64,000 bases of DNA from NCBI GenBank assembly GCA_016793465.1, contig JAEUJW010000089.1:62001-126000 (forward strand), in the 5' to 3' direction. The number at the start of each line of letters is the position of its first letter. Positions within the stretch are counted from its first letter, which is position 1. The stretch is from Myxococcales bacterium (GTDB taxonomy: Bacteria > Myxococcota > Polyangia > Nannocystales > Nannocystaceae). Made by a program: the position numbers and the translations under genes. The notes under the pieces are model-generated. The model ran no database searches and was not told the DNA's origin. It saw only the letters and a list, made by a program, of their open reading frames with translations. Below, one piece after another: positions 1-64,000 of the stretch.

Positions 1-504
1 CCGCCGCAGCGAGTTGATGAGGCGGTGCGCCGCGGCCTCGGCGTCGGCCTCGGCCTCGGCCTCGACGGCGTCCGCGGCGAGGCAGCGGCGGATCAGCAGC
101 GCCGAGCCGCCGGCCTCGCAGCGCGACGGCGCGGCCGCGGCCACGAACGCGACGCGCCGGCGGGACCGCGCCGGCAGCTCGAGCCCGCCCAGCACGTGGG
201 CCTGGACGTCGGCGCGCTCGAGCTCGGCGTCGTGGCGCCCGGCGCGGAAGATCAGCTCGCCGCCGCGATCGGCGACGCGCCCGAGCGCGGCGAGCACGGC
301 CGCGTTCGCGGGGCTGCGCGTGAGCGCCTGGACGACGTCGTCGCCCTCCTGGGCCGGGAAGTCGAACGTGTTGCCGTTGAGCACGACGCGCAGCGGCGCC
401 GCGGCCAGGCGCGCGAGCAGCCCGGCGAGCGGGTCTGCGCCCGCGAAGATGCCGGGATCCGCGCCGCACCCGAGGTGAAGATCGCTGAGGACGAGGGTGC
501 GCAC
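1..504 (-). CDS. Calcineurin-like metallophosphoesterase, 3' part outside window
   Basis: This is the first 168 codons of a gene that runs off the left edge. The N-terminus VRTLVLSDLHLG carries the SDLHLG metal-binding motif of calcineurin-like phosphoesterases (residues 7-12), as in LpxH-type enzymes. The second motif reads LNGNTFDF (residues 42-49), where family members have GD; the third reads GRHD (89-92) instead of GNHD. Several metal ligands therefore look altered, so activity is uncertain. The GTG at 502-504 was chosen because it places the first motif at the very N-terminus, as in the family. The gene is divergent from the sigma-54 activator at 592 with about 87 bp between them. The fold assignment is fairly secure; the substrate is unknown. 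Confidence 0.6.
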   Translation of the reverse strand, partial: MRTLVLSDLHLGCGADPGIFAGADPLAGLLARLAAAPLRVVLNGNTFDFPAQEGDDVVQALTRSPANAAVLAALGRVADRGGELIFRAGRHDAELERADVQAHVLGGLELPARSRRRVAFVAAAAPSRCEAGGSALLIRRCLAADAVEAEAEADAEAAAHRLINSLRR

Positions 505-591
505 CGGACCGCGGTGATCGACTGACCCGCGGCGCAAACGTGACCAGGCTGCCGGCCTGCCCGCGGGCATATCATCGGCGGTCGAGTCGCC

Positions 592-2160
592 ATGCGTTCG
601 CCCCCCGAGCTGCACGAGACGACGCGGCGCCCGCTCCAGCGCGCGGCGGCCGAGCAGCGGCCGCTGCGGGTCGCGCTGACGATCGGCTTCCATCCGCAAC
701 TGCGACGGATCGGCGAGCGCGTACTGCTGGCCGACGACGTCACCCAGCTCTCGCGTCAGAGCCCCGAGTTTCGCACCCCGGAGGGCCGCGTCGTCGGGGC
801 CCTGACCGACCCGTACCTCAGCCGCACGCCGGTGGCCCTGCAGCGCGACGGCGACGGCGTCATCGTCACGGCGCAGGCGCGCCAGGCCGTGCGCCTCGAC
901 GGTCGGCTGCTGGTCGGCAGCCGGCGGGTCGACGCCGAGGCGCTGCGGCGCGGCGCCTCGCTGGTGCTGGCCGGGCGCGTGCTGCTGCTGCTGCACAGCC
1001 AGGAGGACTGCCCGGCGACCGCGCCGAAGTACGGCCTGGTCGGCGAGAGCGCGGCGATCCAGCGCGTGCGCGAGGACATCGCCCTGACCGCCGCGCTGCC
1101 GATCCCGGTGCTGCTGCGCGGCGAGTCGGGCACCGGCAAGGAGCTGGTCGCGCGGGCCATCCACGCCGTCTCGCCGCGGGCCGCCCACACCTTCGTGTCG
1201 CTCAACATGGCCGCCCTCAACCCGCAGACCGCGGTGGCCGAGCTGTTCGGCCACGCCCGCGGGTCGTTCACCGGGGCGGTGCAGGCCCGCGAGGGCTACT
1301 TCCGCGAGGCCGACGGCGGCACGATCTTCCTCGACGAGATCGGCGAGGCCTCGGTCGAGGTCCAGGCCCTGCTGCTGCGCGTGCTCGAGACCGGGGAGAT
1401 CCAGCCGATCGGCGGCGTGTCCGGGCGGCGCGTGGCGGTCCGCGTGATCGCGGCGACCGACGCCCGCCTCGAGGACGCCGTGCGCGGCGGCAGCTTCCGC
1501 CTGGCCCTGTTCCACCGCCTCGCCGGCTTCGAGCTGCGCGTGCCCCCGCTGCGCGACCGCCCCGACGACATCCCCCGCCTCGTCGTGCACTTCCTCGCCC
1601 AGGAGCTGCGCCGCGCCGGCCACGACGCCCGCTTCGACGCGCTCGCCGCCGACGCCGCCGCCGACCTCGGGCCCGCGCTGTTCGACCAGCTCGTGCGCGA
1701 CCCCTGGCCCGGCAACGTCCGCCAGCTCAGCAACACCGTGCGCCAGATGGTCGCCGCGCTCGTCGCCGGCCGCAGCCTCGAGCACCTGCCCGCGCTCGAC
1801 CACGGCGCCGTCCAGCCGCCCGCGCCCGACCGCGCGGACCCCAGGCCGACGCCGCTGCCCGCCGACCCGCGCCTGCCCGCCCGCGCCGCCGGCGACGTCA
1901 GCAACGAGGCGCTCGTCGCCGCCATGGAGCGCCACCGCTGGAACTTCCACGCGACCGCCAGAGCGCTCGGCATGTCGCGCACCGCCCTCTACGCCCGCGT
2001 CGAGCGCTGCCCCGACATCCGCAAGGCCGCCGACATCCCCGACGACGAGCTGCGAGCCGCCTACGCCGCCCACGACGGCGACACCGAAGCGATGGCGGCC
2101 GCCCTGCGGGTCTCCCTGCGCGCCCTGCAGATGCGCCTGCACACCCTGCGAGCCGACTGA
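592..2160 (+). CDS. FHA-type sigma-54-dependent transcriptional activator
   Basis: This is a 522-residue bacterial enhancer-binding protein. Residues about 60-140 resemble an FHA phosphothreonine-binding domain (LSRTPVAL, later VRLDG and GRVLLLLH). The AAA+ core follows, with Walker A GESGTGKE near residue 176, the sigma-54 contact loop GSFTGA at 224-229 (one change from GAFTGA) and Walker B FLDEIGE near 244. The C-terminus carries a Fis-type helix-turn-helix around residues 435-475 (WNFHATARALGMSRTALYAR) and a second similar segment. No receiver domain is present, so control by a Ser/Thr kinase through the FHA domain is likely; that is inference. Immediately downstream lie three tandem repeats and a -24/-12 promoter ahead of an ECF sigma gene, its probable target. 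Confidence 0.9.
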   Translation: MRSPPELHETTRRPLQRAAAEQRPLRVALTIGFHPQLRRIGERVLLADDVTQLSRQSPEFRTPEGRVVGALTDPYLSRTPVALQRDGDGVIVTAQARQAVRLDGRLLVGSRRVDAEALRRGASLVLAGRVLLLLHSQEDCPATAPKYGLVGESAAIQRVREDIALTAALPIPVLLRGESGTGKELVARAIHAVSPRAAHTFVSLNMAALNPQTAVAELFGHARGSFTGAVQAREGYFREADGGTIFLDEIGEASVEVQALLLRVLETGEIQPIGGVSGRRVAVRVIAATDARLEDAVRGGSFRLALFHRLAGFELRVPPLRDRPDDIPRLVVHFLAQELRRAGHDARFDALAADAAADLGPALFDQLVRDPWPGNVRQLSNTVRQMVAALVAGRSLEHLPALDHGAVQPPAPDRADPRPTPLPADPRLPARAAGDVSNEALVAAMERHRWNFHATARALGMSRTALYARVERCPDIRKAADIPDDELRAAYAAHDGDTEAMAAALRVSLRALQMRLHTLRAD

Positions 2161-2217
2161 CCCGCGCCGGTGCAGGTGCGCCGGCGCGGCGAGCCGACGG
2201 ACCCGCGCCGTCTCGCC

Positions 2218-2245
2218 GACAGTCCGCGACAGTCCAGGACAGTCG
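2218..2245. repeat. Three tandem GACAGTC repeats, putative enhancer (UAS)
   Basis: GACAGTCC occurs at 2218-2225 and 2228-2235 and GACAGTCG at 2238-2245. The copies sit at exact 10-bp steps, so they lie on one face of the helix. They are about 50-75 bp upstream of the -24/-12 promoter at 2295 and directly downstream of a sigma-54 activator gene. Spacing and place suggest an activator-binding site; no binding data exist. Confidence 0.55.
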
Positions 2246-2294
2246 CAGACCCGCCACGAAGCCCCCTGGACGCCGTTCGTCAGGGCGACGCCGG

Positions 2295-2309
2295 TGGCAC
2301 ATGGCTTGC
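2295..2309 (+). promoter_or_regulatory. Sigma-54 (-24/-12) promoter of the ECF sigma factor gene
   Basis: The sequence TGGCAC, five bases (ATGGC), then TTGC matches the RpoN consensus TGGCAC-N5-TTGC at every defined position. It ends 17 bp before the ATG at 2327, so the transcript would have a very short leader. The adjacent activator gene and the tandem repeats at 2218-2245 support it. Confidence 0.8.
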
Positions 2310-2326
2310 GATGAGGCCGGTGATCC

Positions 2327-2887
2327 ATGCCGACCCACGAGCGCCCGCCGACCCGTGAACCCGACCCGAACGCCCCGACCTCGCACGACTTCTGGCGCCG
2401 CTGGCTCGCCGACCGCGACTACTGCCTGCGCATGTGCACCCGCTGGCTGCGCGGCGATCGCCAGGAGGCCGAGGAGGTGCTGAGCCGCGGCTCGCTGCGC
2501 GCGCTCGAGTACCTGCGCAACCACCCCGGCGGCGTCGAGAAGTTCCGCCCGTGGATCCTCCGCATCCTCCACAACCTCTGCGTCGACACCCTGAGCGCGG
2601 CCGGCCGCGTCGAGCCGCACGCCGCCCCCGACGGCGACGAGCCGGCCCTGCCGTGCACCCGCGCCCTGCCGGACCGGGTGATCTACAGCGAGCAGCTGCG
2701 CGAGGCCATCACCGCCGCCGTCGCCCGCCTCCCGCCCCGCCTGTCGACCGCGTTCGTCCTGCGCTTCATCGACGACCTCGACTACGACGCGATGTGCGAG
2801 CACCTCGACATCTCCCCCGAGAACGCCCGCAAGCGCGTCCAGCAGGCCCGCGCCCACCTGCGCGGCGAGCTCACCCGCGTCGCCTGA
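2327..2887 (+). CDS. ECF-type RNA polymerase sigma factor
   Basis: This 186-residue protein has the two-domain layout of an ECF sigma-70 factor. Region 2 covers about residues 20-90 (DFWRRWLADRDYCLRMCTRW, then FRPWILRILHNLCVD). Region 4 covers about 125-182 (LPPRLSTAFVLRFIDDLDYD, then ISPENARKRVQQARAHLR). It would direct RNA polymerase to a small regulon. No anti-sigma gene follows; the next gene is a type VI secretion module protein. The gene sits behind a sigma-54 promoter, which would place an ECF regulon under an FHA-type activator. The ATG at 2327 is the only sensible start. Confidence 0.85.
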   Translation: MPTHERPPTREPDPNAPTSHDFWRRWLADRDYCLRMCTRWLRGDRQEAEEVLSRGSLRALEYLRNHPGGVEKFRPWILRILHNLCVDTLSAAGRVEPHAAPDGDEPALPCTRALPDRVIYSEQLREAITAAVARLPPRLSTAFVLRFIDDLDYDAMCEHLDISPENARKRVQQARAHLRGELTRVA

Positions 2888-2961
2888 GCGCAGCGCGCCG
2901 TCGACCATCCGCGGCGCGCACACGCGCCTTCAACGCCCCGTCCGCCGCGCCGTCGTCAGGC

Positions 2962-4131
2962 GTGAGACTCGCGTCCCGGACGCAGACCCGATCCGGTCGG
3001 TATATCCTGCTGTCTCTGCAGATCTCGTCGAACACCACCGGCATGACGGCCGGCCTCGCTCTGCTCGCGGACACCGACGCGCGAGACCACTGCCTGGTGG
3101 TCGTCAAGGGCACCTTCATCGCGGATGAAGGTGGCGGGCTGCATCTCGCCGACGAACAACAGCCGCTCGTCACCGCCGACGACCACTACGGCGCGCCCGA
3201 GACCTCGCCCGTTCGCCACGAATGCGACTTCGTGCTGACCAAGCCCCGGACCGACGTGCTTGTGGTCGGCAAGGCGGTGGCTCCTGGCGGCGACCAGGTG
3301 CAGCGGCTCACGGTGCGTCTCGAGCTGCCCGGCCGCACCAAGGAAGTGACCGTGGTCGGCGATCGCCGGTGGGTCCGGATGCTCGGCGCCATGGTCCCGT
3401 CCGAGCCGAGACCGTTCACCGAGATCCCCCTCACCTTCGACCGCGCGTTCGGCGGCAGCGACGACACCCAAGGCCCGGATAAGGTCGCCGTCGAGCCCCG
3501 TAATCTCGCGGGTGTAGGCTTTCATCCGCACCGCCCGCCCGCGGCGATCGAGGGCCTGCCGGTGCCCAACCTCGAGCACCCGTTGCAGCTCATCACCTCG
3601 AGCCGGGACCATCCCCCGCCGGTCGGCTTCGGCGTCGTGGGCCGCGCCTGGCTGCCCCGACGCAACCACGCTGGTACCTACGACCAGGTCTGGCTGGACC
3701 GCCACGCCCCGTTCCTGCCGCCGGACTTCGATCCCCAGTATCACCAGTGCGCGCCCGAGGACCAGCAGATCCCGCACCTGCGCGGCGATGAGGTCCTGCG
3801 CTGTGTACATATGGCGGCGCGCCCTGTGGTGCAGTACGTGGTGCCGCGGCTGCGCGTACCTGTGCGCTTTCGGGGGGTCGACGGCGAAATCCTCCGCGAG
3901 GCCCGGCTCGACACGGTGATCCTCGAGCCCGATCGGATGCGGGCGCAGCTCGTATGGCGGTGCTCCGTCCCGGTCGGCAAGAAGCCGAGCGACCTGCGTG
4001 AGATCCGCGTCGGCGAGCACCCGGACGACCGACCGGAGATCGTGGGCAACCGCGACGGTAAACCCATTTTCCGCGGCCTCGACGCCGCCGTCCGCACGCT
4101 CCGCAAGCGACGCGCCCCGGGGGGGACATGA
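2962..4131 (+). CDS. DUF2169 family protein, type VI secretion associated
   Basis: The protein matches the DUF2169 family, whose genes accompany PAAR-like effectors of type VI secretion systems and probably act as effector adaptors or chaperones. The family N-terminus is visible as QISSNTTGMTAGLALLADTD followed by CLVVVKGTF, and the central PFTEIPLTFDRAFGG is typical. The start is ambiguous. ATG 3043 would remove the conserved first strand, and the only standard start upstream in frame is GTG 2962, used here. A TATATC element at 3001 could be a -10 box, which would favour a start near or after 3010. The stop overlaps the next ATG by ATGA, so the two genes are translationally coupled. Confidence 0.75.
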   Translation: MRLASRTQTRSGRYILLSLQISSNTTGMTAGLALLADTDARDHCLVVVKGTFIADEGGGLHLADEQQPLVTADDHYGAPETSPVRHECDFVLTKPRTDVLVVGKAVAPGGDQVQRLTVRLELPGRTKEVTVVGDRRWVRMLGAMVPSEPRPFTEIPLTFDRAFGGSDDTQGPDKVAVEPRNLAGVGFHPHRPPAAIEGLPVPNLEHPLQLITSSRDHPPPVGFGVVGRAWLPRRNHAGTYDQVWLDRHAPFLPPDFDPQYHQCAPEDQQIPHLRGDEVLRCVHMAARPVVQYVVPRLRVPVRFRGVDGEILREARLDTVILEPDRMRAQLVWRCSVPVGKKPSDLREIRVGEHPDDRPEIVGNRDGKPIFRGLDAAVRTLRKRRAPGGT

Positions 4132-5204
4132 GCGCCGCCCTGGCGATCGCCGCGTTCGGGTTGGCTTGCCCGGTCGGCCTGACCGCCACCACTGCTTGCG
4201 CCGCGATCCGTGCCGGCATCAACCGCCGACAGCTCCTCCCGTACACCACCGACGACGGCGTGTCTCTGTCCGGATCGATGCTCGACCAGCTCCCTCTTCA
4301 TTCGCCGCGACGCCGGCGTTGGCTCGTGTTGGCTCACCATGCGCTGCGCGACCTGCTCGGCGAGCGGATGACCGATGCACTCGGCCGCGTGCCGCTGGTG
4401 CTCGCTGTCGCCGACACCGCCGCCGCCGCGCCGTCCGGTGTCGAGGTGTTGCGCCACGAGCTCTCCAGGCAGCTCGAGCTCCCGTCGCCGATTCGAGAGC
4501 TCCACGTGGTGGTCGGCGGATCCACCGCGGGGCTGCGGGCCGTCGTCGCCGCGCGCGAGCTCATACGCCTGCGCAAGGCTGAGTCCTGCGTCGTGCTGGC
4601 CGCCGATTCGCTGATCGATGCCCACACCCTCGAGGAGCTGTCCAGACATCGGCGGCTGCTCACCGAGCGCAACCCCGACGGTTTCACCCCGGGCGAGGCG
4701 GCCGCATGCCTGCTCGTGCAGGGGGCCTCCGGGAGGCTCGCACCCACAGTCGGCACGATTTCCGGCCTCGGCAGCGCCCGCGAGCCCGCCACCCTCGACA
4801 ACGACGTGCCCCTGCGCGCCGAGGGCGTCACCCGGGCTGCCGCCGCCGCCCTCGCAGAGGCCCGCCTGGAACTCCACGACGTCGACTTTCGGGTCAGCGA
4901 CGCCACCGGCGAGAGCTTCTGGTTCAAGGAACAGGCGCTGCTCCCGGCCAGACTGCTGCGCCGGCGCAAGGTCGAGCTCCCGCTCTGGCTGACCTCGGCC
5001 GAGTTGGGTCACACCCGGGCGGCCGCGGCGCTCTCCGGGGTGGTGATGGCGCTCGCCGCAAGCGCGCGGGACCTGGCCCCCGGGCCCCTGTCGCTCGTGT
5101 TCGCCGGTGACGAGGACGGCGCACGGGTGGCGGCCGTGGTCGCCGCCCCGCGGCGTCAGGCAGCCGGCGGAGCCGCGGCCGGGACCGGGTGCCCGAAGAA
5201 GTAA
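4128..5204 (+). CDS. Ketosynthase-like (thiolase-fold) protein, probably non-catalytic
   Basis: This 358-residue protein has a beta-ketoacyl-synthase fold signature: LHVVVGGSTAGLRAVVAARE near residues 125-145, SCVVLAADSLID, then NPDGFTPGEAAACLLVQ. In active enzymes the first segment contains the catalytic Cys within a CAS/G motif; here the equivalent stretch is GGSTAG, with no Cys. The His residues of the active site are also not obvious. Such proteins recur next to DUF2169 and DUF4150 genes in proteobacterial type VI loci, where their job is unknown. The ATG overlaps the DUF2169 stop. Its 3' end overlaps the convergent immunity gene by 49 bp. A structural or adaptor role is inference. Confidence 0.65.
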   Translation: MSAALAIAAFGLACPVGLTATTACAAIRAGINRRQLLPYTTDDGVSLSGSMLDQLPLHSPRRRRWLVLAHHALRDLLGERMTDALGRVPLVLAVADTAAAAPSGVEVLRHELSRQLELPSPIRELHVVVGGSTAGLRAVVAARELIRLRKAESCVVLAADSLIDAHTLEELSRHRRLLTERNPDGFTPGEAAACLLVQGASGRLAPTVGTISGLGSAREPATLDNDVPLRAEGVTRAAAAALAEARLELHDVDFRVSDATGESFWFKEQALLPARLLRRRKVELPLWLTSAELGHTRAAAALSGVVMALAASARDLAPGPLSLVFAGDEDGARVAAVVAAPRRQAAGGAAAGTGCPKK

Positions 5205-5995
5205 CGCCGACCGGGGACCAGCCGCCGGGGCTTCTGCAGGAAGTCCTCGAGCACCTTCGCGGCCGACAGCGGCTGGATCCTGCGATCGCGGTAGAAGCTC
5301 GAACAATCGATGCCCGTCGTCGCCTCGAACTTGCGGCGCATCTCGGGGTCCATCTCGCCCCGGGCCAGATCCGCGAGGGCGCACCGGGCGATCCACTCGA
5401 CGTCGAGCAGGCGGCCTCGAAATATGTACGCGTGCTCCCCGTGGCGAGCGCGCAGCGCCGCGTGGTGGGTCAACGCCAGCTCGCAGACCGCCGCTGCCTC
5501 CGCCGCCGAGACCTCGCCGCCGACCTTGCCGAGGGGCCCTGGCTCCTCCTCGAGCAGCAACCCGAGCCGCGGCGGAATGTAGCGCGCGTCCTGAAACTCG
5601 AAGGCGACCCGGTATATCTCGACGAGCGTCGGCACCACGTCGAGCCGCCCCCAGTGAAACAGCATCGCCGCGAAGTCGTAGGAGTAGTCGATCGGCAAGC
5701 CCGCGGCGAAGAGCCTGTGCACGTGCTCGAGCAGCGCATCGGGCCCGGCGTCGCCGATCAGCTCGACGTAGGCCCCGCGTCGGACCCAGTCGTCGTCGTT
5801 GTCGTAGAGCTCGAGCAGCGCAAGGCCGCTGGCGAAGTGACCCTGTTTGGCTGCAGCCACCTGATCGGCGAAGATCTTCCACGCGGCGAATTCTTCGAGC
5901 CCGGCGTCCGCCGACGTCAACGGGAACGCGAAATACCCGAGGGCCACAGGGTACATGCGGGCGGGCAGGGGAATGGTGGCCATTGCCTCGACCAT
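5156..5995 (-). CDS. Putative immunity protein of the DUF4150 toxin
   Basis: The protein has 279 residues, no signal peptide and no membrane segment, and looks all-alpha (for example AAVCELALTHHAALRARHGE). It is called immunity by position: its ATG (5993-5995) follows the toxin stop (5997-5999) after one base, on the same strand. An acidic, cytosolic protein directly behind a toxin is the usual arrangement. A second in-frame ATG lies four codons in (MVEAMATIPL), so the exact start is open. I do not recognise a named immunity family. Its 3' end runs antisense into the ketosynthase-like gene. Confidence 0.55.
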   Translation of the reverse strand: MVEAMATIPLPARMYPVALGYFAFPLTSADAGLEEFAAWKIFADQVAAAKQGHFASGLALLELYDNDDDWVRRGAYVELIGDAGPDALLEHVHRLFAAGLPIDYSYDFAAMLFHWGRLDVVPTLVEIYRVAFEFQDARYIPPRLGLLLEEEPGPLGKVGGEVSAAEAAAVCELALTHHAALRARHGEHAYIFRGRLLDVEWIARCALADLARGEMDPEMRRKFEATTGIDCSSFYRDRRIQPLSAAKVLEDFLQKPRRLVPGRRYFFGHPVPAAAPPAA

Positions 5996-5996
5996 A

Positions 5997-7070
5997 CTAC
6001 AATCCGAGCGCTGCGCGGCGCTCCGAGAGCTCTTGATTGTGCCAAGTATCGAGCTGTCCGTCGACGTCCTTGCAATTGCCGCACTTGAGGCCGTGCGCTT
6101 GGGTGTTCTCCTCCGACGTGGGGCAGCCGCCCGCCGTCCGCGGCGTGGTATGGTCGATCTGGATCGCCTTGTTCATCTGAACCTCTGTCCAGCCGGCGGC
6201 GCGCAGATCCTGGGCCTCTTTCCAGCTCCCGAGCACGTCCTGGGCCAGGAGGCTCTTGTTCGCCGGTACACCCTTGATCTTGCGCAGCTCGCGTAGGCGT
6301 TTATCGGTCATACCCTTATTGAAATTTTTGTCGCCCTCTTCCTTCGTGGTCACACGATACACGTCGCACGGAGGATCCGACTTGCGCTCGGCCTTGCCTG
6401 CATTCGGGCACTTCCCTCCCGCGCACGGCTTGTCCTTCAGCGTATCCCGCCGCGACTTGGCCTTGGGCGTCAGCGCCCCCGACGCGTCTGTCTCGTCGAG
6501 GTTGTAATACTCGCGGAAGGACAGCGGTTCCCGCGGAACCCCCGGCTTGATCTCCTTCGGCAGCGCCGCGGCGCAGTCGTCTTCGGTCCGTAAACAGCAC
6601 GGGCACGTGGGCTTGGCTTCGGCGAGGGCCAGCAGCGCCATCTCCTCCATCTCGGTGAACGGCGGCGTGCTGCCCGGGTAGCTGCCGTGGTTGCTCGTCA
6701 TCAGGTCGAGGTGGCGCGGGGCGTTCTGCCCCTCGATCTTCACGTCCATCGAATAAGCGGCGAAGTACGCCTTGCCCGTGATGGTATGGGACAGGAGCGA
6801 GCCCCCGAAGGTCCTGGTCGCGGCCTCGTCTCCGAGCGGCGACGACTTGAAGTGACTCCCCTTGAGACCCGCCGGTTTGCCGCCGATCGAGACCCGCTTG
6901 GAGCCGTCCTTGAGGTCCTTCGAGAACGCGCTGTTCGGGTAGGGCAGCGGGAGCGGACCGGCCGGAGGTGACGGCGGGCTGTTGCAGACGTCGGGGAATG
7001 CGGCGATCAACTTGCCATCGCCGGCGGCCGCCGAGATCGCCATCCCGTTCGCAAATACGTCTTTACCCAT
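5997..7070 (-). CDS. PAAR-like (DUF4150) effector with C-terminal HNH/His-Cys nuclease-like toxin domain
   Basis: This is a 357-residue effector. Residues 1-130 match the DUF4150 PAAR-like domain that caps the type VI spike: MGKDVFANG, PDVCNSPPSPPAGPLPLPYP, GGSLLSHTITGKAYFAAYSM. A linker with two CxxC-type pairs follows (CPCCLRTEDDC, CAGGKCPNAG). The C-terminal 120 residues end with IDHTTPRTAGGCPTSEENTQ and LKCGNCKDVDGQLDTWHNQE. This His/Asn/Cys-rich layout resembles HNH or His-Me finger nucleases with a zinc knuckle. Delivery into rival cells by type VI secretion is inferred from the PAAR-like domain and the neighbouring DUF2169 gene. The immunity gene follows after one base. Confidence 0.75.
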   Translation of the reverse strand: MGKDVFANGMAISAAAGDGKLIAAFPDVCNSPPSPPAGPLPLPYPNSAFSKDLKDGSKRVSIGGKPAGLKGSHFKSSPLGDEAATRTFGGSLLSHTITGKAYFAAYSMDVKIEGQNAPRHLDLMTSNHGSYPGSTPPFTEMEEMALLALAEAKPTCPCCLRTEDDCAAALPKEIKPGVPREPLSFREYYNLDETDASGALTPKAKSRRDTLKDKPCAGGKCPNAGKAERKSDPPCDVYRVTTKEEGDKNFNKGMTDKRLRELRKIKGVPANKSLLAQDVLGSWKEAQDLRAAGWTEVQMNKAIQIDHTTPRTAGGCPTSEENTQAHGLKCGNCKDVDGQLDTWHNQELSERRAALGL

Positions 7071-7239
7071 GAGCCGTCGACTGTATCAGGAGCCGCCCGC
7101 CGAGAACCAGTCGACGCTCGGCGCGCCGCCCGCGTCGCGGCTGGATGATGAGCGCCCATACACGAGGACGTTCACCTCGATCGAGGAGCGGGCGTCGACG
7201 ATCTCACGCGCCCCGCGTTGTCGCCTCCGCGCCGTGGCG

Positions 7240-10200
7240 TCAGCGGCCGGCGTGCGCCTCGCAGTCGGCGGCGCGGCGCTCGGCGGTCTCGCCGGGCTCG
7301 CCGAGCAGGGTGACGCGCTGGGCTGCGATCAGGCACACCGTCGAGGCCTCGCGGATCTGCGTGCGCAGCAGCTCGGGGTTGTCGAAGTCGGCGGCCCACA
7401 CGCGGATGGTGCGGTCGGCCGAGGCGGTGGCCACGCGGCGGCCGTCGGGGGCGAACGACGCGTGCAGGACCGGGCCCTCGTGGCCGAGCAGGGTGACCGT
7501 GTCGCCGTTGCCGTCGCTGGGCCACAGGCGGGCGGTCATGTCGTCGGAGCCGGTGATCACGCGGGACGCGTCGGCGCTGAACTCGGCGGAGCGGACGATC
7601 TGCTCGTGGCCGGCGAGCACCGCCGTGGCGGCGCCGCCGGCGGTGTTCCACACCCGGGCGGTGCGGTCCCACGAGGCCGTCACGATGCGCCGGCCGTCGG
7701 GGCTGAACGCGGCCGCGTAGATCGAGCCCTCGTGGCCGCGCAGGACCGTGCGCTGGGCGCCCGCGGCCGACCACACGCGCGCGGTGCGGTCGTCGCCGGC
7801 GGTCACCACGTGGGCGCCGTCGGGGGACACGGCCGCGTGCAGCACCTTGCCGGCGTGGCCGCGGAGCTCGCCGCGGCGCTCGCCGCCGGCCGTGTACCAC
7901 AGCGCCACGTCGGCGACGGCGGTCAGCACGTCGCGGCCGTCGCCGGCGATCGCCACGAACGCGGGGCGGCCGGTCAGGCCGAGGTCGACGGTCCGCGCGG
8001 CGCGGCCGTCGCTCCACGCGCGGACCGTGCCGTCGCGGCTGGCGGTCAGCACCTCGTCGCCGACCTTCGCGGCGTCGACGACCTCGTCGCCGTGGCCGGC
8101 GAGCGTGGCCTCGACGCGGCCCTCGTCGGCCGGGCGCCACACGCGGGCGCTGCGGTCGGCGGAGGCGCTGACCAGGCGCGCGCCGTCGGCGGTGAAGCGG
8201 ACGGCGCGGACCGCCGCGGTGTGCCCGCGCAGCACCTGCTCGCCGCGCGCGTCGCGGGTCTCCCACACGCGGGCGGTGCCGTCCTGGGCCGCGGTGACGA
8301 CGCGCTTGCCGTCGCGGGAGAAGGCCACGTCGACGACCGCCGCGGTGTGGCCGCGCAGCACCCGCGGCTCGCCGGCGCCGCTGGTGGGCCACAGGCGGGC
8401 GGTGCCGTCGCGCGAGGCGGTGGCGACCGCGTCGCCTCGCGGGGCGAAGCGGGCCACGTAGAGCTTGTCGGCGTGGCCGCGCAGCACCCGCGGCGCCGCG
8501 TCGGCGGACGGCGACCACAGGCGGGCGGTGCGGTCGCGCGAGGCGGTGACGATGCGCCGGCCGTCGGGCGAGAACTCGGCGTGGTAGACCGCGTCGGTGT
8601 GCCCGCGGAGCACGCGCTCGGCGCGGCGCTCGCGGCCCTCGCCGACCACGCGGAACACCCGCGCGGTGCGGTCGTCGCCGGCGGTCACGACCTGCTCGCC
8701 GTCGGGGCTGAACGCGGCGGCGTAGACCGTGCCCTCGTGGCCGCGGAGCACGAGCGGATCGACCTGCCCCGAGAGCCAGACGCGGGCCGTGCCGTCGTCG
8801 GACGCGGTGACCACCCGCGCGCCGTCGGGGCTGAAGGCGATCGAGCGGACCGCGCCGGTGTGGCCGGTCAGCGCGCGCGCGCTGCTGCCGTCGGTTGCGA
8901 ACAGCCGGGCCGCGCGCCCGCCGGTGGCCGCCGCGATCTGCGCGCCGCGCGGGCCGATCGCCACCGCCGCGACCGGACCGCCCGCCGCGAACGTGCGCGC
9001 CGGGCCGCCGTCGGCCGGCCACAGCTTGACCGTGCCGTCGCTCGCGCCGGTCGCCAGCGCCTCGCCGTCGGGCGCGAAGGCCACGTCGACGACCTCGCCC
9101 TCGTGCCCGCGCAGCACCCGCGCCGGGGCCTGGCCGTCGACGCGGGTCAGCCGCGCCGTGCCGTCGCGCGAGGCCGTCGCCACGCTCGCGCCGTCGGGGC
9201 TGAACGCGGCCGCCAGCACGTGGCCCGCGTGCCCGCGGATCACCGCCTGGCTGGCCGGGCGCTGCAGCGCCGACGCGACGGCCGGCGTCCAGCCGCGCGT
9301 CGCCACCGGGTCCTCGACCTCGAGCAGCAGCGCCAGCGCGGTCGTCGGGTCGTCGACCACCCGGGCCAGCGCGACCGCCAGCAGGTTGGCGTCGCGGGCC
9401 CGCCGGGCCTCGTCCTCGGCCCGGCGCATGCTCGCCTCGGCCTTGCCGCGCTGCGTCTCGGCCTCCCTGGTGGCCTTGCGCTGGCCGACCAGCGCGGTCC
9501 GGGCCCTCCGCTCCGAGGCCACCGCCGCGGTCCGCTCGCGCTCGGCGATGTGCTTCTGGTCGAGCGCCTCCCTGGCCGACGCGTCGGCCGCGTCCTTGGC
9601 CGCCTGCTCGGCCGTCAGCGAGGCCTCGGCCCGCCGCTGGGCCGCCTCGGCCTCCGCGCGGGCCGCGTCGGCCCGGTCGCGCTCGGCCCGCGCCTCGTCG
9701 CCGGCGCGGCGGGCCTCGGCCTCGGCGACCCGCGCCCTGGCCGTCTCGCCGCGGGCCACCTCGCGCTGGCCGTAGGCCAGCACGCCGAGGCCGGCCGCCA
9801 GCAGGCCGAACACCGTGACCGCCGCCACCACGCGCCGCGCTCGTCGCGTCTCGGCGCGGGCGGCCCGCAGCTGCTCGGCGGCGGCGCGCTGCTGGGCCGC
9901 GTGCTCGGCGGCGCGGGCCAGCTCGGCGGCGCGGGCCAGCCGCTCCTGCTTGCGGTCGTGGACCTTGCGGGCCAGCCAGTCGTGCCCGAGCTCGAAGTAG
10001 CGGGTCCCGCGGTGCTGCTCGGCCCGCAGGATCGCCGCGCGCTCGAGGTCGGCGAGGATCCGGTCGAGCGCCCGCGGCGCGGCCAGGCCCGAGGCCCGCG
10101 CCGCCTCCTCGGTCAGCAGCGTGCGCGTGCCGTCGGCGGCGATCAGCTGCTCCTCGAGCAGCCGCTCCGCCGGCCCGCGCAGCTCGCCGAGCGCGGCCAG

Positions 10201-11070
10201 CGAGTTCTCGAGGTAGCCGTACAGGATCGGCTCGGCCGCCACCGGGGCGTCGCCGTGGGTCACGCCGGCCCGCGCCCGCTCGTCGAACAGCGCCCGGCAC
10301 ACGATCTGCGCGAACGCCGTCTGCACCTCGGCCGCGTCGTCCTCGCTCTGGCCGGGCACGCGGACCTGCAGCATCAGCGGGCGCATCGCCGCCGCCGACC
10401 AGCGCTGGGCCGGCGCGCCGTCGCCGGCCGCGCGACAGACCGCGCCGACGATCTCGCCGACCGTCAGCGGGCCCAGGCGAAACCCGTTCTCGAGCAGGCG
10501 GTGGCGCCCGCGGGCCCGGTCGCGGAACCTGCCGAGGTAGTCCTCGCGCATGGCCAGGACCAGGTGCAGCCCGCGCAGCGGGCGCTCGGCGAAGCGGTCG
10601 AGCCAGTCGAAGAACGCGTCGACCGGCCCGGCCGCGCGCTGCGTGAACAGCAGCTGCTCGATCTGGTCGAGGTAGATCAGGATCGGCCGGTCGGAGCGGC
10701 GGAACGCCGCGCGCACGGTCGCCTCGACCGACTCGTAGAGCCCGAGCGCGGGGTCCGGCGGGGCCAGCTTCAGCTGCGCGTGCAGGGTGTAGAGCAGCCA
10801 CGCGACCGGGTCCTCGTCGCCCGGCCAGCCGTCGATGGCGACGTGGCGGAAGTCGTGGCCCTCGTCGAGCTCGGGGATCACCGCGGCCTGCATGACCGAC
10901 GACTTGCCGGCGCCCGAGGGCCCGAACAGGGCGACGCAGCGGTGGGCGAGGATCATGCTGGCGAGCTCGTGGCCGACCTGCTCGCGCCCGTAGAAGCGCC
11001 CGCGGTCGCTCGCGCGGTAGGGCTGCGGCCCGGGGAACGGGTTGTGCACGGGGTCGCGCGCGTCGCTCAC
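7240..11070 (-). CDS. nSTAND1 NTPase with coiled coil, membrane segment and WD40 double propeller
   Basis: The protein has 1276 residues. Residues about 10-340 are an nSTAND1-type NTPase (NPFPGPQPYRASDRGRFYGR, Walker A GPSGAGKSS near 48, Walker B ILIYLDQIEQ). A winged-helix-like part follows (ELGHDWLARKV). An Ala/Arg/Glu coiled coil surrounds one transmembrane segment at about 410-430 (VVAAVTVFGLLAAGLGVLAY). The C-terminal 650 residues hold about 15 WD40 repeats, two degenerate, enough for two seven-bladed propellers. The GTG start at 11068-11070 overlaps the CHAT gene stop by GTGA. STAND proteins are ligand-triggered switches that oligomerise. Here the propellers would sense and the coupled CHAT protease would be the effector, which is inference. 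Confidence 0.9.
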   Translation of the reverse strand: MSDARDPVHNPFPGPQPYRASDRGRFYGREQVGHELASMILAHRCVALFGPSGAGKSSVMQAAVIPELDEGHDFRHVAIDGWPGDEDPVAWLLYTLHAQLKLAPPDPALGLYESVEATVRAAFRRSDRPILIYLDQIEQLLFTQRAAGPVDAFFDWLDRFAERPLRGLHLVLAMREDYLGRFRDRARGRHRLLENGFRLGPLTVGEIVGAVCRAAGDGAPAQRWSAAAMRPLMLQVRVPGQSEDDAAEVQTAFAQIVCRALFDERARAGVTHGDAPVAAEPILYGYLENSLAALGELRGPAERLLEEQLIAADGTRTLLTEEAARASGLAAPRALDRILADLERAAILRAEQHRGTRYFELGHDWLARKVHDRKQERLARAAELARAAEHAAQQRAAAEQLRAARAETRRARRVVAAVTVFGLLAAGLGVLAYGQREVARGETARARVAEAEARRAGDEARAERDRADAARAEAEAAQRRAEASLTAEQAAKDAADASAREALDQKHIAERERTAAVASERRARTALVGQRKATREAETQRGKAEASMRRAEDEARRARDANLLAVALARVVDDPTTALALLLEVEDPVATRGWTPAVASALQRPASQAVIRGHAGHVLAAAFSPDGASVATASRDGTARLTRVDGQAPARVLRGHEGEVVDVAFAPDGEALATGASDGTVKLWPADGGPARTFAAGGPVAAVAIGPRGAQIAAATGGRAARLFATDGSSARALTGHTGAVRSIAFSPDGARVVTASDDGTARVWLSGQVDPLVLRGHEGTVYAAAFSPDGEQVVTAGDDRTARVFRVVGEGRERRAERVLRGHTDAVYHAEFSPDGRRIVTASRDRTARLWSPSADAAPRVLRGHADKLYVARFAPRGDAVATASRDGTARLWPTSGAGEPRVLRGHTAAVVDVAFSRDGKRVVTAAQDGTARVWETRDARGEQVLRGHTAAVRAVRFTADGARLVSASADRSARVWRPADEGRVEATLAGHGDEVVDAAKVGDEVLTASRDGTVRAWSDGRAARTVDLGLTGRPAFVAIAGDGRDVLTAVADVALWYTAGGERRGELRGHAGKVLHAAVSPDGAHVVTAGDDRTARVWSAAGAQRTVLRGHEGSIYAAAFSPDGRRIVTASWDRTARVWNTAGGAATAVLAGHEQIVRSAEFSADASRVITGSDDMTARLWPSDGNGDTVTLLGHEGPVLHASFAPDGRRVATASADRTIRVWAADFDNPELLRTQIREASTVCLIAAQRVTLLGEPGETAERRAADCEAHAGR

Positions 11071-13076
11071 GGCCGGGCCTCCCGCAGGGCGTCGATCAGC
11101 GCGGCCGCCGGCTCGCGGACCACCGCGAAGTGGCCGGTGCCCGGCAGGCCGGCGCCGCGCTTCTCCCAGATCTCGGCCTCCTGCTGGTCGTCGCCGAGGA
11201 TCGCCAGGCTGCCGGCCGGCGGCGGGCGCTGGTCGAACAGCCAGCGCAGCAGCATGCGGTGGCGCCAGTCGAGCGCGGAGATCCCCACGCACAGCGCCGG
11301 CCGCGTGCGCAGCCAGCCCATGATCATGTTGTCCCACTCGGGCGGCACGATGTAGCGCAGCTCGAACAGCCCCTGGATGTGGTCGTCCTCGGTCAGCTGC
11401 GGGCTCATCAGCATCGGCTGGGCCTCGGGCGAGTAGCCGCCGTACAGGCGCAGGACCACGAACGCCTCGTCGAGCTTCAGCCGCGGCAGCGCCTCGACCT
11501 CCTCCCACTCGTCGCCGCCCGGCGCGCGCACCATCACCAGGCGGCGGTCCTCGTGGCCCGGCGGGCCCGGCTGGACCACGTACAGCGGGCGGTCGGGGTG
11601 GTGGCGCACGATCGCGTGCTCGAGCAGCGGCAGCCACAGCAGCGTCGTGTGCACGCCCGGGCGCAGGTGCGGCGCCAGCCCGTCGATGATCGCCGGCGCG
11701 TCGTGGCGGCTGTGCACCGCCAGCAGCGTCTTCTGGAACAGGCGGTCGAGCTTCAGGCGCCCGGCCTGCAGCGCGTAGCGCTGGGCCAGCGAGTGCAGCG
11801 GGGTGGGGGCCTCGCCGGCCTCGCTGAGCTTCAGCGCCTCGAGCAGCCCCTCGCGCAGGCGGGCCTGGACCTCGCGCGTGGCCTCGTCGTCCCACGCCTC
11901 GCCGAGCACCAGCGAGAACGGCCCCTGCAGCAGCGCGCGCAGCGGCGCCGGCAGCTCGCCCGGGCCGGCCGCGGCGCGCCCCGGCTTCGGCGGCCGCAGG
12001 CGCCGCTCCTCGAGGTCGAACAGCCGCGCGTCGGGCCCGCGCAGGTACAGCACCGGCGAGAAGCCGTCGGCGCTGGCGGCCAGCAGCGTGCGCCGCGAGG
12101 CCTGCATGGCCGCGCCGACGTCGCCGCCGCCGGCGCGCGCGCCGATCAGGTGGCCGTAGAAGTCCTGGGCGGCGGCGCGGGCGACCTCGGCGCGGACCGG
12201 CCAGAGGTGGGCGACCACCGCGTCGACGCCCGAGCGGGCCAGCAGCTCGGCCGCGCTGGCGAACACCCCCGGCCGCGCGCCCGAGCAGGCCTGCAGGTAC
12301 ACCAGCCGCATGGTGTCGAAGTTGGCGCGCAGCTCCTCGGCGAACACCTCGATCGGCAGCAGCGTGCGCTCGCCGTCGGCGTCGTCGGCCAGGCGGATCA
12401 CCGGGTTGCGCTGGGCGTCGAAGCCGCCGTGGCCGAGGAAGTGCAGCACGTGCGGGCTGGGCCCGGCGCGCAGGCGTTCGAACAGCACGGGGTTGCGGGC
12501 CGCGTCGCCCTCGATGGCCGGCAGCAGCTCGACCGCCCCGGACTCGACGTGCTCCTTCAGCACCAGCTGGAGGCTCTCGAGCGCCGGGCGGTCGGGGATC
12601 GCCAGCACCGGCAGCACGACCAGCGCCCGCCGCAGCTCGCGCGGCTGCCACGGGTCGACCGAGTTGACGCCGCGCGTCACGAACACGTCGGCGGCCGCCG
12701 CGAGGAACCCGCGGGCGGTCTGCGGCCGGCACACCGCCTCCCACGGGATCGCCTGCAGGTTGGGGTCCTCGATCATCAGGCGGACCAGCAGGCGCTGCTT
12801 CTGGTCGCTCGCCAGCGCCGCGAGGCGCACGTAGAGGTCGCGGACCTCGCCGGCCAGCAGCGCCTCGTGCAGCGCGCGCGCCTCCTCGAGCGCCTCGCCC
12901 TCGAGCGGCTGGACCCTGGCGATCGCGTTGCCGACGGCCACGCGGAAGCCCGCGAGCCGCGGCGCCGTGAACCCGCCGCCGAGCTCCTGCTCGCGCGCCC
13001 GCTCGCCGCGGCAGCCCCGCGCCGACACCCGGACCTGCTCGCCATGCCCGCGGATCTCGAGCTCCAGCCAGATCAT
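11067..13076 (-). CDS. CHAT-domain protease fused to a SIR2-like domain
   Basis: This 669-residue protein has an N-terminal alpha/beta region and then a CHAT caspase-like domain (about 120-350) with catalytic His216 in LHFLGHGGFD and Cys264 in LQACSGARPG. Residues about 380-669 resemble the SIR2-like domain of bacterial conflict systems: FSLVLGEAWDDE, then LTEDDHIQGLF and LCVGISALDWRHRMLLRWLF, the last matching the family LFLGYSLRDWNFR pattern. The usual GAGxS and NYD signatures of NAD-using SIR2 proteins are absent, so this part may be a non-enzymatic sensor or scaffold. The stop overlaps the GTG of the nSTAND1-WD40 gene by GTGA, so the two proteins are probably made in fixed ratio and act as a complex. 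Confidence 0.85.
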   Translation of the reverse strand: MIWLELEIRGHGEQVRVSARGCRGERAREQELGGGFTAPRLAGFRVAVGNAIARVQPLEGEALEEARALHEALLAGEVRDLYVRLAALASDQKQRLLVRLMIEDPNLQAIPWEAVCRPQTARGFLAAAADVFVTRGVNSVDPWQPRELRRALVVLPVLAIPDRPALESLQLVLKEHVESGAVELLPAIEGDAARNPVLFERLRAGPSPHVLHFLGHGGFDAQRNPVIRLADDADGERTLLPIEVFAEELRANFDTMRLVYLQACSGARPGVFASAAELLARSGVDAVVAHLWPVRAEVARAAAQDFYGHLIGARAGGGDVGAAMQASRRTLLAASADGFSPVLYLRGPDARLFDLEERRLRPPKPGRAAAGPGELPAPLRALLQGPFSLVLGEAWDDEATREVQARLREGLLEALKLSEAGEAPTPLHSLAQRYALQAGRLKLDRLFQKTLLAVHSRHDAPAIIDGLAPHLRPGVHTTLLWLPLLEHAIVRHHPDRPLYVVQPGPPGHEDRRLVMVRAPGGDEWEEVEALPRLKLDEAFVVLRLYGGYSPEAQPMLMSPQLTEDDHIQGLFELRYIVPPEWDNMIMGWLRTRPALCVGISALDWRHRMLLRWLFDQRPPPAGSLAILGDDQQEAEIWEKRGAGLPGTGHFAVVREPAAALIDALREARP

Positions 13077-13085
13077 GACGCGCCC

Positions 13086-13943
13086 CTAGAACCGCCCCTG
13101 CACGGCCAGGCCGACGCCCCCGCGGGCGAACGTCGGCGCGACCGCCAGGGCCCGCGCCGCCCGCTGCTGCTTGCGCCCGGCCGCCAGCAGGCCCACGCCG
13201 GCGGCCAGCAGCGCCGCCCCGAGCACCGCGCCCGACACCAGCATGCCGTTGCTCGCGCTGCCGCGGGCCAGCAGCGGGCCCAGCTCGCCGCGCCGCGCCT
13301 CGCGGCAGTCGTCGTCGACGCACGGCCGCGACCAGTCGTCGCCCATCGCCGCGCGCTCGGCCTTGAGGTCGGAGATCCGCCCGTCGGTCGCGCGCCCGAG
13401 CCCCATGCCCGTCACCATCATCACCAGCCCGGCCGCGCCGAGCCCCGACAGGCTCGCCCCGGCGAGCGTGAGGCTCCGGCCGCGCCGCCGCGCCGCCTCG
13501 GCCCGCGCGCGCCGGACCGCGGCCGCGCGGGCCTCGGCCTCCGCGCGCAGGGCGGCCTGCACGGCGGTGATCGTGTCGATGAGTCGGACCCGGCGCTGCT
13601 CGGCCGCGGCCCGGCCCTGCTCGTCGAGCAGGTCGAGCGGCCCGAGGTAGCGGTCGAGCAGCGCCTTGGCCCGCAGCAGCCGCGCGAGCGCGTGGTCGCG
13701 GGCGAACGCCGACTCGTGCGCCGCGACGATGGTCAGCAGCACCTCGGCCCGCGCCGGCGCGTAGCCCGGGTCGGCCGGCAGACGCGCGAGCCCCTGCTCG
13801 AACAGGGCGATCGCTCCGTCCTCGTCGCCGGCCGCCAGCCGCTGCTCGGCCCGGGTGAACGTCTCGCTCGCGTCGCCCATGTCCTCCGGCGGGCCCGCGA
13901 GCCCCAGGATCAGCGTCACCAGCAGTCGTTGCGCGAGGAACAT
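13086..13943 (-). CDS. Secreted/membrane TPR-like protein, first gene of CHAT-STAND operon
   Basis: This 285-residue protein starts with a probable signal peptide (MFLAQRLLVTLILGLAGPPE). A TPR-like helical region covers about 25-110 (ETFTRAEQRLAAGDEDGAIA, then FEQGLARLPAD). An Arg/Ala-rich helix follows, with two hydrophobic segments at about 153-172 and 235-255. The last residues are GLAVQGRF. This layout is common in myxobacterial envelope proteins of unknown function. It ends 9 bp before the CHAT-SIR2 start, so it is very likely in the same operon, perhaps as a membrane or periplasmic sensing partner. No enzymatic motif is visible. A 220-bp gap separates it from the divergent kinase-STAND gene. 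Confidence 0.7.
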   Translation of the reverse strand: MFLAQRLLVTLILGLAGPPEDMGDASETFTRAEQRLAAGDEDGAIALFEQGLARLPADPGYAPARAEVLLTIVAAHESAFARDHALARLLRAKALLDRYLGPLDLLDEQGRAAAEQRRVRLIDTITAVQAALRAEAEARAAAVRRARAEAARRRGRSLTLAGASLSGLGAAGLVMMVTGMGLGRATDGRISDLKAERAAMGDDWSRPCVDDDCREARRGELGPLLARGSASNGMLVSGAVLGAALLAAGVGLLAAGRKQQRAARALAVAPTFARGGVGLAVQGRF

Positions 13944-14163
13944 GGCGAGGCTCCGTCCCTCATCCGACCGCGACCCCGCGCCGACGTGAACGACGGACCG
14001 CCGGACCGAGCTGCCGCAGCGTCAGCGTGTCCGTCGCGCCGCCGCAAGTTGTGCCGAACCACGGCGCCGGCGGATCGCCTAAGACCGAGGGGCTCGACGC
14101 GCACACGGCCAGCTCGCCCACGGCGCCGTCGGCTCGAGCATCGCGGGTGGAGTCGACGGGCGC

Positions 14164-17100
14164 ATGGTGGAGCTGCAGGACACACTCGCGCTCGCGGACG
14201 CGGGCGAGGCGGAGGCGCCGGCCTGGACGCCGCCGCCGAGCTTCGACGACTACAGGCTCGTGCGGCGGCTCGGCGAGGGCTCGATGGGCGAGGTGTACCT
14301 CGCGCACGACCTCGTGCTCGACCGCCCGGTCGCCGTCAAGTTCATCCGCGCCGACGCCGAGGGCCGCCGCGAGCGCATGCTGATCGAGGCGCGGGCCGCC
14401 GCGCGCATCCAGCACCCCAACGTCATGGCGGTCCACCGCGTCGGCGAGCTGTCGGGGCGGCTCTACCTCGTCCACGAGTACGTGCGCGGCCAGAGCCTCG
14501 CCGAGCTGCCGCTGCCCCAGCCGCCGGCCGCGGTGCGCGCGCTGGCCCTCGACCTCGGGCGCGGGCTGGCCGCGGCCCACCGCCACGGCGTGCTGCACCG
14601 CGACATCAAGCTCGCCAACGCGATCCTCGGCGAGGACGGCGTCACCAAGCTCCTCGACTTCGGCCTCGCCAAGCTGCTCGACGCCCCGCCGTCCGACGCC
14701 GAGGTCACGCACCTCGGCTCGCCGTCGTTCCTCGAGGCCACCAGCGAGGGCACGCTGATCGGCACGCCGACCTACATGGCGCCCGAGCTGTGGCGGGCCG
14801 ACCCGGCCACTCGCCGCTCCGACGTCTACGCGCTCGGCGTGGTGCTCTACAGCCTGAGCTGCGGGCGTCCGCCGAACGAGGCGATGACGGTGCCGCAGCT
14901 GGCCGAGCTCGTGCAGCGCGACGAGCCGCCGCCGCTGCGCGAGCGCGCCCCGGCGGTCGACCCCGCGTTCGCGGCGCTCGTCGACCGCTGCCTGCGCCGC
15001 GACCCCGACGAGCGCTTCGCCTCCGGCGACGAGCTGCGGGCCGCCCTCGAGGCCCTGGCCCCCGCCGAGCGCGAGCGCAGCAGCGCGACCGGCAACCCCT
15101 ACCGCGGCCTGCGCGCCTTCGAGGCCGAGCACCGCGACCGCTTCTTCGGGCGCACCCGCGAGGTCCAGGCGGTGGTCGAGCGCCTGCGCGGGCAGCCGTT
15201 CGTGATCGTCGCCGGCGACTCGGGCGTCGGCAAGTCGTCGCTGTGCCGCGCCGGCGTGCTGCCCCTGCTCGACGACGGCGCGCTCGAGCCGACCCGCAGC
15301 TGGCGCTCGGTCGTCGTCACCCCCGGGCGCCACCCGGTCGGGGCCGTCGTCGACGGCCTGACCCGCGCCCTCGGCCAGCTGCTGCCCGACCTCCGCGACC
15401 TCGTCGACGAGGGCGACGCGCTCGAGCGGGTCGTGCGTCGCACCCTCCGCGGCGAGCGCGGCGTGGCCCTGTTCGTCGACCAGCTCGAGGAGCTCATCAC
15501 CCTCGCGGCCCCGGTCGAGGCGGCCCGCGCCGGCCGCCTGCTCGTGCGCCTCGCCGACGGCATCCCCGGCGTGCGCCTGCTGGCCACCGTGCGCGCCGAC
15601 TTCCTGACCCGCGTGGCCCAGGTGCCCGAGCTCGGCGACGAGCTGGCGCGCCTGCTGTACTTCCTGCGCCCGCTGACCGCCGACGGCGTGCGCCAGGCGG
15701 TCGTCGGCCCGGCCCAGGCCCAGGGCGTCGGCTTCGAGAGCGCGGCGCTGATCGACGACCTCGTGACCGCCGGCGTCGAGGGCAGCCTGCCGCTGCTGCA
15801 GTTCGCGCTCGCCGAGCTGTGGGAGGCCCGCGACTCCGCGAGCGCCGTGATCACCGCCGCCGCGCTCGAGCGCATCGGCGGGGTCGAGGGGGCCCTCGCG
15901 CGCCACGCCGACAGCACGATCGCCCGCCTGACCGCGCCGCAGCGGCGGGCCGCGCGGGCCCTGCTGCTGCGCCTCGTCACCGTCGACAACACCCGCGCCT
16001 CGCTGACCGCCGACGAGCTGCAGCTGCGCGACGAGGCCGGCCGCGCCGCCCTCGACGCCCTCGTCGCCGCCCGCCTGCTCGTGGTCCGCGACACCGCCGC
16101 CGGCAGCGTGCACGAGGTCGCCCACGAGGCCCTGATCCGCGGCTGGCTGACCCTGCAGATGTGGCTCGAGGAGGCCCGCGAGGCCCGCGACGCCCGCCAC
16201 CGCCTCGAGACCGCCGCCGCCGAGTGGGACCGCCTGGCCCGCCCGCCCGACCTGCTGTGGCACGCGCGCCAGCTCGCCGACGCGGCCGCGCTCGAGCCCG
16301 ACGGCCTGCGCCCGCGCGAGCTCGAGTTCCTCGGCGCCAGCCGGGTCCGCGCGGCCCGCCGCCGGCGCCTGCGGGTGTTCGCCGCCCTGGCCGCGCCGCT
16401 GCTCGGCCTGGCCGTCCTGCTCGGCATCCGCTTCGCCCGCGAGGCCGACCGCGAGCGCCACGTCGACGAGCTGCGCGCCGCCGCGGCCGCGGCCGTGGCC
16501 GAGGCCGACGGCGAGGCGGCCACCGTCGCCGCACGCCGCGTCGCCGCCTTCGCCCGCTTCGACGCCCGCGACCCCGACGCCGGCGAGGCCGCCTGGCGCG
16601 AGGCCCTGACCGCCGAGCGCGCCGCCCAGCGCAGCTACAACCGGGCCGCGCGGGCCCTCGAGGCCGCGCTCGGCCTCGACCCCGCCCGCCCCGAGCTGCG
16701 CCGCGAGTTCGCCGACGTGCTGCTCGCCCAGGCCGCGCTCGTCGAGCGCGACCCGGCCCAGGCCGAGGCCCTCGCGACCCTGCTCGACCGCGTCGCCCTC
16801 TACGACGAGGGCGGCGAGCGCCTCGCCCGCTGGAACGCCCCGGCCCGCCTCACGGTGGCCAGCAGCCCGCCCGCGGCCCGCGCCTCGCTGCAGGCCTACG
16901 TCGACGGCGCCGACGGCCGACGCACGCTCGGCCCGACGCGCACGCTCGGCGCCACCCCGCTGGCCGCGGTCGAGCTGGCGCCCGGCTCGTACCTCCTGCA
17001 CCTCGCCGCCGACGGCGCCGCCGCCGTGCGCGTGCCGGTGCTGCTGCGCCGCGGCGAGTCCCTGGCGATCGAGCCCGAGCTCCCGCCCGCCGCCGCCGTG

Positions 17101-17928
17101 CCCGCGGGGTTCGTCGCCGTGCCGGCCGGGCGCTTCCTCTACGGGGCCGCCAGCGACAACGACCTGCGCCGCGGCTTCCTCAACGCCGCGCCGCTGCACG
17201 AGGTGACGACCGGCCCCTACCTGATCGCCCGCCACGAGACGACCTACGCCGACTGGATCGCCTTCCTCGAGGCGCTGCCCGCCGACGAGCGGGCCGCGCG
17301 AATGCCCGGCGCCGGCCCCGGCGGCTTCCATCAGGTCGCGGACCTGTCGCAGCTGGCCCCCGGCGCGTGGCAGCTGCGCATGGCCAAGGGCGAGCAGGTG
17401 TTCGTGGCCCGCAGCGGCGAGCCGCTGGTCTACCCCACGCGCGCGCGGCGGGGCGCCCAGGACTGGCTGCGCATGCCGGTGACCGGCATCGACTGGGAGG
17501 ACGCCGAGGCCTACCTGCGCTGGCTCGATCGCACCGGCCGCGTCCCCGGCGCCCGCTTCTGCGGCGAGCTCGAGTGGGAGCGGGCCGCCCGCGGCGCCGA
17601 CGGCCGACCGTTCCCGACCGGCGCGACGATCGGCCCCGACGACGCCAACTTCGACGAGACCTACGGCCGCGACTTCGCCGCCATGGGCCCCGACGCGGTC
17701 GGCTCGCACCCGGCCTCGGACAGCCCGTTCGGGCTGCACGACACCATGGGCAACGTGTTCGAGTGGACGACCTCGGCCCAGGTGAGCGGCGAGAAGGTCG
17801 CCCGCGGCGGCGGGTTCTTCTTCGGCGCGCTGACCGGATCGCTGATGAACCGCGCCCTCTTCAGCGCCGACTTCCGCGACGGATCGCTCGGCCTGCGGGC
17901 GTGTGCGGACGCGGCGCCGCGTCGCTGA
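14164..17928 (+). CDS. Ser/Thr kinase - nSTAND1 NTPase - formylglycine-synthase-like fusion
   Basis: This 1254-residue protein has four parts. Residues 29-290 are a Ser/Thr kinase with glycine loop LGEGSMGEVY, VAVKFI, HRDIKLAN, LDFGLAK and GTPTYMAPE, so all catalytic residues are present. Residues about 310-650 are an nSTAND1 NTPase (NPYRGLRAFEAEHRDRFFGR, Walker A GDSGVGKSS, Walker B VALFVDQLEEL). A transmembrane helix lies near 738-757. A TPR/PEGA-like stretch follows, and then an FGE-sulfatase (SUMF1-like) domain at about 979-1250 (MGNVFEWTTS, GARFCGELEWERAARG). In some phage-derived systems this fold is a binding rather than catalytic module. The gene is divergent from the CHAT-STAND operon, and both STAND modules belong to the same family. 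Confidence 0.9.
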   Translation: MVELQDTLALADAGEAEAPAWTPPPSFDDYRLVRRLGEGSMGEVYLAHDLVLDRPVAVKFIRADAEGRRERMLIEARAAARIQHPNVMAVHRVGELSGRLYLVHEYVRGQSLAELPLPQPPAAVRALALDLGRGLAAAHRHGVLHRDIKLANAILGEDGVTKLLDFGLAKLLDAPPSDAEVTHLGSPSFLEATSEGTLIGTPTYMAPELWRADPATRRSDVYALGVVLYSLSCGRPPNEAMTVPQLAELVQRDEPPPLRERAPAVDPAFAALVDRCLRRDPDERFASGDELRAALEALAPAERERSSATGNPYRGLRAFEAEHRDRFFGRTREVQAVVERLRGQPFVIVAGDSGVGKSSLCRAGVLPLLDDGALEPTRSWRSVVVTPGRHPVGAVVDGLTRALGQLLPDLRDLVDEGDALERVVRRTLRGERGVALFVDQLEELITLAAPVEAARAGRLLVRLADGIPGVRLLATVRADFLTRVAQVPELGDELARLLYFLRPLTADGVRQAVVGPAQAQGVGFESAALIDDLVTAGVEGSLPLLQFALAELWEARDSASAVITAAALERIGGVEGALARHADSTIARLTAPQRRAARALLLRLVTVDNTRASLTADELQLRDEAGRAALDALVAARLLVVRDTAAGSVHEVAHEALIRGWLTLQMWLEEAREARDARHRLETAAAEWDRLARPPDLLWHARQLADAAALEPDGLRPRELEFLGASRVRAARRRRLRVFAALAAPLLGLAVLLGIRFAREADRERHVDELRAAAAAAVAEADGEAATVAARRVAAFARFDARDPDAGEAAWREALTAERAAQRSYNRAARALEAALGLDPARPELRREFADVLLAQAALVERDPAQAEALATLLDRVALYDEGGERLARWNAPARLTVASSPPAARASLQAYVDGADGRRTLGPTRTLGATPLAAVELAPGSYLLHLAADGAAAVRVPVLLRRGESLAIEPELPPAAAVPAGFVAVPAGRFLYGAASDNDLRRGFLNAAPLHEVTTGPYLIARHETTYADWIAFLEALPADERAARMPGAGPGGFHQVADLSQLAPGAWQLRMAKGEQVFVARSGEPLVYPTRARRGAQDWLRMPVTGIDWEDAEAYLRWLDRTGRVPGARFCGELEWERAARGADGRPFPTGATIGPDDANFDETYGRDFAAMGPDAVGSHPASDSPFGLHDTMGNVFEWTTSAQVSGEKVARGGGFFFGALTGSLMNRALFSADFRDGSLGLRACADAAPRR

Positions 17929-17991
17929 CGCCGCATTCCTTTCACTTCGCCGCCACGCGGGTATCCCCTCATATTCGCCTCGGGGGCGGAC

Positions 17992-18987
17992 ATGGATCGA
18001 CGGGGTCTCCTGCTGTTCGGGTTGGTGCTGGGGCTGGGCTGTGACGGCGTCGAGGAGGCGGCGGCCGACGTGGAGCTGCGCTCCGACGTCGTGAACGGCC
18101 AGGTGCTGAACACGGCCCGCTTCAACGGGGTGCAGTTCAACGGGGTGCAGTTCAACGGGGTGCAGTTCAACGGCTCCTCGTTCACCGGCACGCTCGCCGG
18201 GGTGACCATGTCCGGCGTCCAGTTCGAGGGCGCGGAGATCTCCGTCACCGTGAACGGCGCGGCCTACACCCTGCGCTTCGACGACATCTACCCCGACCCG
18301 GCCCAGCCGGGCGGCGACGTGCTGTTCTACGACATCTCGGTGCGCGAGGACGCGGTCGGCGGCTGGGCGCCGCTGTGCACCAACGCCGCCGGCGGCCCGG
18401 TCGCCGCCATCCCGATGGCCAACTACTGGAACTACACCACCGGCGCCCGCGTCGACGCGCCCGACGTCGTGACCTTCGCCTGCCGCGGCGCCGCGCTCGC
18501 CAAGTGCGTCGAGTGGGGCTACGTGCCCTGGCGCTCGGCGACCCGCTGCACCGGCGGCGCCCAGGGCTGCTCCGCGGTCTCGCTGAAGGAGTACCACCAG
18601 GCCTGCACGCGCATGGTCCGCGCCGACTACTGCGGCGACGGCAGCTCGTTCACCTTCGACGGCACGCCCATCGACATCTACGACGCCCTGCAGCCGCGCC
18701 TCCAGACCCGCTCGACCCTCGGCAACACCGACTGGACGGCCGAGGCCGAGTGGGGCCCGAACGGCGCCGTGTGCATCGGCGACGAGCTGCGCATGCAGCT
18801 GTTCGACCAGCGCCACGTCGCCTACGCGCTGCCGGGCTGCCTCGGCGCCCTCGACGACGCGCCCAACTGCGGCAACCTGCCGGCCAGCCGCCCGTCGTCG
18901 CTGGTCGCCGACGCCTACTGCCACGCCTGGACCGACGACCCGTCGCGGTGCGACCCGGTCTACAACGACGACCGCGCCCGGCCGTGA
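17992..18987 (+). CDS. ADYC-domain lipoprotein with FNGVQ repeats
   Basis: The protein has 331 residues and a lipoprotein signal (LLFGLVLGLGC, Cys17). Residues about 43-60 contain three tandem FNGVQ units encoded by perfect 15-bp repeats, followed by similar pentapeptide-like units, suggesting a short right-handed beta-helix edge. The C-terminal 200 residues contain the sequence RADYCGDGSSFTFDGTPIDI, the signature of the ADYC domain found almost only in myxobacteria, with many Cys residues in likely disulfides. Function is unknown; the protein is probably on the cell surface. It starts 63 bp after the kinase-STAND gene on the same strand and could be read with it. Confidence 0.8.
   Translation: MDRRGLLLFGLVLGLGCDGVEEAAADVELRSDVVNGQVLNTARFNGVQFNGVQFNGVQFNGSSFTGTLAGVTMSGVQFEGAEISVTVNGAAYTLRFDDIYPDPAQPGGDVLFYDISVREDAVGGWAPLCTNAAGGPVAAIPMANYWNYTTGARVDAPDVVTFACRGAALAKCVEWGYVPWRSATRCTGGAQGCSAVSLKEYHQACTRMVRADYCGDGSSFTFDGTPIDIYDALQPRLQTRSTLGNTDWTAEAEWGPNGAVCIGDELRMQLFDQRHVAYALPGCLGALDDAPNCGNLPASRPSSLVADAYCHAWTDDPSRCDPVYNDDRARP
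18121..18165 (+). repeat. Three perfect 15-bp tandem repeats inside the ADYC gene
   Basis: The unit TTCAACGGGGTGCAG is repeated three times without change, and a fourth partial copy starts at 18166. Each unit is in frame and encodes FNGVQ. Perfect identity at third codon positions suggests recent slippage expansion. Confidence 0.9.
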
Positions 18988-19009
18988 CCCGGGGCGGGGA
19001 CCGCCGCCG

Positions 19010-19390
19010 TCACCCGCCGAGCGCGGCGCGCAGCTGCCGGGCCAGGTGGTCGCCGTCGAAGCTCTTCTGCAGCCAGCCCGAGGCGCCTGTCTCTTCGGTC
19101 AGGCGCCGGAGCAGCGGGGCGTCGCAGGCCGAGAACAGCAGGATGCGGGTGTGCGCCAGCTCGCCGCGGGCGCGCAGCAGGCGCACGAGGTCGCCGCTCG
19201 AGACCGAGGGCACCTGCACGTCGATGAGGAGCAGCTCCGGGGTGAACGCGATCGCCTCGTCGAGCAGCGCGTGCGGCGACGACACCGTCGCGACCGTGAA
19301 GCCGCGGCGGGCCAGCAGGCGCCCGAGGATCCGCAGCTGCTCGACGTCGTCGTCGTAGAGCAGCACGCGCGGGGTCTCAGGGGCCGCCAT
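19010..19390 (-). CDS. Stand-alone response regulator receiver protein
   Basis: This 126-residue single REC domain has the acidic pocket LLYDDDVEQ (residues about 10-18), the phospho-acceptor Asp57 in LLLIDVQVPS, a Ser switch residue in LLFSACD and the conserved Lys in WLQKSF. No output domain is present, so it works as a CheY-like or phosphorelay carrier. Its start overlaps the hybrid kinase gene by 14 bp, placing it last in the FIST-kinase-regulator operon and making the hybrid kinase its likely phosphodonor. Confidence 0.9.
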   Translation of the reverse strand: MAAPETPRVLLYDDDVEQLRILGRLLARRGFTVATVSSPHALLDEAIAFTPELLLIDVQVPSVSSGDLVRLLRARGELAHTRILLFSACDAPLLRRLTEETGASGWLQKSFDGDHLARQLRAALGG

Positions 19391-21494
19391 GGGCCCTCCG
19401 GCGGGACATGTGGGCCCGCATGGTCGCCAGCAGCTCGTCGCGCGCGATCGGCTTGGTCAGGAAGGCGTCGCAGCCGACCGCCTGCGCGCGCTGGCGGTCC
19501 TCGGCGGTCACGTGCCCGGTGATGGCGATGACCGGGATGTGCGCGGTCGCCGGGTCGAGCTTCAGCTGGCGCGTCGCCTCCCAGCCGTCGAGGTTGGGCA
19601 GCGAGAGGTCCATCAGGATCAGCTCGGGTCGGTCGTGGGCGGCCCGCTGCAGGCCCGCCTCGCCGTCGACCGCCTCGATCACCTCGAAGTCGGCGCCGAG
19701 GTAGCGGCGGACGATGTCGCGGTTCTGGGCGATGTCCTCGACGTACAGCACCCGCGGGGCGCGGACCACCGCGACGGCCCCGCGCTGCAGGATGTGGCGC
19801 TTGGCCTCGGCGACCACCACGTCGAGCGCGTCGCCGCCCTTCTGGATCACGCTGGCGAGGCCCTCGCGCAGCAGCGCGCGGTCGCCGTGGCTGAGGTCGC
19901 GGCCGGTCAGCACCAGCACCGGCGTGTCGATGCCCGCGCGGCGGATCTCCATCAGCAGCTGGAAGCCGTCCATCTCCGGCATCAGCAGGTCGAGGATCAT
20001 CAGCGCCGGGCGGTGCGAGCGCAGCAGCGCCAGGGCCTGGCGCGCGTCGGCGGCGGTGATCGGCGAGAGCCCGGCGTTGCGCAGCTGACGCTCGACCACG
20101 CCGAGCAGCTCGACGTCGTCGTCGACGACCAGCACGTTGCCGCCGGCAGCGTTCATGGCCCGCTCGACCACCTCGACCAGCGAGTCGACGTCGAGCGGCT
20201 TGACCAGGTAGTCGACGGCGCCGAGGGCGTAGCCGCGGGCGCGCTGCTCCTCGATCGAGACGATCACCACCGGGATCGCCGCGAGCTCGGGGTCGGCCTT
20301 CAGCACCGACATCACCGACCAGCCGTCGAGGTCGGGCAGGCGGATGTCGAGCACGATCGCCTGCGGGCGGTGCAGGCGGGCCTGGCGGAGCCCGTCGACG
20401 CCGTCGCTCGCGGTCAGCACCTTGATGCCCTCGCGCTCGAGCGCGCCGCGGAACAGCGCGAGCACCATCGGGTCGTCGTCGACCACGAGGACCGAGCGGG
20501 CCCGGGGCGGGGCCGACGCGGCGGCCGGGGCCGGCCGCGAGTCGCGGGCGGGCGCGCCGACGGGGACCGGCTCGCCGGCGGCGGCCTCGACGGCGCCGGT
20601 CAGCTCGACCGTGAAGGTCGAGCCGCGGCCGAGCGTGCTCTTGACCGCGACGGCGCCGCCGAGCACGCGGGCGAGCTCGCGGACGATGGCGAGGCCGAGG
20701 CCGGTGCCGCCGGCGCGGCGGGTGCGGGTGCCGTCGACCTGGCGGAACTTCTCGAAGATGACGGCCAGCTGGTCCGGCGGGATGCCGACGCCGGTGTCCT
20801 CGACCTCGACGACGAGCGCGTCGCCGCGGGCCCGCACGGCCACGCTGACCTCGCCGCAGTCGGTGAACTTGACCGCGTTCGACAGCAGGTTGAGCACGAT
20901 CTGCCGCAGCTTCAGCGGGTCGGTGAAGGCGCGGGCGGCCCGCGGCTCGACGCGCACGCGCAGCGCGACGTCCTTGCCCTTCAGCAGCTCGCGCACGGTG
21001 GCCGCGCACTCGTGCACGACGGCCTCGGTGTCGACGTGCTCGCGCACGATCTCGGCGTGCCCGGCCTCGATCTTCGAGAGGTCGAGGATGTCGTTGATCA
21101 GCGCGAGCAGGGTCTTGGCGTTGGCCTTGATGGTGCTGAGGTCCTTGCGGCCGTGGGCGGTCAGGCGGTCGCCCTCCTCCTGGGCCAGGAGGTCGGCGTA
21201 GCCGATGATGCCGTTGAGCGGCGTGCGGATCTCGTGGGAGAAGTTGGCGAGGAACTCGCTCTTCAGGCGCGCCGCCTCCTCGATCTTGCGGGCGAAGTCC
21301 TTCGACTGCGCGAGGTCGTTGGCGATGCGCTCGAGGTCCTCGTTCTGCTGGCGGATGATCTCCATCTGCAGCGCGCGGTGCTGGTAGCTGGCGAGCGCGC
21401 GGGTGGCGAGCCGCTCCTTGGCCCGCGCCTGGCGGCGCAGCTGCTCGTTCTCGGCCTCGAGCGCGGCGATCCTGGCCAGCAGCTCGTCGCTCAT
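19377..21494 (-). CDS. Hybrid histidine kinase with three receiver domains
   Basis: This 705-residue soluble kinase starts with a coiled coil (residues 1-75). The HisKA domain has phospho-acceptor His87 in NFSHEIRTPLNG. The HATPase domain (about 190-310) has NLLSNAVKFTD, VEDTGVGIPPD and GGTGLGLAIVRELA. Three receiver domains follow, starting near 333, 451 and 580, with phospho-Asp in VLDIRLPDLDG, ILDLLMPEMDG and LMDLSLPNLDG. No membrane segment is present, so input must come from a partner. The upstream FIST sensor gene overlaps its ATG by ATGA and is the obvious candidate. The start was taken at that coupled ATG. The three receivers suggest a branched phosphorelay. Confidence 0.95.
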   Translation of the reverse strand: MSDELLARIAALEAENEQLRRQARAKERLATRALASYQHRALQMEIIRQQNEDLERIANDLAQSKDFARKIEEAARLKSEFLANFSHEIRTPLNGIIGYADLLAQEEGDRLTAHGRKDLSTIKANAKTLLALINDILDLSKIEAGHAEIVREHVDTEAVVHECAATVRELLKGKDVALRVRVEPRAARAFTDPLKLRQIVLNLLSNAVKFTDCGEVSVAVRARGDALVVEVEDTGVGIPPDQLAVIFEKFRQVDGTRTRRAGGTGLGLAIVRELARVLGGAVAVKSTLGRGSTFTVELTGAVEAAAGEPVPVGAPARDSRPAPAAASAPPRARSVLVVDDDPMVLALFRGALEREGIKVLTASDGVDGLRQARLHRPQAIVLDIRLPDLDGWSVMSVLKADPELAAIPVVIVSIEEQRARGYALGAVDYLVKPLDVDSLVEVVERAMNAAGGNVLVVDDDVELLGVVERQLRNAGLSPITAADARQALALLRSHRPALMILDLLMPEMDGFQLLMEIRRAGIDTPVLVLTGRDLSHGDRALLREGLASVIQKGGDALDVVVAEAKRHILQRGAVAVVRAPRVLYVEDIAQNRDIVRRYLGADFEVIEAVDGEAGLQRAAHDRPELILMDLSLPNLDGWEATRQLKLDPATAHIPVIAITGHVTAEDRQRAQAVGCDAFLTKPIARDELLATMRAHMSRRRAHGGP

Positions 21495-22642
21495 GCGCCC
21501 TTCCCGAACACCAGCGTCGTCAGCGTGGTGTTGATCTGGAACCCGCAGAAGATCTCGAACTGCACGTTGAAGCCCACGCACGGCGGGGCCGCGGCGAACG
21601 CCGCCGACAGCTCGGGGTGGAGCCCGCGCCCGCGCGCCAGCCAGTCCCGGCCCGAGCAGTGGAACATCAGCGCCGCCTGCGGGTCGGCGACCGCCCGCGG
21701 CAGGTCCCGCGCGAAGAAGTCGCGGGTCATGCCCGCCAGGTCGCCGAGGCGCATCAGCTCGAGCGTCGCGCCCTCGCTGAGCAGGTTGACGAACTCGATC
21801 GACTGGTCGGGGTGGACCTTGAACGGCCCGCGCATGAAGAATTCGCGGCCGACCCGCAGCGCCGCCGAGTGGGTGCCGAAGCCGTTGGGGTGGAAGAAGT
21901 CGAGCTCCTCCACCGGCACCCCGACGATCTCCGAGAAGCGCGGCGCGGCCGGCTCGCCGTCGATCGTCAGCGCCCGCATGCCGGTGTCGTCGACCTCGGT
22001 GATCGTGAAGGTCACGCCCATCGGGTGGTACGGGTGGGTGCGCAGCGCGGCCCACGGCGCGTCGGTGCGGAACAGCGCGAGCAGCGTGGCGTCCGACTCG
22101 ACCTCGCCGTCGACGTGGACCTCGGCCGACTTGAAGGTGGGGTCGGCCGCGCCGCCGCCGACCAGCACGAGCGACTGGTTCTTCTCCAGCGCGCCGAGCA
22201 GCAGCTCCTCCTTCTTGGCCTGCAGGCCGTCGTCGATGACGAGCCCGACGTGGCGGCGGGTGTCGACGTTCTGCGGGCGCAGCCCGAACTCGTCGCAGGC
22301 CGCGCGCATGGCCGCGGCGCCGGCGGCCGCGGCGTCGAGCGAGAGGCCGCGGCCGAGGCCGAGCGCGACCTCGAAGTCGCCGGACAGCGCGCCGAGCACC
22401 GCCGAGCCGGCGTGGATGCCCTCGTTGTCGACCTCGCCGTTGGTGGTCGCGCCGAGCAGGCGCACGCCCTTCGGCAGGCGGGCGCGGACCGCCCGGTTGA
22501 GCGCCCGCTGGTCGCGGTCGCGGGAGGCGAACAGGGTCACGAGCCGCGGCTCGCCGCCCTGGATGCCGGCGACGAGCGCCTCGGCGGCCGCTTCGGGGTC
22601 GGCGAGGGTCGTGCGTGAGCGATGCAGTCGAATCTCGGGCAT
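21491..22642 (-). CDS. FIST-domain sensory protein
   Basis: The protein has 383 residues. The N-terminal FIST domain (about 25-210) shows RLLGATTNGEV, VGLVIDDGL and LVLVGGGAADPTFK. The C-terminal FIST_C domain shows FHPNGFGTHSAALRVGREFF and, near the end, VGFNVQFEIFCGFQINTTLT. FIST proteins are predicted small-ligand sensors usually linked to signalling proteins; amino acids have been proposed as ligands. This gene is first in a coupled operon with the hybrid kinase and the receiver, so it probably feeds that kinase. No signal peptide or membrane segment is present. Confidence 0.9.
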   Translation of the reverse strand: MPEIRLHRSRTTLADPEAAAEALVAGIQGGEPRLVTLFASRDRDQRALNRAVRARLPKGVRLLGATTNGEVDNEGIHAGSAVLGALSGDFEVALGLGRGLSLDAAAAGAAAMRAACDEFGLRPQNVDTRRHVGLVIDDGLQAKKEELLLGALEKNQSLVLVGGGAADPTFKSAEVHVDGEVESDATLLALFRTDAPWAALRTHPYHPMGVTFTITEVDDTGMRALTIDGEPAAPRFSEIVGVPVEELDFFHPNGFGTHSAALRVGREFFMRGPFKVHPDQSIEFVNLLSEGATLELMRLGDLAGMTRDFFARDLPRAVADPQAALMFHCSGRDWLARGRGLHPELSAAFAAAPPCVGFNVQFEIFCGFQINTTLTTLVFGKGA

Positions 22643-22867
22643 GGTCCTCCGCAGCCGTCGGAAACTATCCCACCGTCAGCAAACGCCAGGATAAGCCAGC
22701 GCACGCGAGTCTGTCACGCGGGGCCGGCGCCCCGCGCGGCCCGCGGATGCGGGCGAACCCACGCGGCGCCGTGGTCGGGGGCGACGCACCGCGTCGCGCG
22801 ATCACGCGAGCTCCGCCGACGTCACGACACGACGCGCCGGACCCCGACGCCTCGCCGTGCGCCGCGC

Positions 22868-23740
22868 TCAGGTCCGGGCCTGGCGCTTGTCCTCGGTGTT
22901 GCTGTCGAAGTCGCCGGCGTCGTGGCGCTCGTGCAGCTGGCTGGCGGGGTCGCCGAAGGTGCGATTGACCATGCGCCCGCGGCGGGCCGCCGGGCGCGCG
23001 GCGATGGCGTCGGCCCAGCGCAGCACGTGCTTGTACTCGTGCACGGCCAGGAACTCGGCGGCGCTGTAGAACTGGCCCTTGACCAGGCCGCCGTACCACG
23101 GCCAGGCGGCGATGTCGGCGATCGAGTAGTCGTCGCCGGCGAGGTAGGCGTGGTCGGCGAGGCGGCGGTCGAGCACGTCGAGCTGGCGCTTGACCTCCAT
23201 GGCGAAGCGGTCGATCGCGTACTCGATCTTGACCGGCGCGTAGGCGTAGAAGTGGCCGAAGCCGCCGCCGAGGAACGGCGCGGCGCCCATCTGCCAGAAC
23301 AGCCACGACAGCGCCTCGGTGCGCGCGGGGCCCTGCGGCAGGAACGCCCCGAACTTCTCGGCGAGGTACAGCAGGATCGCCCCCGACTCGAACACGCGGA
23401 CCGGCCGCTCGCCGCTGCGGTCGAGCAGCGCGGGGATCTTCGAGTTGGGGTTGATGTCGACGAACCCGCTGCCGAACTGCTCGCCCTCGGCGATCTTGAT
23501 CGGCCAGGCGTCGTACTCCGCGCCGGCGTGGCCGAGCGCGAGCAGCTCCTCGAGCATGACCGTGACCTTGACGCCGTTCGGCGTGGCCAGCGAGTAGAGC
23601 TGCAGCGGGTGGCGCCCCACCGGCAGCTCCTTGTCGTGGGTCGGCCCGGCGATCGGCCGGTTGATCGCGGCGAACTGGCCGCCGTTGGCCCTGTTCCAGC
23701 TCCACACCTTCGGCGGCACGTACTCGGTCTTGTCGGACAT
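22868..23740 (-). CDS. yghU: YghU-like glutathione S-transferase / disulfide reductase
   Basis: The 290-residue sequence follows the Nu-class GST YghU/YfcG pattern: N-terminal YVPPKVWSWNRANGGQFAAI, the thioredoxin-like core with LYSLATPNGVKVTVMLEELL, the cis-Pro segment NPNSKIPALLD and FESGAILLYLAEKFG, then the helical domain with HAYLAGDDYSIADIAAWPWY. These enzymes reduce disulfides or peroxides with glutathione. The ATG at 23738-23740 gives the family N-terminus; the open frame extends further upstream but without similarity. It stands alone on the minus strand. Confidence 0.92.
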   Translation of the reverse strand: MSDKTEYVPPKVWSWNRANGGQFAAINRPIAGPTHDKELPVGRHPLQLYSLATPNGVKVTVMLEELLALGHAGAEYDAWPIKIAEGEQFGSGFVDINPNSKIPALLDRSGERPVRVFESGAILLYLAEKFGAFLPQGPARTEALSWLFWQMGAAPFLGGGFGHFYAYAPVKIEYAIDRFAMEVKRQLDVLDRRLADHAYLAGDDYSIADIAAWPWYGGLVKGQFYSAAEFLAVHEYKHVLRWADAIAARPAARRGRMVNRTFGDPASQLHERHDAGDFDSNTEDKRQART

Positions 23741-23994
23741 CGCCCGGTGGTACCACGGCTCGCGGGCGACATGACGCGCCCGGACATGAGGCTCGACGGG
23801 GGCCGGCCCGCGTCGGCGGAGGTGTGACGGAGGCGCTTGGACGCCGCGTCCGGTCGGTGTCCGCCGCGCGTCGGCGCCCGCGCAAGCTTCGCCGTCCGGG
23901 CCCGGCGGGGTCCGTGGCATAAGCCGCGGACGCGATCCGCCGCCGTGAGCCCGGCCTCGACCCTCGGCTCGCGACGCGCCGATCCGGGGGGCCC

Positions 23995-25089
23995 ATGATC
24001 GATCGCCTGAGCGACTTCCTCGCCACCGAGTACCACGGCATCACCGGCATGCAGTGGGTGGCCGCCGCGGCGATCGTCGTCGCCGGCACCGCGGTGCTGT
24101 TGCTGGTGCGGCGCTTCGTGATCAACCGCCTGCGGCGGATCGCCGGGCACACGTCGACCGACTTCGACGACTTCCTCGTCTCGCTGGTCGAGCGCACCGG
24201 GCGGTGGTTCCTCGCGCTGCTCATGCTGCGCGCCGCGACCATGGTGCTGCAGTTCTCCGAGCGCTGGGACGGGCGCGCCCAGGTCCTGCTGATCGTCGGC
24301 GGCATGATCCAGGGCGGGCTGTGGGCCGGCGCGCTGGTGCGGTTCCTCGTCGACCGCCGGTTCGCCCGCCACGCCCACGCGGGGCCGACCGACCCGCGGG
24401 TCGTGCCGATCGCCCAGAGCCTGCTGCGCTTCGCCGGCCTGGTGTTCGTGTGGTCGATCGTGCTGCTCGCGGTGCTCTCGGCGTTCGGCATCGACATCAC
24501 CGCCCTCGTCGCCGGCCTCGGCATCGGCGGCGTGGCCATCGCCCTCGCGGTCCAGAAGATCCTCGGCGACGTGCTCGCCTCGATCTCGATCGCCGTCGAC
24601 CGGCCGTTCGCGCCCGGCGACTACATCTCGCTCGGCAACCAGCAGGGCACGGTGCGGCGCATCGGCATCCGCAGCACCGTGATCGGCGGCCTCGGCGGCG
24701 AGGAGCTGGTCGTGTCCAACAACGACATGCTGTCGGCCCGCATCCAGAACTACACGCGGATGGTCGAGCGCCGCGTCAGCTTCAAGCTGCGGGTGGTCTA
24801 CGACACCTCGCAGGAGCTGCTCGCGGGGCTCTCGGGGCTCGTCCGCGCGGTCATCGACGGCCGCGAGCAGGTCCGCTTCGAGCGCGCCACGCTGATGAAC
24901 CTGGCCGACTGGGCCATCGAGTACGAGGTCGTCTACTGGGTGACCGACCCGGCCTTCGGCGTGTACGCGGAGATCCACCAGCAGGTCCTGCTCGACCTGA
25001 TCGGCCGCATGCGCGAGGCGGGCTACGTGTTCGCCCTGCCGTCGCGCGCCGAGGCCCTCGGCGACCTGCAGGCGCCCGCCGGCGCGTGA
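23995..25089 (+). CDS. Small-conductance mechanosensitive channel (MscS family)
   Basis: This 364-residue membrane protein has about four hydrophobic segments (near 19-38, 66-85, 97-116 and 140-165). The pore-lining helix and beta domain follow: ALVAGLGIGGVAIALAVQKI, LGDVLASISIAVDRPFAPGD and YISLGNQQGTVRRIGIRST, with VVSNNDMLSARIQNYTRM. These match the MscS core that opens under membrane tension to release osmolytes. The C-terminal alpha/beta part is intact. No partner genes are evident on either side. Confidence 0.93.
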   Translation: MIDRLSDFLATEYHGITGMQWVAAAAIVVAGTAVLLLVRRFVINRLRRIAGHTSTDFDDFLVSLVERTGRWFLALLMLRAATMVLQFSERWDGRAQVLLIVGGMIQGGLWAGALVRFLVDRRFARHAHAGPTDPRVVPIAQSLLRFAGLVFVWSIVLLAVLSAFGIDITALVAGLGIGGVAIALAVQKILGDVLASISIAVDRPFAPGDYISLGNQQGTVRRIGIRSTVIGGLGGEELVVSNNDMLSARIQNYTRMVERRVSFKLRVVYDTSQELLAGLSGLVRAVIDGREQVRFERATLMNLADWAIEYEVVYWVTDPAFGVYAEIHQQVLLDLIGRMREAGYVFALPSRAEALGDLQAPAGA

Positions 25090-25249
25090 GCGCCTCGCGC
25101 TCCGCGGCGTCGTGAGGCGCGTTCGCGGCGCGCGCTCCCGGCCCGGCGCGCGCGCGGGCCGTCGCGGTGGCGATGTTGCGCGGGCGGGCCCCGCTCCCAC
25201 GCGGACGCGGCGCGGTGTATGGTGGCGGCTCGCGTGGGGTGAGTCGGGC

Positions 25250-25636
25250 ATGACGTTGATCATTCGCGACGAGCAGATGGCGGCGCTGCGGGGCGACCGC
25301 GAGGACGCGCTGGTCGACCGCCTGCTGCACCGGCTCGTGCACGAGTACCCGGCGGACTACGTGCAGCTCGGCGAGGCCGCGGCGGTCGCCCGCGTGCGCG
25401 CCACCGTCGCCGCCGGGCTCGCCCGCGGCGTCCGCTCCGAGGCGGGCCTCGCCTCGCTGCTGCGCCTGCACGTCGAGTTCGGCGGCGACCTCGAGCGCGC
25501 GCCGCAGCGGGCGTGGGCCCGGGCGCTGCTCGACCACCCCGGGCTGCCCGGCGAGCTGCGGGTCAACCTGGTCCGCCAGCGCCTGTCCGCCGTGACGCAG
25601 GGCCGGCGCGTCGTCCTGCACGGCGAGGAGGCGTAA
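25250..25636 (+). CDS. Small conserved-looking protein, first gene of zincin cluster
   Basis: This 128-residue, mostly helical protein (MTLIIRDEQMAALRGDREDA; HEYPADYVQLGEAAAVARVR) has no signal peptide. It is not recognised by motif. Small proteins of this shape occur next to PAAR, VgrG or large effector genes in several proteobacteria, where they may be adaptors; that link is from memory of gene context and is weak. It ends 5 bp before the next gene. The ATG at 25250 was preferred to an upstream frame extension that is Arg/Pro-rich and looks non-coding. Confidence 0.6.
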   Translation: MTLIIRDEQMAALRGDREDALVDRLLHRLVHEYPADYVQLGEAAAVARVRATVAAGLARGVRSEAGLASLLRLHVEFGGDLERAPQRAWARALLDHPGLPGELRVNLVRQRLSAVTQGRRVVLHGEEA

Positions 25637-25641
25637 CCCGC

Positions 25642-26490
25642 GTGTCGACCCACCTGGTCTGTCCGATCTGCGGCAAGCAGTTCGAGTGCGACGAGCCCCA
25701 CGAGGGCCCGCACGACGTGCTCACCACCGTCAAGCCGTGCCCGCTGGTCAAGGGCGCGATCTACGTGTACGTGCTCGACAACCGCCAGGACGGCGCCTCC
25801 GGCGTCAAGACCCACTGCGGCGAGCAGGCCGCGACCACCGACCCGCAGGGCTTCGCCGGCTTCGAACAGCTCGAGGCCGGGCCGTACGCGACGCGCATCG
25901 CGCTCGACGAGTCCGACGACGAGGTGCAGTCGAGGTACTACACGACCACCCGGACCTCGACCACGCCGACGGTCGAGCCCGGCAAGATCACGCTGGTCGA
26001 GTTCGTGGTCAACCGCCACGCCGACCTGCGGGTCAAGCTCGCGTGGGCCGAGGGCGACGGCCAGCTGCCGCGCGCCCGCGTCGCGGTCGACGGCCCGTGC
26101 GACGAGCCCGAGAGGGCCATCGAGGGCGGCAAGGCCGAGTTCAAGAGGCTGCGGCCGACGGAGACCTACGCGGTCGCGTGCGCGCTGCACGAGGACGACA
26201 CCAGGGACTTCGCGCTCGAGCAGGCGAAGCACACCGGCGTGACCGTCACCGCGACCAAGACGACGGAGCTGGTGTTCCGGGTCGCGCGCCGCCACTGGGT
26301 CGACCTCGCGCTGGTGGACGCCGAGGGCGGAGCGCTGAAGGGGTCGGTCAAGCTGGTCCAGGGCGACACGAACCTGGCGATCGGCGACGTCGGCGGCGAG
26401 GCCACGCACGTCGCCGACCTGAAGCCGGGGACCGTCGACATCGACGGCGTGACGCTGCCCGAGAGCCGGGAGTTCGTGGCGCTGAGCTGA
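25642..26490 (+). CDS. Zinc-knuckle and Ig-like repeat protein of zincin cluster
   Basis: This 282-residue protein has an N-terminal zinc-binding knuckle, CPICGKQFEC, followed by KPCPLVKGAIYVYVLDNRQD. Three beta-rich repeats follow that resemble carboxypeptidase-regulatory/Ig-like domains: TTDPQGFAGFEQLEAGPYAT, RVAVDGPCDEPERAIEGGKA with FKRLRPTETYAVAC, and LALVDAEGGALKGSVKLVQG. Each reads as a processed argument plus an extracted value strand, as in effector-adaptor or spike-decorating proteins. The GTG at 25642 starts 5 bp after the previous stop. The next gene begins 15 bp later. Function is unknown; a scaffold or adaptor for the large neighbour is inference. Confidence 0.65.
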   Translation: MSTHLVCPICGKQFECDEPHEGPHDVLTTVKPCPLVKGAIYVYVLDNRQDGASGVKTHCGEQAATTDPQGFAGFEQLEAGPYATRIALDESDDEVQSRYYTTTRTSTTPTVEPGKITLVEFVVNRHADLRVKLAWAEGDGQLPRARVAVDGPCDEPERAIEGGKAEFKRLRPTETYAVACALHEDDTRDFALEQAKHTGVTVTATKTTELVFRVARRHWVDLALVDAEGGALKGSVKLVQGDTNLAIGDVGGEATHVADLKPGTVDIDGVTLPESREFVALS

Positions 26491-26505
26491 GAGCTGGGGG
26501 CGGAG

Positions 26506-29500
26506 ATGGGGCACCTCTACGACGCACGGGACAGGGCGATCGCCCACGAGGTCGAGAAGGACGACACGCTGTCGGCGATCGCCGCGGCGTACCGCGGCAA
26601 GCACGGCGTGCCCGACGACCTCGACTGGAAGGAGCTCGCGCTCTACAACTGGGCCACGATCGCCGAGGCCGAGGTCGTGCGCGCGCTGTGCGAGCGGGTC
26701 GGCGCGGCGGACCCCGCGGCCACGCTCACCGGCGCGGCGCCCGGGACGCTGAAGCTCGACCCGAAGTTCGGGCCGTCGACGCCCGAGAGGATCCTCGTGC
26801 CGAAGCTGTGGCAGGCCAAGGGCCTCGCGGTCAATCGCCAGCACAAGATCGAGGCGCGCCGGCGGAGCCCGGCCCTGAGCGTCGGAATCACCAAGATCGA
26901 CAAGTGGTTCATCCCCGACCACGAGACCTGCGACGTCGACTACGTCGCGCACGGCGACGTCGAGGAGACCGCCGCCGTGGCCTTCGAGGTCTACGCCAGC
27001 GGCTACGGCAAGCTGAGGGACTGGAAGGGCGGGCTGCCCGAGTTCGACCCGCTGCCGGGCGTGCCGGTGTACACCGCCGCGGCCGAGGGCGGCGCGGTGC
27101 GCGGGTGGAAGGGCCTGACGAGCTGCACGGAGGGCGCGCTCGCCCCCGCGGGCAGCCCGCTGAACGTGGTGTTCTCGCCGTACACCGCCGTGCTGCGCCA
27201 CGCCAGGCCCGGGTCGCACGCCGGCGCCCGCATCACCCTGGCGCCGTTTTGGCCGACCTTCGACGCCGAGGGCAAGCCGGCGCCGAGCTCGTGCAAGGTC
27301 GCGTGGAAGCTCGAGCAGGCCGACGACCTGAGGCACGGCCTGCTGATCGTCTGCGACCGCGCGGGCGCGGCCGTGTTCGCCAGGGGCCTCGACGCGGACG
27401 ACCTCGCGGCCGGCGAGCACGCGTGGGACGGCAACGACGCCGCCGGGCGCCCGGTGACCGCCGACCGCATGCCGTACCGCGTGCAGCTGCAGGCCCACAC
27501 CGGCATCGACTGCGAGGACGGGCTGGCCCTCGCCGCCGCGCACACCGAGGTCCGGCTGTACGTGCACGGCGGCACGCTGGCGCTCGACGTCGACCCCTAC
27601 GTGCCGACCGACGACCGCACCTCGCTCGACCTCTCGATCGCCGACGTGCACCCCGCCGACGCCGCGCCGGAGCGCAGCGCGGGCACGCTGTGGACCAAGT
27701 ACAAGCTGGCCGCGGCGGGCTTCCACCCCGGGCCGGTCGACGACGTCGTCGACGACGAGTTCACCGCGGCCCTGCACGAGTTCCAGCGCTCGGTGCCGAA
27801 GGGCGGCGGGGCGGGCGACCCCCCGTTCGTGCGCATGGCCCTCGGCCCCGACGGCGAGGACACCGGGGACGCGCTCGCGGCCCTCGAGGACCGGCGCAGG
27901 CGGCCGTGGTTCGGCAAGCCGGCGGACCCGGGCGACGCGGTCACGCTCGCCTGGCGCCCCGGCAACTGGACCGACACCGGCGCCGCCGACTTCCTCGAGC
28001 GCCTGCGCGACCCGGGCAAGCGCATGATCGTGTGGGTCGACGACCGCAACTGGTACACCGACGGCGAGTACTGGAAGTACGGCTTCTACGACGACCGCGT
28101 GATCGTCAGCCAGGCCAACCTCGACAAGGTCCACAGCGCGCCCGAGGACCTCGGCGGCGCCAGCAAGACCGACGGCCGCGGCAGCTTCGAGCACCGCGAC
28201 GACCGCGTGGCGTACGACGTCCGCGACGTCGCCCGCCCGTGGATCCCCCTGCAGGTCGACCTCCGCCTGCTCGGCAAGGCGCAGGAGCTCGACGCCGAGG
28301 TCGGCCCGCACCAGCCCGAGCTCGCCGCCAAGGTGCGCGCCGCGATCGGCCCGCTGCGCGTCGACTGGACCTTCGACGAGATCGAGGCGACCGCCGCCGT
28401 CGAAGGCGTGACCGAGGGCGACGCCGCCGTGGCGCAGGAGCTGCCCGTGCTCGACCGCGAGAGCGACATCCTGCTGTCGTACCTCTATCACCCGTCGGCG
28501 ACGCGGACCAAGTACACGCGGCCCCAGGGCAACCGCACGCGCATGGCGCTGCGCTGGGCGCTCGACCAGCTGAAGAAGGAGCACGACCGCAAGGACGTGA
28601 CGCGCAGGAGCCGCTACTACAACGCGCCCGCGACCCGCGGCGGCATCCGCCCGGACGACGTCGACGCCTACTTCAAGGCCCCGTTCGGCCACGGCGAGCG
28701 GTCGCTGGCGCCGTGGACGGCCGCGCCCGACGCCGCCCGCCAGTCGATCGTCACCGCCGTGCACGACCGCGCGGGCCGGGAGGACACCGCCGAGGTCTAC
28801 GCCAAGCGCGTGGGGCGGGCCGGGGTCTACCTCCACCCGTCGCGCATCGCCGGCGACGGCTACCAGGTGCGCGCCCAGGTCCGCTTCGACGCCGCGGGGC
28901 CGTACGTGAGCCCGAACGCGGCGGCGCTGGCCGCCCGCTACCCGCGGCCGCCGCAGGCGCAGTCGGTGCAGCTGCGGCTGTGGCGCAAGACGTCGATCCG
29001 CGGGTTCGTGCAGTGGGCGCCGACGGAGGCGTGGTCGTCCGTGGCCGGCACGGCCGCCAACCAGCCTCAGACCGGGCCGAACGAGTGGCGCTCGTACTAC
29101 ACCGCCTGCCACGTCGCCATCGAGAACGAGCTCGGCGCGGCCGACTCGGCGCTCAAGCTGCCGGGCAGCAGCGTGTTCGCCTCGGCGGACGACTTCCGCG
29201 AGCTGGTGGCCGACACCCTCGACCCGGACGACCCGCGCGCGGACGAGGTCAACCTCCACCTGATGACGCTGGCGAACCAATACGTGTGGCCGTGGCACCG
29301 GCTCGCCGACTACGGCATGCCGCCGGTGTTCAACGCGGACTTCGGCAAGGGCGCGGGGGAGATCGACAGCAAGGTCAAGATCTTGCACGTGGCCGTGGCG
29401 TTTCGCCTGTCGCTCGCCATGGTCAAGGCCATCGAGGCCACCACGGGGCGCATGCGGGGCCACGTGCTCGTGCAGTACCAGACCTCGCCCCCGTTCTTCT

Positions 29501-30048
29501 TCGCCATGTACGTCTGCGACGTCTGCCGCCAGAGCGCCGTCTACGTGCAGAACGCGAAGGGCGCCGTCCTGCTGAACCGGCGCTGCCAGGCGCCGGCCTG
29601 CACGGGCAGGTTGAGGACGTTCAGGGGCGCCTCGGGGGAGTACCCGCAGCTGTCGTCGCCGTCGTGCGGCTTCCCGGTCGGCGTGTTCTGGAACGTCTCC
29701 GGCGACGCCCGCCTGTGGGCCCACGAGCTCGGCCACAACCGCCACTACGAGCACAGCGCCGACGCGCCCGCCAAGCCCGACGACAAGGCCCGCGACGACC
29801 ACGACCGACCGGCCAACCCGTTCATCACCCACCCCACCGAGAAGGACAAGAACAAGGGCTGGGACCGGGCCTGCCTCATGAGCTACGTGTCGTACGCGCG
29901 CGACACCGGCAACGCGTCGACGTACGACGACAAGCGCGACATGCCGTGCTTCTGCTTCAAGTGCGTGCTGAAGAACCGCGGCTGGCGGCTGGCGGACCTG
30001 CCGACCCCGGCGAGCGACCTGCAGGACGTGGCGGGGGTCAGCCCATGA
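26506..30048 (+). CDS. Giant LysM-like / peptidoglycan-binding / zincin metallopeptidase protein
   Basis: The protein has 1180 residues. Residues about 1-65 look like a degenerate LysM (AHEVEKDDTLSAIAAAYRGK, ELALYNWATIAEA). A PG_binding_1-like segment lies near 402-437 (YKLAAAGFHPGPVDDVVDDE, FTAALHEFQRSVP). Near 1000-1070 two CxxC pairs form a zinc ribbon (CDVCRQS, CQAPACTG). The extended zinc motif HELGHNRHYEH lies at about 1075-1085, followed by CLMSYVSYARD, which could be the Met-turn of a metzincin-type peptidase. A late CFCFKCVLKNRGW resembles sequences in VgrG-associated effectors. No signal peptide is present, so contact-dependent or injection-type export is likelier than Sec export. 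Its stop overlaps the next ATG. A cell-wall or surface-protein-degrading effector is inference. Confidence 0.75.
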   Translation: MGHLYDARDRAIAHEVEKDDTLSAIAAAYRGKHGVPDDLDWKELALYNWATIAEAEVVRALCERVGAADPAATLTGAAPGTLKLDPKFGPSTPERILVPKLWQAKGLAVNRQHKIEARRRSPALSVGITKIDKWFIPDHETCDVDYVAHGDVEETAAVAFEVYASGYGKLRDWKGGLPEFDPLPGVPVYTAAAEGGAVRGWKGLTSCTEGALAPAGSPLNVVFSPYTAVLRHARPGSHAGARITLAPFWPTFDAEGKPAPSSCKVAWKLEQADDLRHGLLIVCDRAGAAVFARGLDADDLAAGEHAWDGNDAAGRPVTADRMPYRVQLQAHTGIDCEDGLALAAAHTEVRLYVHGGTLALDVDPYVPTDDRTSLDLSIADVHPADAAPERSAGTLWTKYKLAAAGFHPGPVDDVVDDEFTAALHEFQRSVPKGGGAGDPPFVRMALGPDGEDTGDALAALEDRRRRPWFGKPADPGDAVTLAWRPGNWTDTGAADFLERLRDPGKRMIVWVDDRNWYTDGEYWKYGFYDDRVIVSQANLDKVHSAPEDLGGASKTDGRGSFEHRDDRVAYDVRDVARPWIPLQVDLRLLGKAQELDAEVGPHQPELAAKVRAAIGPLRVDWTFDEIEATAAVEGVTEGDAAVAQELPVLDRESDILLSYLYHPSATRTKYTRPQGNRTRMALRWALDQLKKEHDRKDVTRRSRYYNAPATRGGIRPDDVDAYFKAPFGHGERSLAPWTAAPDAARQSIVTAVHDRAGREDTAEVYAKRVGRAGVYLHPSRIAGDGYQVRAQVRFDAAGPYVSPNAAALAARYPRPPQAQSVQLRLWRKTSIRGFVQWAPTEAWSSVAGTAANQPQTGPNEWRSYYTACHVAIENELGAADSALKLPGSSVFASADDFRELVADTLDPDDPRADEVNLHLMTLANQYVWPWHRLADYGMPPVFNADFGKGAGEIDSKVKILHVAVAFRLSLAMVKAIEATTGRMRGHVLVQYQTSPPFFFAMYVCDVCRQSAVYVQNAKGAVLLNRRCQAPACTGRLRTFRGASGEYPQLSSPSCGFPVGVFWNVSGDARLWAHELGHNRHYEHSADAPAKPDDKARDDHDRPANPFITHPTEKDKNKGWDRACLMSYVSYARDTGNASTYDDKRDMPCFCFKCVLKNRGWRLADLPTPASDLQDVAGVSP

Positions 30049-31505
30049 CGTGGACCGTGCGACTGTCGCTGGGTGCGCCGACGCTGCTCGCCGACGCCGC
30101 GGTGCCGCTGGTCGTCGCGCTGCGCAACGCCGGCGCCGCGGCCGAGGCGGTGCCGCGGATCGAGGGCAGCGCGCCGCTCGAGTACACGATCCGCCCGGCG
30201 GACGGCGAGGCGCCCACGCGGGTGGCGAGCCGCGTGCGACGCCAGCAGGACGAGCCCGCGCTGAGCGCGGCGCCGCCGCAGCAGGACGACGACCTGGTGG
30301 TCGCCGCGGGCGAGGAGGCGCGCTTCGAAGAGGACCTCGCGTGGCTGCTGAGCGAGCCGCTGGCGCCCGGGCGCTACACCGTCGAGGCGACCTACCACGC
30401 GCCGGCCGGCCGACGGTTCAGCTCGCCGCGCGTGCCGCTGACGATCACGGCCTCGCGGCCGCGGGCGCTGGCCCAGGCGCTGGCGGTGGGCGAGGGCAGG
30501 GTGGTGATCGCGGAGTGGCACGAGGAGGACGGAGGAGCCACGCGCCTGCGCCTGCGCCACTCCGGCGGGCGACCGCTCGGCGGGTTCGCCGAGCTGGCGA
30601 CGCTCGCCGCCGCCGAGTCGCCGGGCCAGGTCGCGGTCTCGACGCACGCGGGCCGCGGGCTGCTCGACGAGTGGCGCTGGCTGGCGTGGACCAGCGGCGC
30701 CGACGTGCGCGTCGCCGCGGCGCTCGGCGAGGGCCTCATGTACCCGAGCGGGCCGATCGCCTCGGGCCTCGCGGAGCCGTCGCTGCTGCCGCTCGGCTAC
30801 ACCGTGCGCGGCGGGGGCGCCGTGTTCGTGGTGGCCGGCAGGCGCGAGGCGCGGTCGCGCGTGCGCGTGCTGAGCGTCGCGCCCGGCCGCGACGTCGCGC
30901 CGCGCTGGACCGACGTGCGGCTGGCGACGCCCGACGGCGTGCCCGAGGCGACCTGCGTGTGGTCCGCGGACGGACCGCCCGAGCTCGTGCTCTGCTGGCT
31001 CACCCGGGCCGACGGAGTCGCGTCGATCGTGGCCGGGCGCGTCGACGCGGCCACCGGCGAGGTCGTGACGCCCGCGACGACGGTCTTCACCGCGCGGCGG
31101 GCGGTGCTCGCGTTCGCGGCCCCGCCGACCGTCGGCCCGGGCGAGCGGCGCTCCGCCCAGGTCCTGCTCGCGCCCACGCGCGAGGACGCCGCCCGCTTCA
31201 CCCGCGTGACCTTCGACGTCGTCGATCCGTCGCGCACCGCGACGCACGAGCTGCCGCGGCTGCCGGCCTTCGCGGCCCGCGGGGTCGATCGTTGGGTGCT
31301 GCCCTCCGAGCCGTACCCCGGCGCGCCGGTGCTGGCGGTCGGCGCGTGCGAGATCTGGGCGGCGAGCGACGCGGACTGGACGCGCGTCGCCGACGGCGAC
31401 ATCGAGCCATCGTCGGTGCGGCTGTGGACGTTCGCCGCCGGGCGCCTGCTGTGCACGTGGTTCGACCGCACGCGGGGCTATCGCTGGCAGCGGCTGCACC
31501 CCTGA
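30045..31505 (+). CDS. Beta-rich protein coupled to the zincin gene
   Basis: This 486-residue protein was not recognised. Residues 1-140 form an Ig-like beta domain (MTWTVRLSLGAPTLLADAAV, then FEEDLAWLLSEPLAPGRYTV). The remaining 340 residues are repeated beta strands (GRVVIAEWHEEDGG, VLAVGACEIWAASDADWTRV) of the kind seen in beta-propellers. No signal peptide or catalytic motif is visible. The ATG overlaps the stop of the zincin gene by ATGA, so it is translationally coupled and likely a partner, perhaps an immunity or targeting protein. Cysteines are few. Confidence 0.6.
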   Translation: MTWTVRLSLGAPTLLADAAVPLVVALRNAGAAAEAVPRIEGSAPLEYTIRPADGEAPTRVASRVRRQQDEPALSAAPPQQDDDLVVAAGEEARFEEDLAWLLSEPLAPGRYTVEATYHAPAGRRFSSPRVPLTITASRPRALAQALAVGEGRVVIAEWHEEDGGATRLRLRHSGGRPLGGFAELATLAAAESPGQVAVSTHAGRGLLDEWRWLAWTSGADVRVAAALGEGLMYPSGPIASGLAEPSLLPLGYTVRGGGAVFVVAGRREARSRVRVLSVAPGRDVAPRWTDVRLATPDGVPEATCVWSADGPPELVLCWLTRADGVASIVAGRVDAATGEVVTPATTVFTARRAVLAFAAPPTVGPGERRSAQVLLAPTREDAARFTRVTFDVVDPSRTATHELPRLPAFAARGVDRWVLPSEPYPGAPVLAVGACEIWAASDADWTRVADGDIEPSSVRLWTFAAGRLLCTWFDRTRGYRWQRLHP

Positions 31506-31823
31506 GGCCCGCCGGACCGGCGTGAGGGCGAGCGCGGCCGCGGGCCCGCAGGCCGAGCTCGTCGCCGCCGACGCGCACACTCCGGTGTGGCCTCCGAGGA
31601 GCGAATGAGCCGCTGCTACCCGTTACCGCTTGAGTCGAGCGGTCCAGTGCCGTCGCTCCGCGGCGGTGCGGGGCAAGTCCGGCCGCGGCCATCGCGGGGT
31701 CCGGCGGGCCGAGCTCGTCGCCGCCGACGCGCGCCACCGTCGCGTCGCCCGCGCGGCGGCGAGTCCCCGCCTGACCGCGACGACCCCGGCCCGATCGTCC
31801 CGACGTCGTGCGATCCTCCCGGC
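31506..31823. other. Intergenic stretch with duplicated 26-bp segment
   Basis: No gene is supported here. A 26-bp segment beginning GGCCGAGCTCGTCGCC is present twice without change, at 31551-31576 and 31707-31732. A short hairpin, CACAC-TCCG-GTGTG, lies at 31576-31589 and could end transcription of the zincin cluster, although no T-run follows. Confidence 0.5.
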
Positions 31824-32930
31824 ATGCGGCGATCCCCCGCGCGCCCCGGCGCGCCCTCCTCCCTGTCCCTCCGCGCATGTCTGCGAGCACATGTCCTCGC
31901 GGCCATGTCCACGCTCGTCTGCGCGACCCCCGGCGACGCGAGCTCCGACGCCGGCGGCGGGTCGACCGCGGGCAGCGAGTCGTCCGCCGGCACGGGCGCC
32001 GGTCCGACCGGCGACGCGCCCGGGTCCACGACGTCCGCCGGCACGGGCGCCGCGCCGACCACCGCGCCGGACGCGACCACGACCACGACATCCCCCGCGA
32101 CCACCGCGGAGCCGGAGCCCTCCGAGACCTCGCTCGCCACCAGCACCGGCGCGGTCGACCCGACCGGCTTCGACCCCGCGGACGCGCTCTACTGGATCGA
32201 CTTCGACGACGCGCCGCTCGGCCCGTACACCGCGGACTCGCTGGCGGCCGCGTGGGCGGACCCGGCGTGGAACCAGGGCGTCGACGAGGGCCGCGTCGAG
32301 GTCTTCGAGGGCGACGGCGCCTACGCCGGGCGCTCGTTGCGGGTGCACTACCCGCAGGGCGGCGTCGGCCCCGACGAGGGCGGCGCGCAGTGGCAGCTGG
32401 TGTTCCCGGCGGGCTACACCGAGCTCTACTGCGCGTACCGCCTGCGCTTCGCCGACGGCTTCGACTTCGTCAAGGGCGGCAAGCTGCCCGGCCTCGCCGG
32501 CGGGGCCGCCAACACCGGCGGCGACAAGCCGACCGGCAGCGACGGCTGGAGCGCGCGCAACATGTGGCGCGAGGGCGGGGCGATCGTGCAATACACCTAC
32601 CACGTCGACCAGCCGACCCAGTACGGCGAGGACATGCCGTGGGACATCGGCGGCCAGCGCCACTTCGTGGCCGGCCAGTGGCACCGCGTCGAGCACCGCG
32701 TCGTCATGAACACCCCCGGCGTGCACGACGGCGTGATCGAGGGCTGGCTCGACGGCGAGCGGGTGTTCACCCGCGAGGGCCTGCTGTTCCGCGACGTCGA
32801 CGGCTTCGCCGTCGACCTGTTCTACTTCAGCACGTTCTTCGGCGGCAGCGGCAGCGACTGGGCCCCGAGCAAGCCGGAGCACGTCGACTTCGACGAGTTC
32901 ATCGTCGCCGCCGTCCCCATCGGCCACTGA
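31824..32930 (+). CDS. Secreted polysaccharide-lyase-like lipoprotein
   Basis: This 368-residue protein has an N-terminal hydrophobic stretch ending in a possible lipobox (STLVC) and an 80-residue Ser/Thr/Gly/Pro linker typical of myxobacterial surface lipoproteins. The C-terminal 240 residues (YWIDFDDAPLGPYTADSLAA; YCAYRLRFADGFDFVKGGKL; GQWHRVEHRVVMNTPGVHDG; FYFSTFFGGSGSDWAP) resemble the jelly-roll fold of family 14 polysaccharide (alginate) lyases and related proteins. The KGGKLPGLAGG and FSTFFGGS strands are the best-conserved parts. The ATG at 31824 was chosen because it gives the signal; frame extensions upstream are Arg/Pro-rich. Substrate cannot be told. Confidence 0.72.
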   Translation: MRRSPARPGAPSSLSLRACLRAHVLAAMSTLVCATPGDASSDAGGGSTAGSESSAGTGAGPTGDAPGSTTSAGTGAAPTTAPDATTTTTSPATTAEPEPSETSLATSTGAVDPTGFDPADALYWIDFDDAPLGPYTADSLAAAWADPAWNQGVDEGRVEVFEGDGAYAGRSLRVHYPQGGVGPDEGGAQWQLVFPAGYTELYCAYRLRFADGFDFVKGGKLPGLAGGAANTGGDKPTGSDGWSARNMWREGGAIVQYTYHVDQPTQYGEDMPWDIGGQRHFVAGQWHRVEHRVVMNTPGVHDGVIEGWLDGERVFTREGLLFRDVDGFAVDLFYFSTFFGGSGSDWAPSKPEHVDFDEFIVAAVPIGH

Positions 32931-33020
32931 AGCCCGGCGCCCCCCCGACCGGCCGCGATCGCCGCCGCGTCGGGATCCTTGCGCGCGCGGCGCGAGATCT
33001 GCGACCCTGCGCCCCGCACC

Positions 33021-34658
33021 ATGGCCGACGACCTCTCCGGCACGGTCCTCGGCGACCGCTACAAGCTGCTCCGCGTGCTCGGCGAGGGCGGCATGGGCAC
33101 CGTCTACCTCGCCCGCCACCTCGCGCTCGGCGCCGAGGTCGCCATCAAGATGCTCGGCGACGAGTTCGCCGACCACCCGGGCTTTCGCCGGCGCTTCCAC
33201 GACGAGGCGCGGGCGATGGCCCGGGTCGCGCACGAGCACATCGTCCGCGTCGGCGACATCGACACCACGCCCGACGGCCGCGTCTACTACGTGATGGAGT
33301 ACCTCGCCGGCGAGGACCTGGCCTGCACGCTCGAGCGCGAGGGCCGGCTCGCCTGGCAGCGCGTGCGCAGCATCGCCGCGCAGCTGTGCGAGGCGCTGGC
33401 CAGCGCGCACGAGCAGCAGGTCGTGCACCGCGACCTGAAGCCGTCGAACTGCTTTCGCACGACCTCCGGCGAGAGCGAGGACTTCATCAAGATCCTCGAC
33501 TTCGGGATCGCCAAGATCGTCGCCGACGAGAGCCCGCGCGGCCGCGTCGGCGACTCGCAGGGCCTCGAGCGGGTCGACAGCCGGCGCTGGCGCCACACCG
33601 TGACCGGCGAGATCCTGGGCACGATGGCCTACATGTCGCCCGAGCATTTCTTCGGCGACCCCGTCGACCACCGCACCGATATCTACGCGCTCGGGGTCAT
33701 CCTCTACGAGCTCCTGACCGGCAAGCTGCCGCTCGCCCCGGACAACGTGGGCCGGTTCGCCTACGACCTGAAGTTCCTGGTGCCCGACCCGCCGAGCGCG
33801 GCGGCCCCCGACGCGGGCATCCCCGCCGACGTCGACTACGTGGTGATGCGCGCGCTCGAGAAGCAGCCGCACGACCGCTTCAACAGTATGCGCGAGCTGG
33901 CGAGCGCCCTCGCGGAGGCCCGCGAGGATCGACCGGTCGCGCCGCTGGCCCTGCCTGGCCTGCCCGCAGCGACCCCCGCGTCGACGGCCACGCAGCCCGC
34001 CGAGCGCGAGCCGACGCTCGACGGCAGCGAATCCTGGCCGCGCCGCGGGGTCGACCGGGTGTGGATCGGCGCGGGGCTCGGGGCGGTGATCGTGCTCGGC
34101 CTGGTGCTGGCGATCCTCGCCTGGCGCAGCGACGAGCCGCCGGCCCCTCTCGCTGCGACGGAGGTGCCGCTCGCGGAGCCCGCTCCGCCGACCCCGCGCG
34201 ACGACCCGCCGACTCCCGCCATCGACCCGCCGACCCCCGCCCTCGACGACCCCGCGGCGCCCCCGAAGACGCCGGCCGAGCCCGAGGCCGAGCCCGAGAT
34301 CGTGCTGGACGACGAGCCCCAGACCCCGGCGTCGAGCGCCGCCTCGCCGCGCAAGAAGGCGGCGGCGAACAGGCCCGAGCTGCCGGACTGCGGAAAGGTG
34401 CCGTCGGCCGACTGGCGGCAGATCTTCGAACCAGCGCGCCCGCACCTGCAACGCTGCCGCAGCGGCGTGGCATCGAACGTCAACATCGTGGTCGCCGTCG
34501 GACTGGCAGGCGGCGAACTGGTCGCTACACCGCTGGACAAACGACCGGGCAAGCCCCGGACCGCGGCGCTGTGCATCGCCAAATTATTAAAACGCCACGG
34601 CGACGTACCCGCGAAGTGGCGAGCCTGCGAGGCCTCACCGACGCCCCACGCATTTTAA
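33021..34658 (+). CDS. Membrane Ser/Thr protein kinase
   Basis: This is a 545-residue eukaryotic-like kinase with LGEGGMGTVYLAR, VAIKML, VVHRDLKPSN, ILDFGIAK, GTMAYMSPEH and DIYALGVILYELLTGKLPL, so it looks catalytically complete. An insertion of about 25 residues lies between the DFG motif and the activation-loop end. A single transmembrane helix at about 347-368 is followed by a Pro/Glu-rich linker. The C-terminal domain (PDCGKVPSADWRQIF to CIAKLLKRHGDVPAKW) resembles the AgmX/TonB-like C-terminal domain of other myxobacterial kinases. It would sit in the inner membrane with a periplasmic C-terminus. No cognate target is adjacent. Confidence 0.92.
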   Translation: MADDLSGTVLGDRYKLLRVLGEGGMGTVYLARHLALGAEVAIKMLGDEFADHPGFRRRFHDEARAMARVAHEHIVRVGDIDTTPDGRVYYVMEYLAGEDLACTLEREGRLAWQRVRSIAAQLCEALASAHEQQVVHRDLKPSNCFRTTSGESEDFIKILDFGIAKIVADESPRGRVGDSQGLERVDSRRWRHTVTGEILGTMAYMSPEHFFGDPVDHRTDIYALGVILYELLTGKLPLAPDNVGRFAYDLKFLVPDPPSAAAPDAGIPADVDYVVMRALEKQPHDRFNSMRELASALAEAREDRPVAPLALPGLPAATPASTATQPAEREPTLDGSESWPRRGVDRVWIGAGLGAVIVLGLVLAILAWRSDEPPAPLAATEVPLAEPAPPTPRDDPPTPAIDPPTPALDDPAAPPKTPAEPEAEPEIVLDDEPQTPASSAASPRKKAAANRPELPDCGKVPSADWRQIFEPARPHLQRCRSGVASNVNIVVAVGLAGGELVATPLDKRPGKPRTAALCIAKLLKRHGDVPAKWRACEASPTPHAF

Positions 34659-34689
34659 ACCGAAGTCGCGACGACCCTCTCAGCCCGCC

Positions 34690-35064
34690 GACCGGCCACA
34701 TTTCCACGAATTGGGGCGATCTGAGAGGAACGACGCGATCCCGGAGCAGATACTTGAGGGCCCTGGCGCGCAGCTTCGGGCCCTCGCGGATCCTGTCGGC
34801 GAGCGCGGCGCGGCGCTCCGGAATGGCGAGGTAGTTGCGCACGGTGAGCGGGGAGAGCTTGAGCGATCTCGCAATCTCGTCGATCGAGAGTCCTCGCTCC
34901 TCGTTGCCGAGCATGCTGGCGTAAAGACGGGGGGCGGGGCGAGGTCTTCGCCATCGTCGATTTCAGCCTCCTCGGTGTCCTCTTCCTCGGCGTCCTCTTC
35001 CGGCTCGTTCGCCTCCTTCGCCTCGAACTGCTCGTCCGCGAGGACGAACAACTCGTTGAGAGCG
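34690..35064 (-). pseudogene. Remnant: acidic linker plus helix-turn-helix, frameshifted
   Basis: Read on the minus strand, one frame gives NELFVLADEQFEAKEANEPE and then a Glu/Asp-rich run. A second frame, entered near 34925 beside a C-run, gives RLYASMLGNEERGLSIDEIA and RSLKLSPLTVRNYLAIPERR, a clear helix-turn-helix, and continues to about 34690. No single frame covers both parts. The upstream edge joins, through another frame change near 35065, the TOPRIM remnant. It looks like the tail of a decayed gene, though sequencing error at the homopolymer is possible. Confidence 0.5.
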
Positions 35065-35834
35065 CCTCACGCCACGGGAGGCGCTCCCGGGGGCGAGCGC
35101 TCAGGTACGTCTCGAGGTTGGGGCCCTCGAGCAGCTCCATGACGATGTAGGCGGGGTGGAGAGTGAGGCGCTCCTGCTCGAGCCAGATGCCGTCGCGCGC
35201 GAGCTCCTGCACGAGCGGCGGAGCAGAGCGCAGATCGAATTCCGTCGGCCAGGGGCCGGGCTGGGCGTATTCCGGCAGGAGGGTTCGCCACAGGTCGAAG
35301 GTGACCCAGCGGAGCGACGGATGGATGGCACGGAGATGCGCGGCGATGGCGACGCCGGCGGGGTCGAGGTCGCCGAACAGCAGGACGGAGACGTCGGGGA
35401 GGCGGGCGAGCAGGAGCTCTGCGGTGTTCGTGTTCCAGCCGGGGACGTGGGCGAGGAGCCAGTTTGGTGGGGCTGGATGTCGATGTAGGGGCCGACGTTC
35501 TCGACGAGGAGGACGAGCGCCGGCGGCGGCCCGACGAGCTCGAGACCGGCCTGCAGGGCTCGCTCCGGGAGGGCGACCTCGCCGAGCATCGTGTGGTGGA
35601 GCTCGAGGGAGAGCGTGGCGCCCGCACGGCGGAGCTGCATGCCGGCGTGGGGGCGGACGCGGACGATGCCGTCGCGGGTGAGGTCCGTGCCACCGAGGGC
35701 GAGGCGGCGTTGCTCGGTGAGGACGGCCTTCGAGTGCGGTCCGACGGCGGCGGTCGCGGTGCGCTGGTTGAGCTGCTGTGGCACAGGTCGAAGAGGATCG
35801 CCGCGTCGCGGGTAGCGAGGGCCGGTACGCGTCC
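35065..35834 (-). pseudogene. JetD/DUF2220-like TOPRIM protein remnant, frameshifted
   Basis: On the minus strand one frame gives AVGPHSKAVLTEQRRLALGG, then LVLLVENVGPYIDIQP. After a frame change near 35465 another frame gives PNWLLAHVPGWNTNTAELLL, VLLFGDLDPAGVAIAAHL and GIWLEQERLTLHP. The order VEN...F/Y, GDLDPAG and LEQE is that of the TOPRIM nuclease domain of JetD, the DNA-cutting subunit of Wadjet plasmid-defence systems (DUF2220; DUF2399 proteins are similar). The N-terminal half is missing because the EamA gene begins at 35835. After the TOPRIM part the frame reads AYIVMELLEGPNLETYL, which looks like a kinase hinge fragment. No JetA, JetB or JetC is present, so this is a remnant and not a working system. 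Confidence 0.55.
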
Positions 35835-36728
35835 TCACGGACGCGTACGCGACGAGCCCGCCGTCCACAGCGCGGCGACCACGACGAGCGCGCCGAGCAG
35901 CGCCGGGGCGCCGGGTCGCTCCGCGAGCACGAGCACGCCGACCAGCACCCCCGCCAGCGGCTGCGCCGCCACCGTCACGGCGCCGAGCGAGGCGCCGGCG
36001 CGGCCGATCAGCGCGAACCACGCCCAGAAGCACAGCGTGTACTGCACGACGCCGATCCAGAGCACGCCGAGCGCGGCCGGCAGGTCGAGCGCCGGCGGCT
36101 CGCCGCGCGCGCAGCTCCACAGCAGGACCGCGAGCCACACCGGCAGCGTCCCGGTCATCGCCCAGGTGAGGACGGTGAGCGCGTCGTACCTGCGGGTGAG
36201 CGCGGCGCCGCGGACGTTGTAGACGGCGTCCGCCAGGGTCGCCGCGAGCAGCAGCAGGACGCCGACGGGGCGCCCGCTCGCCTCGCCTGCGGGGTCCGCT
36301 CCGTCGAGCACCACGAGCGCCACCCCGGCGACCCCGAGCGCGGCCGCGGCGAGGCGCCTGCGGTCGGCTCGCTCGCCGAGCGCGACCGCCAGCAGCAGCG
36401 TGAAGATCGTCTCGCCGACGATGGTCAGCGACGCGTCGACCGCGGTGGCCCGGGCGATGCCCTCGAACGTCAGCAGCACGTTGGCGGTCAGGCCGACGTT
36501 GCCGAGCAGCGCGATGCGCAGGCGGTCGCCGGGCGGCACCCGCGGCCCGCGCGGCCGAAGCGAGCGGACGAGCCACAGCGCCGCGGTCCCGAGGCACACT
36601 CCGAGCGCGGCCGTCATCAGGGGCGACACGCGGTCGACGGTCGTCTTCAGCACCGAGTACGAGGCGCCCCAGACGACGTTGACGGCGACCAGCCACGGCA
36701 GCCACGCGCCGGGCCCCCGCTCAGCCAC
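35835..36728 (-). CDS. EamA/DMT-family membrane exporter
   Basis: This 297-residue integral membrane protein has about ten hydrophobic helices in two similar halves, the EamA drug/metabolite transporter layout. Typical segments are LVAVNVVWGASYSVLKTTVD, VLLTFEGIARATAVDASLTI and GVVQYTLCFWAWFALIG. It would export a small solute. The GTG at 36726-36728 overlaps the GNAT gene stop by 8 bp, so it is the last gene of the polyamine-type operon. Export of the product or of a polyamine is inference. Confidence 0.85.
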   Translation of the reverse strand: MAERGPGAWLPWLVAVNVVWGASYSVLKTTVDRVSPLMTAALGVCLGTAALWLVRSLRPRGPRVPPGDRLRIALLGNVGLTANVLLTFEGIARATAVDASLTIVGETIFTLLLAVALGERADRRRLAAAALGVAGVALVVLDGADPAGEASGRPVGVLLLLAATLADAVYNVRGAALTRRYDALTVLTWAMTGTLPVWLAVLLWSCARGEPPALDLPAALGVLWIGVVQYTLCFWAWFALIGRAGASLGAVTVAAQPLAGVLVGVLVLAERPGAPALLGALVVVAALWTAGSSRTRP

Positions 36729-37677
36729 GGCGGCTCCACGCCGCGAGCACGCGCGCGAGCTCCTCGTCGGCGTCGCCGTGGCGCGGCTGCTCGCCGCGCA
36801 GGCCCGGGGGGTAGAGCGGCAGCACCGCGCCGCGCACGAGCGGAGCGAGCCGCGGCAGCTCGTCGAGCGCCGTCGGCAGCGGCAACAGCGGCACGGGCGC
36901 GTCCGATGCATGCAGCGCGCCGCGGACCAGCGACTCGCCCGGATCGACGCGCGCGCCGGGCACGAACCCGCGGTGGCACGCGTAGAACAGCCGCGGGAAG
37001 CTCGCCACGACGGCGACCGGCAGCGGCCCGGGCGGCAGGTCGAGCGGTCGCACGACCCCGAGCATCGGCGTGCCGGTGTGCGCGGCGTCGGGGAGGTCGC
37101 GGAACTCCACCTGCGAGTAGCGGACCCGCGACGGGTCGAGCGCGGCGAACCCCGAGCGCCCGTACGCGAGCAGCCGGATCACCGTCTCGGGGCGCGCGGG
37201 GTCGACGGGCTCCATCTCGGTGACGAGCAGCGTCGGCAGCGGCGGGCCGCCGCGCTCCTCGGCGGCCCGCCGCGCCAGCGCGCGGGGCACCGCCCGCAGG
37301 ACCGCCGCGAGCCCGCTCCGCCGCCACGCCGGCGCGACGAAGCAGTGCGACAGGGCGACGACGCAGACCCCCGCCGGGCGGTCGACGTCGACGTAACAGT
37401 CGCGCACGCCGACGATCTGCCCGCCGCACCACGCGGCCACCAGGTGATAGGTGCCCTCGATGCCGTCGCCGTAGACCAGCCGCCGCCGCCGGACGAACGC
37501 GGCCAGCGTGGCGCGATCCTCGAGCTCGCCGAGCGCGCCGAAGTAGGCGTCGAGCAGCGCGTAGGCGCCGCGGAACGCCCGGCCGTCGGGGTCGCGGATG
37601 TCCTCGAGGGTCACGCGCCCGAGCGCCGCGAGGCCCTTGTCGCGCTCCGGCGGCGCGAGGTCCGCGGCCGCGATCAC
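36721..37677 (-). CDS. GNAT-type N-acyltransferase
   Basis: This 318-residue protein has a GNAT core at about residues 60-200: GTYHLVAAWCGGQIVGVRDC, VCVVALSHCFVAPAWRRSGL (beta4 and the acyl-CoA loop) and LPTLLVTEMEPVDP. It is longer than stand-alone acetyltransferases, with a C-terminal extension of about 120 residues. The GTG overlaps the SpeE-like stop by GTGA, so it is coupled to polyamine genes. Acylation of a polyamine or of a polyamine-bearing product is a fair guess but not shown by sequence. Confidence 0.7.
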   Translation of the reverse strand: MIAAADLAPPERDKGLAALGRVTLEDIRDPDGRAFRGAYALLDAYFGALGELEDRATLAAFVRRRRLVYGDGIEGTYHLVAAWCGGQIVGVRDCYVDVDRPAGVCVVALSHCFVAPAWRRSGLAAVLRAVPRALARRAAEERGGPPLPTLLVTEMEPVDPARPETVIRLLAYGRSGFAALDPSRVRYSQVEFRDLPDAAHTGTPMLGVVRPLDLPPGPLPVAVVASFPRLFYACHRGFVPGARVDPGESLVRGALHASDAPVPLLPLPTALDELPRLAPLVRGAVLPLYPPGLRGEQPRHGDADEELARVLAAWSRRG

Positions 37678-38399
37678 GGCGCCGTCCCGTGGAAGAAGCA
37701 GTTCTTCTCGGCGTAGCTCGGCACGAACACGTCCTCGCGGACCACGTCGCGGAGCTCGGCGGCCAGCAGCCCGGCGATCGTCCCGGCGACGTCGACGTGC
37801 CCGCCCGCGACCGCCGAGGGCCCGCCCTGCACGGACAGCCACCCGCCCGGCCGCAGCAGCGGGCGGGTCGCCGCCAGCATGTCGCGGTAGAGCTCGAGCG
37901 CGCCGGCGGCCCGCGCCGGGTCGAGCGGGATGTCGGTGAGGTCGAGCGCCGCGCCGTCGAACGTGCCCGGCGTGAGCCGCGGGAGCGCCAGCCGGCCGTC
38001 GCCGATGCGGACCTCGACGCGCGGGTCGCTGCGGAACCCGGGGTTGAGCAGGCGGTCGGCGAGCTCGACCACGACGGGGTCGATGTCGACGACGAGCACG
38101 CGGGCCTGCGGGGCCCGCTCGAGCGCCCGGCGGGCCACGTAGCCGTCGCCTCCGCCGACGACGAGCACCCGGCGATCGTCGGGTCGCAGGCGGCGGAGGA
38201 GCGCGTCGTCGTAGAGCGCGTGGTCGCTGTCCGCCGTCTGCATGACGCCGTCGAGCACGAGGCATCGCCCGTACGCGCTGGTGTCGACCACGAGGATGTG
38301 CTGGTAGGCGGAGCGCGTGTCGGCGAGCCGGCGCAGCACCTCGACGTCGTGGGTGCCGCCGGTCTCGTACAGCACGGTCGAGAGGACGTGTGGGTTCAT
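37674..38399 (-). CDS. speE: Spermidine-synthase-like aminopropyltransferase
   Basis: This 241-residue protein has the polyamine synthase signature: LVLDGVMQTADSDHALYDDA, the Rossmann motif VLVVGGGDGYVARRALERAP, VVDIDPVVVELA, GDGRLALPRL and DGAALDLTDIPLDP. Such enzymes transfer an aminopropyl group from decarboxylated AdoMet to an amine. It lies in one operon with the AdoMet decarboxylase gene, which makes that donor. A 2OG oxygenase gene sits between the two. The usual aspartates are present, so it is probably active. The amine acceptor cannot be told from sequence. Confidence 0.85.
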   Translation of the reverse strand: MNPHVLSTVLYETGGTHDVEVLRRLADTRSAYQHILVVDTSAYGRCLVLDGVMQTADSDHALYDDALLRRLRPDDRRVLVVGGGDGYVARRALERAPQARVLVVDIDPVVVELADRLLNPGFRSDPRVEVRIGDGRLALPRLTPGTFDGAALDLTDIPLDPARAAGALELYRDMLAATRPLLRPGGWLSVQGGPSAVAGGHVDVAGTIAGLLAAELRDVVREDVFVPSYAEKNCFFHGTAP

Positions 38400-38419
38400 G
38401 ATGCGGGCTCCAGGCTCGG

Positions 38420-39130
38420 TCAGAAGTACGCGCCGCAGAGGAGGTAGCGCCGGCCCGCGACCACGGGGCGGCCCTCGTGGACGGGGCTGAGCCCGCCCGG
38501 GAACAGGATCGCGGTCCCCGGCGCGGGTCTCCCGGTCGTGTAGTCCCACTTGCGGAAGTAGGTGCCGCCGCCCGCGTAGTCGTCGTTGAGGTAGACGATC
38601 AGGGTGACGGTCTCGACGTCCCAGTGCGGGCCCATGTCGCGGATGACGTCGGGCTCGTACTTGAGGATGTACGGGCGCTTCATCCGCTGGAGCTTGAACA
38701 CGTCCCACAGCCGCTCGACCAGCGGCGCGACGTGGCGGCGCACGAGCTCGAAGTAGGTGCGGTCGACGCCCGGCATGTTGTCGAGCCACTGGGTGGTGTC
38801 CCACGGCGAGTAGTTCTTCACGTCGCCGTCGACGTACGGGTGGTCCTCGATGTCGCGGCGGGTCTCCCACTTGCCGGCGTGCTCGGCCTCCGCGATCAGG
38901 CGGGCGCAGAAGTCCGGTGTCAGCAGGGGGAAGCGGTAGATCTGCTCGGCGTCCTCGCGGACGACCGCCGTCGGGTCGGCGCGGAAGGCCGCGTCCACGA
39001 AGCCCTCGTCCCAGGCGAACAGCGCCGGGTGGAGCGGCGTGTACGCGCCGGGCGCCGCGTCCGCGGCCGCGAACCGGTCCGGCGTCAGGATCAGCGTGTG
39101 ACGATCGACGTGGTGGGTGTACTCGGACAT
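38420..39130 (-). CDS. 2-oxoglutarate/Fe(II) dioxygenase (hydroxylase type)
   Basis: This 236-residue protein has the facial triad of Fe(II)/2OG oxygenases: His169 and Asp171 in PHWDVE, distal His218 in PVHEGRP and a 2OG-binding Arg at 227-228 in GRRYLL. The strand VTLIVYLNDDYAGGGTYF is typical of lysyl/prolyl-hydroxylase-like (P4Hc) proteins. It lies between SpeD and the SpeE-like gene with gaps of 6 and 20 bp. It may hydroxylate an amino acid, peptide or polyamine. The association with polyamine genes is unusual. Confidence 0.85.
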   Translation of the reverse strand: MSEYTHHVDRHTLILTPDRFAAADAAPGAYTPLHPALFAWDEGFVDAAFRADPTAVVREDAEQIYRFPLLTPDFCARLIAEAEHAGKWETRRDIEDHPYVDGDVKNYSPWDTTQWLDNMPGVDRTYFELVRRHVAPLVERLWDVFKLQRMKRPYILKYEPDVIRDMGPHWDVETVTLIVYLNDDYAGGGTYFRKWDYTTGRPAPGTAILFPGGLSPVHEGRPVVAGRRYLLCGAYF

Positions 39131-39136
39131 GGGACC

Positions 39137-39517
39137 TCAGCGGGCTGGCGAGGACGCGAGCGGCGCGCCGACGGGCAGGCCGCGGCGGACCTCGTGGACC
39201 TGCGGGCTCTTGCAGGCGAAGGCCTCGACCAGCGCGCGGATGCCCTCCTCCGGGCGCATGCGCGGGCCGCAGGTGAAGATGTCGACGGCCGCGTAGGCGT
39301 GCTCGGGCCAGGTGTGGATCGAGATGTGCGACTCGGCGATGATCACGACCCCGGACACGCCGTGCGGCGCGAACTGGTGGAAGTGATGGCCGAGCACGGT
39401 GGCCCGCGCCCGCGCGGCGGCGGCCAGCATGGCGCGCTCGACGGCGGCGGAGGCCGCGAGCGCGGCGTGGTCGCAGTCGTGGAGCTCGATGAGGAGGTGT
39501 CGGCCGGTGATGTTCAT
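39137..39517 (-). CDS. speD: S-adenosylmethionine decarboxylase proenzyme
   Basis: This 126-residue class 1B enzyme matches the Bacillus/Thermotoga SpeD/SpeH size and numbering. The self-cleavage site is Glu62-Ser63 in AESHISIHTWPE, where Ser63 becomes the pyruvoyl cofactor; His68 and Cys83 (FTCG) are the processing and catalytic residues. It makes decarboxylated AdoMet for aminopropyl transfer. It is the first recognisable polyamine gene of the minus-strand operon, 48 bp after the gene upstream. Confidence 0.95.
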   Translation of the reverse strand: MNITGRHLLIELHDCDHAALAASAAVERAMLAAAARARATVLGHHFHQFAPHGVSGVVIIAESHISIHTWPEHAYAAVDIFTCGPRMRPEEGIRALVEAFACKSPQVHEVRRGLPVGAPLASSPAR

Positions 39518-39565
39518 GCGGTCTTCCTGGGCGAGGGGCGGCGCGGGCGAGCGGGTGGTCCGTCG

Positions 39566-40339
39566 TCACGACGAGTCGAGCAGCTCGCGCAGGAGCACCC
39601 ACCGACTCGTGCCGCTCCAGCAGACGAGCAGCTCGCCCATGGTCCGGTCGATCTCCCGCAGCCGGCACGGCCCGTAGACCTGCCCGGCGAAGGCGACGAA
39701 CCACCGCCGGCGCGCCCCCTCGAGCGCGGCCAGCCCGCGCAGCCGGTCCAGCTCGGACCGGTAGTCCGCGTGCCCGGGGTCGTGCACCGGCGCCGGCGCC
39801 TGCTCGCGCGCCTCGACCTCCCCGACGAGCGCCGCCCGCAGCGCGGCGACGCGGTCGGCCGGCGCGCCGCGCCCCTCGGCGCGCAGCGCCGCCTCGTGCT
39901 CGCGGACCCGCTCGAGCAGGTGGGCCTCGCGCCAGCGCGTCGGCATGAGCCCGAGCCGGTCGAGCAGCCACGGGGTCGCGAGCGCCGAGCCCGGCACGGG
40001 CGCGACCATGCCGACGGCCGCGATCAGGCCGGCCGGGAACGCCTTGACGAGGTCGGCCAGCTGCGCCCGCACGCGGTCGCGCTCGTCGGCCGACAGCGGC
40101 CGGGTCCCGCGGACCGCGACGGCCACCAGCGCGGCGGCCTCGCGGCTGTCCTGCAGCTCGCCGAGCAGGCGCCCCCACTGGCGCGCGGCCGCCTCGCGCA
40201 GCCCGACGAGCAGGCGAGAGAGCGCGCCGGGGGGCCGCTCGAGCGCGGCGGCCTCGTCGGCGAGCGCGCGCAGCGGGGCCGCGTCGCCGCCCTCGCGCTC
40301 CACCGCGTCGGCCACCTCGAGCAGCGACAGTTCGAACAT
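39566..40339 (-). CDS. LETM1-like alpha-helical protein
   Basis: This 257-residue helical protein has no signal peptide. The middle (LADLVKAFPAGLIAAVGMVA, then PVPGSALATPWLLDRLGLMP) resembles the membrane-proximal/ribosome-binding-like segment of LETM1 proteins, including the Pro-rich turn; similar soluble proteins are found in proteobacteria. The C-terminus ends with CWSGTSRWVLLRELLDSS. It precedes speD by 48 bp and follows the FG-GAP gene by 13 bp on the same strand, so it may bridge two operons. Function is unknown. Confidence 0.6.
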   Translation of the reverse strand: MFELSLLEVADAVEREGGDAAPLRALADEAAALERPPGALSRLLVGLREAAARQWGRLLGELQDSREAAALVAVAVRGTRPLSADERDRVRAQLADLVKAFPAGLIAAVGMVAPVPGSALATPWLLDRLGLMPTRWREAHLLERVREHEAALRAEGRGAPADRVAALRAALVGEVEAREQAPAPVHDPGHADYRSELDRLRGLAALEGARRRWFVAFAGQVYGPCRLREIDRTMGELLVCWSGTSRWVLLRELLDSS

Positions 40340-40352
40340 GGCGCCCTCCCGG

Positions 40353-41963
40353 TCAGGCCGGCTCCTCCACCTTCAGCAGCGCGCCGGCGGTCGGTCTGTC
40401 GATCGTCGCCGTCTTGCCCGAGGGGAAGGTGACCTCGACGCGCCGGATGTCCGTCTCGGCGCCGGTGCCGACCACGACGTCGTGGCTCTGGTCGGTCAGC
40501 AGGCCCTCGCCCTGGGTCACGCGCGCGGTGTAACGCTTGCCGGAGGCGGTCTCGACGACGACCTTCGCGTCGAGCGAGCGCGGCCGGTCGGGCACGCGGA
40601 CCTTGATGAAGTTGTTGCCGACCCCCGCGTTGAGGAACGCGCGCGCCGGGCCGTTCAGGTTGACGCGGACCACGTCGGGGCGGCCGTTGTCGTCGAAGTC
40701 GGCGACCAGCGGCGAGATCTCGTAGAAGGGGTTCTCGAGCCCGGCGAGGGCCTCGGCGGCGGCGAACGTGCGGTCGGGCCGCTGCATGAGCAGGCGCCCC
40801 GGGAGGCGCACGAGCCGGTGCGGCGGGAAGCCGACGTAGTTCTCGGCGACGAGCAGGTCCTGCCGGCCGTCGAGGTCGAAGTCCTCGAACACCGCGCCCC
40901 ACGAGAACTCGTAGCCGCCGACCTTGGCCGCGTCGGCGACGTCCGTGAAGCGGAACTCGCCGTCGTTGCGCAGCAGGATCCACCGCTTGTTGTAGACCTG
41001 GTCGGCGCGCAGGTCGCCCTTGCCGAGCAGGTCCGGCACGGTCGTGCCGACGTTCGAGAAGAACAGGTCGGTGCGGCCGTCGCCGTCGTAGTCGGCGGCG
41101 GCGATGCCCATCGGGTACCCGTACTGCTCCGAGGTCGGGTTCGGCGCGTTCGTGAAGGTCCGGTCGCCGTTGTTGCGCCACGTGCGGACCTGGCCGGTGT
41201 CGTGGGCGACGACGAGGTCGGGGTCGCCGTCGTCGTCGAGGTCGGTGAACAGGCCCTGGAAGGTGTTGTGCACGTAGGTCATGCCGGCGGCCGCGGTGAT
41301 GTCCTCGAAGGTGTTGTCGCCGTTGTTGCGCAGCAGCACGCTCGACGCGCCGTAGCCGGGCTTGTTGAAGATGTTCTGGCCCTCCATGCGGTCCTTCTTG
41401 AGGTAGGCGGCGGCGAACATGTCGACCCGGCCGTCGCGGTCGAGGTCGGTCAGCGCCAGCGAGATCGCCACCGACCTCTCGTCGAGCGCGATCGCCAGGC
41501 GCGTGCCGGAGAGCCGCCCGTCCCGGCTGGTGTAGAGGTACACGCCGCTGTCGCGCGCGACGAACAGGTCCGAGCGGCCGTCGTCGTCGGCGTCGATCAC
41601 GGCGGCCCCGAGGGTCGCGTCGCCGGGCTGCTTGGCCAGGCCGGCGGCGTCCAGCGGGGTGAACCCGCCGCCCTCGAAGCGGAACAGCCCGTCCTGCTGC
41701 TCGCGCCCGCCGCCGAGGAACAGCTCGTGCACGCCGTCGCCGTCGAGGTCGATCACCGCGGCGCCGGTCATCGGCAGCGAGCGGTCGTCGTGGCGGTGCA
41801 CGAACGGGAGCTCGACCTCGGTGAACCTGGGCACCAGGGCGGCGTCGATGGTGACCTCGGGGTACTTGGCGCCGGTGTCTCGCCAGGCGCGGGCGCCGAC
41901 CAGCCCGACCAGCAGGACGGGGAGCGAGAGGACACCGAGGACGATCTTGCTGCGGGTTTTCAT
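40353..41963 (-). CDS. Secreted FG-GAP repeat protein with ASPIC/UnbV C-terminus
   Basis: The protein has 536 residues with a signal-anchor (KIVLGVLSLPVLLVGLVGAR). About nine FG-GAP/VCBS units follow, each with a calcium-binding DxDxDG turn: VIDLDGDGVHELFLGGG, VIDADDDGRSDLFVA, FTDLDDDGDPDLVVAHD, AADYDGDGRTDLFFSN. The C-terminal 90 residues (NNFIKVRVPDRPRSLDAKVV; VTQGEGLLTDQSHDVVVGTG; RRVEVTFPSGK) match the ASPIC/UnbV domain. It forms a secreted or surface beta-propeller. The ATG overlaps the previous gene stop by ATGA, linking it to the P450 operon, an unexpected partner. Confidence 0.9.
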   Translation of the reverse strand: MKTRSKIVLGVLSLPVLLVGLVGARAWRDTGAKYPEVTIDAALVPRFTEVELPFVHRHDDRSLPMTGAAVIDLDGDGVHELFLGGGREQQDGLFRFEGGGFTPLDAAGLAKQPGDATLGAAVIDADDDGRSDLFVARDSGVYLYTSRDGRLSGTRLAIALDERSVAISLALTDLDRDGRVDMFAAAYLKKDRMEGQNIFNKPGYGASSVLLRNNGDNTFEDITAAAGMTYVHNTFQGLFTDLDDDGDPDLVVAHDTGQVRTWRNNGDRTFTNAPNPTSEQYGYPMGIAAADYDGDGRTDLFFSNVGTTVPDLLGKGDLRADQVYNKRWILLRNDGEFRFTDVADAAKVGGYEFSWGAVFEDFDLDGRQDLLVAENYVGFPPHRLVRLPGRLLMQRPDRTFAAAEALAGLENPFYEISPLVADFDDNGRPDVVRVNLNGPARAFLNAGVGNNFIKVRVPDRPRSLDAKVVVETASGKRYTARVTQGEGLLTDQSHDVVVGTGAETDIRRVEVTFPSGKTATIDRPTAGALLKVEEPA

Positions 41964-42664
41964 GGTCTTTCTCGTTCGTGGGTGGAGCCGCCGAGCCGAC
42001 GCCGACCGGCGCGCGCCCAGGCGAGGCTCGAGAGGCCGAAGAACAGCGCGTGGGCGACGTTCATCGCGGTCGGCACGAGGTAGCCGCCGACCGCGGGCGC
42101 CGCGAAGTAGGCGGCGAACACCAGCGCCAGCAGCACGATCGGGTTGGCCGCGGCGATCCAGCGCGGATAGCTGGTGCGGCCGCCGGCGACGAGCGCGACG
42201 AACAGGGCGGAGATCAGCAGCACGCCGACGCGCACGAGCTGGATCAGCGACTCGCTGTAGAGGTCGTAGGCGGCGAGCAGGTCGGCGAACTGCGCGGGCG
42301 CGACGCCCTCGGCCCGGGCTTGCACGAGCCGCGCCAGGCCGGCGCGCGAGCCGAGCCACACGTCGGCGATCGTGAAGGTGTAGATCGCCGCGATCAGCAG
42401 CGCGAGCCGGGCCGGTCTGGCGGCTGGCCGAAGGGCCATGTAGACGTGCCAGTAGCCGAGGAAGTAGACCGGCGCGCCCAGCACTCCGAGGAAGTGGCCG
42501 AGGGTCAGGCGCCAGCCCGGGACGTGCAGCAGGAAGCGGTACTCGGCCGCGCCGGCGTAGCCCTCGGCGGCGTAGTGCAGCGCGAACTCGCCGACGCCGA
42601 CCGCGCACACGCCGATCGCGGCCAGCACGCCCGCGCGCAGCACGGGGTCGCGAGCCGCGGTCAC
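41960..42664 (-). CDS. Multi-pass membrane protein of the P450 operon
   Basis: The 234-residue protein has about six or seven hydrophobic helices (VLAAIGVCAVGVGEFALHYA; LTLGHFLGVLGAPVYFLGYW; VGVLLISALFVALVAGG; PIVLLALVFAAYFAAPAVGG). It resembles small uncharacterised membrane proteins of the DUF998/DUF6796 type rather than a known transporter. The GTG overlaps the P450 stop by GTGA and its stop overlaps the FG-GAP ATG, so all three are coupled. A role as lipid-facing partner of the P450 and hydroxylase is inference. Confidence 0.7.
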   Translation of the reverse strand: MTAARDPVLRAGVLAAIGVCAVGVGEFALHYAAEGYAGAAEYRFLLHVPGWRLTLGHFLGVLGAPVYFLGYWHVYMALRPAARPARLALLIAAIYTFTIADVWLGSRAGLARLVQARAEGVAPAQFADLLAAYDLYSESLIQLVRVGVLLISALFVALVAGGRTSYPRWIAAANPIVLLALVFAAYFAAPAVGGYLVPTAMNVAHALFFGLSSLAWARAGRRRLGGSTHERERP

Positions 42665-44010
42665 GCCGGCCCCCGCACGAAGCGCACGCGGGTCCCGGGG
42701 GCCGGGTGGGCGAGCGGCAGGTAGTGGGTGCGCGGCGGTCGGCCCGGCAGCGCCGGCCGCAGCCCGACGTCCTTCATCGTCTGCGCGAGCGCCACGGCGA
42801 ACTGCACGACCTCCATCCAGGCGACGTGGTAGCCGAGGCAGAAGTGGGGGCCGCCGCCGAACTGCGCCAGCTCGAGCGGCGAGAGCGGCTGCTTGCGGTC
42901 GAGCCAGCGCGCGGGCAGGAACGCGTCGCCGTCGGCGAACAGGGCCGGGTGGCGCGACAGGTGGGCCAGGCTGACGCCGACCATCGCGCCGGCGGGCACG
43001 GGCCGGCCGAGCAGCGCGAGCTCGCCGGTCACGAGCCTGGCGTCCATCGACGTCGGCGGGTGCATGCGCAGCGCCTCGCGGAACAGCGCCTCGGCGAACG
43101 GGAACTCGCGCAGCGCCCGCGGCGTGACCGGCAGCTCGGCGGCGGCGGCCTCCTCGACCAGGCGCGCCCACAGGTCCGGGCGCGCGGCCAGCTCGATCAC
43201 CAGCCAGGCCATGACCGTCGCGGACGTCTCGTGCCCGGCGAGCAGCAGAAACCGCAGGTTGTCGATCAGCTCGGGCTCGCCGAGCCGCAGGCCGCCCTCG
43301 TCGCGGGCGTGGACCAGCTCGCGGAGCAGGCCGGGCTTGCCGTCGTCGGCGCGGGCGGCCCGGATCAGCTCGAGCAGGCGCGCGTCGAGCCAGGCCTTGG
43401 CCCGGCGGCCGCGCCAGTGGGGCAGGCCCGGCAGGTCGATCGGCAGGTTCCAGGCCAGCAGCACGAAGTCCTCGTAGTGCTCGCGCCAGTCGGACAGGTC
43501 GCGCTCCTGGATGCCCATCATGCGGAACATCAGGTCGAGCGCGAGCTCGCGGGTCTCGGCGAGGATGCGCAGCTCACCGCCGGCGCGCCAGCGGGCCACG
43601 CGCTCGCGGATCGTCGCGGCGAACAGCGGGCCGACCGCGAGCGCGGTGAGGCCGCGCGGGGTGAACGGGGCCTGCATGGCCGAGCGGAGGTGGTGGTGCC
43701 GGGCGCCGTCGTGCACGACCATCGAGTCGCCGAGGAACTCGCCGACCACCGCCGCGAGGTTGGCCGAGCTGGTCACGCGGTTGCGCAGGATCTCGAGGCC
43801 GGTCGGGTCGAGGCAGTAGAGCACGTGGTGGCCGAAGCCCTGCGCGATCCAGAACAGCGGCCCGAGCTCGCGCTCGGCGCGGCGCATCAGGTCGAGCGAG
43901 TCGACGGCGAGCGTCGGCAGGTGGCCGAGCACCGGCCAGGCGCCGGGCGCCACCGGGAAGCCGTCGCGCGGGGGCGGTCGGCGGTGCAGCGGGTTCATGG
44001 CGAGGGGCAT
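42661..44010 (-). CDS. Cytochrome P450
   Basis: The 449-residue P450 shows the I-helix AGHETSA near residue 258, the K-helix EALFREALRMHPP (ExxR) and the haem-binding loop FGGGPHFCLGYHVAWME with the Cys ligand near residue 391. Length and the HHLRSAMQAPFTPRG C-helix are those of soluble bacterial class I enzymes. It hydroxylates a lipophilic substrate with electrons from ferredoxin or another partner; none is encoded nearby. It lies 1 bp from the sterol-desaturase/fatty-acid-hydroxylase gene and is coupled to a membrane protein gene. Confidence 0.95.
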   Translation of the reverse strand: MPLAMNPLHRRPPPRDGFPVAPGAWPVLGHLPTLAVDSLDLMRRAERELGPLFWIAQGFGHHVLYCLDPTGLEILRNRVTSSANLAAVVGEFLGDSMVVHDGARHHHLRSAMQAPFTPRGLTALAVGPLFAATIRERVARWRAGGELRILAETRELALDLMFRMMGIQERDLSDWREHYEDFVLLAWNLPIDLPGLPHWRGRRAKAWLDARLLELIRAARADDGKPGLLRELVHARDEGGLRLGEPELIDNLRFLLLAGHETSATVMAWLVIELAARPDLWARLVEEAAAAELPVTPRALREFPFAEALFREALRMHPPTSMDARLVTGELALLGRPVPAGAMVGVSLAHLSRHPALFADGDAFLPARWLDRKQPLSPLELAQFGGGPHFCLGYHVAWMEVVQFAVALAQTMKDVGLRPALPGRPPRTHYLPLAHPAPGTRVRFVRGPA

Positions 44011-44011
44011 G

Positions 44012-44836
44012 TCAGTCGCGCTCCCCCGCGACGCCCATGCGCACCTCGCCGGGGCCGTGGCACGCGGCGGTGGTGCCGAACAGCAGGTCGAGGGCCGGCA
44101 GGTTGAGGGCGTAGTTGCGGGCGACGGCGCCGTCGATGTGGTGGTGGATGCGGTGCATTTCGGGTCCGGGCACGAGCCAGTTGAGCGCGCCGAGGCGGAT
44201 GTCGAGGTCGGCGTGTTGCAGGGCGCCGACCACCAGCTGGTAGGCGAGGCTGGCGACGATCGCCTCGGGCGAGGCGCCGAGGGCGGCCGCCGGGGTCAGC
44301 GCCAGCAGGGTGTAGAGGTTCTCGAGCGGGTGCACGCGGGAGCCCGAGCGCAGCGACAGGCCCTCGGGGCGGTGGTGGATCGCGTGCAGCCGCCACAGCC
44401 AGGCGACCGAGCGGTGCGAGGCCCAGTGGAGCAGGTAGGTGATCAGCTCGGCGCTGACGACCGTGAGCAGCACCTGGAGGGCGAGCGGCCAGGCGGCGAG
44501 CGGCGCGCTCGAGCCCGGCGCGCCCGCGTGGCCGCCGATCCAGGTGAGCAGGCGCGCGCAGGCGACGACGCCGGCCGACGTCAGGGCCACGTAGCCGAGG
44601 TCTCCGCGGCGCTGCCGCGGGCTCCTGCGGGCCCACACGCCCGCGGCCGGGCGCAGCTGCTCCCAGATCACGATCCAGCCCCCTGACACGGCGAGGGCGC
44701 CGACCAGCGCCGCCGTCGGGCCGTGGTCGCCGAGCGGCCCGGCCAGGCGCGCGAGCAGGAGGGCGAGCGTGGCGGCGGCGGCGGCCAGGGTGGTCGGCGC
44801 GAGCAGGTAGCGGACGTAGAGCGTCGCCGGGTCCAT
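44012..44836 (-). CDS. Fatty acid hydroxylase / sterol desaturase family protein
   Basis: The 274-residue membrane di-iron oxygenase has the family's histidine clusters: HWASH (137-141), HAIHH (151-155), His208 and EMHRIHHH (227-233). Four or more hydrophobic helices surround them. These enzymes hydroxylate or desaturate fatty acids, sterols or carotenoids. It is the first gene of the minus-strand P450 operon. Its promoter region is shared with the divergent FAD oxidoreductase and holds two large palindromes. Confidence 0.9.
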   Translation of the reverse strand: MDPATLYVRYLLAPTTLAAAAATLALLLARLAGPLGDHGPTAALVGALAVSGGWIVIWEQLRPAAGVWARRSPRQRRGDLGYVALTSAGVVACARLLTWIGGHAGAPGSSAPLAAWPLALQVLLTVVSAELITYLLHWASHRSVAWLWRLHAIHHRPEGLSLRSGSRVHPLENLYTLLALTPAAALGASPEAIVASLAYQLVVGALQHADLDIRLGALNWLVPGPEMHRIHHHIDGAVARNYALNLPALDLLFGTTAACHGPGEVRMGVAGERD

Positions 44837-44933
44837 CGCCGTGCGGGGAGAGCAGGTTCGGTGCCGGACGGCGTCGCCTCGATTCTTCAGGATCTTCGCG
44901 GTCGCGGCGCGCGGGGCGGCGGGGGCGGGGCGC

Positions 44934-44966
44934 TGGCACGTGCCACCGGCTCCGGGGGCACGTGCC
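44934..44966. promoter_or_regulatory. Paired palindromic operator between divergent lipid-oxidation genes
   Basis: TGGCACGTGCCA (44934-44945) is a perfect 12-bp palindrome, and GGCACGTGCC (44957-44966) repeats its 10-bp core. Their centres are 22 bp apart, about two helical turns, as for cooperative dimers such as TetR- or MarR-type repressors. The pair lies in the 311-bp gap 44837-45147 that separates the sterol-desaturase operon and the FAD oxidoreductase, and could control both. No regulator gene of that type is in the window. The rest of the gap shows no gene. Confidence 0.6.
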
Positions 44967-45147
44967 AGCCGCGGCGACGCGGACGGGGCGGCCGGACCGC
45001 GGCGCGCGCGGCCGCGGCGTTGGCAGGCCGCTTGCTTGGTGCGGCCCGCGGGCGCGACCGGCCGGTGGCCGTCGTCGCGGGGCCCGGTGGTTCACCGACA
45101 ACGACGACGAGCCGGGCCGCGGGGTCCGGCGCAGGAGCAGCATTCGC

Positions 45148-46404
45148 ATGAAGATCGCCATCATCGGCGGCGGCATCGCCGGTCTCGCCACCGCGTGGCT
45201 CCTCCAGCAGGACCACGCGATCACGCTGTACGAACGCGGCCCCGCGCTGGGCGGGCACGCCCGCACGCTGCTGGTGACGGCCGGCGGGCGCGAGGTGCCG
45301 GTGGACCTCGGGTTCCGCTACCTGTTCCGCCAGAGCTGCCCGCACGTGCTGGCGCTGCTGCGGCTGCTCGAGGTGCCGGTGGGCGCGCGGCGGGCCAGCG
45401 TGCACTTCGAGGGGATGGAGAGCGGGCTGCGCATCTCGCTGCCGCCGCGCACGGGGCGGAGCGCCTACCGCCTGCTGTCCTCGGCGCGGGCGCTGCGGTA
45501 CGTCGCCCACTACCTGCGGTTCCTGATCGGTCGCCGCGGGATCTTCAGCGCCGGCGACACGACCACGAGCCTCGACGCCTACGCGCTCGCGAAGCGGTTC
45601 CCCGCCGACTTCCGGCGCGAGCTGCTGTACCCGTTCCTCGGCGCGAGCTGGGGGATGACGAGCAGCGTGGTGCCCGAGGTCTCGGCGTACAGCATCCTCA
45701 AGGTCATGCAGCCCGAGGGGCGCTTCTTCATCGTCGAGGGCGGGGTCGGCCGCTACATCGCCCGCCTCGTCGAGGCCCTGCGGGCCGTCGAGCTGCGCCC
45801 GGCCACCCCGGTGGCGGCGCTGCGGCGCCGCGGCGCCGAGATCGAGGTCGTCGACGGCGAGGGCCGGGCCCGGCGCTTCGATCGCGTGGTCCTGGCCACC
45901 GAGTCGCCGGCCGCGGCGGCGCTGGCCCGGGGGCTCGCGGGCGCCGAGGGCATGGCCGCGGCGCTGGCCCGCTTCCGGACCTGCGACGACTACATCGTCG
46001 TGCACTCGGACGAGCGCCTCATGCCCCGCGACCGCGGCGACTGGTCGGTCGTCAACGTGCGCCACGAGGGCCACCGGGCGGTCCTCACCGAGTGGTCGGG
46101 CATGGACCAGGGCGCCCCGGTGTTCCGCTCGTTCTCCGCCCGCGAGCCGGTGGTCGCCGAGCGCGTGCACCGCGTCGAGGCCTACAAGCACCCGATCGTG
46201 ACGCCCGGGCACTACGCGGTCCAGCGCGACCTCGCGGCCCTGCAGGGCGCGGGCGGGCTGTGGGCCGCGGGGCTCTACACGCGGGACGTCGACAACCACG
46301 AGAGCGCGCTGGTGTCGGCCCTCGGCGTGGCCCGGGCCCTCGCGCCGGCGTCGCCGAACCTCCGCGCCCTCGCGGGCGAGCGGCCGATGTCGCGGGCCGC
46401 GTGA
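45148..46404 (+). CDS. FAD-dependent amine-oxidase-type oxidoreductase
   Basis: The 418-residue flavoprotein starts with the dinucleotide-binding motif MKIAIIGGGIAGLATAWLLQ and GG-box (ALGGHARTL), followed by VPVDLGFRYLF. The second FAD contact is VVLATESPAAAALA and the C-terminal ALVSALGVARALAP. This matches NAD/FAD-binding proteins found beside cyclopropane-fatty-acid synthase and lipid-modifying genes, related to phytoene-desaturase/amine oxidases. It is divergent from the P450/hydroxylase operon. Use of the ATG at 45148 puts the FAD motif at the N-terminus, as required. Confidence 0.88.
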   Translation: MKIAIIGGGIAGLATAWLLQQDHAITLYERGPALGGHARTLLVTAGGREVPVDLGFRYLFRQSCPHVLALLRLLEVPVGARRASVHFEGMESGLRISLPPRTGRSAYRLLSSARALRYVAHYLRFLIGRRGIFSAGDTTTSLDAYALAKRFPADFRRELLYPFLGASWGMTSSVVPEVSAYSILKVMQPEGRFFIVEGGVGRYIARLVEALRAVELRPATPVAALRRRGAEIEVVDGEGRARRFDRVVLATESPAAAALARGLAGAEGMAAALARFRTCDDYIVVHSDERLMPRDRGDWSVVNVRHEGHRAVLTEWSGMDQGAPVFRSFSAREPVVAERVHRVEAYKHPIVTPGHYAVQRDLAALQGAGGLWAAGLYTRDVDNHESALVSALGVARALAPASPNLRALAGERPMSRAA

Positions 46405-46500
46405 GCGTCGCGAGCCGCGGCGTGCGTGCCGACGGCACCTGACGTCGCGTACGGCCTGCCGACGACGACAGGCGCCGCCGCGGCCGCGGCGTCGAGAGAA

Positions 46501-46560
46501 ATGCATCGCGGTCGGCGGCGCGAGACCCCCCGTCCCATGCATCGCCGCGGCTATCATCGG
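46501..46560 (+). promoter_or_regulatory. ATGCATCGC direct repeats and TATCAT -10 upstream of the second activator
   Basis: ATGCATCGC occurs at 46501-46509 and 46537-46545, each containing the palindrome ATGCAT. TATCATCGG lies at 46552-46560, 5 bp before the GTG at 46565. The same TATCATCGG lies at 570-578 before the other sigma-54 activator. A -10 box so close to the start codon would give an almost leaderless mRNA. No good -35 is visible. Confidence 0.35.
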
Positions 46561-46564
46561 GCCG

Positions 46565-47881
46565 GTGAGGGCGGAGCGCAGCGACACTCAGGACGCGACC
46601 ACGCCCGGGCGCGCGGGCGACGAGGCGGGTCGACCGGGGCTGCTGCAGGTGTGGAGCGACGCCGGGGCGCTGTCACGCGGCCTCCCGGTCGGCGCCGGCG
46701 TGGTGCTCGGGCGCTGCAGCTCGCCGGCGCTGGCCCTCGACGACGCCCGCATCTCCCGCGAGCACTGCGCGGTCGCCCACGACGGCGCGAGCTGGTCGAT
46801 CCGCGACCTGGACAGCCGCAACGGCACGTTCGTCGACGGCGCGCGCAGCCGCGGCGAGGCGCTGCGGATCGGCCCGCGCACGCTGCGGATCGGGCACTGC
46901 GTCCTGCTGCCGCTCGCCCACCTGCGCGGCGACGTCGCGCTCGAGGACGGGGTCGTCGTCGGCCCGCGCCTGCGCGCCGCCCGCTCGGAGATCGCGGCCG
47001 CGGCGGCGCTCGGGCGCGCCCTGCTCGTCACCGGCGGCACCGGCTCCGGCAAGGAGCTCGCGGCCCGGCACTTCCACCGCGGCGGGCCGACGGCGGCGGG
47101 GCCGTTCGTGCCGGTCAACTGCGCCGCGATCCCCCGCGAGCTCGCGGAGCGGCTGCTGTTCGGGACCGTGCGCGGCGCCTACTCCGGGGCGACCGCGGCG
47201 GCCGAGGGCTACGTGCAGGCCGCCGACGGCGGCGTGCTGTTCCTCGACGAGATCGGCGAGCTCGACCTCGACATCCAGGCCAAGCTGCTGCGCTTCCTCG
47301 AGACCGGCGAGGTCTACGCGATCGGCGCGACCCGACCGCGACGGGTCGACGTGCGCGTGTGCCTGGCGACCCACCGCGACCTGCGGGCGATGGTCCAGGC
47401 GCGCCGCTTCCGCGAGGACTTCTACTTCCGGATCGCCCAGCCGCACGTCGCGCTGCCGCCGCTGTGCGAGCGGCCGGAGGAGGTGCCGTGGCACGTCGAG
47501 CGGGCGATCGCCGGGCTCGACGCCGGGCTGCGGGCGCACGCGCTGCTGGTCGAGGGCTGCCTGCTGCGCCCGTGGCCGGGCAACGTCCGCGAGCTGCGGG
47601 CGGCCGTGCAGGCGGCGGCGCTGCGGGCCCGCAAGTCGGGCCGCGAGCGCGTCGAGCTCGACGACCTCGCCGCCGACGTCGGCCGCGCCATCGACGACCC
47701 GCAGGACGGCACGATCGTCGCCGCCGATCACCTCGCCGATCGCCAGCAGGTGCTCGCGGCCCTGCGCGCCGAGGGCGGCAACGTCGCGCGCTCGGCGAGG
47801 ACGCTCGGCGTCCACCGCAACCAGCTGCGGCGCTGGCTGGCGCAGCAGTCGATCGACCCCCAGGCGCCGCCGGAGAGCTGA
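46565..47881 (+). CDS. FHA-domain sigma-54-type activator with GAYSGA loop
   Basis: The 438-residue protein has a clear FHA domain at about 28-120 (LGRCSSPALALDDARISREH, IRDLDSRNGTFVDG). The AAA+ core has Walker A GGTGSGKE and Walker B FLDEIGELD, followed by WPGNVRELRAA. The L1 loop, GAFTGA in active sigma-54 activators, reads GAYSGA at about residues 206-211, with two changes at positions that contact sigma-54. A Fis helix-turn-helix ends the protein (NVARSARTLGVHRNQLRRWL). The kinase gene starts 2 bp after the stop, so the kinase probably phosphorylates or is bound by the FHA domain. The GTG start is the only one that keeps the FHA region. Confidence 0.88.
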   Translation: MRAERSDTQDATTPGRAGDEAGRPGLLQVWSDAGALSRGLPVGAGVVLGRCSSPALALDDARISREHCAVAHDGASWSIRDLDSRNGTFVDGARSRGEALRIGPRTLRIGHCVLLPLAHLRGDVALEDGVVVGPRLRAARSEIAAAAALGRALLVTGGTGSGKELAARHFHRGGPTAAGPFVPVNCAAIPRELAERLLFGTVRGAYSGATAAAEGYVQAADGGVLFLDEIGELDLDIQAKLLRFLETGEVYAIGATRPRRVDVRVCLATHRDLRAMVQARRFREDFYFRIAQPHVALPPLCERPEEVPWHVERAIAGLDAGLRAHALLVEGCLLRPWPGNVRELRAAVQAAALRARKSGRERVELDDLAADVGRAIDDPQDGTIVAADHLADRQQVLAALRAEGGNVARSARTLGVHRNQLRRWLAQQSIDPQAPPES

Positions 47882-47883
47882 GC

Positions 47884-50523
47884 ATGCTCCGCGCGCTCAC
47901 CACCGCCGACGACTCGGCCCGGGGCCTGGAGGACGAGCCGACCCCGGGCGGCGGCGCCGCCGCGATCGCGCCGCCGGCGCGGATCGGCCGCTTCGAGGTG
48001 CGCGGGGTGCTCGGCGCCGGCGGCATGGGCGTCGTCTACGCCGCGTACGACCCGGAGCTCGCGCGCAGGGTCGCGGTCAAGGTGCTGCGCGAGCGCCAGG
48101 CCGGGCGCGAGGATCGGGCCTGGCGCGAGGCCCGGGCGCTCGCCCGGCTGGCCCACCCCAACGTCGTAGCGATCTTCGAGGTCGGCCGCCACGACGGGCG
48201 GCTGTTCCTGGCGATGGAGCTCGTCGAGGGCGAGCCCTGCGACGTGTGGCTGAGGGGCCGGGCGCGCGCGCCCGGCGAGGTCCTCGAGGTGTTCTTTCAG
48301 GCAGGTCGGGGGCTGGCCGCGGCCCACGGCGCCGGCATCGTCCACCGCGACTTCAAGCCGTCCAACGTGATCGTCGCCGTCGACGGGCGCGCGCGCGTGG
48401 TCGACTTCGGGCTCGCGCGGGGCCTCGGCGGGCGCGCCGAGGCGGCCGCGGCGGACCGGGACGTCGCCGCGGACGTCGACATCACCCTGACCCGCGCCGG
48501 CGGGCGGCCCGGGACCCCGCGCTACATGTCGCCCGAGCAGCGGGAGGGGCTGGCGATCGACGAGCGCAGCGACCAGTACGCGTTCTGCGTCGCCCTCTTC
48601 GAGGCGCTCGCCGGCGACGTGCCCGACGCCACCCGGTCGCACCCGGTGTTCGCGCGCCGTCCGCTGCGCCGGCTGCACCGGGCGCTGGTGCGCGGGCTGA
48701 GCGCCGACCCCGCGGCGCGCTACCCGACGATGGCGGCGCTGTGCGCCGCGCTCGAGGCGGCGATGCGACCGCGGCGCTGGCCGCTGGCGGCCGCGGTCGC
48801 GGGCCTCGTCGGGTCGGCGGCGCTCGGGCTGCTCGCGCTGCGCCCGCCCGCGGTCCGCTGCGACGGCGGCGACCGGCGCGTCGCCGAGGTGTGGAGCGAC
48901 GCGCGGGTGGCCCGCTTCGCCGCGGCGATCGCCGGCGGCGACGCCGACGCGCGGGCGACCTTGACCCGCGCCGTCGAGACGTACCTGGGCGAGTGGTCCG
49001 GCGTGTACACGCGGGTCTGCGAGGCGGCCGCGCGCGGCGAGCACTCGTCGGAGCTGCGCGACCTGCAGATGACGTGCCTCGACCAGCGCCTGCGCGACCT
49101 GGACGCGGTGCTCACGCTGCTCGAGGCGCGGCCGGCCGGCGGCGGCGAGGTGTCGACCGCGCTGTCCCGCGTGCCGCCGCCGGAGAGCTGCGCCGAGGCG
49201 CAGGCGCTGATGCGACGGGCCGCGCCGGCGCTCGAGCGCGAGCACCCCGACCACCCCGCGCTCCTGCGGCGGCTCGCGGAGGCCAAGGCGCTGGTGCTGC
49301 TGGCGCGCGTCGACGAGGCCGAGGCGGTCGCGCTCGCGCTGGCGGAGGAGGCCGGCGCTCGCGGGCTGGCGACGCTCGTCGGCGAGGCGCACCTGCTGGT
49401 CGGGCAGGGGCTCGTCGACATCGGCCAGCCGCGGGCGCGGGAGCGCCTGACGACCGCGCTGCTGCACGCCCGCGCCCACGGGCTCGAGGACCTCGCGGTG
49501 CTCGCGTCGGCGGCGCTGGTGCGGTGGTCGGCGATCCGCGCGCTCGACCCGGACGACGCCCGGCTGTTCGCCGGCCTCGCCCGCGCGGGGCTCGAGCTGA
49601 CCGGCGACGACGGCCTGCTCCGCGCCGAGGTGCTGCAGTCGCTCGCCAAGCTGCACTGGCTCGAGGGGGACGTCGAGCGCATGTTGCCCATGCTCGCCGA
49701 GGCCCGCGAGCTGCTGGCGCGGCGGCTCGGCGAGCGCCGCCCCGAGGTCGCGGCGGTGCTGCTCGACACCGCGGCGGCGCTCGGCCGCCTGCAGCGCGCC
49801 GACGAGGCGCTCGCGCAGCTGCTCGCGGCCAGGTCGATCTACGAGGAGCACTACGGGCCGCTGCACCCGGGCCTCGGCCGGCTGTACTTCAACCTCTCGG
49901 CCGCGTACGCCGACACCGGGCGGCTCGACGAGGGGCTGGCGGCCAACTCGCGGGCCGTCGAGCTGCTCACCGCCAGCGGGGTGCCGCCCGCGGACATCGC
50001 CGCGGCGAAGCTCAACCTGGTCGAGCTGCTGCGGCGCGCCGGTCGGGCCGAGGAGGCGCTCCCGCTGACCGTCGAGATCGACGCCGTGCTGGTCCAGGCC
50101 TACGGCCCCGACGCTCCGCCGGTCAACATGTCGCGGCTGGCGATCGCCGAGGTGCTGCACGACGTCGGCCGCGTCGCCGAGGCCGTCGCGCCCTACCGCG
50201 ACGCCTGGACGCTCCGGCGCGCCAACCTCGGCGAGGCGAGCCCGGAGACCGTCGCCGCGCGCATCAAGTACGCCCACGCGCTCGCGGTCGACGACCCCGC
50301 CGCGGCCCTCGCCCTGCTCGGCGACGTCGAGGCGCTGCCGGACGACCTGCAAGGCCTCGCCCTCCTGACGCGCGCGCAGGCGGGGGCGTCGCTCCGCGGC
50401 GATCCGGACGCCGTCGCCGGCGACGCGCGCCGGGCCCGGGCGCGGCTCTCGGGCGGCTCGGAGGTCGAGGCCGTGCTGCGGCGCGAGCTCGACGCGCTGC
50501 CGGACCACGCGAGGCCGCGATGA
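47884..50523 (+). CDS. Ser/Thr kinase with transmembrane helix and TPR-like domain
   Basis: The 879-residue protein has a complete kinase domain (about 35-290: LGAGGMGVVYAA, VAVKVLRE, HRDFKPSN, VDFGLARG, GTPRYMSPEQ). A transmembrane segment lies at about 300-320, and roughly 550 residues of helical TPR-like repeats follow (YFNLSAAYADTGRLDEGLAA; LLEARPAGGGEVS). The HRDFKPSN form is common in myxobacterial kinases. Together with the FHA activator 2 bp upstream it forms a two-gene signalling unit: membrane sensing by TPR, phosphorylation, then FHA-dependent transcription. The last step is inference. Confidence 0.92.
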   Translation: MLRALTTADDSARGLEDEPTPGGGAAAIAPPARIGRFEVRGVLGAGGMGVVYAAYDPELARRVAVKVLRERQAGREDRAWREARALARLAHPNVVAIFEVGRHDGRLFLAMELVEGEPCDVWLRGRARAPGEVLEVFFQAGRGLAAAHGAGIVHRDFKPSNVIVAVDGRARVVDFGLARGLGGRAEAAAADRDVAADVDITLTRAGGRPGTPRYMSPEQREGLAIDERSDQYAFCVALFEALAGDVPDATRSHPVFARRPLRRLHRALVRGLSADPAARYPTMAALCAALEAAMRPRRWPLAAAVAGLVGSAALGLLALRPPAVRCDGGDRRVAEVWSDARVARFAAAIAGGDADARATLTRAVETYLGEWSGVYTRVCEAAARGEHSSELRDLQMTCLDQRLRDLDAVLTLLEARPAGGGEVSTALSRVPPPESCAEAQALMRRAAPALEREHPDHPALLRRLAEAKALVLLARVDEAEAVALALAEEAGARGLATLVGEAHLLVGQGLVDIGQPRARERLTTALLHARAHGLEDLAVLASAALVRWSAIRALDPDDARLFAGLARAGLELTGDDGLLRAEVLQSLAKLHWLEGDVERMLPMLAEARELLARRLGERRPEVAAVLLDTAAALGRLQRADEALAQLLAARSIYEEHYGPLHPGLGRLYFNLSAAYADTGRLDEGLAANSRAVELLTASGVPPADIAAAKLNLVELLRRAGRAEEALPLTVEIDAVLVQAYGPDAPPVNMSRLAIAEVLHDVGRVAEAVAPYRDAWTLRRANLGEASPETVAARIKYAHALAVDDPAAALALLGDVEALPDDLQGLALLTRAQAGASLRGDPDAVAGDARRARARLSGGSEVEAVLRRELDALPDHARPR

Positions 50524-50703
50524 GGCCGTGATGAGGCCACGATGCGGCCACGATGCGGCCACGATGAGGACGCGCCCCCTCGCGGCGCCGCCTGCGGCGC
50601 GAGCGAGCCGACGGCCCGTCAGGCGCCGCCGTCGCGGCGACGACGTCGGCGCCGTCCGTGGCCTCGCTTGACGGTCGGGGGCGGGCCGGGGTAAGCAGCC
50701 GCG

Positions 50704-51486
50704 ATGAGGCCTTTGCGCTGGTGGGTCCCCGCGTTGACCGGGGTCGTCGCACTGCTGTCCGGGATCGTCCCGTACGCGCTGCTCAGCGCGGCGGGCAAGC
50801 TGCCGGCCGGGCTGCGCGACGACCCCTGGCCGCTCGAGGTCGTCGCGGTCGCGGCCGCGGCGGCCACGCTCGGGCTGCTCGTCGCCGCGTACCGGCAGAG
50901 GCGAGCGCGCGCGGTGGCCACCGTCGCCGCGCTGCTGGCCACGCTGTCGACCGCGTTCTTCCTCGCCATGGTCCATGTCTTCAGCTACGAGCTGCCGCCT
51001 CCGCCGCAGGAGCTGGCGATCGGCAGCGCGGCCCCCGAGTTCACGCTGCCCGACGAGGCCGGCCGACCGGTGACGCTCGCGTCGCTGCAGGGCCACCCGT
51101 CGCTGCTCGTGGTCTACCGCGGCGCCTGGTGACCCTTCTGCAGGTCTGAGCTCGCCGGTCTGGCAGAGCACGCGCACAAGTTCGAGGCCGCCGGGGTGAA
51201 GATCGTCGGCATCAGCGTCGACTCCCCGGAGGAGTCGGCCAGGCTCAAGCAGGAGCTGAGCCTGAATTTTCCGCTGCTCTCCGATCGCGACGGGCGGGTG
51301 ATGCAGCGCTTCGGCCTGGTCGACACCACCGAGTTCGCCGGCGGGGGCTACGCGCGCCCGGCGGTGCTGCTGCTCGACGCGGCGGGCGTGATCCGCTGGG
51401 CGATGTTCACCGAGAATTTCCGCGTCCGCGTCCACCCGGACGCGCTGCTCGCGGCGATCGAGCGGCTCGACCCGCCGGCCCGCTGA
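50704..51486 (+). CDS. Peroxiredoxin-like selenoprotein with in-frame TGA (Sec143)
   Basis: The frame from ATG 50704 to 51486 has 260 residues if the TGA at 51130-51132 is read as selenocysteine. The N-terminal half holds three hydrophobic helices (about 8-30, 46-62, 70-90). A thioredoxin-fold domain follows: IGSAAPEFTLPDEAGRPVTL, SLLVVYRGAW, [TGA], PFCRSELAGLAEHAHKFEAA, then VKIVGISVDSPEESARLKQE and FPLLSDRDGRVMQRFGL. AhpC/TSA relatives read YRGAWCPFC here, so the TGA replaces the peroxidatic Cys and gives a U-x-x-C pair with Cys146. The frame after TGA is intact and conserved. A SECIS-like hairpin follows. A recent nonsense mutation is the alternative, but it would be a coincidence at that one codon. 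Confidence 0.8.
51133..51168 (+). promoter_or_regulatory. Candidate bacterial SECIS element
   Basis: Hand folding pairs UUCUGC (51136-51141) with GCAGAG (51163-51168), one G-U pair included. Above an internal loop, CUG (51146-51148) pairs with CGG (51156-51158), again with one wobble, leaving the loop AGCUCGC. The loop has a G at position 2 and starts 16-17 nt after the UGA, as expected for bacterial SECIS. The core UGCAGGUCUG is also found in the E. coli fdhF element. Confidence 0.55.
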
Positions 51487-51604
51487 GCGCCGGGCGAGCG
51501 CATCACCTCGCCGCGCGCGTCTGCTCGACCTCCTGCCGGCGTCCGCATCCGCGACGCCGCGCCGCCGCCGAGGCAGGCCCGGCGTCGCGTGTACAATCGC
51601 CGCC

Positions 51605-52396
51605 CTGCACGCCGTCGACCTCGCGCAAGGGCCTCTCGACCTCGCCGCGCTGCAGGGCGCCCGCGCCCTCGCGCTGAACGCCGAGGCCGTCGACCCCGCC
51701 AGCCTCGCCGCCGCCCTCGCCGCGCTGCGCGACGTCCGGAGCCTCCGCGCCCTGCACCTGCGCTCGCGGGTCCGCGCGATGCCCCTCGCGCTCACCGAGC
51801 TCCGCGGTCTCCAGGCCCTCGCGCTCGTCGACCCCGATCTCCCCGGCCTCCCGCGCGAGCTGTCCCGCCTCACGCGCCTGCGCAGCCTGCGGCTCGCGCT
51901 GTTCCACCTCGGCTCCCTCCCGCACGGGTTCGGCGGGCTCGTGCGTCTGCGCGAGCTGGCGATCGAGTCGCACCACCTGTGCGGTCTGCCCGACGAGCTG
52001 CGCGCGCTGCAGGCCCTGCGCTCGCTGACGCTGCAGCTGCCCCACGTCTACGTGCACGACTGGGAGCGTCCCGCCCACGTGCCGCCGCGCTTCACCCAGT
52101 CGCTCGCCGACCTGTTCGCCCTGCTCGCCGCCCTCCCGCGCCTCACCTCGCTGACCCTCGGCGAGGACCACAGCTACGCCATGCCCGGCGCCGTGTTCGA
52201 CCGCCTGCCCCCCGAGTTCGGGGGCCTGCAAGCCCTCGAGAGCCTGACCCTCGAGCACGTCTCCCGCGTCGGCGCGCCGCACGGCGTCGTCATGCCGGCG
52301 CTCCGACAGATACGGACGTGCTACGCCGGCTTCGACGCGACCGAGGCCGAGCTGCGGGCGATCTTCCCGAACGCCGACCTCTCCGGCGGTCGGTGA
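51605..52396 (+). CDS. Leucine-rich repeat protein, start codon unclear
   Basis: Coding signal runs to 52396 with about eight leucine-rich repeats (LTELRGLQALALVDPDLPGL; LPRELSRLTRLRSLRLALFH; LPDELRALQALRSLTLQLPH). The first standard in-frame start is ATG 51779, but clear LRR sequence lies upstream in the same frame (LHAVDLAQGPLDLAALQGAR), back to about 51605, where only CTG is available; GTG 51589 is out of frame. TACAAT at 51592-51597 could be a -10 box. Either a CTG start is used or the gene lost its 5' end. It is probably a cytosolic protein-binding protein of unknown role. Confidence 0.6.
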   Translation: MHAVDLAQGPLDLAALQGARALALNAEAVDPASLAAALAALRDVRSLRALHLRSRVRAMPLALTELRGLQALALVDPDLPGLPRELSRLTRLRSLRLALFHLGSLPHGFGGLVRLRELAIESHHLCGLPDELRALQALRSLTLQLPHVYVHDWERPAHVPPRFTQSLADLFALLAALPRLTSLTLGEDHSYAMPGAVFDRLPPEFGGLQALESLTLEHVSRVGAPHGVVMPALRQIRTCYAGFDATEAELRAIFPNADLSGGR

Positions 52397-52575
52397 CGAG
52401 CCGCTCACGCGCGGACGACTTCGAGGGCGAGCACGTTCGCTCCGCTCGCGGAGCGGGGCGCCGACGTCGCCGCCCGGACGACGAGCGGCGCCGACGATGC
52501 CACCCGCCCCGCGTTGCCGCGTCGACGCGGTGTCGTTTCCCGCCACGAACCGGACAGAGCCGCCGTGTCGAGGCG

Positions 52576-53268
52576 CTAGCGCGGGGCCGCGTAGGCCTTC
52601 AGGGCCTCGCCGAGCTGCTGGGTGAAGCTGTCGCGGTCGTGCTTGTCGACCTCGGACTGCATCGCGCTGTCGCCGGCGCCCTCGCGAACGGCGACCTCGC
52701 CCTTGGCGGTGAAGGACCACGGGAACGCGCCGACGCGCTCCTGCTTGCCGAGGTCGTAGAGAATGGCGTCGCCGGCGGCGGTGCCGGGCGTGTAGGCGGC
52801 GGAGTGCGCGACCTTCGAGGGCGAGTACTCGCGCGTGCGCACGAACAGGGCGTACTGCGCCTTCTCGAAGCCGGTGAACTTGTAGCCCATCGTCAGCTCC
52901 GAGTCGTCGAACGACTTGGTCGCCGGGTCGATGATGGTGCGCAGGTCCTCGAGGCTCGGCTTGACCAGCAGCACCAGCGCGGGCCGGGCCTGCGGGTCGA
53001 GCACGAGCTCGAGGCTGCCGTAGAGCACCTCGGAGCCGAGCGTGGCGTCGGCGGGGATCGGCGCCTTCAGCGGCTCGGGGGCGGCGACCGGCGGCGCGGC
53101 TTTGGCGTCGGCGGCGAGCTTGGCGACGGCGGCGAGCTTGGCCTCCACCATCGGCCTGTGCCTGTCGATGAGGGGCTTCAGGGCCGCCTGCGGGTCTTCC
53201 TTCGTGCAGGCGGTGGTGGCGACGCTCGCCAGGAGCAGGGACAGGAGGATGGTCTTCATGGGGTTCAC
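52576..53268 (-). CDS. Lipoprotein of unknown function
   Basis: The 230-residue protein has a lipoprotein signal (MKTILLSLLLASVATTAC, Cys about 21). The mature part is a helical, Ala-rich stretch (AKLAAVAKLAADAKAAPP) followed by a beta-rich domain with LYGSLELVLDPQARPALVLL and GYKFTGFEKAQYALFVRTRE. No family is recognised. Two ATGs three codons apart are possible starts. It stands alone, convergent with the LRR gene. It is likely anchored in an envelope membrane. Confidence 0.7.
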   Translation of the reverse strand: MNPMKTILLSLLLASVATTACTKEDPQAALKPLIDRHRPMVEAKLAAVAKLAADAKAAPPVAAPEPLKAPIPADATLGSEVLYGSLELVLDPQARPALVLLVKPSLEDLRTIIDPATKSFDDSELTMGYKFTGFEKAQYALFVRTREYSPSKVAHSAAYTPGTAAGDAILYDLGKQERVGAFPWSFTAKGEVAVREGAGDSAMQSEVDKHDRDSFTQQLGEALKAYAAPR

Positions 53269-53634
53269 GTGGCGGCGGGCCCTCGTGAGCCCCGCGCCGA
53301 GCAGACCGTCGATGGTACCGCCAAGACAGTCGGCGAGGGGTCGTCCGCCGCTCGCCCGCCGAGCTCGCGCCGACCCGCGAGACGCGGAAGCGCGCCGCTC
53401 CGTCGAGGTCGGCGGAGCTAGCGCCGACCCGCGGCTCGCGCTCGACGACCCCGGACCTGCGGGCGCTCACCCGCTCGCGGCGATCGCCGGCGTCGTCGCG
53501 GCGCCGTCGAGCGCCGGGCCCTCGCCGTCGAGGGGCGTGACGTGGGCCGCTACCAGCTCGCGGGCTGCGCGCCGCGGCCCGTCGAGCGGCGACGCGGCCC
53601 CTGCCGGTGACCGCCGGCTCGCGGCCGTGCGGGC
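53269..53634. other. 366-bp intergenic stretch without a supported gene
   Basis: No frame here shows protein similarity or a credible start. Two near-identical 19-bp segments (GCTCGCGCCGACCCGCG and GCTAGCGCCGACCCGCG cores) lie near 53364 and 53417, about 53 bp apart. It separates two minus-strand lipoprotein genes and probably holds the promoter of the downstream one. Confidence 0.4.
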
Positions 53635-54225
53635 CTACGGGGCCTCGTCCTCGGCCTCGTCCTCGTCGGGCGTGCCGTCGTTGTCGTCGTCCGGGTCCTC
53701 GGCGTCGTCGTCGCCGTCGTCGTCCTTGTCGTCCTTGTCGTCCTTGTCGCCCTCGTCCTCGGCGTCGGGCGTGCCGTCGTTGTCGTCGTCGTCGTCGTCG
53801 GCGTCGGGCGTGCCGTCGTTGTCGTCGTCGTCGTCCTCGGCGTCGTCGTCGCCGTCGTCGTCCTTGTCGTCCTTGTCGTCCTTGTCGCCCTCGTCCTCGG
53901 CGTCGGGCGTGCCGTCGTTGTCGTCGTCGGCGTCCTCGTCGTCCGCCTCGCCGTCGTTGTCGTCGTCGTCGTCCTCGGAGTCGTCGACGCCGTCGTCGTC
54001 GACGTCGTCCTTGTCCTCCTCGTCCTCGGAGTCGTCGACGCCGTCGTCGTCGTCGTCGTTGTCGCTGTCGTCGTCGACGCCGTCGTTGTCGTCGTCCGGA
54101 TCCTCGGGGTCGACGATGCCGTCGGCGTCACGGTCGGTGACGGGGTCTCCGGTCGTCGCGTCACATCCGGCGATGGCGAGCGAGAGCGAGCAAACAAGGG
54201 TCGACGTCAGCTTGCGAATCAACAT
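53635..54225 (-). CDS. Asp-rich repeat lipoprotein (thrombospondin-3-like calcium binding)
   Basis: The 196-residue protein has a lipoprotein signal (STLVCSLSLAIAGC, Cys21). The mature part is an almost pure Asp/Glu/Gly/Asn repeat of DxDxDG(I/V/T) type (DRDADGIVDPEDPDDDNDGV, DDDNDGTPDAEDEGDKDD), like thrombospondin type 3 calcium-binding repeats. Long internal duplications are present: a block of about 100 bp recurs with a 138-bp offset. Extreme acidity suggests a calcium- or metal-binding surface layer. It is followed by no obvious partner. Confidence 0.75.
   Translation of the reverse strand: MLIRKLTSTLVCSLSLAIAGCDATTGDPVTDRDADGIVDPEDPDDDNDGVDDDSDNDDDDDGVDDSEDEEDKDDVDDDGVDDSEDDDDDNDGEADDEDADDDNDGTPDAEDEGDKDDKDDKDDDGDDDAEDDDDDNDGTPDADDDDDDNDGTPDAEDEGDKDDKDDKDDDGDDDAEDPDDDNDGTPDEDEAEDEAP
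53690..53940 (-). repeat. Duplicated block, 138-bp offset, in the Asp-rich gene
   Basis: Two copies of a roughly 100-bp block made of GTCGTC, CTTGTC and GGCGTCGGGCGTGCC elements start near 53701 and 53839. They encode the same acidic peptide unit. The DNA is a low-complexity tandem array and likely to vary in length between strains. Confidence 0.7.
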
Positions 54226-54510
54226 GGTCAGCGTGTCCTCGCCTCCCGAGTCCCCGGCGCCCGCGGGTTGTTACGCCGGTCGCATCGAAATTCCGCCGCG
54301 GTGCTCGTGGTCGCCGGCCGCGGACCGCCAGGACGCGGCGACGGTCCGCGGCGTCGGCTCGCACGCGCTGCCGGTCGGTGAAAAACATGCACCTCGCGGC
54401 GCGCCGGGCCCCCCGCGTCGACAGGCGTGACGGGTGGTACGCGGCGTGCACTGCCGGCCGCACGTCGCGCGCGCCGCGACGGCTCGCGCCCTCCCTCCCG
54501 GAACTCCCCC

Positions 54511-54986
54511 GTGACCACCGCCACGCTCGAACGCCGACCCACGCTCCCGGACCTCCTCGCGGAGGAGCAGCGGCACCGCACCGCCCGTCACCTCGTCGGC
54601 TGGGGGCTCGGCCTCTCGCTCGTCGCGGCCGCGGTCGCGGCGGCCGTGTGGACGCACGCCGGTCCGACCGACGCGCCGGCGTGGCGCCGCGAGGCCGCGG
54701 TCCGCGGGGACGTGACCCACGAGGTCAGCGCGACCGGCCGCCTCGAGGCCCGCGGCACCGTGTCGGTCGGGCCGGAGATCTCCGGCCGCGTCGCCAGCGT
54801 CGAGGTCGACTTCAACGACCGCGTGCGCCGCGGCCAGGTGCTCGCGCGGCTCGACACCTCGGCGCTGCGGGCCCAGCGCGACGAGGCCAGCGCCGCGGTG
54901 CACGCCGCCCGCGTGGCCGTGCACGCCGCCGAGCTCGCGGTCGAGCCTCGCGCCTGCGGCCGATCGAGGCGCTCCGCTTCGAGTGA
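54511..54986 (+). pseudogene. Internally deleted efflux adaptor (MacA/HlyD-like)
   Basis: From GTG 54511 the frame encodes the N-terminus of a periplasmic adaptor: a membrane helix (GWGLGLSLVAAAVAAAVW), then VTHEVSATGRLEARGTVSVG and PEISGRVASVEVDFNDRVRR with GQVLARLD, the lipoyl-like half-motif. Similarity stops after AVHAAELAVE near 54945. Directly after that, in another frame, the sequence reads RLRPIEALRFE and stop at 54986, the typical C-terminal tail of the same family. About 250 internal codons are therefore missing. The partner ABC transporter genes are absent. Confidence 0.6.
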
Positions 54987-54997
54987 GGGGCCGGCGC

Positions 54998-55273
54998 TCA
55001 GCGCCAGTTCTCGCCCCACACCTGGCGCAGCTCGGTGGGGATGCGGAAGGGCACCCGCCTGGGGCCGCGGTTGGCCAGCCGGAGCCCGTTGAGCATGAGG
55101 CCGCTCAGCTGGCGCGCAAGCGCGACGAACGCCGGCGAGCCGTCGCCGACCGCGTCGCCGACCTGCGCGAGCGACTGCCAGGCCGTCAGCACCCGCGAGC
55201 CCGCGCCCGTCGACACGCCGAGCATGTCGGCGATCTCGTCGCCGAGGAAGTGGCGGATGAACCGCGCGGGCTC
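54998..55273 (-). pseudogene. C-terminal fragment of an oxygenase-like (MpaB/DUF2236-type) protein
   Basis: About 90 residues on the minus strand read ARFIRHFLGDEIADMLGVST, SRVLTAWQSLAQVGDAVGDG and LNGLRLANRGPRRVPFRIPT with ELRQVWGENWR at the end. This resembles the C-terminal helices of DUF2236/MpaB-type oxygenases. No start or N-terminal domain exists upstream, because the DUF3253 gene occupies that space. It is likely a truncated remnant. The family call is tentative. Confidence 0.4.
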
Positions 55274-55274
55274 G

Positions 55275-55541
55275 TCAGCGCGGCAGGCGGATGCGGATCG
55301 GGCCCTTCGCGCGCGTGGGGTCGACGACCCGACCGCGCTGGGTGACCTCGACGGCGCCGGCCTCGACGAGGCGACGGGCGGCGCCGCGGACGGGCTCCAT
55401 CCACGCGCGCCAGTCGGACGGCGCGGCGGCGCGGGCGACCTCCGAGGGGCAGAGGCTGGCGTCGGGCGAGCGGTCGGCCAGCATCTCGAGGATGCGCCGC
55501 TCGAGCGCGCGGCCGCCGGGCGCCGGGTCGTGGGGTGGCAT
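55275..55541 (-). CDS. DUF3253 family small protein
   Basis: The 88-residue protein is a winged-helix-like DUF3253 protein: LERRILEMLADRSPDASLCP, SEVARAAAPSDWRAWMEPVR, AARRLVEAGAVEVTQRGRVV, then DPTRAKGPIRIRLPR. The family is full length at this size. Its function is unknown; the fold suggests nucleic-acid or protein binding. It survives intact among remnants. Confidence 0.85.
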   Translation of the reverse strand: MPPHDPAPGGRALERRILEMLADRSPDASLCPSEVARAAAPSDWRAWMEPVRGAARRLVEAGAVEVTQRGRVVDPTRAKGPIRIRLPR

Positions 55542-55735
55542 GACCGCCCTGCGTTGACACGGACGCGACGCCTCCGCCAGCGCGGCGCCGCCGACGAGCG
55601 GGTCGGCGCCCCAGCGGGATCGTCGCCGCGGCGCGGCCGCCGGATGCGACGTGGATGACGCATTCTTCATGGTCGCGGCCCGTGGATCACGGCGAGCGCG
55701 GGGCCCGGGCACGGATCCACCGCCGACCGCGGGCA

Positions 55736-55764
55736 TTGACGGCGGTGCGCCGCCCGGGGCATTT
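55736..55764 (+). promoter_or_regulatory. Possible sigma-70 promoter of the pseudokinase gene
   Basis: TTGACG (55736-55741) and GCATTT (55759-55764) are 17 bp apart, 11 bp before ATG 55776. The downstream GGGGCA-TTTT-TGCCCC hairpin overlaps the -10. It is weak, because the -10 matches the consensus poorly. Confidence 0.3.
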
Positions 55765-55775
55765 TTGCCCCCGCG

Positions 55776-58061
55776 ATGGTTGCACGAGCAAGCGATCCGA
55801 ACGCCGAGGCGGCCAAACGACCCCGCGGATGGACGCTGCACGCGCTCCCGGCCGACGAGGTCGGCGGCCTCGCGCCCGAGGAGCCGCAGGCCGGACCCGC
55901 GGCCCAGGCGGAGGCCTCGTCGGACCTGTGCGGGCGCCTCGTCGGCGCGCGCTACGACGTCCGCGAGCTGCGCAGCCACGGCGAGAAAGCGGCGGTGTAC
56001 CTCGGCTTCGACCGCAACTACGGGCGGCTCGTCGACCTCCGGTTCAGCGCGCCGCAGGCCATCGAGGCCGGCGACGACGTGCGCGGGCGGGCGCGCCGGC
56101 GCATGGGCGTGCGACACGTGCACCTCGCGGCGCTGCAGGGCGAGGGCCTGACCGAGGGCGGGCTGCACTACGTGGCGATGGAGCACGTCGAGGGCCGCAA
56201 CCTGCACCACATGATCGGCGACCCGCGCCTGACCTGGCCGGCGGTCCACGCCATCGGCACCCAGGTCGCGGAGGCGCTGGTCGCCCTGCACGGGGCGTGG
56301 GTGGTCCACGGCGCGGTCCACCCGGGCAACCTGGTGTGGGTCGAGCACGCCGACGAGCGGGCGGTCGACGTCAAGCTCGTCGACCTCGACGTCAGCGGCG
56401 CGGCCGCGGCGTACGGGCCGCCGGGCATCGCCGGCGTCGAGGCCGACACCAGCGCCGACGTGTTCGCCCTGGCGGTCACGCTGTACGAGCTGTGCACCGG
56501 CAAGCTGCCCGACCCCGGGCTCGCCGCGCTCGCCCACGCCGACGCGCCGGCGTGGTTCGCGGAGCTGCTGCGCGGCGTGCTGCAGGGCGGGCTGTCGCTG
56601 CCGAGCGCGCGCGCGCTGCTGGCGAGCCTGCGCCAGAGCGGCGGGGAGACGTCGGCGCTGATCGCCGCGGCGCCGCTGGTGGTGCCGCGGGCCGAGTCGG
56701 TGCCGGTGCCGCTGCCGCGGGCCGAGTCGGCGCCGGTGCCGGCGCCCGAGTCGGCGCCGCGGGCCGCGTCGGCGCCGCTGCCGCGGGCCGAGTCGGCGCC
56801 GGTGCCGGCGCCGCGAGCCGCGTCGTCGCCGGTGCCGGTGGCGGTGCAGCGGCTGGCCTCGTCGCCGGTGCCGGTGGTGATGCCGCCGGTCGCCTCGGGG
56901 CCGCTGATCATCCCGCCCTTGACGACGGGCTCGGGCCCGCTGCCGGCCGCAGGGGCGACCGAGGACGAGCTGTGGTTCGCGGCGGTCGAGGCGTTCGACC
57001 CGCTCGCGCGCCTCGAGGTGCTGGCCGGCGAGGCCCCGCGGGTCGACGAGCCCGCGACAGGGTCGAGCGGATCGATGCGCTTCGAGCCGGCGCCGCCGGG
57101 CGACGCGGCGGCGCCGTCGTCGACGTCGGGCTCGCTGACCTTCGAGGCCGCGCCGGAGGTCGAGGTCGAGGTCGTCGAGGAGCTCGAGCCGCCGCCGGAG
57201 TTCGGCGGGGCGTTCGACAGCCGCGAGCAGGCGCCGGCGATGGTGACGATGCAGTCCGCGTTCGACCCGCGCCCGACGCCGGTGCCCTTGCTGCACCCGA
57301 CGACGACGCCGACGATGCAGTCCGCGTTCGACCCGCGCCCCACGCCGGTGCCCTTGCCGCACCCGACGGCGACGCCAGCCGACTCGGTCGTCGCCCCGGT
57401 GATCGCGCCCGCGGGCGAGGAGGCGCGGCGTGGCGGCCGGATCGTGGTGGCGATCGCCGCGGCGCTGGTGCTGGCGGTCGCGCTGTGGCGCTTCGGCGCC
57501 GACGAGGCGCCCGCGCCGGTGAGCGCGAGCCCGACGACGTCGGCCGCGCCGGCCGCGTCGGCGCCGCGGACGAGCGCGCCGCCGGTCAGGCCGGCGGCGG
57601 TCGTGCCCGCGGGCGCGAGCGAGGCTCCGTCGGTCGCGCCCGCGGGCGCGAGCGAAGCTCCGCCGGTCTCACCCGCGCACGCGGCGAGCGTGCCCGGCGG
57701 GGCGATCCCCGCGGCCCCCGAGGCCGCGCCCGAGCCGCCGCCCGCCGACGACACGCCCGAGGACGAGGCGCCGATCCCCGGCGTCACCCGCGAGCAGCTC
57801 GGCGCCGGCGAGTTCCGCGGCGTGCTGCTGCGCAGCAACCGCGGCCCCGCGGTCACCAGCTGCTACATGCTGCACACCGCGGGGGTCGAGCAGAAGGTCG
57901 AGGCGGTCGTGAGGGTCGGCGCCCGCGGCCGCGTGCAGAAGCTGCGGATCGAGGACGGCCCGCTCGGCGAGTGCCTGCGCGAGGTCATCGAGAAGCTGAC
58001 GTTCCCGCCGGCCCTGAGGTCCTCGCAGCACCAGTACGTGTTCAAGTCGCCGATCGACTGA
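55776..58061 (+). CDS. Membrane pseudokinase with TonB-like C-terminal domain
   Basis: The 761-residue protein has a kinase fold at about 50-290, but key residues are lost: the VAIK Lys strand reads LVDLRFSAPQ, the HRD loop reads HGAVHPGNLVW, and DFG reads LVDLDVSG. It is therefore a pseudokinase. A Pro/Ala/Val-rich linker with repeated RAESAPVP units follows, including a 22-residue duplication encoded by a 66-bp repeat at 57249-57380. A transmembrane helix lies near 553-572. The C-terminal 90 residues (GEFRGVLLRSNRGPAVTSCY; VVRVGARGRVQKLRIEDGPL) match the AgmX/TonB-like C-terminal domain. It would be an inner-membrane scaffold. Confidence 0.85.
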   Translation: MVARASDPNAEAAKRPRGWTLHALPADEVGGLAPEEPQAGPAAQAEASSDLCGRLVGARYDVRELRSHGEKAAVYLGFDRNYGRLVDLRFSAPQAIEAGDDVRGRARRRMGVRHVHLAALQGEGLTEGGLHYVAMEHVEGRNLHHMIGDPRLTWPAVHAIGTQVAEALVALHGAWVVHGAVHPGNLVWVEHADERAVDVKLVDLDVSGAAAAYGPPGIAGVEADTSADVFALAVTLYELCTGKLPDPGLAALAHADAPAWFAELLRGVLQGGLSLPSARALLASLRQSGGETSALIAAAPLVVPRAESVPVPLPRAESAPVPAPESAPRAASAPLPRAESAPVPAPRAASSPVPVAVQRLASSPVPVVMPPVASGPLIIPPLTTGSGPLPAAGATEDELWFAAVEAFDPLARLEVLAGEAPRVDEPATGSSGSMRFEPAPPGDAAAPSSTSGSLTFEAAPEVEVEVVEELEPPPEFGGAFDSREQAPAMVTMQSAFDPRPTPVPLLHPTTTPTMQSAFDPRPTPVPLPHPTATPADSVVAPVIAPAGEEARRGGRIVVAIAAALVLAVALWRFGADEAPAPVSASPTTSAAPAASAPRTSAPPVRPAAVVPAGASEAPSVAPAGASEAPPVSPAHAASVPGGAIPAAPEAAPEPPPADDTPEDEAPIPGVTREQLGAGEFRGVLLRSNRGPAVTSCYMLHTAGVEQKVEAVVRVGARGRVQKLRIEDGPLGECLREVIEKLTFPPALRSSQHQYVFKSPID
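57249..57380 (+). repeat. 66-bp tandem duplication in the pseudokinase gene
   Basis: ATGCAGTCCGCGTTCGACCC recurs at 57249 and 57315. The unit is 66 bp (22 residues) and the two copies differ at a few bases. It lies in the Pro-rich linker. Confidence 0.8.
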
Positions 58062-58080
58062 TCGGCGCGGCGCGGCGCGC

Positions 58081-59388
58081 TCAGCCCGGGCGCAGCTCGA
58101 GGCGCAGCGCCGCCGTGCGGTAGGCGCGGAGCTCGTCGATGCGGTGGTCGTGGTGGAGCCGCGAGAACATCTGGCGCAGCTGGACCGGGCCCGGCAGGCT
58201 CAGGCTGACGACCAGCTGCTGCACGACCTCGGGCTCGAGCGTGTCGAGCGCGCTGGCCAGCCGCTGGGCGTCGCAGGCCCCGCGGATCTGGAAGTGCTCG
58301 CGCAGCGACTTGGCCCGCGCCTCGCCGACGTACACGTGCAGCAGCGCCTGGTCCTGCCAGTCGCAGATGCGGTGCAGGTGCTGCGAGGTGTTGAAGAACA
58401 GGCGCGGCAGCGGCACGAACGCGAGCGCGTGGACCGAGGCGACGCTCTCCTCCTGCAGGCGCTGGGCGTCCTCGGCGCCGATGCCCTCGATCACGCGCAG
58501 GCCGAGGCCGGTGTCCTCGACCTCGGCGGCGGCGCCGAGCAGGGCGGCGGCGCGGTTCGATACGGCGATGAAGGCGCGGTCGCCGAGCAGGCCGACGGCG
58601 ATGCCCATGGCGATGCTGGCCTGGGCCGTCTTGGGGTCGGTGCTCGACACGGTGAGGCAGGCGAGCAGCCCGGCGCTGACGATGCACAGGCCGTAGGAGC
58701 GGGCGGCGTCGGCGAACGTGCGGGTGGTCGCGTCGTTGGCGGCGATGCGCACGAGGATGCGGCCGAGCGACAGCATGAACGACGTCGTCGCGGTGCTGAG
58801 CACCGTCCAGGCCACCCAGATGTGCCAGGTCGGGATGTCGTCGCCGAGGTTGGGGAACAGCTGGTGCGGCGGCAGGTGGATGCCGAGCACGCAGAACGCC
58901 AGCATCGCCGACGACAGCAGGCCGAACACGGCGACCTGCGGCAGCAGGCCCGACTCGTAGCGCATGTGGGCGCGGTTGGCCTCGTAGGCCCACAGCGACT
59001 CGGCGCGCGCGCGGGTGTCGGCCGTCAGCGGCAGCGGGTCGTCGGGGTCCTCGCGCCAGTAGAGCCCGAACTGCCGGCGCGAGAAGCGGAACAGGACCAT
59101 GCGGGCGATGATGATGAGCATCACGTTCGGCAGGCCGACCATGACCGCGAGCAGCAGCGGCACGGTCTTCAGGGTGAACAGGCCGAACACCGACAGGGTG
59201 CCCTCGCCGATCACCCCGTCGAGCGAGGCGTAGGTGCTGAAGAGCAGCACGATCCACGACAGCAGGGCCATGATCCGCGGCCAGCCGTAGGCGCCGACGT
59301 GGTGCCACAGCCGCCGGCGCTGCGAGGGCTCGGCCGCGGCAGGCGAGGGGTCGGCGGGGGACAAGCGGCAATGGTCCCCCAGGGGCAC
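58081..59388 (-). CDS. Multi-pass membrane protein, unknown
   Basis: The 435-residue protein has six hydrophobic helices in its N-terminal 300 residues (LSWIVLLFSTYASLDGVIGE; VPLLLAVMVGLPNVMLIIIA; VAVFGLLSSAMLAFCVLGIH; AWTVLSTATTSFMLSLGRIL). A cytosolic C-terminal part of about 140 residues (GLGLRVIEGIGAEDAQRLQE) contains an HhH-like motif IEGIGAEDAQRL, followed by RIDELRAYRTAALRLELRPG. The family is not recognised. GTG 59388 is the longest reasonable start; ATG 59273 is possible. It converges on the pseudokinase gene, with 19 bp between them. Confidence 0.65.
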   Translation of the reverse strand: MPLGDHCRLSPADPSPAAAEPSQRRRLWHHVGAYGWPRIMALLSWIVLLFSTYASLDGVIGEGTLSVFGLFTLKTVPLLLAVMVGLPNVMLIIIARMVLFRFSRRQFGLYWREDPDDPLPLTADTRARAESLWAYEANRAHMRYESGLLPQVAVFGLLSSAMLAFCVLGIHLPPHQLFPNLGDDIPTWHIWVAWTVLSTATTSFMLSLGRILVRIAANDATTRTFADAARSYGLCIVSAGLLACLTVSSTDPKTAQASIAMGIAVGLLGDRAFIAVSNRAAALLGAAAEVEDTGLGLRVIEGIGAEDAQRLQEESVASVHALAFVPLPRLFFNTSQHLHRICDWQDQALLHVYVGEARAKSLREHFQIRGACDAQRLASALDTLEPEVVQQLVVSLSLPGPVQLRQMFSRLHHDHRIDELRAYRTAALRLELRPG

Positions 59389-59485
59389 GCGTGTGGGAAG
59401 GCGCAGGATTGCGCCGCACACCGGTCCAGGCGCCGGGCGACCGCGACGGCTTGACGCCGCGCTCGCCTGCTGTCTTGCTCGCTGT

Positions 59486-60883
59486 ATGCGCTCCTGGCCT
59501 ATTTCGAACCCGGCTCGTCTTCGCCTCTCGCTGCTCGCCTGCCCGCTGCTCGCCTGCAGCTTCGACGCCACCGGCCAGGGCTCGGCCGGCCAGAGCGCGA
59601 GCGGGAGCGAGACCACGGCTGACGTGACGTCGACGACGAACTCGCCGACGTCCTCGGACCCGGACGAGACCTCGAGCGGCCCGACGGACCCGCCCACCAC
59701 CGCGCCGGACGACACCACCGCGCCCCCGCCGACGACCGAGGACACCTCGTCGGGCACGACCACGCAGGTCGACCCGGGCACGACGACGCTGACGACCGAG
59801 GCCAGCGCCGAGGCCTCGAGCAGCTCGGGCCCGCCGCCGCCGGGCTGCGGCGACGGCGCGGTCGACGAGGGCGAGATGTGCGACGACGGCAACGACGTCG
59901 AGACCGACGAGTGCCTGTCGAATTGCGTGCCGGCCAGCTGCGGCGACGGCCAGGTGCACGCGGGCGTCGAGGCGTGCGACGACGGCAACATGGACGAGAC
60001 CGACGCGTGCACGTCGATGTGCGCGCCGCCGGCGTGCGACGACCAGGCGCAGAACGGCGACGAGTCGGACGTCGACTGCGGCGGGGCCTGCAAGGGCTGC
60101 GAGCTCGGCGGCGCGTGCGGGGACATGAACGACTGCGCCTCGAAGTTCTGCGACGACGGGGAGTGCGTGCCGGCGCCGAACTGCGCGGCGCTGAAGTCGA
60201 TGGCGGCGGCGACCGGGCCGGCGCTGATCGACCCGGACGGCGCGGCGGACGGCCAGCCGTTCATGGTCTGGTGCGACCAGGACACCCAGGGCGGCGGCTG
60301 GACGCTGGTGCTGAAGGCCGACGGCAGCAAGTCGAACTTCAGCTACACGAGCGCCCGGTGGACCGAAGCGGCCGAGTGGATGCCCGACCCCGACATGGAC
60401 CGGACCGAGACCAAGCTGCGCAGCTACGCCGGCGTGCCGGTCGACGAGGTCCTGGTCCAGATGGAGGCGCCGATCCAGGGCAACGGGCCGCTGATGCTGA
60501 AGTCGCTGGTCATGAACGTCAACGACGCGGCCAGCCTGCACGCGGCGATCTCCCCGGGCACGTTCCAGATGTACGACAGCCCCGACGAGAGCGCCTGGCG
60601 CGGGCTCATGCCGGACAACGGGTCGCTGCAGGACAACTGCATGCGCCGCGGGCTCAACGCCCAGAGCACCGACAACGCCAGCGACAGCGGGCGCGTGCGC
60701 ATCGGCATCATCGCCAACAACGAGGACGACTGCCAGTCGCCGAACTCGTGGATCGGGGTCGGCGGCGCGACGCTCGGCATGTTCTGCAACAACGGCAAGT
60801 CGTCGACCGTCGGCAACCGCGCCGACTGCATGGCCGACGCCAACGTCGACACCAAGGCGTTCGCCTTCGTGTTCGTGCGCTGA
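59486..60883 (+). CDS. Fibrinogen-like lipoprotein with Cys-rich DUF4215-type repeats
   Basis: The 465-residue protein has a lipoprotein signal (LRLSLLACPLLAC) and a long Thr/Ser/Pro linker. Two myxobacterial Cys-rich repeats follow (CGDGAVDEGEMCDDGNDVET; CGDGQVHAGVEACDDGNMDE), then a third Cys-rich segment. The C-terminal 230 residues look like a fibrinogen-like domain: PDGAADGQPFMVWCDQDTQG, GGWTLVLKADGSKSNFSYTS, SWIGVGGATLGMFCNNGKSS. Fibrinogen-like domains bind sugars or N-acetyl groups. It is probably a surface adhesin or recognition protein. Confidence 0.85.
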   Translation: MRSWPISNPARLRLSLLACPLLACSFDATGQGSAGQSASGSETTADVTSTTNSPTSSDPDETSSGPTDPPTTAPDDTTAPPPTTEDTSSGTTTQVDPGTTTLTTEASAEASSSSGPPPPGCGDGAVDEGEMCDDGNDVETDECLSNCVPASCGDGQVHAGVEACDDGNMDETDACTSMCAPPACDDQAQNGDESDVDCGGACKGCELGGACGDMNDCASKFCDDGECVPAPNCAALKSMAAATGPALIDPDGAADGQPFMVWCDQDTQGGGWTLVLKADGSKSNFSYTSARWTEAAEWMPDPDMDRTETKLRSYAGVPVDEVLVQMEAPIQGNGPLMLKSLVMNVNDAASLHAAISPGTFQMYDSPDESAWRGLMPDNGSLQDNCMRRGLNAQSTDNASDSGRVRIGIIANNEDDCQSPNSWIGVGGATLGMFCNNGKSSTVGNRADCMADANVDTKAFAFVFVR

Positions 60884-60949
60884 AGTTGCGCCGCGACCGC
60901 CTCAAGGTTGCGGCTTGGCGTTCGCCGCTGTCGGCGCCATGACGGGACC

Positions 60950-61597
60950 ATGGAACACAACATGCTCGTCCTCGGGTTCGATCACGACAGCCAGGCCTAC
61001 CAGGCCCTGAGCGTGCTGAAGCAGGTCGCCGGCGAGGGTCGCCTCGAGCTGCACGAGGGCGCGGTGATCGAGCGCGGCCGCGACGGCGTGCTGCAGGTGC
61101 GCGAGCAGGTCAGCACCTCGGCGAGCATGCCCGGCGCCGCCGCGGGCGGGCTGCTCGGCGCGGTCGTCGGCCTGCTCGGCGGCCCGCTCGGCGTGCTGCT
61201 CGGCGGCACCACCGGCCTGCTGTTCGGCACCGCCGCCGATCAGGACCGCGCCGAGTACGCGCAGTCGCTGTTGGCCCAGACCGCCGAGATGGTCCCCGCC
61301 GGCACCACCGGGCTGATCGCGCTCGTCGGCGAGGTCGACGAGTCCGTGGTCGACGACGCGATGCTGCCGTTCGACGCGGTCATCCTGCGCTCGCCGGTCG
61401 GCGACATTCAGGCCGAGATCTCCGCCCAGGAAGAGGCCCACCGCGCGGCCGAGAAGGAGGCCCGCAGGGTCCTGCGGGCCCAGCACGCCGACGCCCGCCA
61501 CGAGCGCTTCGACGCCTGGCGCGCGCGCCAGCGGCAACGCCTGTCGCGCCTGCGCGAGCGCATCTCGCACGCGCTCCGCGGCGACGCGACGCCGTGA
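60950..61597 (+). CDS. DUF1269 family membrane-associated protein
   Basis: The 215-residue protein matches DUF1269: LVLGFDHDSQAYQALSVLKQ, then VIERGRDGVLQVREQVSTSA, a glycine-zipper membrane segment (AGGLLGAVVGLLGGPLGVLL), and VPAGTTGLIALVGEVDESVV. A charged coiled-coil tail of about 60 residues follows (AQEEAHRAAEKEARRVLRAQ). The family is widespread, possibly stress related; no function is proven. Confidence 0.88.
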   Translation: MEHNMLVLGFDHDSQAYQALSVLKQVAGEGRLELHEGAVIERGRDGVLQVREQVSTSASMPGAAAGGLLGAVVGLLGGPLGVLLGGTTGLLFGTAADQDRAEYAQSLLAQTAEMVPAGTTGLIALVGEVDESVVDDAMLPFDAVILRSPVGDIQAEISAQEEAHRAAEKEARRVLRAQHADARHERFDAWRARQRQRLSRLRERISHALRGDATP

Positions 61598-61657
61598 GCG
61601 GCGCGAGCCCGCGGCGGGCCCGCGCTTCAGATCGCTGTGGATCGCGCGAGGGCGAAT

Positions 61658-61673
61658 CGACGGCCCGCCGTCG
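61658..61673. terminator. Hairpin between convergent genes
   Basis: CGACGG-CCCG-CCGTCG forms a perfect 6-bp stem with a 4-base loop, 60 bp after the DUF1269 stop and about 20 bp before the collagen-like gene's stop. There is no T-run, so it is only a candidate bidirectional terminator. Confidence 0.35.
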
Positions 61674-61695
61674 CTTCACCCGCCCGCCGCGGGGT

Positions 61696-63051
<1,356 letters not shown>

Positions 63052-63222
63052 GCCCACACCCCCGAACAACCGCACTTATCACCGTACGCGGGGGCCGACA
63101 AGACGTGACGGTCGCGCGGAGCGCTGGCGCTCGCGGGGTGTGCAACGATCGCCGCGGTCCGACGAGCGCCGGCGAGCGGCGGCGCGCCGCGGCGGCGCGG
63201 CCGACGGCGATATATACAGTCG

Positions 63223-64000
63223 TCACCCCGGCGGCGGACAGACCTCGACGGATTGATCCGAGTAATAGAACACCTCGACGTCGCCGTCGGCGCAGTAGCC
63301 GATATACAGATAGACGAGCTCGCCGATCGACTTGTCGGCGCCCTCGAACAGGAGGGACCCCCACGCCCAGCCGACGCCGATGCAGGGCGCGGGCCCGCCG
63401 AGGTCCTCGATGATCACCGGGTCCTCGCGGGCCTCGAGCAGGGTGGAGCCGGGCGGGAGGGCCATCTCGGCGGCGTCGCGGGCCAGCGCGCGGCCGGCCT
63501 CGACGTTGGCCGCGATCACGCCGCCGTTGCCGGCGTCGACGAGCTCGCCGCCGACGTTCTCGTCGGACCAGGCCATCGCGTGGCCGTCGGCCGTCGGTTC
63601 GAACGCCTGGACCGCGGCCACGCTCTTCGGCATGTTCACCGGCGTGTAGACGGCGAGGAACGACTCGAGCAGCTCGTGCGGGGGGACCTGGCCGTCCATC
63701 AGACAGCAGATATCGCCGGGGTCGCACTCGGGCACGCCGAGGTCGAGCTTGGCCCCGGTCGTGCCGTCGGAGCTGCTGAGGACGGCCGCGGTGGTGTCGG
63801 CGCCGCCGGTGGTCGAGGGGTCGACGGCGGCGGTGGTGCCGGTGGTGGTCTCGCCGGCGTCGGCGCTGCCGGTGGTCGGGGCGGGGCCGGTCGACGCGGA
63901 AGTCGCGGTCGTGGTCGTCGTCGTGACGGGCGGCGCGGTGGCGCCGGCGTCGGCGCTCTCGCGGCCCTCATCGGAGGAGCCGCAGGCCGCGAGGGGGACG
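63223..64000 (-). CDS. Lipoprotein of unknown function, 5' end outside window
   Basis: The frame enters from the right edge with VPLAACGSSDEGRESADAG, where LAAC is a lipobox. A Thr/Ser/Ala/Gly-rich linker of about 70 residues follows, and then a compact domain with VPECDPGDICCLMDGQVPPH, YTPVNMPKSVAAVQAFEPTA and LVYLYIGYCADGDVEVFYYS. The lipobox starts 6 residues inside the window, so only the first 10-15 signal residues are missing. The domain was not recognised. The linker resembles other surface lipoproteins in this window. Confidence 0.7.
   Translation of the reverse strand, partial: VPLAACGSSDEGRESADAGATAPPVTTTTTTATSASTGPAPTTGSADAGETTTGTTAAVDPSTTGGADTTAAVLSSSDGTTGAKLDLGVPECDPGDICCLMDGQVPPHELLESFLAVYTPVNMPKSVAAVQAFEPTADGHAMAWSDENVGGELVDAGNGGVIAANVEAGRALARDAAEMALPPGSTLLEAREDPVIIEDLGGPAPCIGVGWAWGSLLFEGADKSIGELVYLYIGYCADGDVEVFYYSDQSVEVCPPPG

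What the first reader, a model, noticed from the sequence alone, without database searches (positions are those of the whole stretch)
50704..51486. Peroxiredoxin-like selenoprotein: TGA replaces the peroxidatic cysteine
The frame stops at TGA 51130-51132 exactly where relatives read YRGAWCPFC. It continues intact for 118 further codons of conserved AhpC/TSA sequence, giving a U-x-x-C motif. A hairpin with a G in the loop and suitable distance from the UGA follows. Standard gene callers would split this gene or call it broken. An N-terminal three-helix membrane anchor on a selenocysteine peroxiredoxin-like protein is unusual.
Basis: partly seen in the sequence, partly recalled or inferred. Interest (0 to 1): 0.88.

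Follow-up and report, generated by a model that had tools for sequence, protein, structure and literature searches.

The report
Membrane-anchored selenocysteine peroxiredoxin-like protein
A gene that looks cut in half by a stop codon almost certainly reads that codon as the rare amino acid selenocysteine, giving a membrane-tethered redox enzyme of a known general type whose many relatives are recorded in the protein collection searched mostly as cut-off front halves.

Summary
An in-frame TGA at 51130-51132 lies inside one AhpC/TSA domain, and 117 codons follow with unchanged coding signal. The selenoprotein reading is strongly supported. Of 133 listed homologues, 130 end exactly at this codon, down to about 30% identity; a full-length relative (P0002) has Cys there. 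In another phylum (Armatimonadota), 21 distant homologues carry TGA at the same column followed by xxC. A tight G-loop hairpin follows in 21 of 22 TGA forms, window included, against 1 of 23 Cys forms (rules set after seeing the data). tRNA-Sec was found in 16 of the 18 carrier genomes. One part is wrong: the TGA does not replace the peroxidatic cysteine. In peroxiredoxin alignments it falls on the Thr/Ser of T/S-x-x-C, and the peroxidatic-type Cys is retained as C146. This is a Prx-like UxxC selenoprotein, a kind published in 2005. What appears new is a large subfamily with three membrane helices, its redox domain predicted outside the membrane. The window's own hairpin is not significant alone, and its genome was not available, so selA/B/C/D are untested.

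The parts
50704..51486 (+). whole gene: 260 codons plus stop, Sec at codon 143
   Evidence: Translation with TGA read through; PF00578 across the TGA; 53% identity over 98% of its length to full-length Cys homologue P0002
50722..50790 (+). membrane helix 1 (residues 7-29)
   Evidence: AlphaFold2 helices 7-19 and 21-29; hydropathy 10-28
50827..50898 (+). membrane helix 2 (residues 42-65)
50908..50979 (+). membrane helix 3 (residues 69-92); the positively charged stretch before it (YRQRRAR) suggests N-in, C-out
   Evidence: topology is inference by the positive-inside rule
51019..51399 (+). AhpC/TSA (peroxiredoxin-like) domain, residues 106-232
   Evidence: peroxiredoxin matches in PDB by sequence and fold
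51130..51132 (+). TGA read as selenocysteine, first residue of the UxxC motif
   Evidence: 130 of 133 listed homologues end here; Cys in P0002, P0005, P0006; TGA at the same column in 21 Armatimonadota homologues
51139..51141 (+). Cys146, the only ordinary cysteine of the protein; aligns with the Cys of the peroxiredoxin T/S-x-x-C motif
51150..51169 (+). candidate bacterial SECIS hairpin, 7 bp with one bulge, loop GGUCU at 51157-51161, -9.0 kcal/mol
   Evidence: fits the published bSECIS limits but is not significant on its own
51484..51486 (+). terminal TGA stop
   Evidence: 18 of 22 coding-like ORFs of the window end in TGA

Best explanation
The gene encodes a membrane-anchored Prx-like selenoprotein. 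UGA 143 is decoded as selenocysteine with the help of a hairpin just downstream. Three helices tether a peroxiredoxin-fold domain that probably lies outside the cytoplasmic membrane. Most likely Sec143, placed like the nucleophile of thioredoxin, attacks a peroxide or a disulfide, and Cys146, the only ordinary cysteine, resolves it as a Se-S bond that a partner then reduces. Shown here by computation: architecture, conserved stop position, Cys/Sec exchange, hairpin in UGA relatives. Inferred: Sec insertion in this organism, topology, chemistry and partner.
For: Domain and coding signal run through the TGA. Identity to the Cys homologue P0002 is 59% just before (residues 97-142) and 65% just after the site (144-200). 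130 of 133 listed homologues stop at exactly this place, including relatives at 98% and 89% identity (P0010, P0011) and others down to about 30%. In Armatimonadota, 21 distinct UxxC forms in 18 genomes have TGA at the same column. The tight hairpin is present in 21 of 22 UGA forms against 1 of 23 Cys forms; with the published looser limits, 22 of 22 against 9 of 23. tRNA-Sec is over its cut-off in 15 of 18 carrier genomes in the phylum scan, against 139 of 273 others (Fisher p 0.007); a laxer search adds a 16th at 52.3 bits. AlphaFold2 model pLDDT 90.4, pTM 0.81, peroxiredoxin fold. The internal TGA is not a reassigned codon: 18 of 22 coding-like ORFs of the window end in TGA.
Against: The window's genome is not held, so selA, selB, selC and selD are untested; the window has no tRNA genes. 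The window hairpin is not exceptional, and 129 of 150 randomly chosen plus-strand TGAs of this 75% GC window pass the loose model. No DNA of a close orthologue could be fetched, so for the anchored family I know that a stop is there, not that it is TGA. Two of the 18 carrier genomes (G022, G078) have no tRNA-Sec over the cut-off, and in the laxer search that added G035, 5 of 14 control genomes were over the cut-off against 3 in the phylum scan. The tight hairpin rules were set after I had looked at the sequences, the UGA and Cys sets are not random samples, and related sequences are not independent.
Confidence: 0.88

Rival explanations
1. The TGA is a true stop: a pseudogene or sequencing error in this genome.
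For: The genome's Sec machinery is untested and the window hairpin alone is not significant.
Against: A stop is at the same codon in 130 of 133 listed homologues; reading frame, codon signature and conservation persist for 117 codons; distant homologues in another phylum have TGA at the same column.
Confidence: 0.03
2. The short 142-residue membrane protein is the real product and the downstream half is a separate or regulatory coding segment.
For: For 130 of 133 listed homologues the database entry is only the front half.
Against: The TGA falls inside one Pfam domain, between the two redox positions of a UxxC motif; the Cys homologue P0002 is continuous; the front half alone would lack most of the modelled peroxiredoxin fold.
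Confidence: 0.02
3. UGA is reassigned throughout in this organism (for example to Trp or Cys).
For: The codon lies inside a conserved coding frame.
Against: 18 of 22 coding-like ORFs in the window, and this gene itself, end in TGA.
Confidence: 0.01
4. It is a selenoprotein, but it works as a peroxidase in which Cys146 attacks the peroxide, as in classical peroxiredoxins, and Sec143 only resolves it.
For: Cys146 aligns with the Cys of the peroxiredoxin T/S-x-x-C motif, and the nearest solved folds are peroxiredoxins (Bcp4, an AhpC-type Prx, BcpB, AhpE).
Against: The Pro and Thr/Ser of the PxxxTxxC motif are replaced by R139 and U143 (alignments); residue 143 sits just before helix 144-155 like the thioredoxin nucleophile (the comparison is recalled).
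Confidence: 0.25

Closest known systems
Prx-like UxxC selenoproteins (Sargasso Sea 'Prx-like protein'; GOS 'Prx-like 1', pfam00578; 'Prx-like thiol:disulfide oxidoreductase' in a 2026 review)
   Same: AhpC/TSA domain with a thioredoxin-like UxxC in place of TxxU; Cys homologues exist (PMC1088965 passages; PMC2398784 passages; PMC13188914 passages)
   Different: The window protein has a three-helix N-terminal anchor; the passages I saw do not mention one ('transmembrane' and 'membrane' do not occur in the held text of PMC2398784)
CXXC PRX-like proteins (PRX_like2 in PMC3514251)
   Same: CXXC in a peroxiredoxin-related domain, second Cys equated with the peroxidatic one, no full peroxiredoxin catalytic triad (passages)
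   Different: Sec instead of the first Cys; membrane anchor
Sec peroxiredoxins with TxxU
   Same: PF00578 family, Sec in the active-site loop
   Different: Their Sec is three residues downstream (L063, L067, L069, L071)
ResA/TlpA-type membrane-tethered thiol:disulfide oxidoreductases
   Same: Redox domain with a CxxC-type motif; ResA is among the PDB sequence matches; that ResA is membrane-tethered is recalled
   Different: The closest folds are Bcp/AhpE-type peroxiredoxins; three helices rather than one (single-helix ResA anchor is recalled)

Membership tests
Bacterial Prx-like UxxC selenoprotein | AhpC/TSA (PF00578) domain | tested here: met
   118.4 bits, cut-off 26
Bacterial Prx-like UxxC selenoprotein | In-frame TGA at the first position of C/UxxC, Cys in homologues | tested here: met
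Bacterial Prx-like UxxC selenoprotein | bSECIS hairpin within 16-37 nt of UGA with a G at loop position 1 or 2 | tested here: inconclusive
   Present in the window at 24 nt, but common by chance at this GC; convincing only across the UGA relatives
Bacterial Prx-like UxxC selenoprotein | selA/selB/selC/selD in the genome | not testable with these tools
   No genome held for the window; in relatives, tRNA-Sec over cut-off in 16 of 18 carrier genomes; selA, selB, selD were not searched in them
Bacterial Prx-like UxxC selenoprotein | Selenium in the protein | not testable with these tools
   needs mass spectrometry or 75Se labelling
Classical peroxiredoxin | PxxxTxxC peroxidatic motif | tested here: not met
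   R139 and U143 stand where Pro and Thr/Ser are; only C146 is kept (the motif's role is recalled)
Classical peroxiredoxin | Peroxiredoxin fold | tested here: met
   Foldseek ranks 1-6 are Bcp4, an AhpC-type Prx, BcpB and AhpE, TM-score by target length 0.85-0.90
Sec peroxiredoxin TxxU | Sec at the peroxidatic position | tested here: not met
   TGA is three codons upstream of that position
NCBIfam models SelL_rel_redox, WAxxUGC_long, peroxi_PrxU | Score above the curated cut-off | tested here: not met
   50.3 of 120, 39.6 of 300, 38.8 of 270 bits

The most novel reading that the evidence does not exclude
A large, mostly unannotated subfamily of three-helix-anchored, outward-facing Prx-like proteins uses Sec as its normal state (one anchored Cys form against about 130 stop-truncated relatives in these searches). 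It may live in aerobic GC-rich soil bacteria (lineage guessed, not tested), where a 2026 review says selenoproteins are rarely retained (PMC13188914 passage), acting as a membrane-surface selenium redox system.
Probability: 0.4. Interest if true: 0.65.

Novelty: new variant of a known kind. Interest (0 to 1): 0.55.

Why it matters
More than a hundred related entries in the protein collection searched are front halves only, so automatic annotation has lost this family's active site. Recognising it adds a membrane-tethered architecture to the known Prx-like selenoproteins. It also makes a testable case for selenium-based redox chemistry at the cell surface, and it gives an example where gene-caller truncations at one shared codon are far stronger evidence than a SECIS hairpin in a GC-rich genome.

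Tried and rejected
Own-genome search for Sec machinery: no genome held. Window scan for RNA families and tRNAs: none. Genome-contig scan with the protein gave only 4 distant hits, and viral contigs none. Plasmids by tblastn: 254 records, none covering 80% of the query. The anchored subfamily was sought with the N-terminal profile in 31 and then 291 Armatimonadota genomes and in 3 other genomes: in the listed matches none began before profile position 48, so the first helix was never covered; one weak match began at position 16 (G006, E 1.1e-5, frame of 471 codons) and was not followed up. DNA of close orthologues was therefore never reached. One distant UGA form (L059) has a hydrophobic N-terminus that I judge to be about three helices by eye; I did not run the hydropathy script on it.

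Rejected as evidence: the loose bSECIS model for the window itself (129 of 150 randomly chosen TGAs pass); minimum-energy shuffles of the window hairpin. Promoter/terminator scan of 50400-51900: nothing. P0105, a homologue predicted in a shifted frame: working back from its residues (my reasoning), the codon at the site ends in A, so it is not a Cys codon and could be TGA, but TAA, TCA or TTA are not excluded; I use it as weak support only. Other TGA-split frames in the window were listed but none lies at an evident redox motif; not pursued. The source lineage was guessed as Myxococcota (GC 75%, FHA/sigma-54 and Ser/Thr kinase genes) but not tested.

Full report
What is there. The frame 50704-51486 is open apart from TGA at 51130-51132 and its terminal TGA. 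A single AhpC/TSA match (residues 106-232) spans the internal TGA. GC by codon position stays .75/.55/.96 before and .73/.46/.94 after in the same frame. TGA is the usual stop here: 18 of 22 coding-like ORFs of at least 150 codons end with it, so the code is not reassigned.

Homologues. Three protein searches were made (with the read-through protein, with a four-row profile of the front half, with a 26-row full-length profile). I set aside the query P0001, P0002 and four other hits (P0005, P0006, P0008, P0009), which leaves 133 distinct listed homologues. Of these, 116 end in YRGxW and 14 more at the same place with variant residues, 130 of 133 in all. The three exceptions are two entries without a recorded contig that end earlier (P0007, P0102) and one predicted in a shifted frame (P0105). 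Limits: each search scored only about 8000 candidates sharing most words, and one search matched 146 proteins but listed 120. In all three searches the only anchored full-length Cys form listed was P0002, with CPFC at the site; the soluble CPFC proteins P0005 and P0006 came.

DNA of relatives. No genome is held for the window, and the one genome-contig scan gave four distant hits. In 291 genomes of that phylum a profile search plus fetched stretches gave 21 distinct homologues with TGA at the window's column and Cys at +3, in 18 genomes, and 23 with CxxC. The material was the 30 loci returned (8 of them UxxC) plus all 21 further listed places marked with a TGA inside (13 UxxC, 4 TxxU, 4 with the TGA elsewhere or outside the match) and 4 other places. 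More matches exist that one search did not list. Duplicates (L032/L074, L026/L077) were counted once; rows with Thr at the site, and L076 (Cys at the site but no Cys at +3), were left out of both sets. tRNA-Sec was over cut-off in 154 of 291 genomes; in that scan 15 of 18 carriers had it against 139 of 273 others (Fisher p 0.007). A laxer search of the other three added G035 (52.3 bits) but not G022 or G078; its controls were over the cut-off in 5 of 14 genomes against 3 of 14 in the phylum scan.

Hairpin. With the published limits (loop 3-9 nt, stem 4-16 bp, G at loop position 1 or 2, 16-37 nt from UGA, -7.5 kcal/mol; PMC13188914 section 5, read in full), as coded in my script, 22 of 22 UGA forms and 9 of 23 Cys forms have one. 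With a tight version chosen after seeing the sequences (at least 6 bp, loop 3-6 nt with (N)G[G/U], 19-28 nt), the count is 21 of 22 against 1 of 23; the missing one, L024, has a hairpin at 16 nt. Synonymous recoding predicts on average 23% and 2%. For the window alone the hairpin proves little: 63 of 425 plus-strand TGAs have a tight one, 1134 of 2000 recodings have one and 161 are at least as stable.

Where the Sec lies. The five printed PDB alignments (four distinct proteins) set the Cys of T/S-x-x-C on C146 and its Thr or Ser on codon 143, with R139 opposite the motif's Pro. The TxxU forms found in passing carry the TGA three codons later. The Sargasso Sea paper describes the same contrast, UXXC Prx-like against TXXU Prx (PMC1088965 passages). 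C146 is the only ordinary cysteine (which also lists 143 and 261, both TGA), so a Se-S pair 143-146 is the only possible internal redox couple.

Architecture. AlphaFold2 (TGA read as Cys, 40-row alignment) gives pLDDT 90.4 and pTM 0.81 with helices 7-29, 42-65 and 69-92, a thioredoxin-like domain, and residue 143 just before helix 144-155. Foldseek ranks Bcp4, an AhpC-type Prx, BcpB and AhpE first. A rough hydropathy count over the 130 homologues that end at the site gives 3 hydrophobic segments in 108, 2 in 17 and 1 in 5. The positively charged loop between helices 2 and 3 suggests N-in, C-out (inference). Several Armatimonadota UGA forms begin with what look like signal or lipoprotein peptides (read by eye), which fits an outside location.

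Known or new. UxxC Prx-like selenoproteins have been known since 2005, counted at 225 as Prx-like 1 in GOS (PMC2398784 passages), and listed in a 2026 review (PMC13188914, passages). In this library, searches for myxobacteria, Myxococcota or Myxococcales with selenoprotein or selenocysteine returned 0, 2 and 1 papers, none relevant by title, and a search for membrane-anchored, selenoprotein, peroxiredoxin and bacterial selenoproteins (three of four terms) found 21 papers, of which the 10 listed show none describing this by title or abstract start. That is not proof that it is unpublished. I file it as a new variant (anchored subfamily) of a known kind. The 0.88 confidence is for the selenoprotein reading with this architecture; the order of chemical steps is less certain, as the fourth rival shows.

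Noticed in passing
   Followed up: partly
P0104 and P0127-P0139: A side group of anchored homologues ends FRG[SA]T or similar instead of YRGxW at the same place, so the Trp before the stop is not fixed.
   Followed up: no
window 26488: Another TGA with coding-like sequence in frame on both sides (415 and 1185 codons); looks like two adjacent genes in the same frame, with no evident redox motif.
   Followed up: no
window 53635-54225, minus strand: Very acidic Asp-rich repeat protein with no Pfam match.
   Followed up: no
L059 (unnamed Armatimonadota genome G035): A UGA-containing UxxC homologue whose N-terminus also looks like a multi-helix anchor, 31% identical to the window protein.
   Followed up: partly
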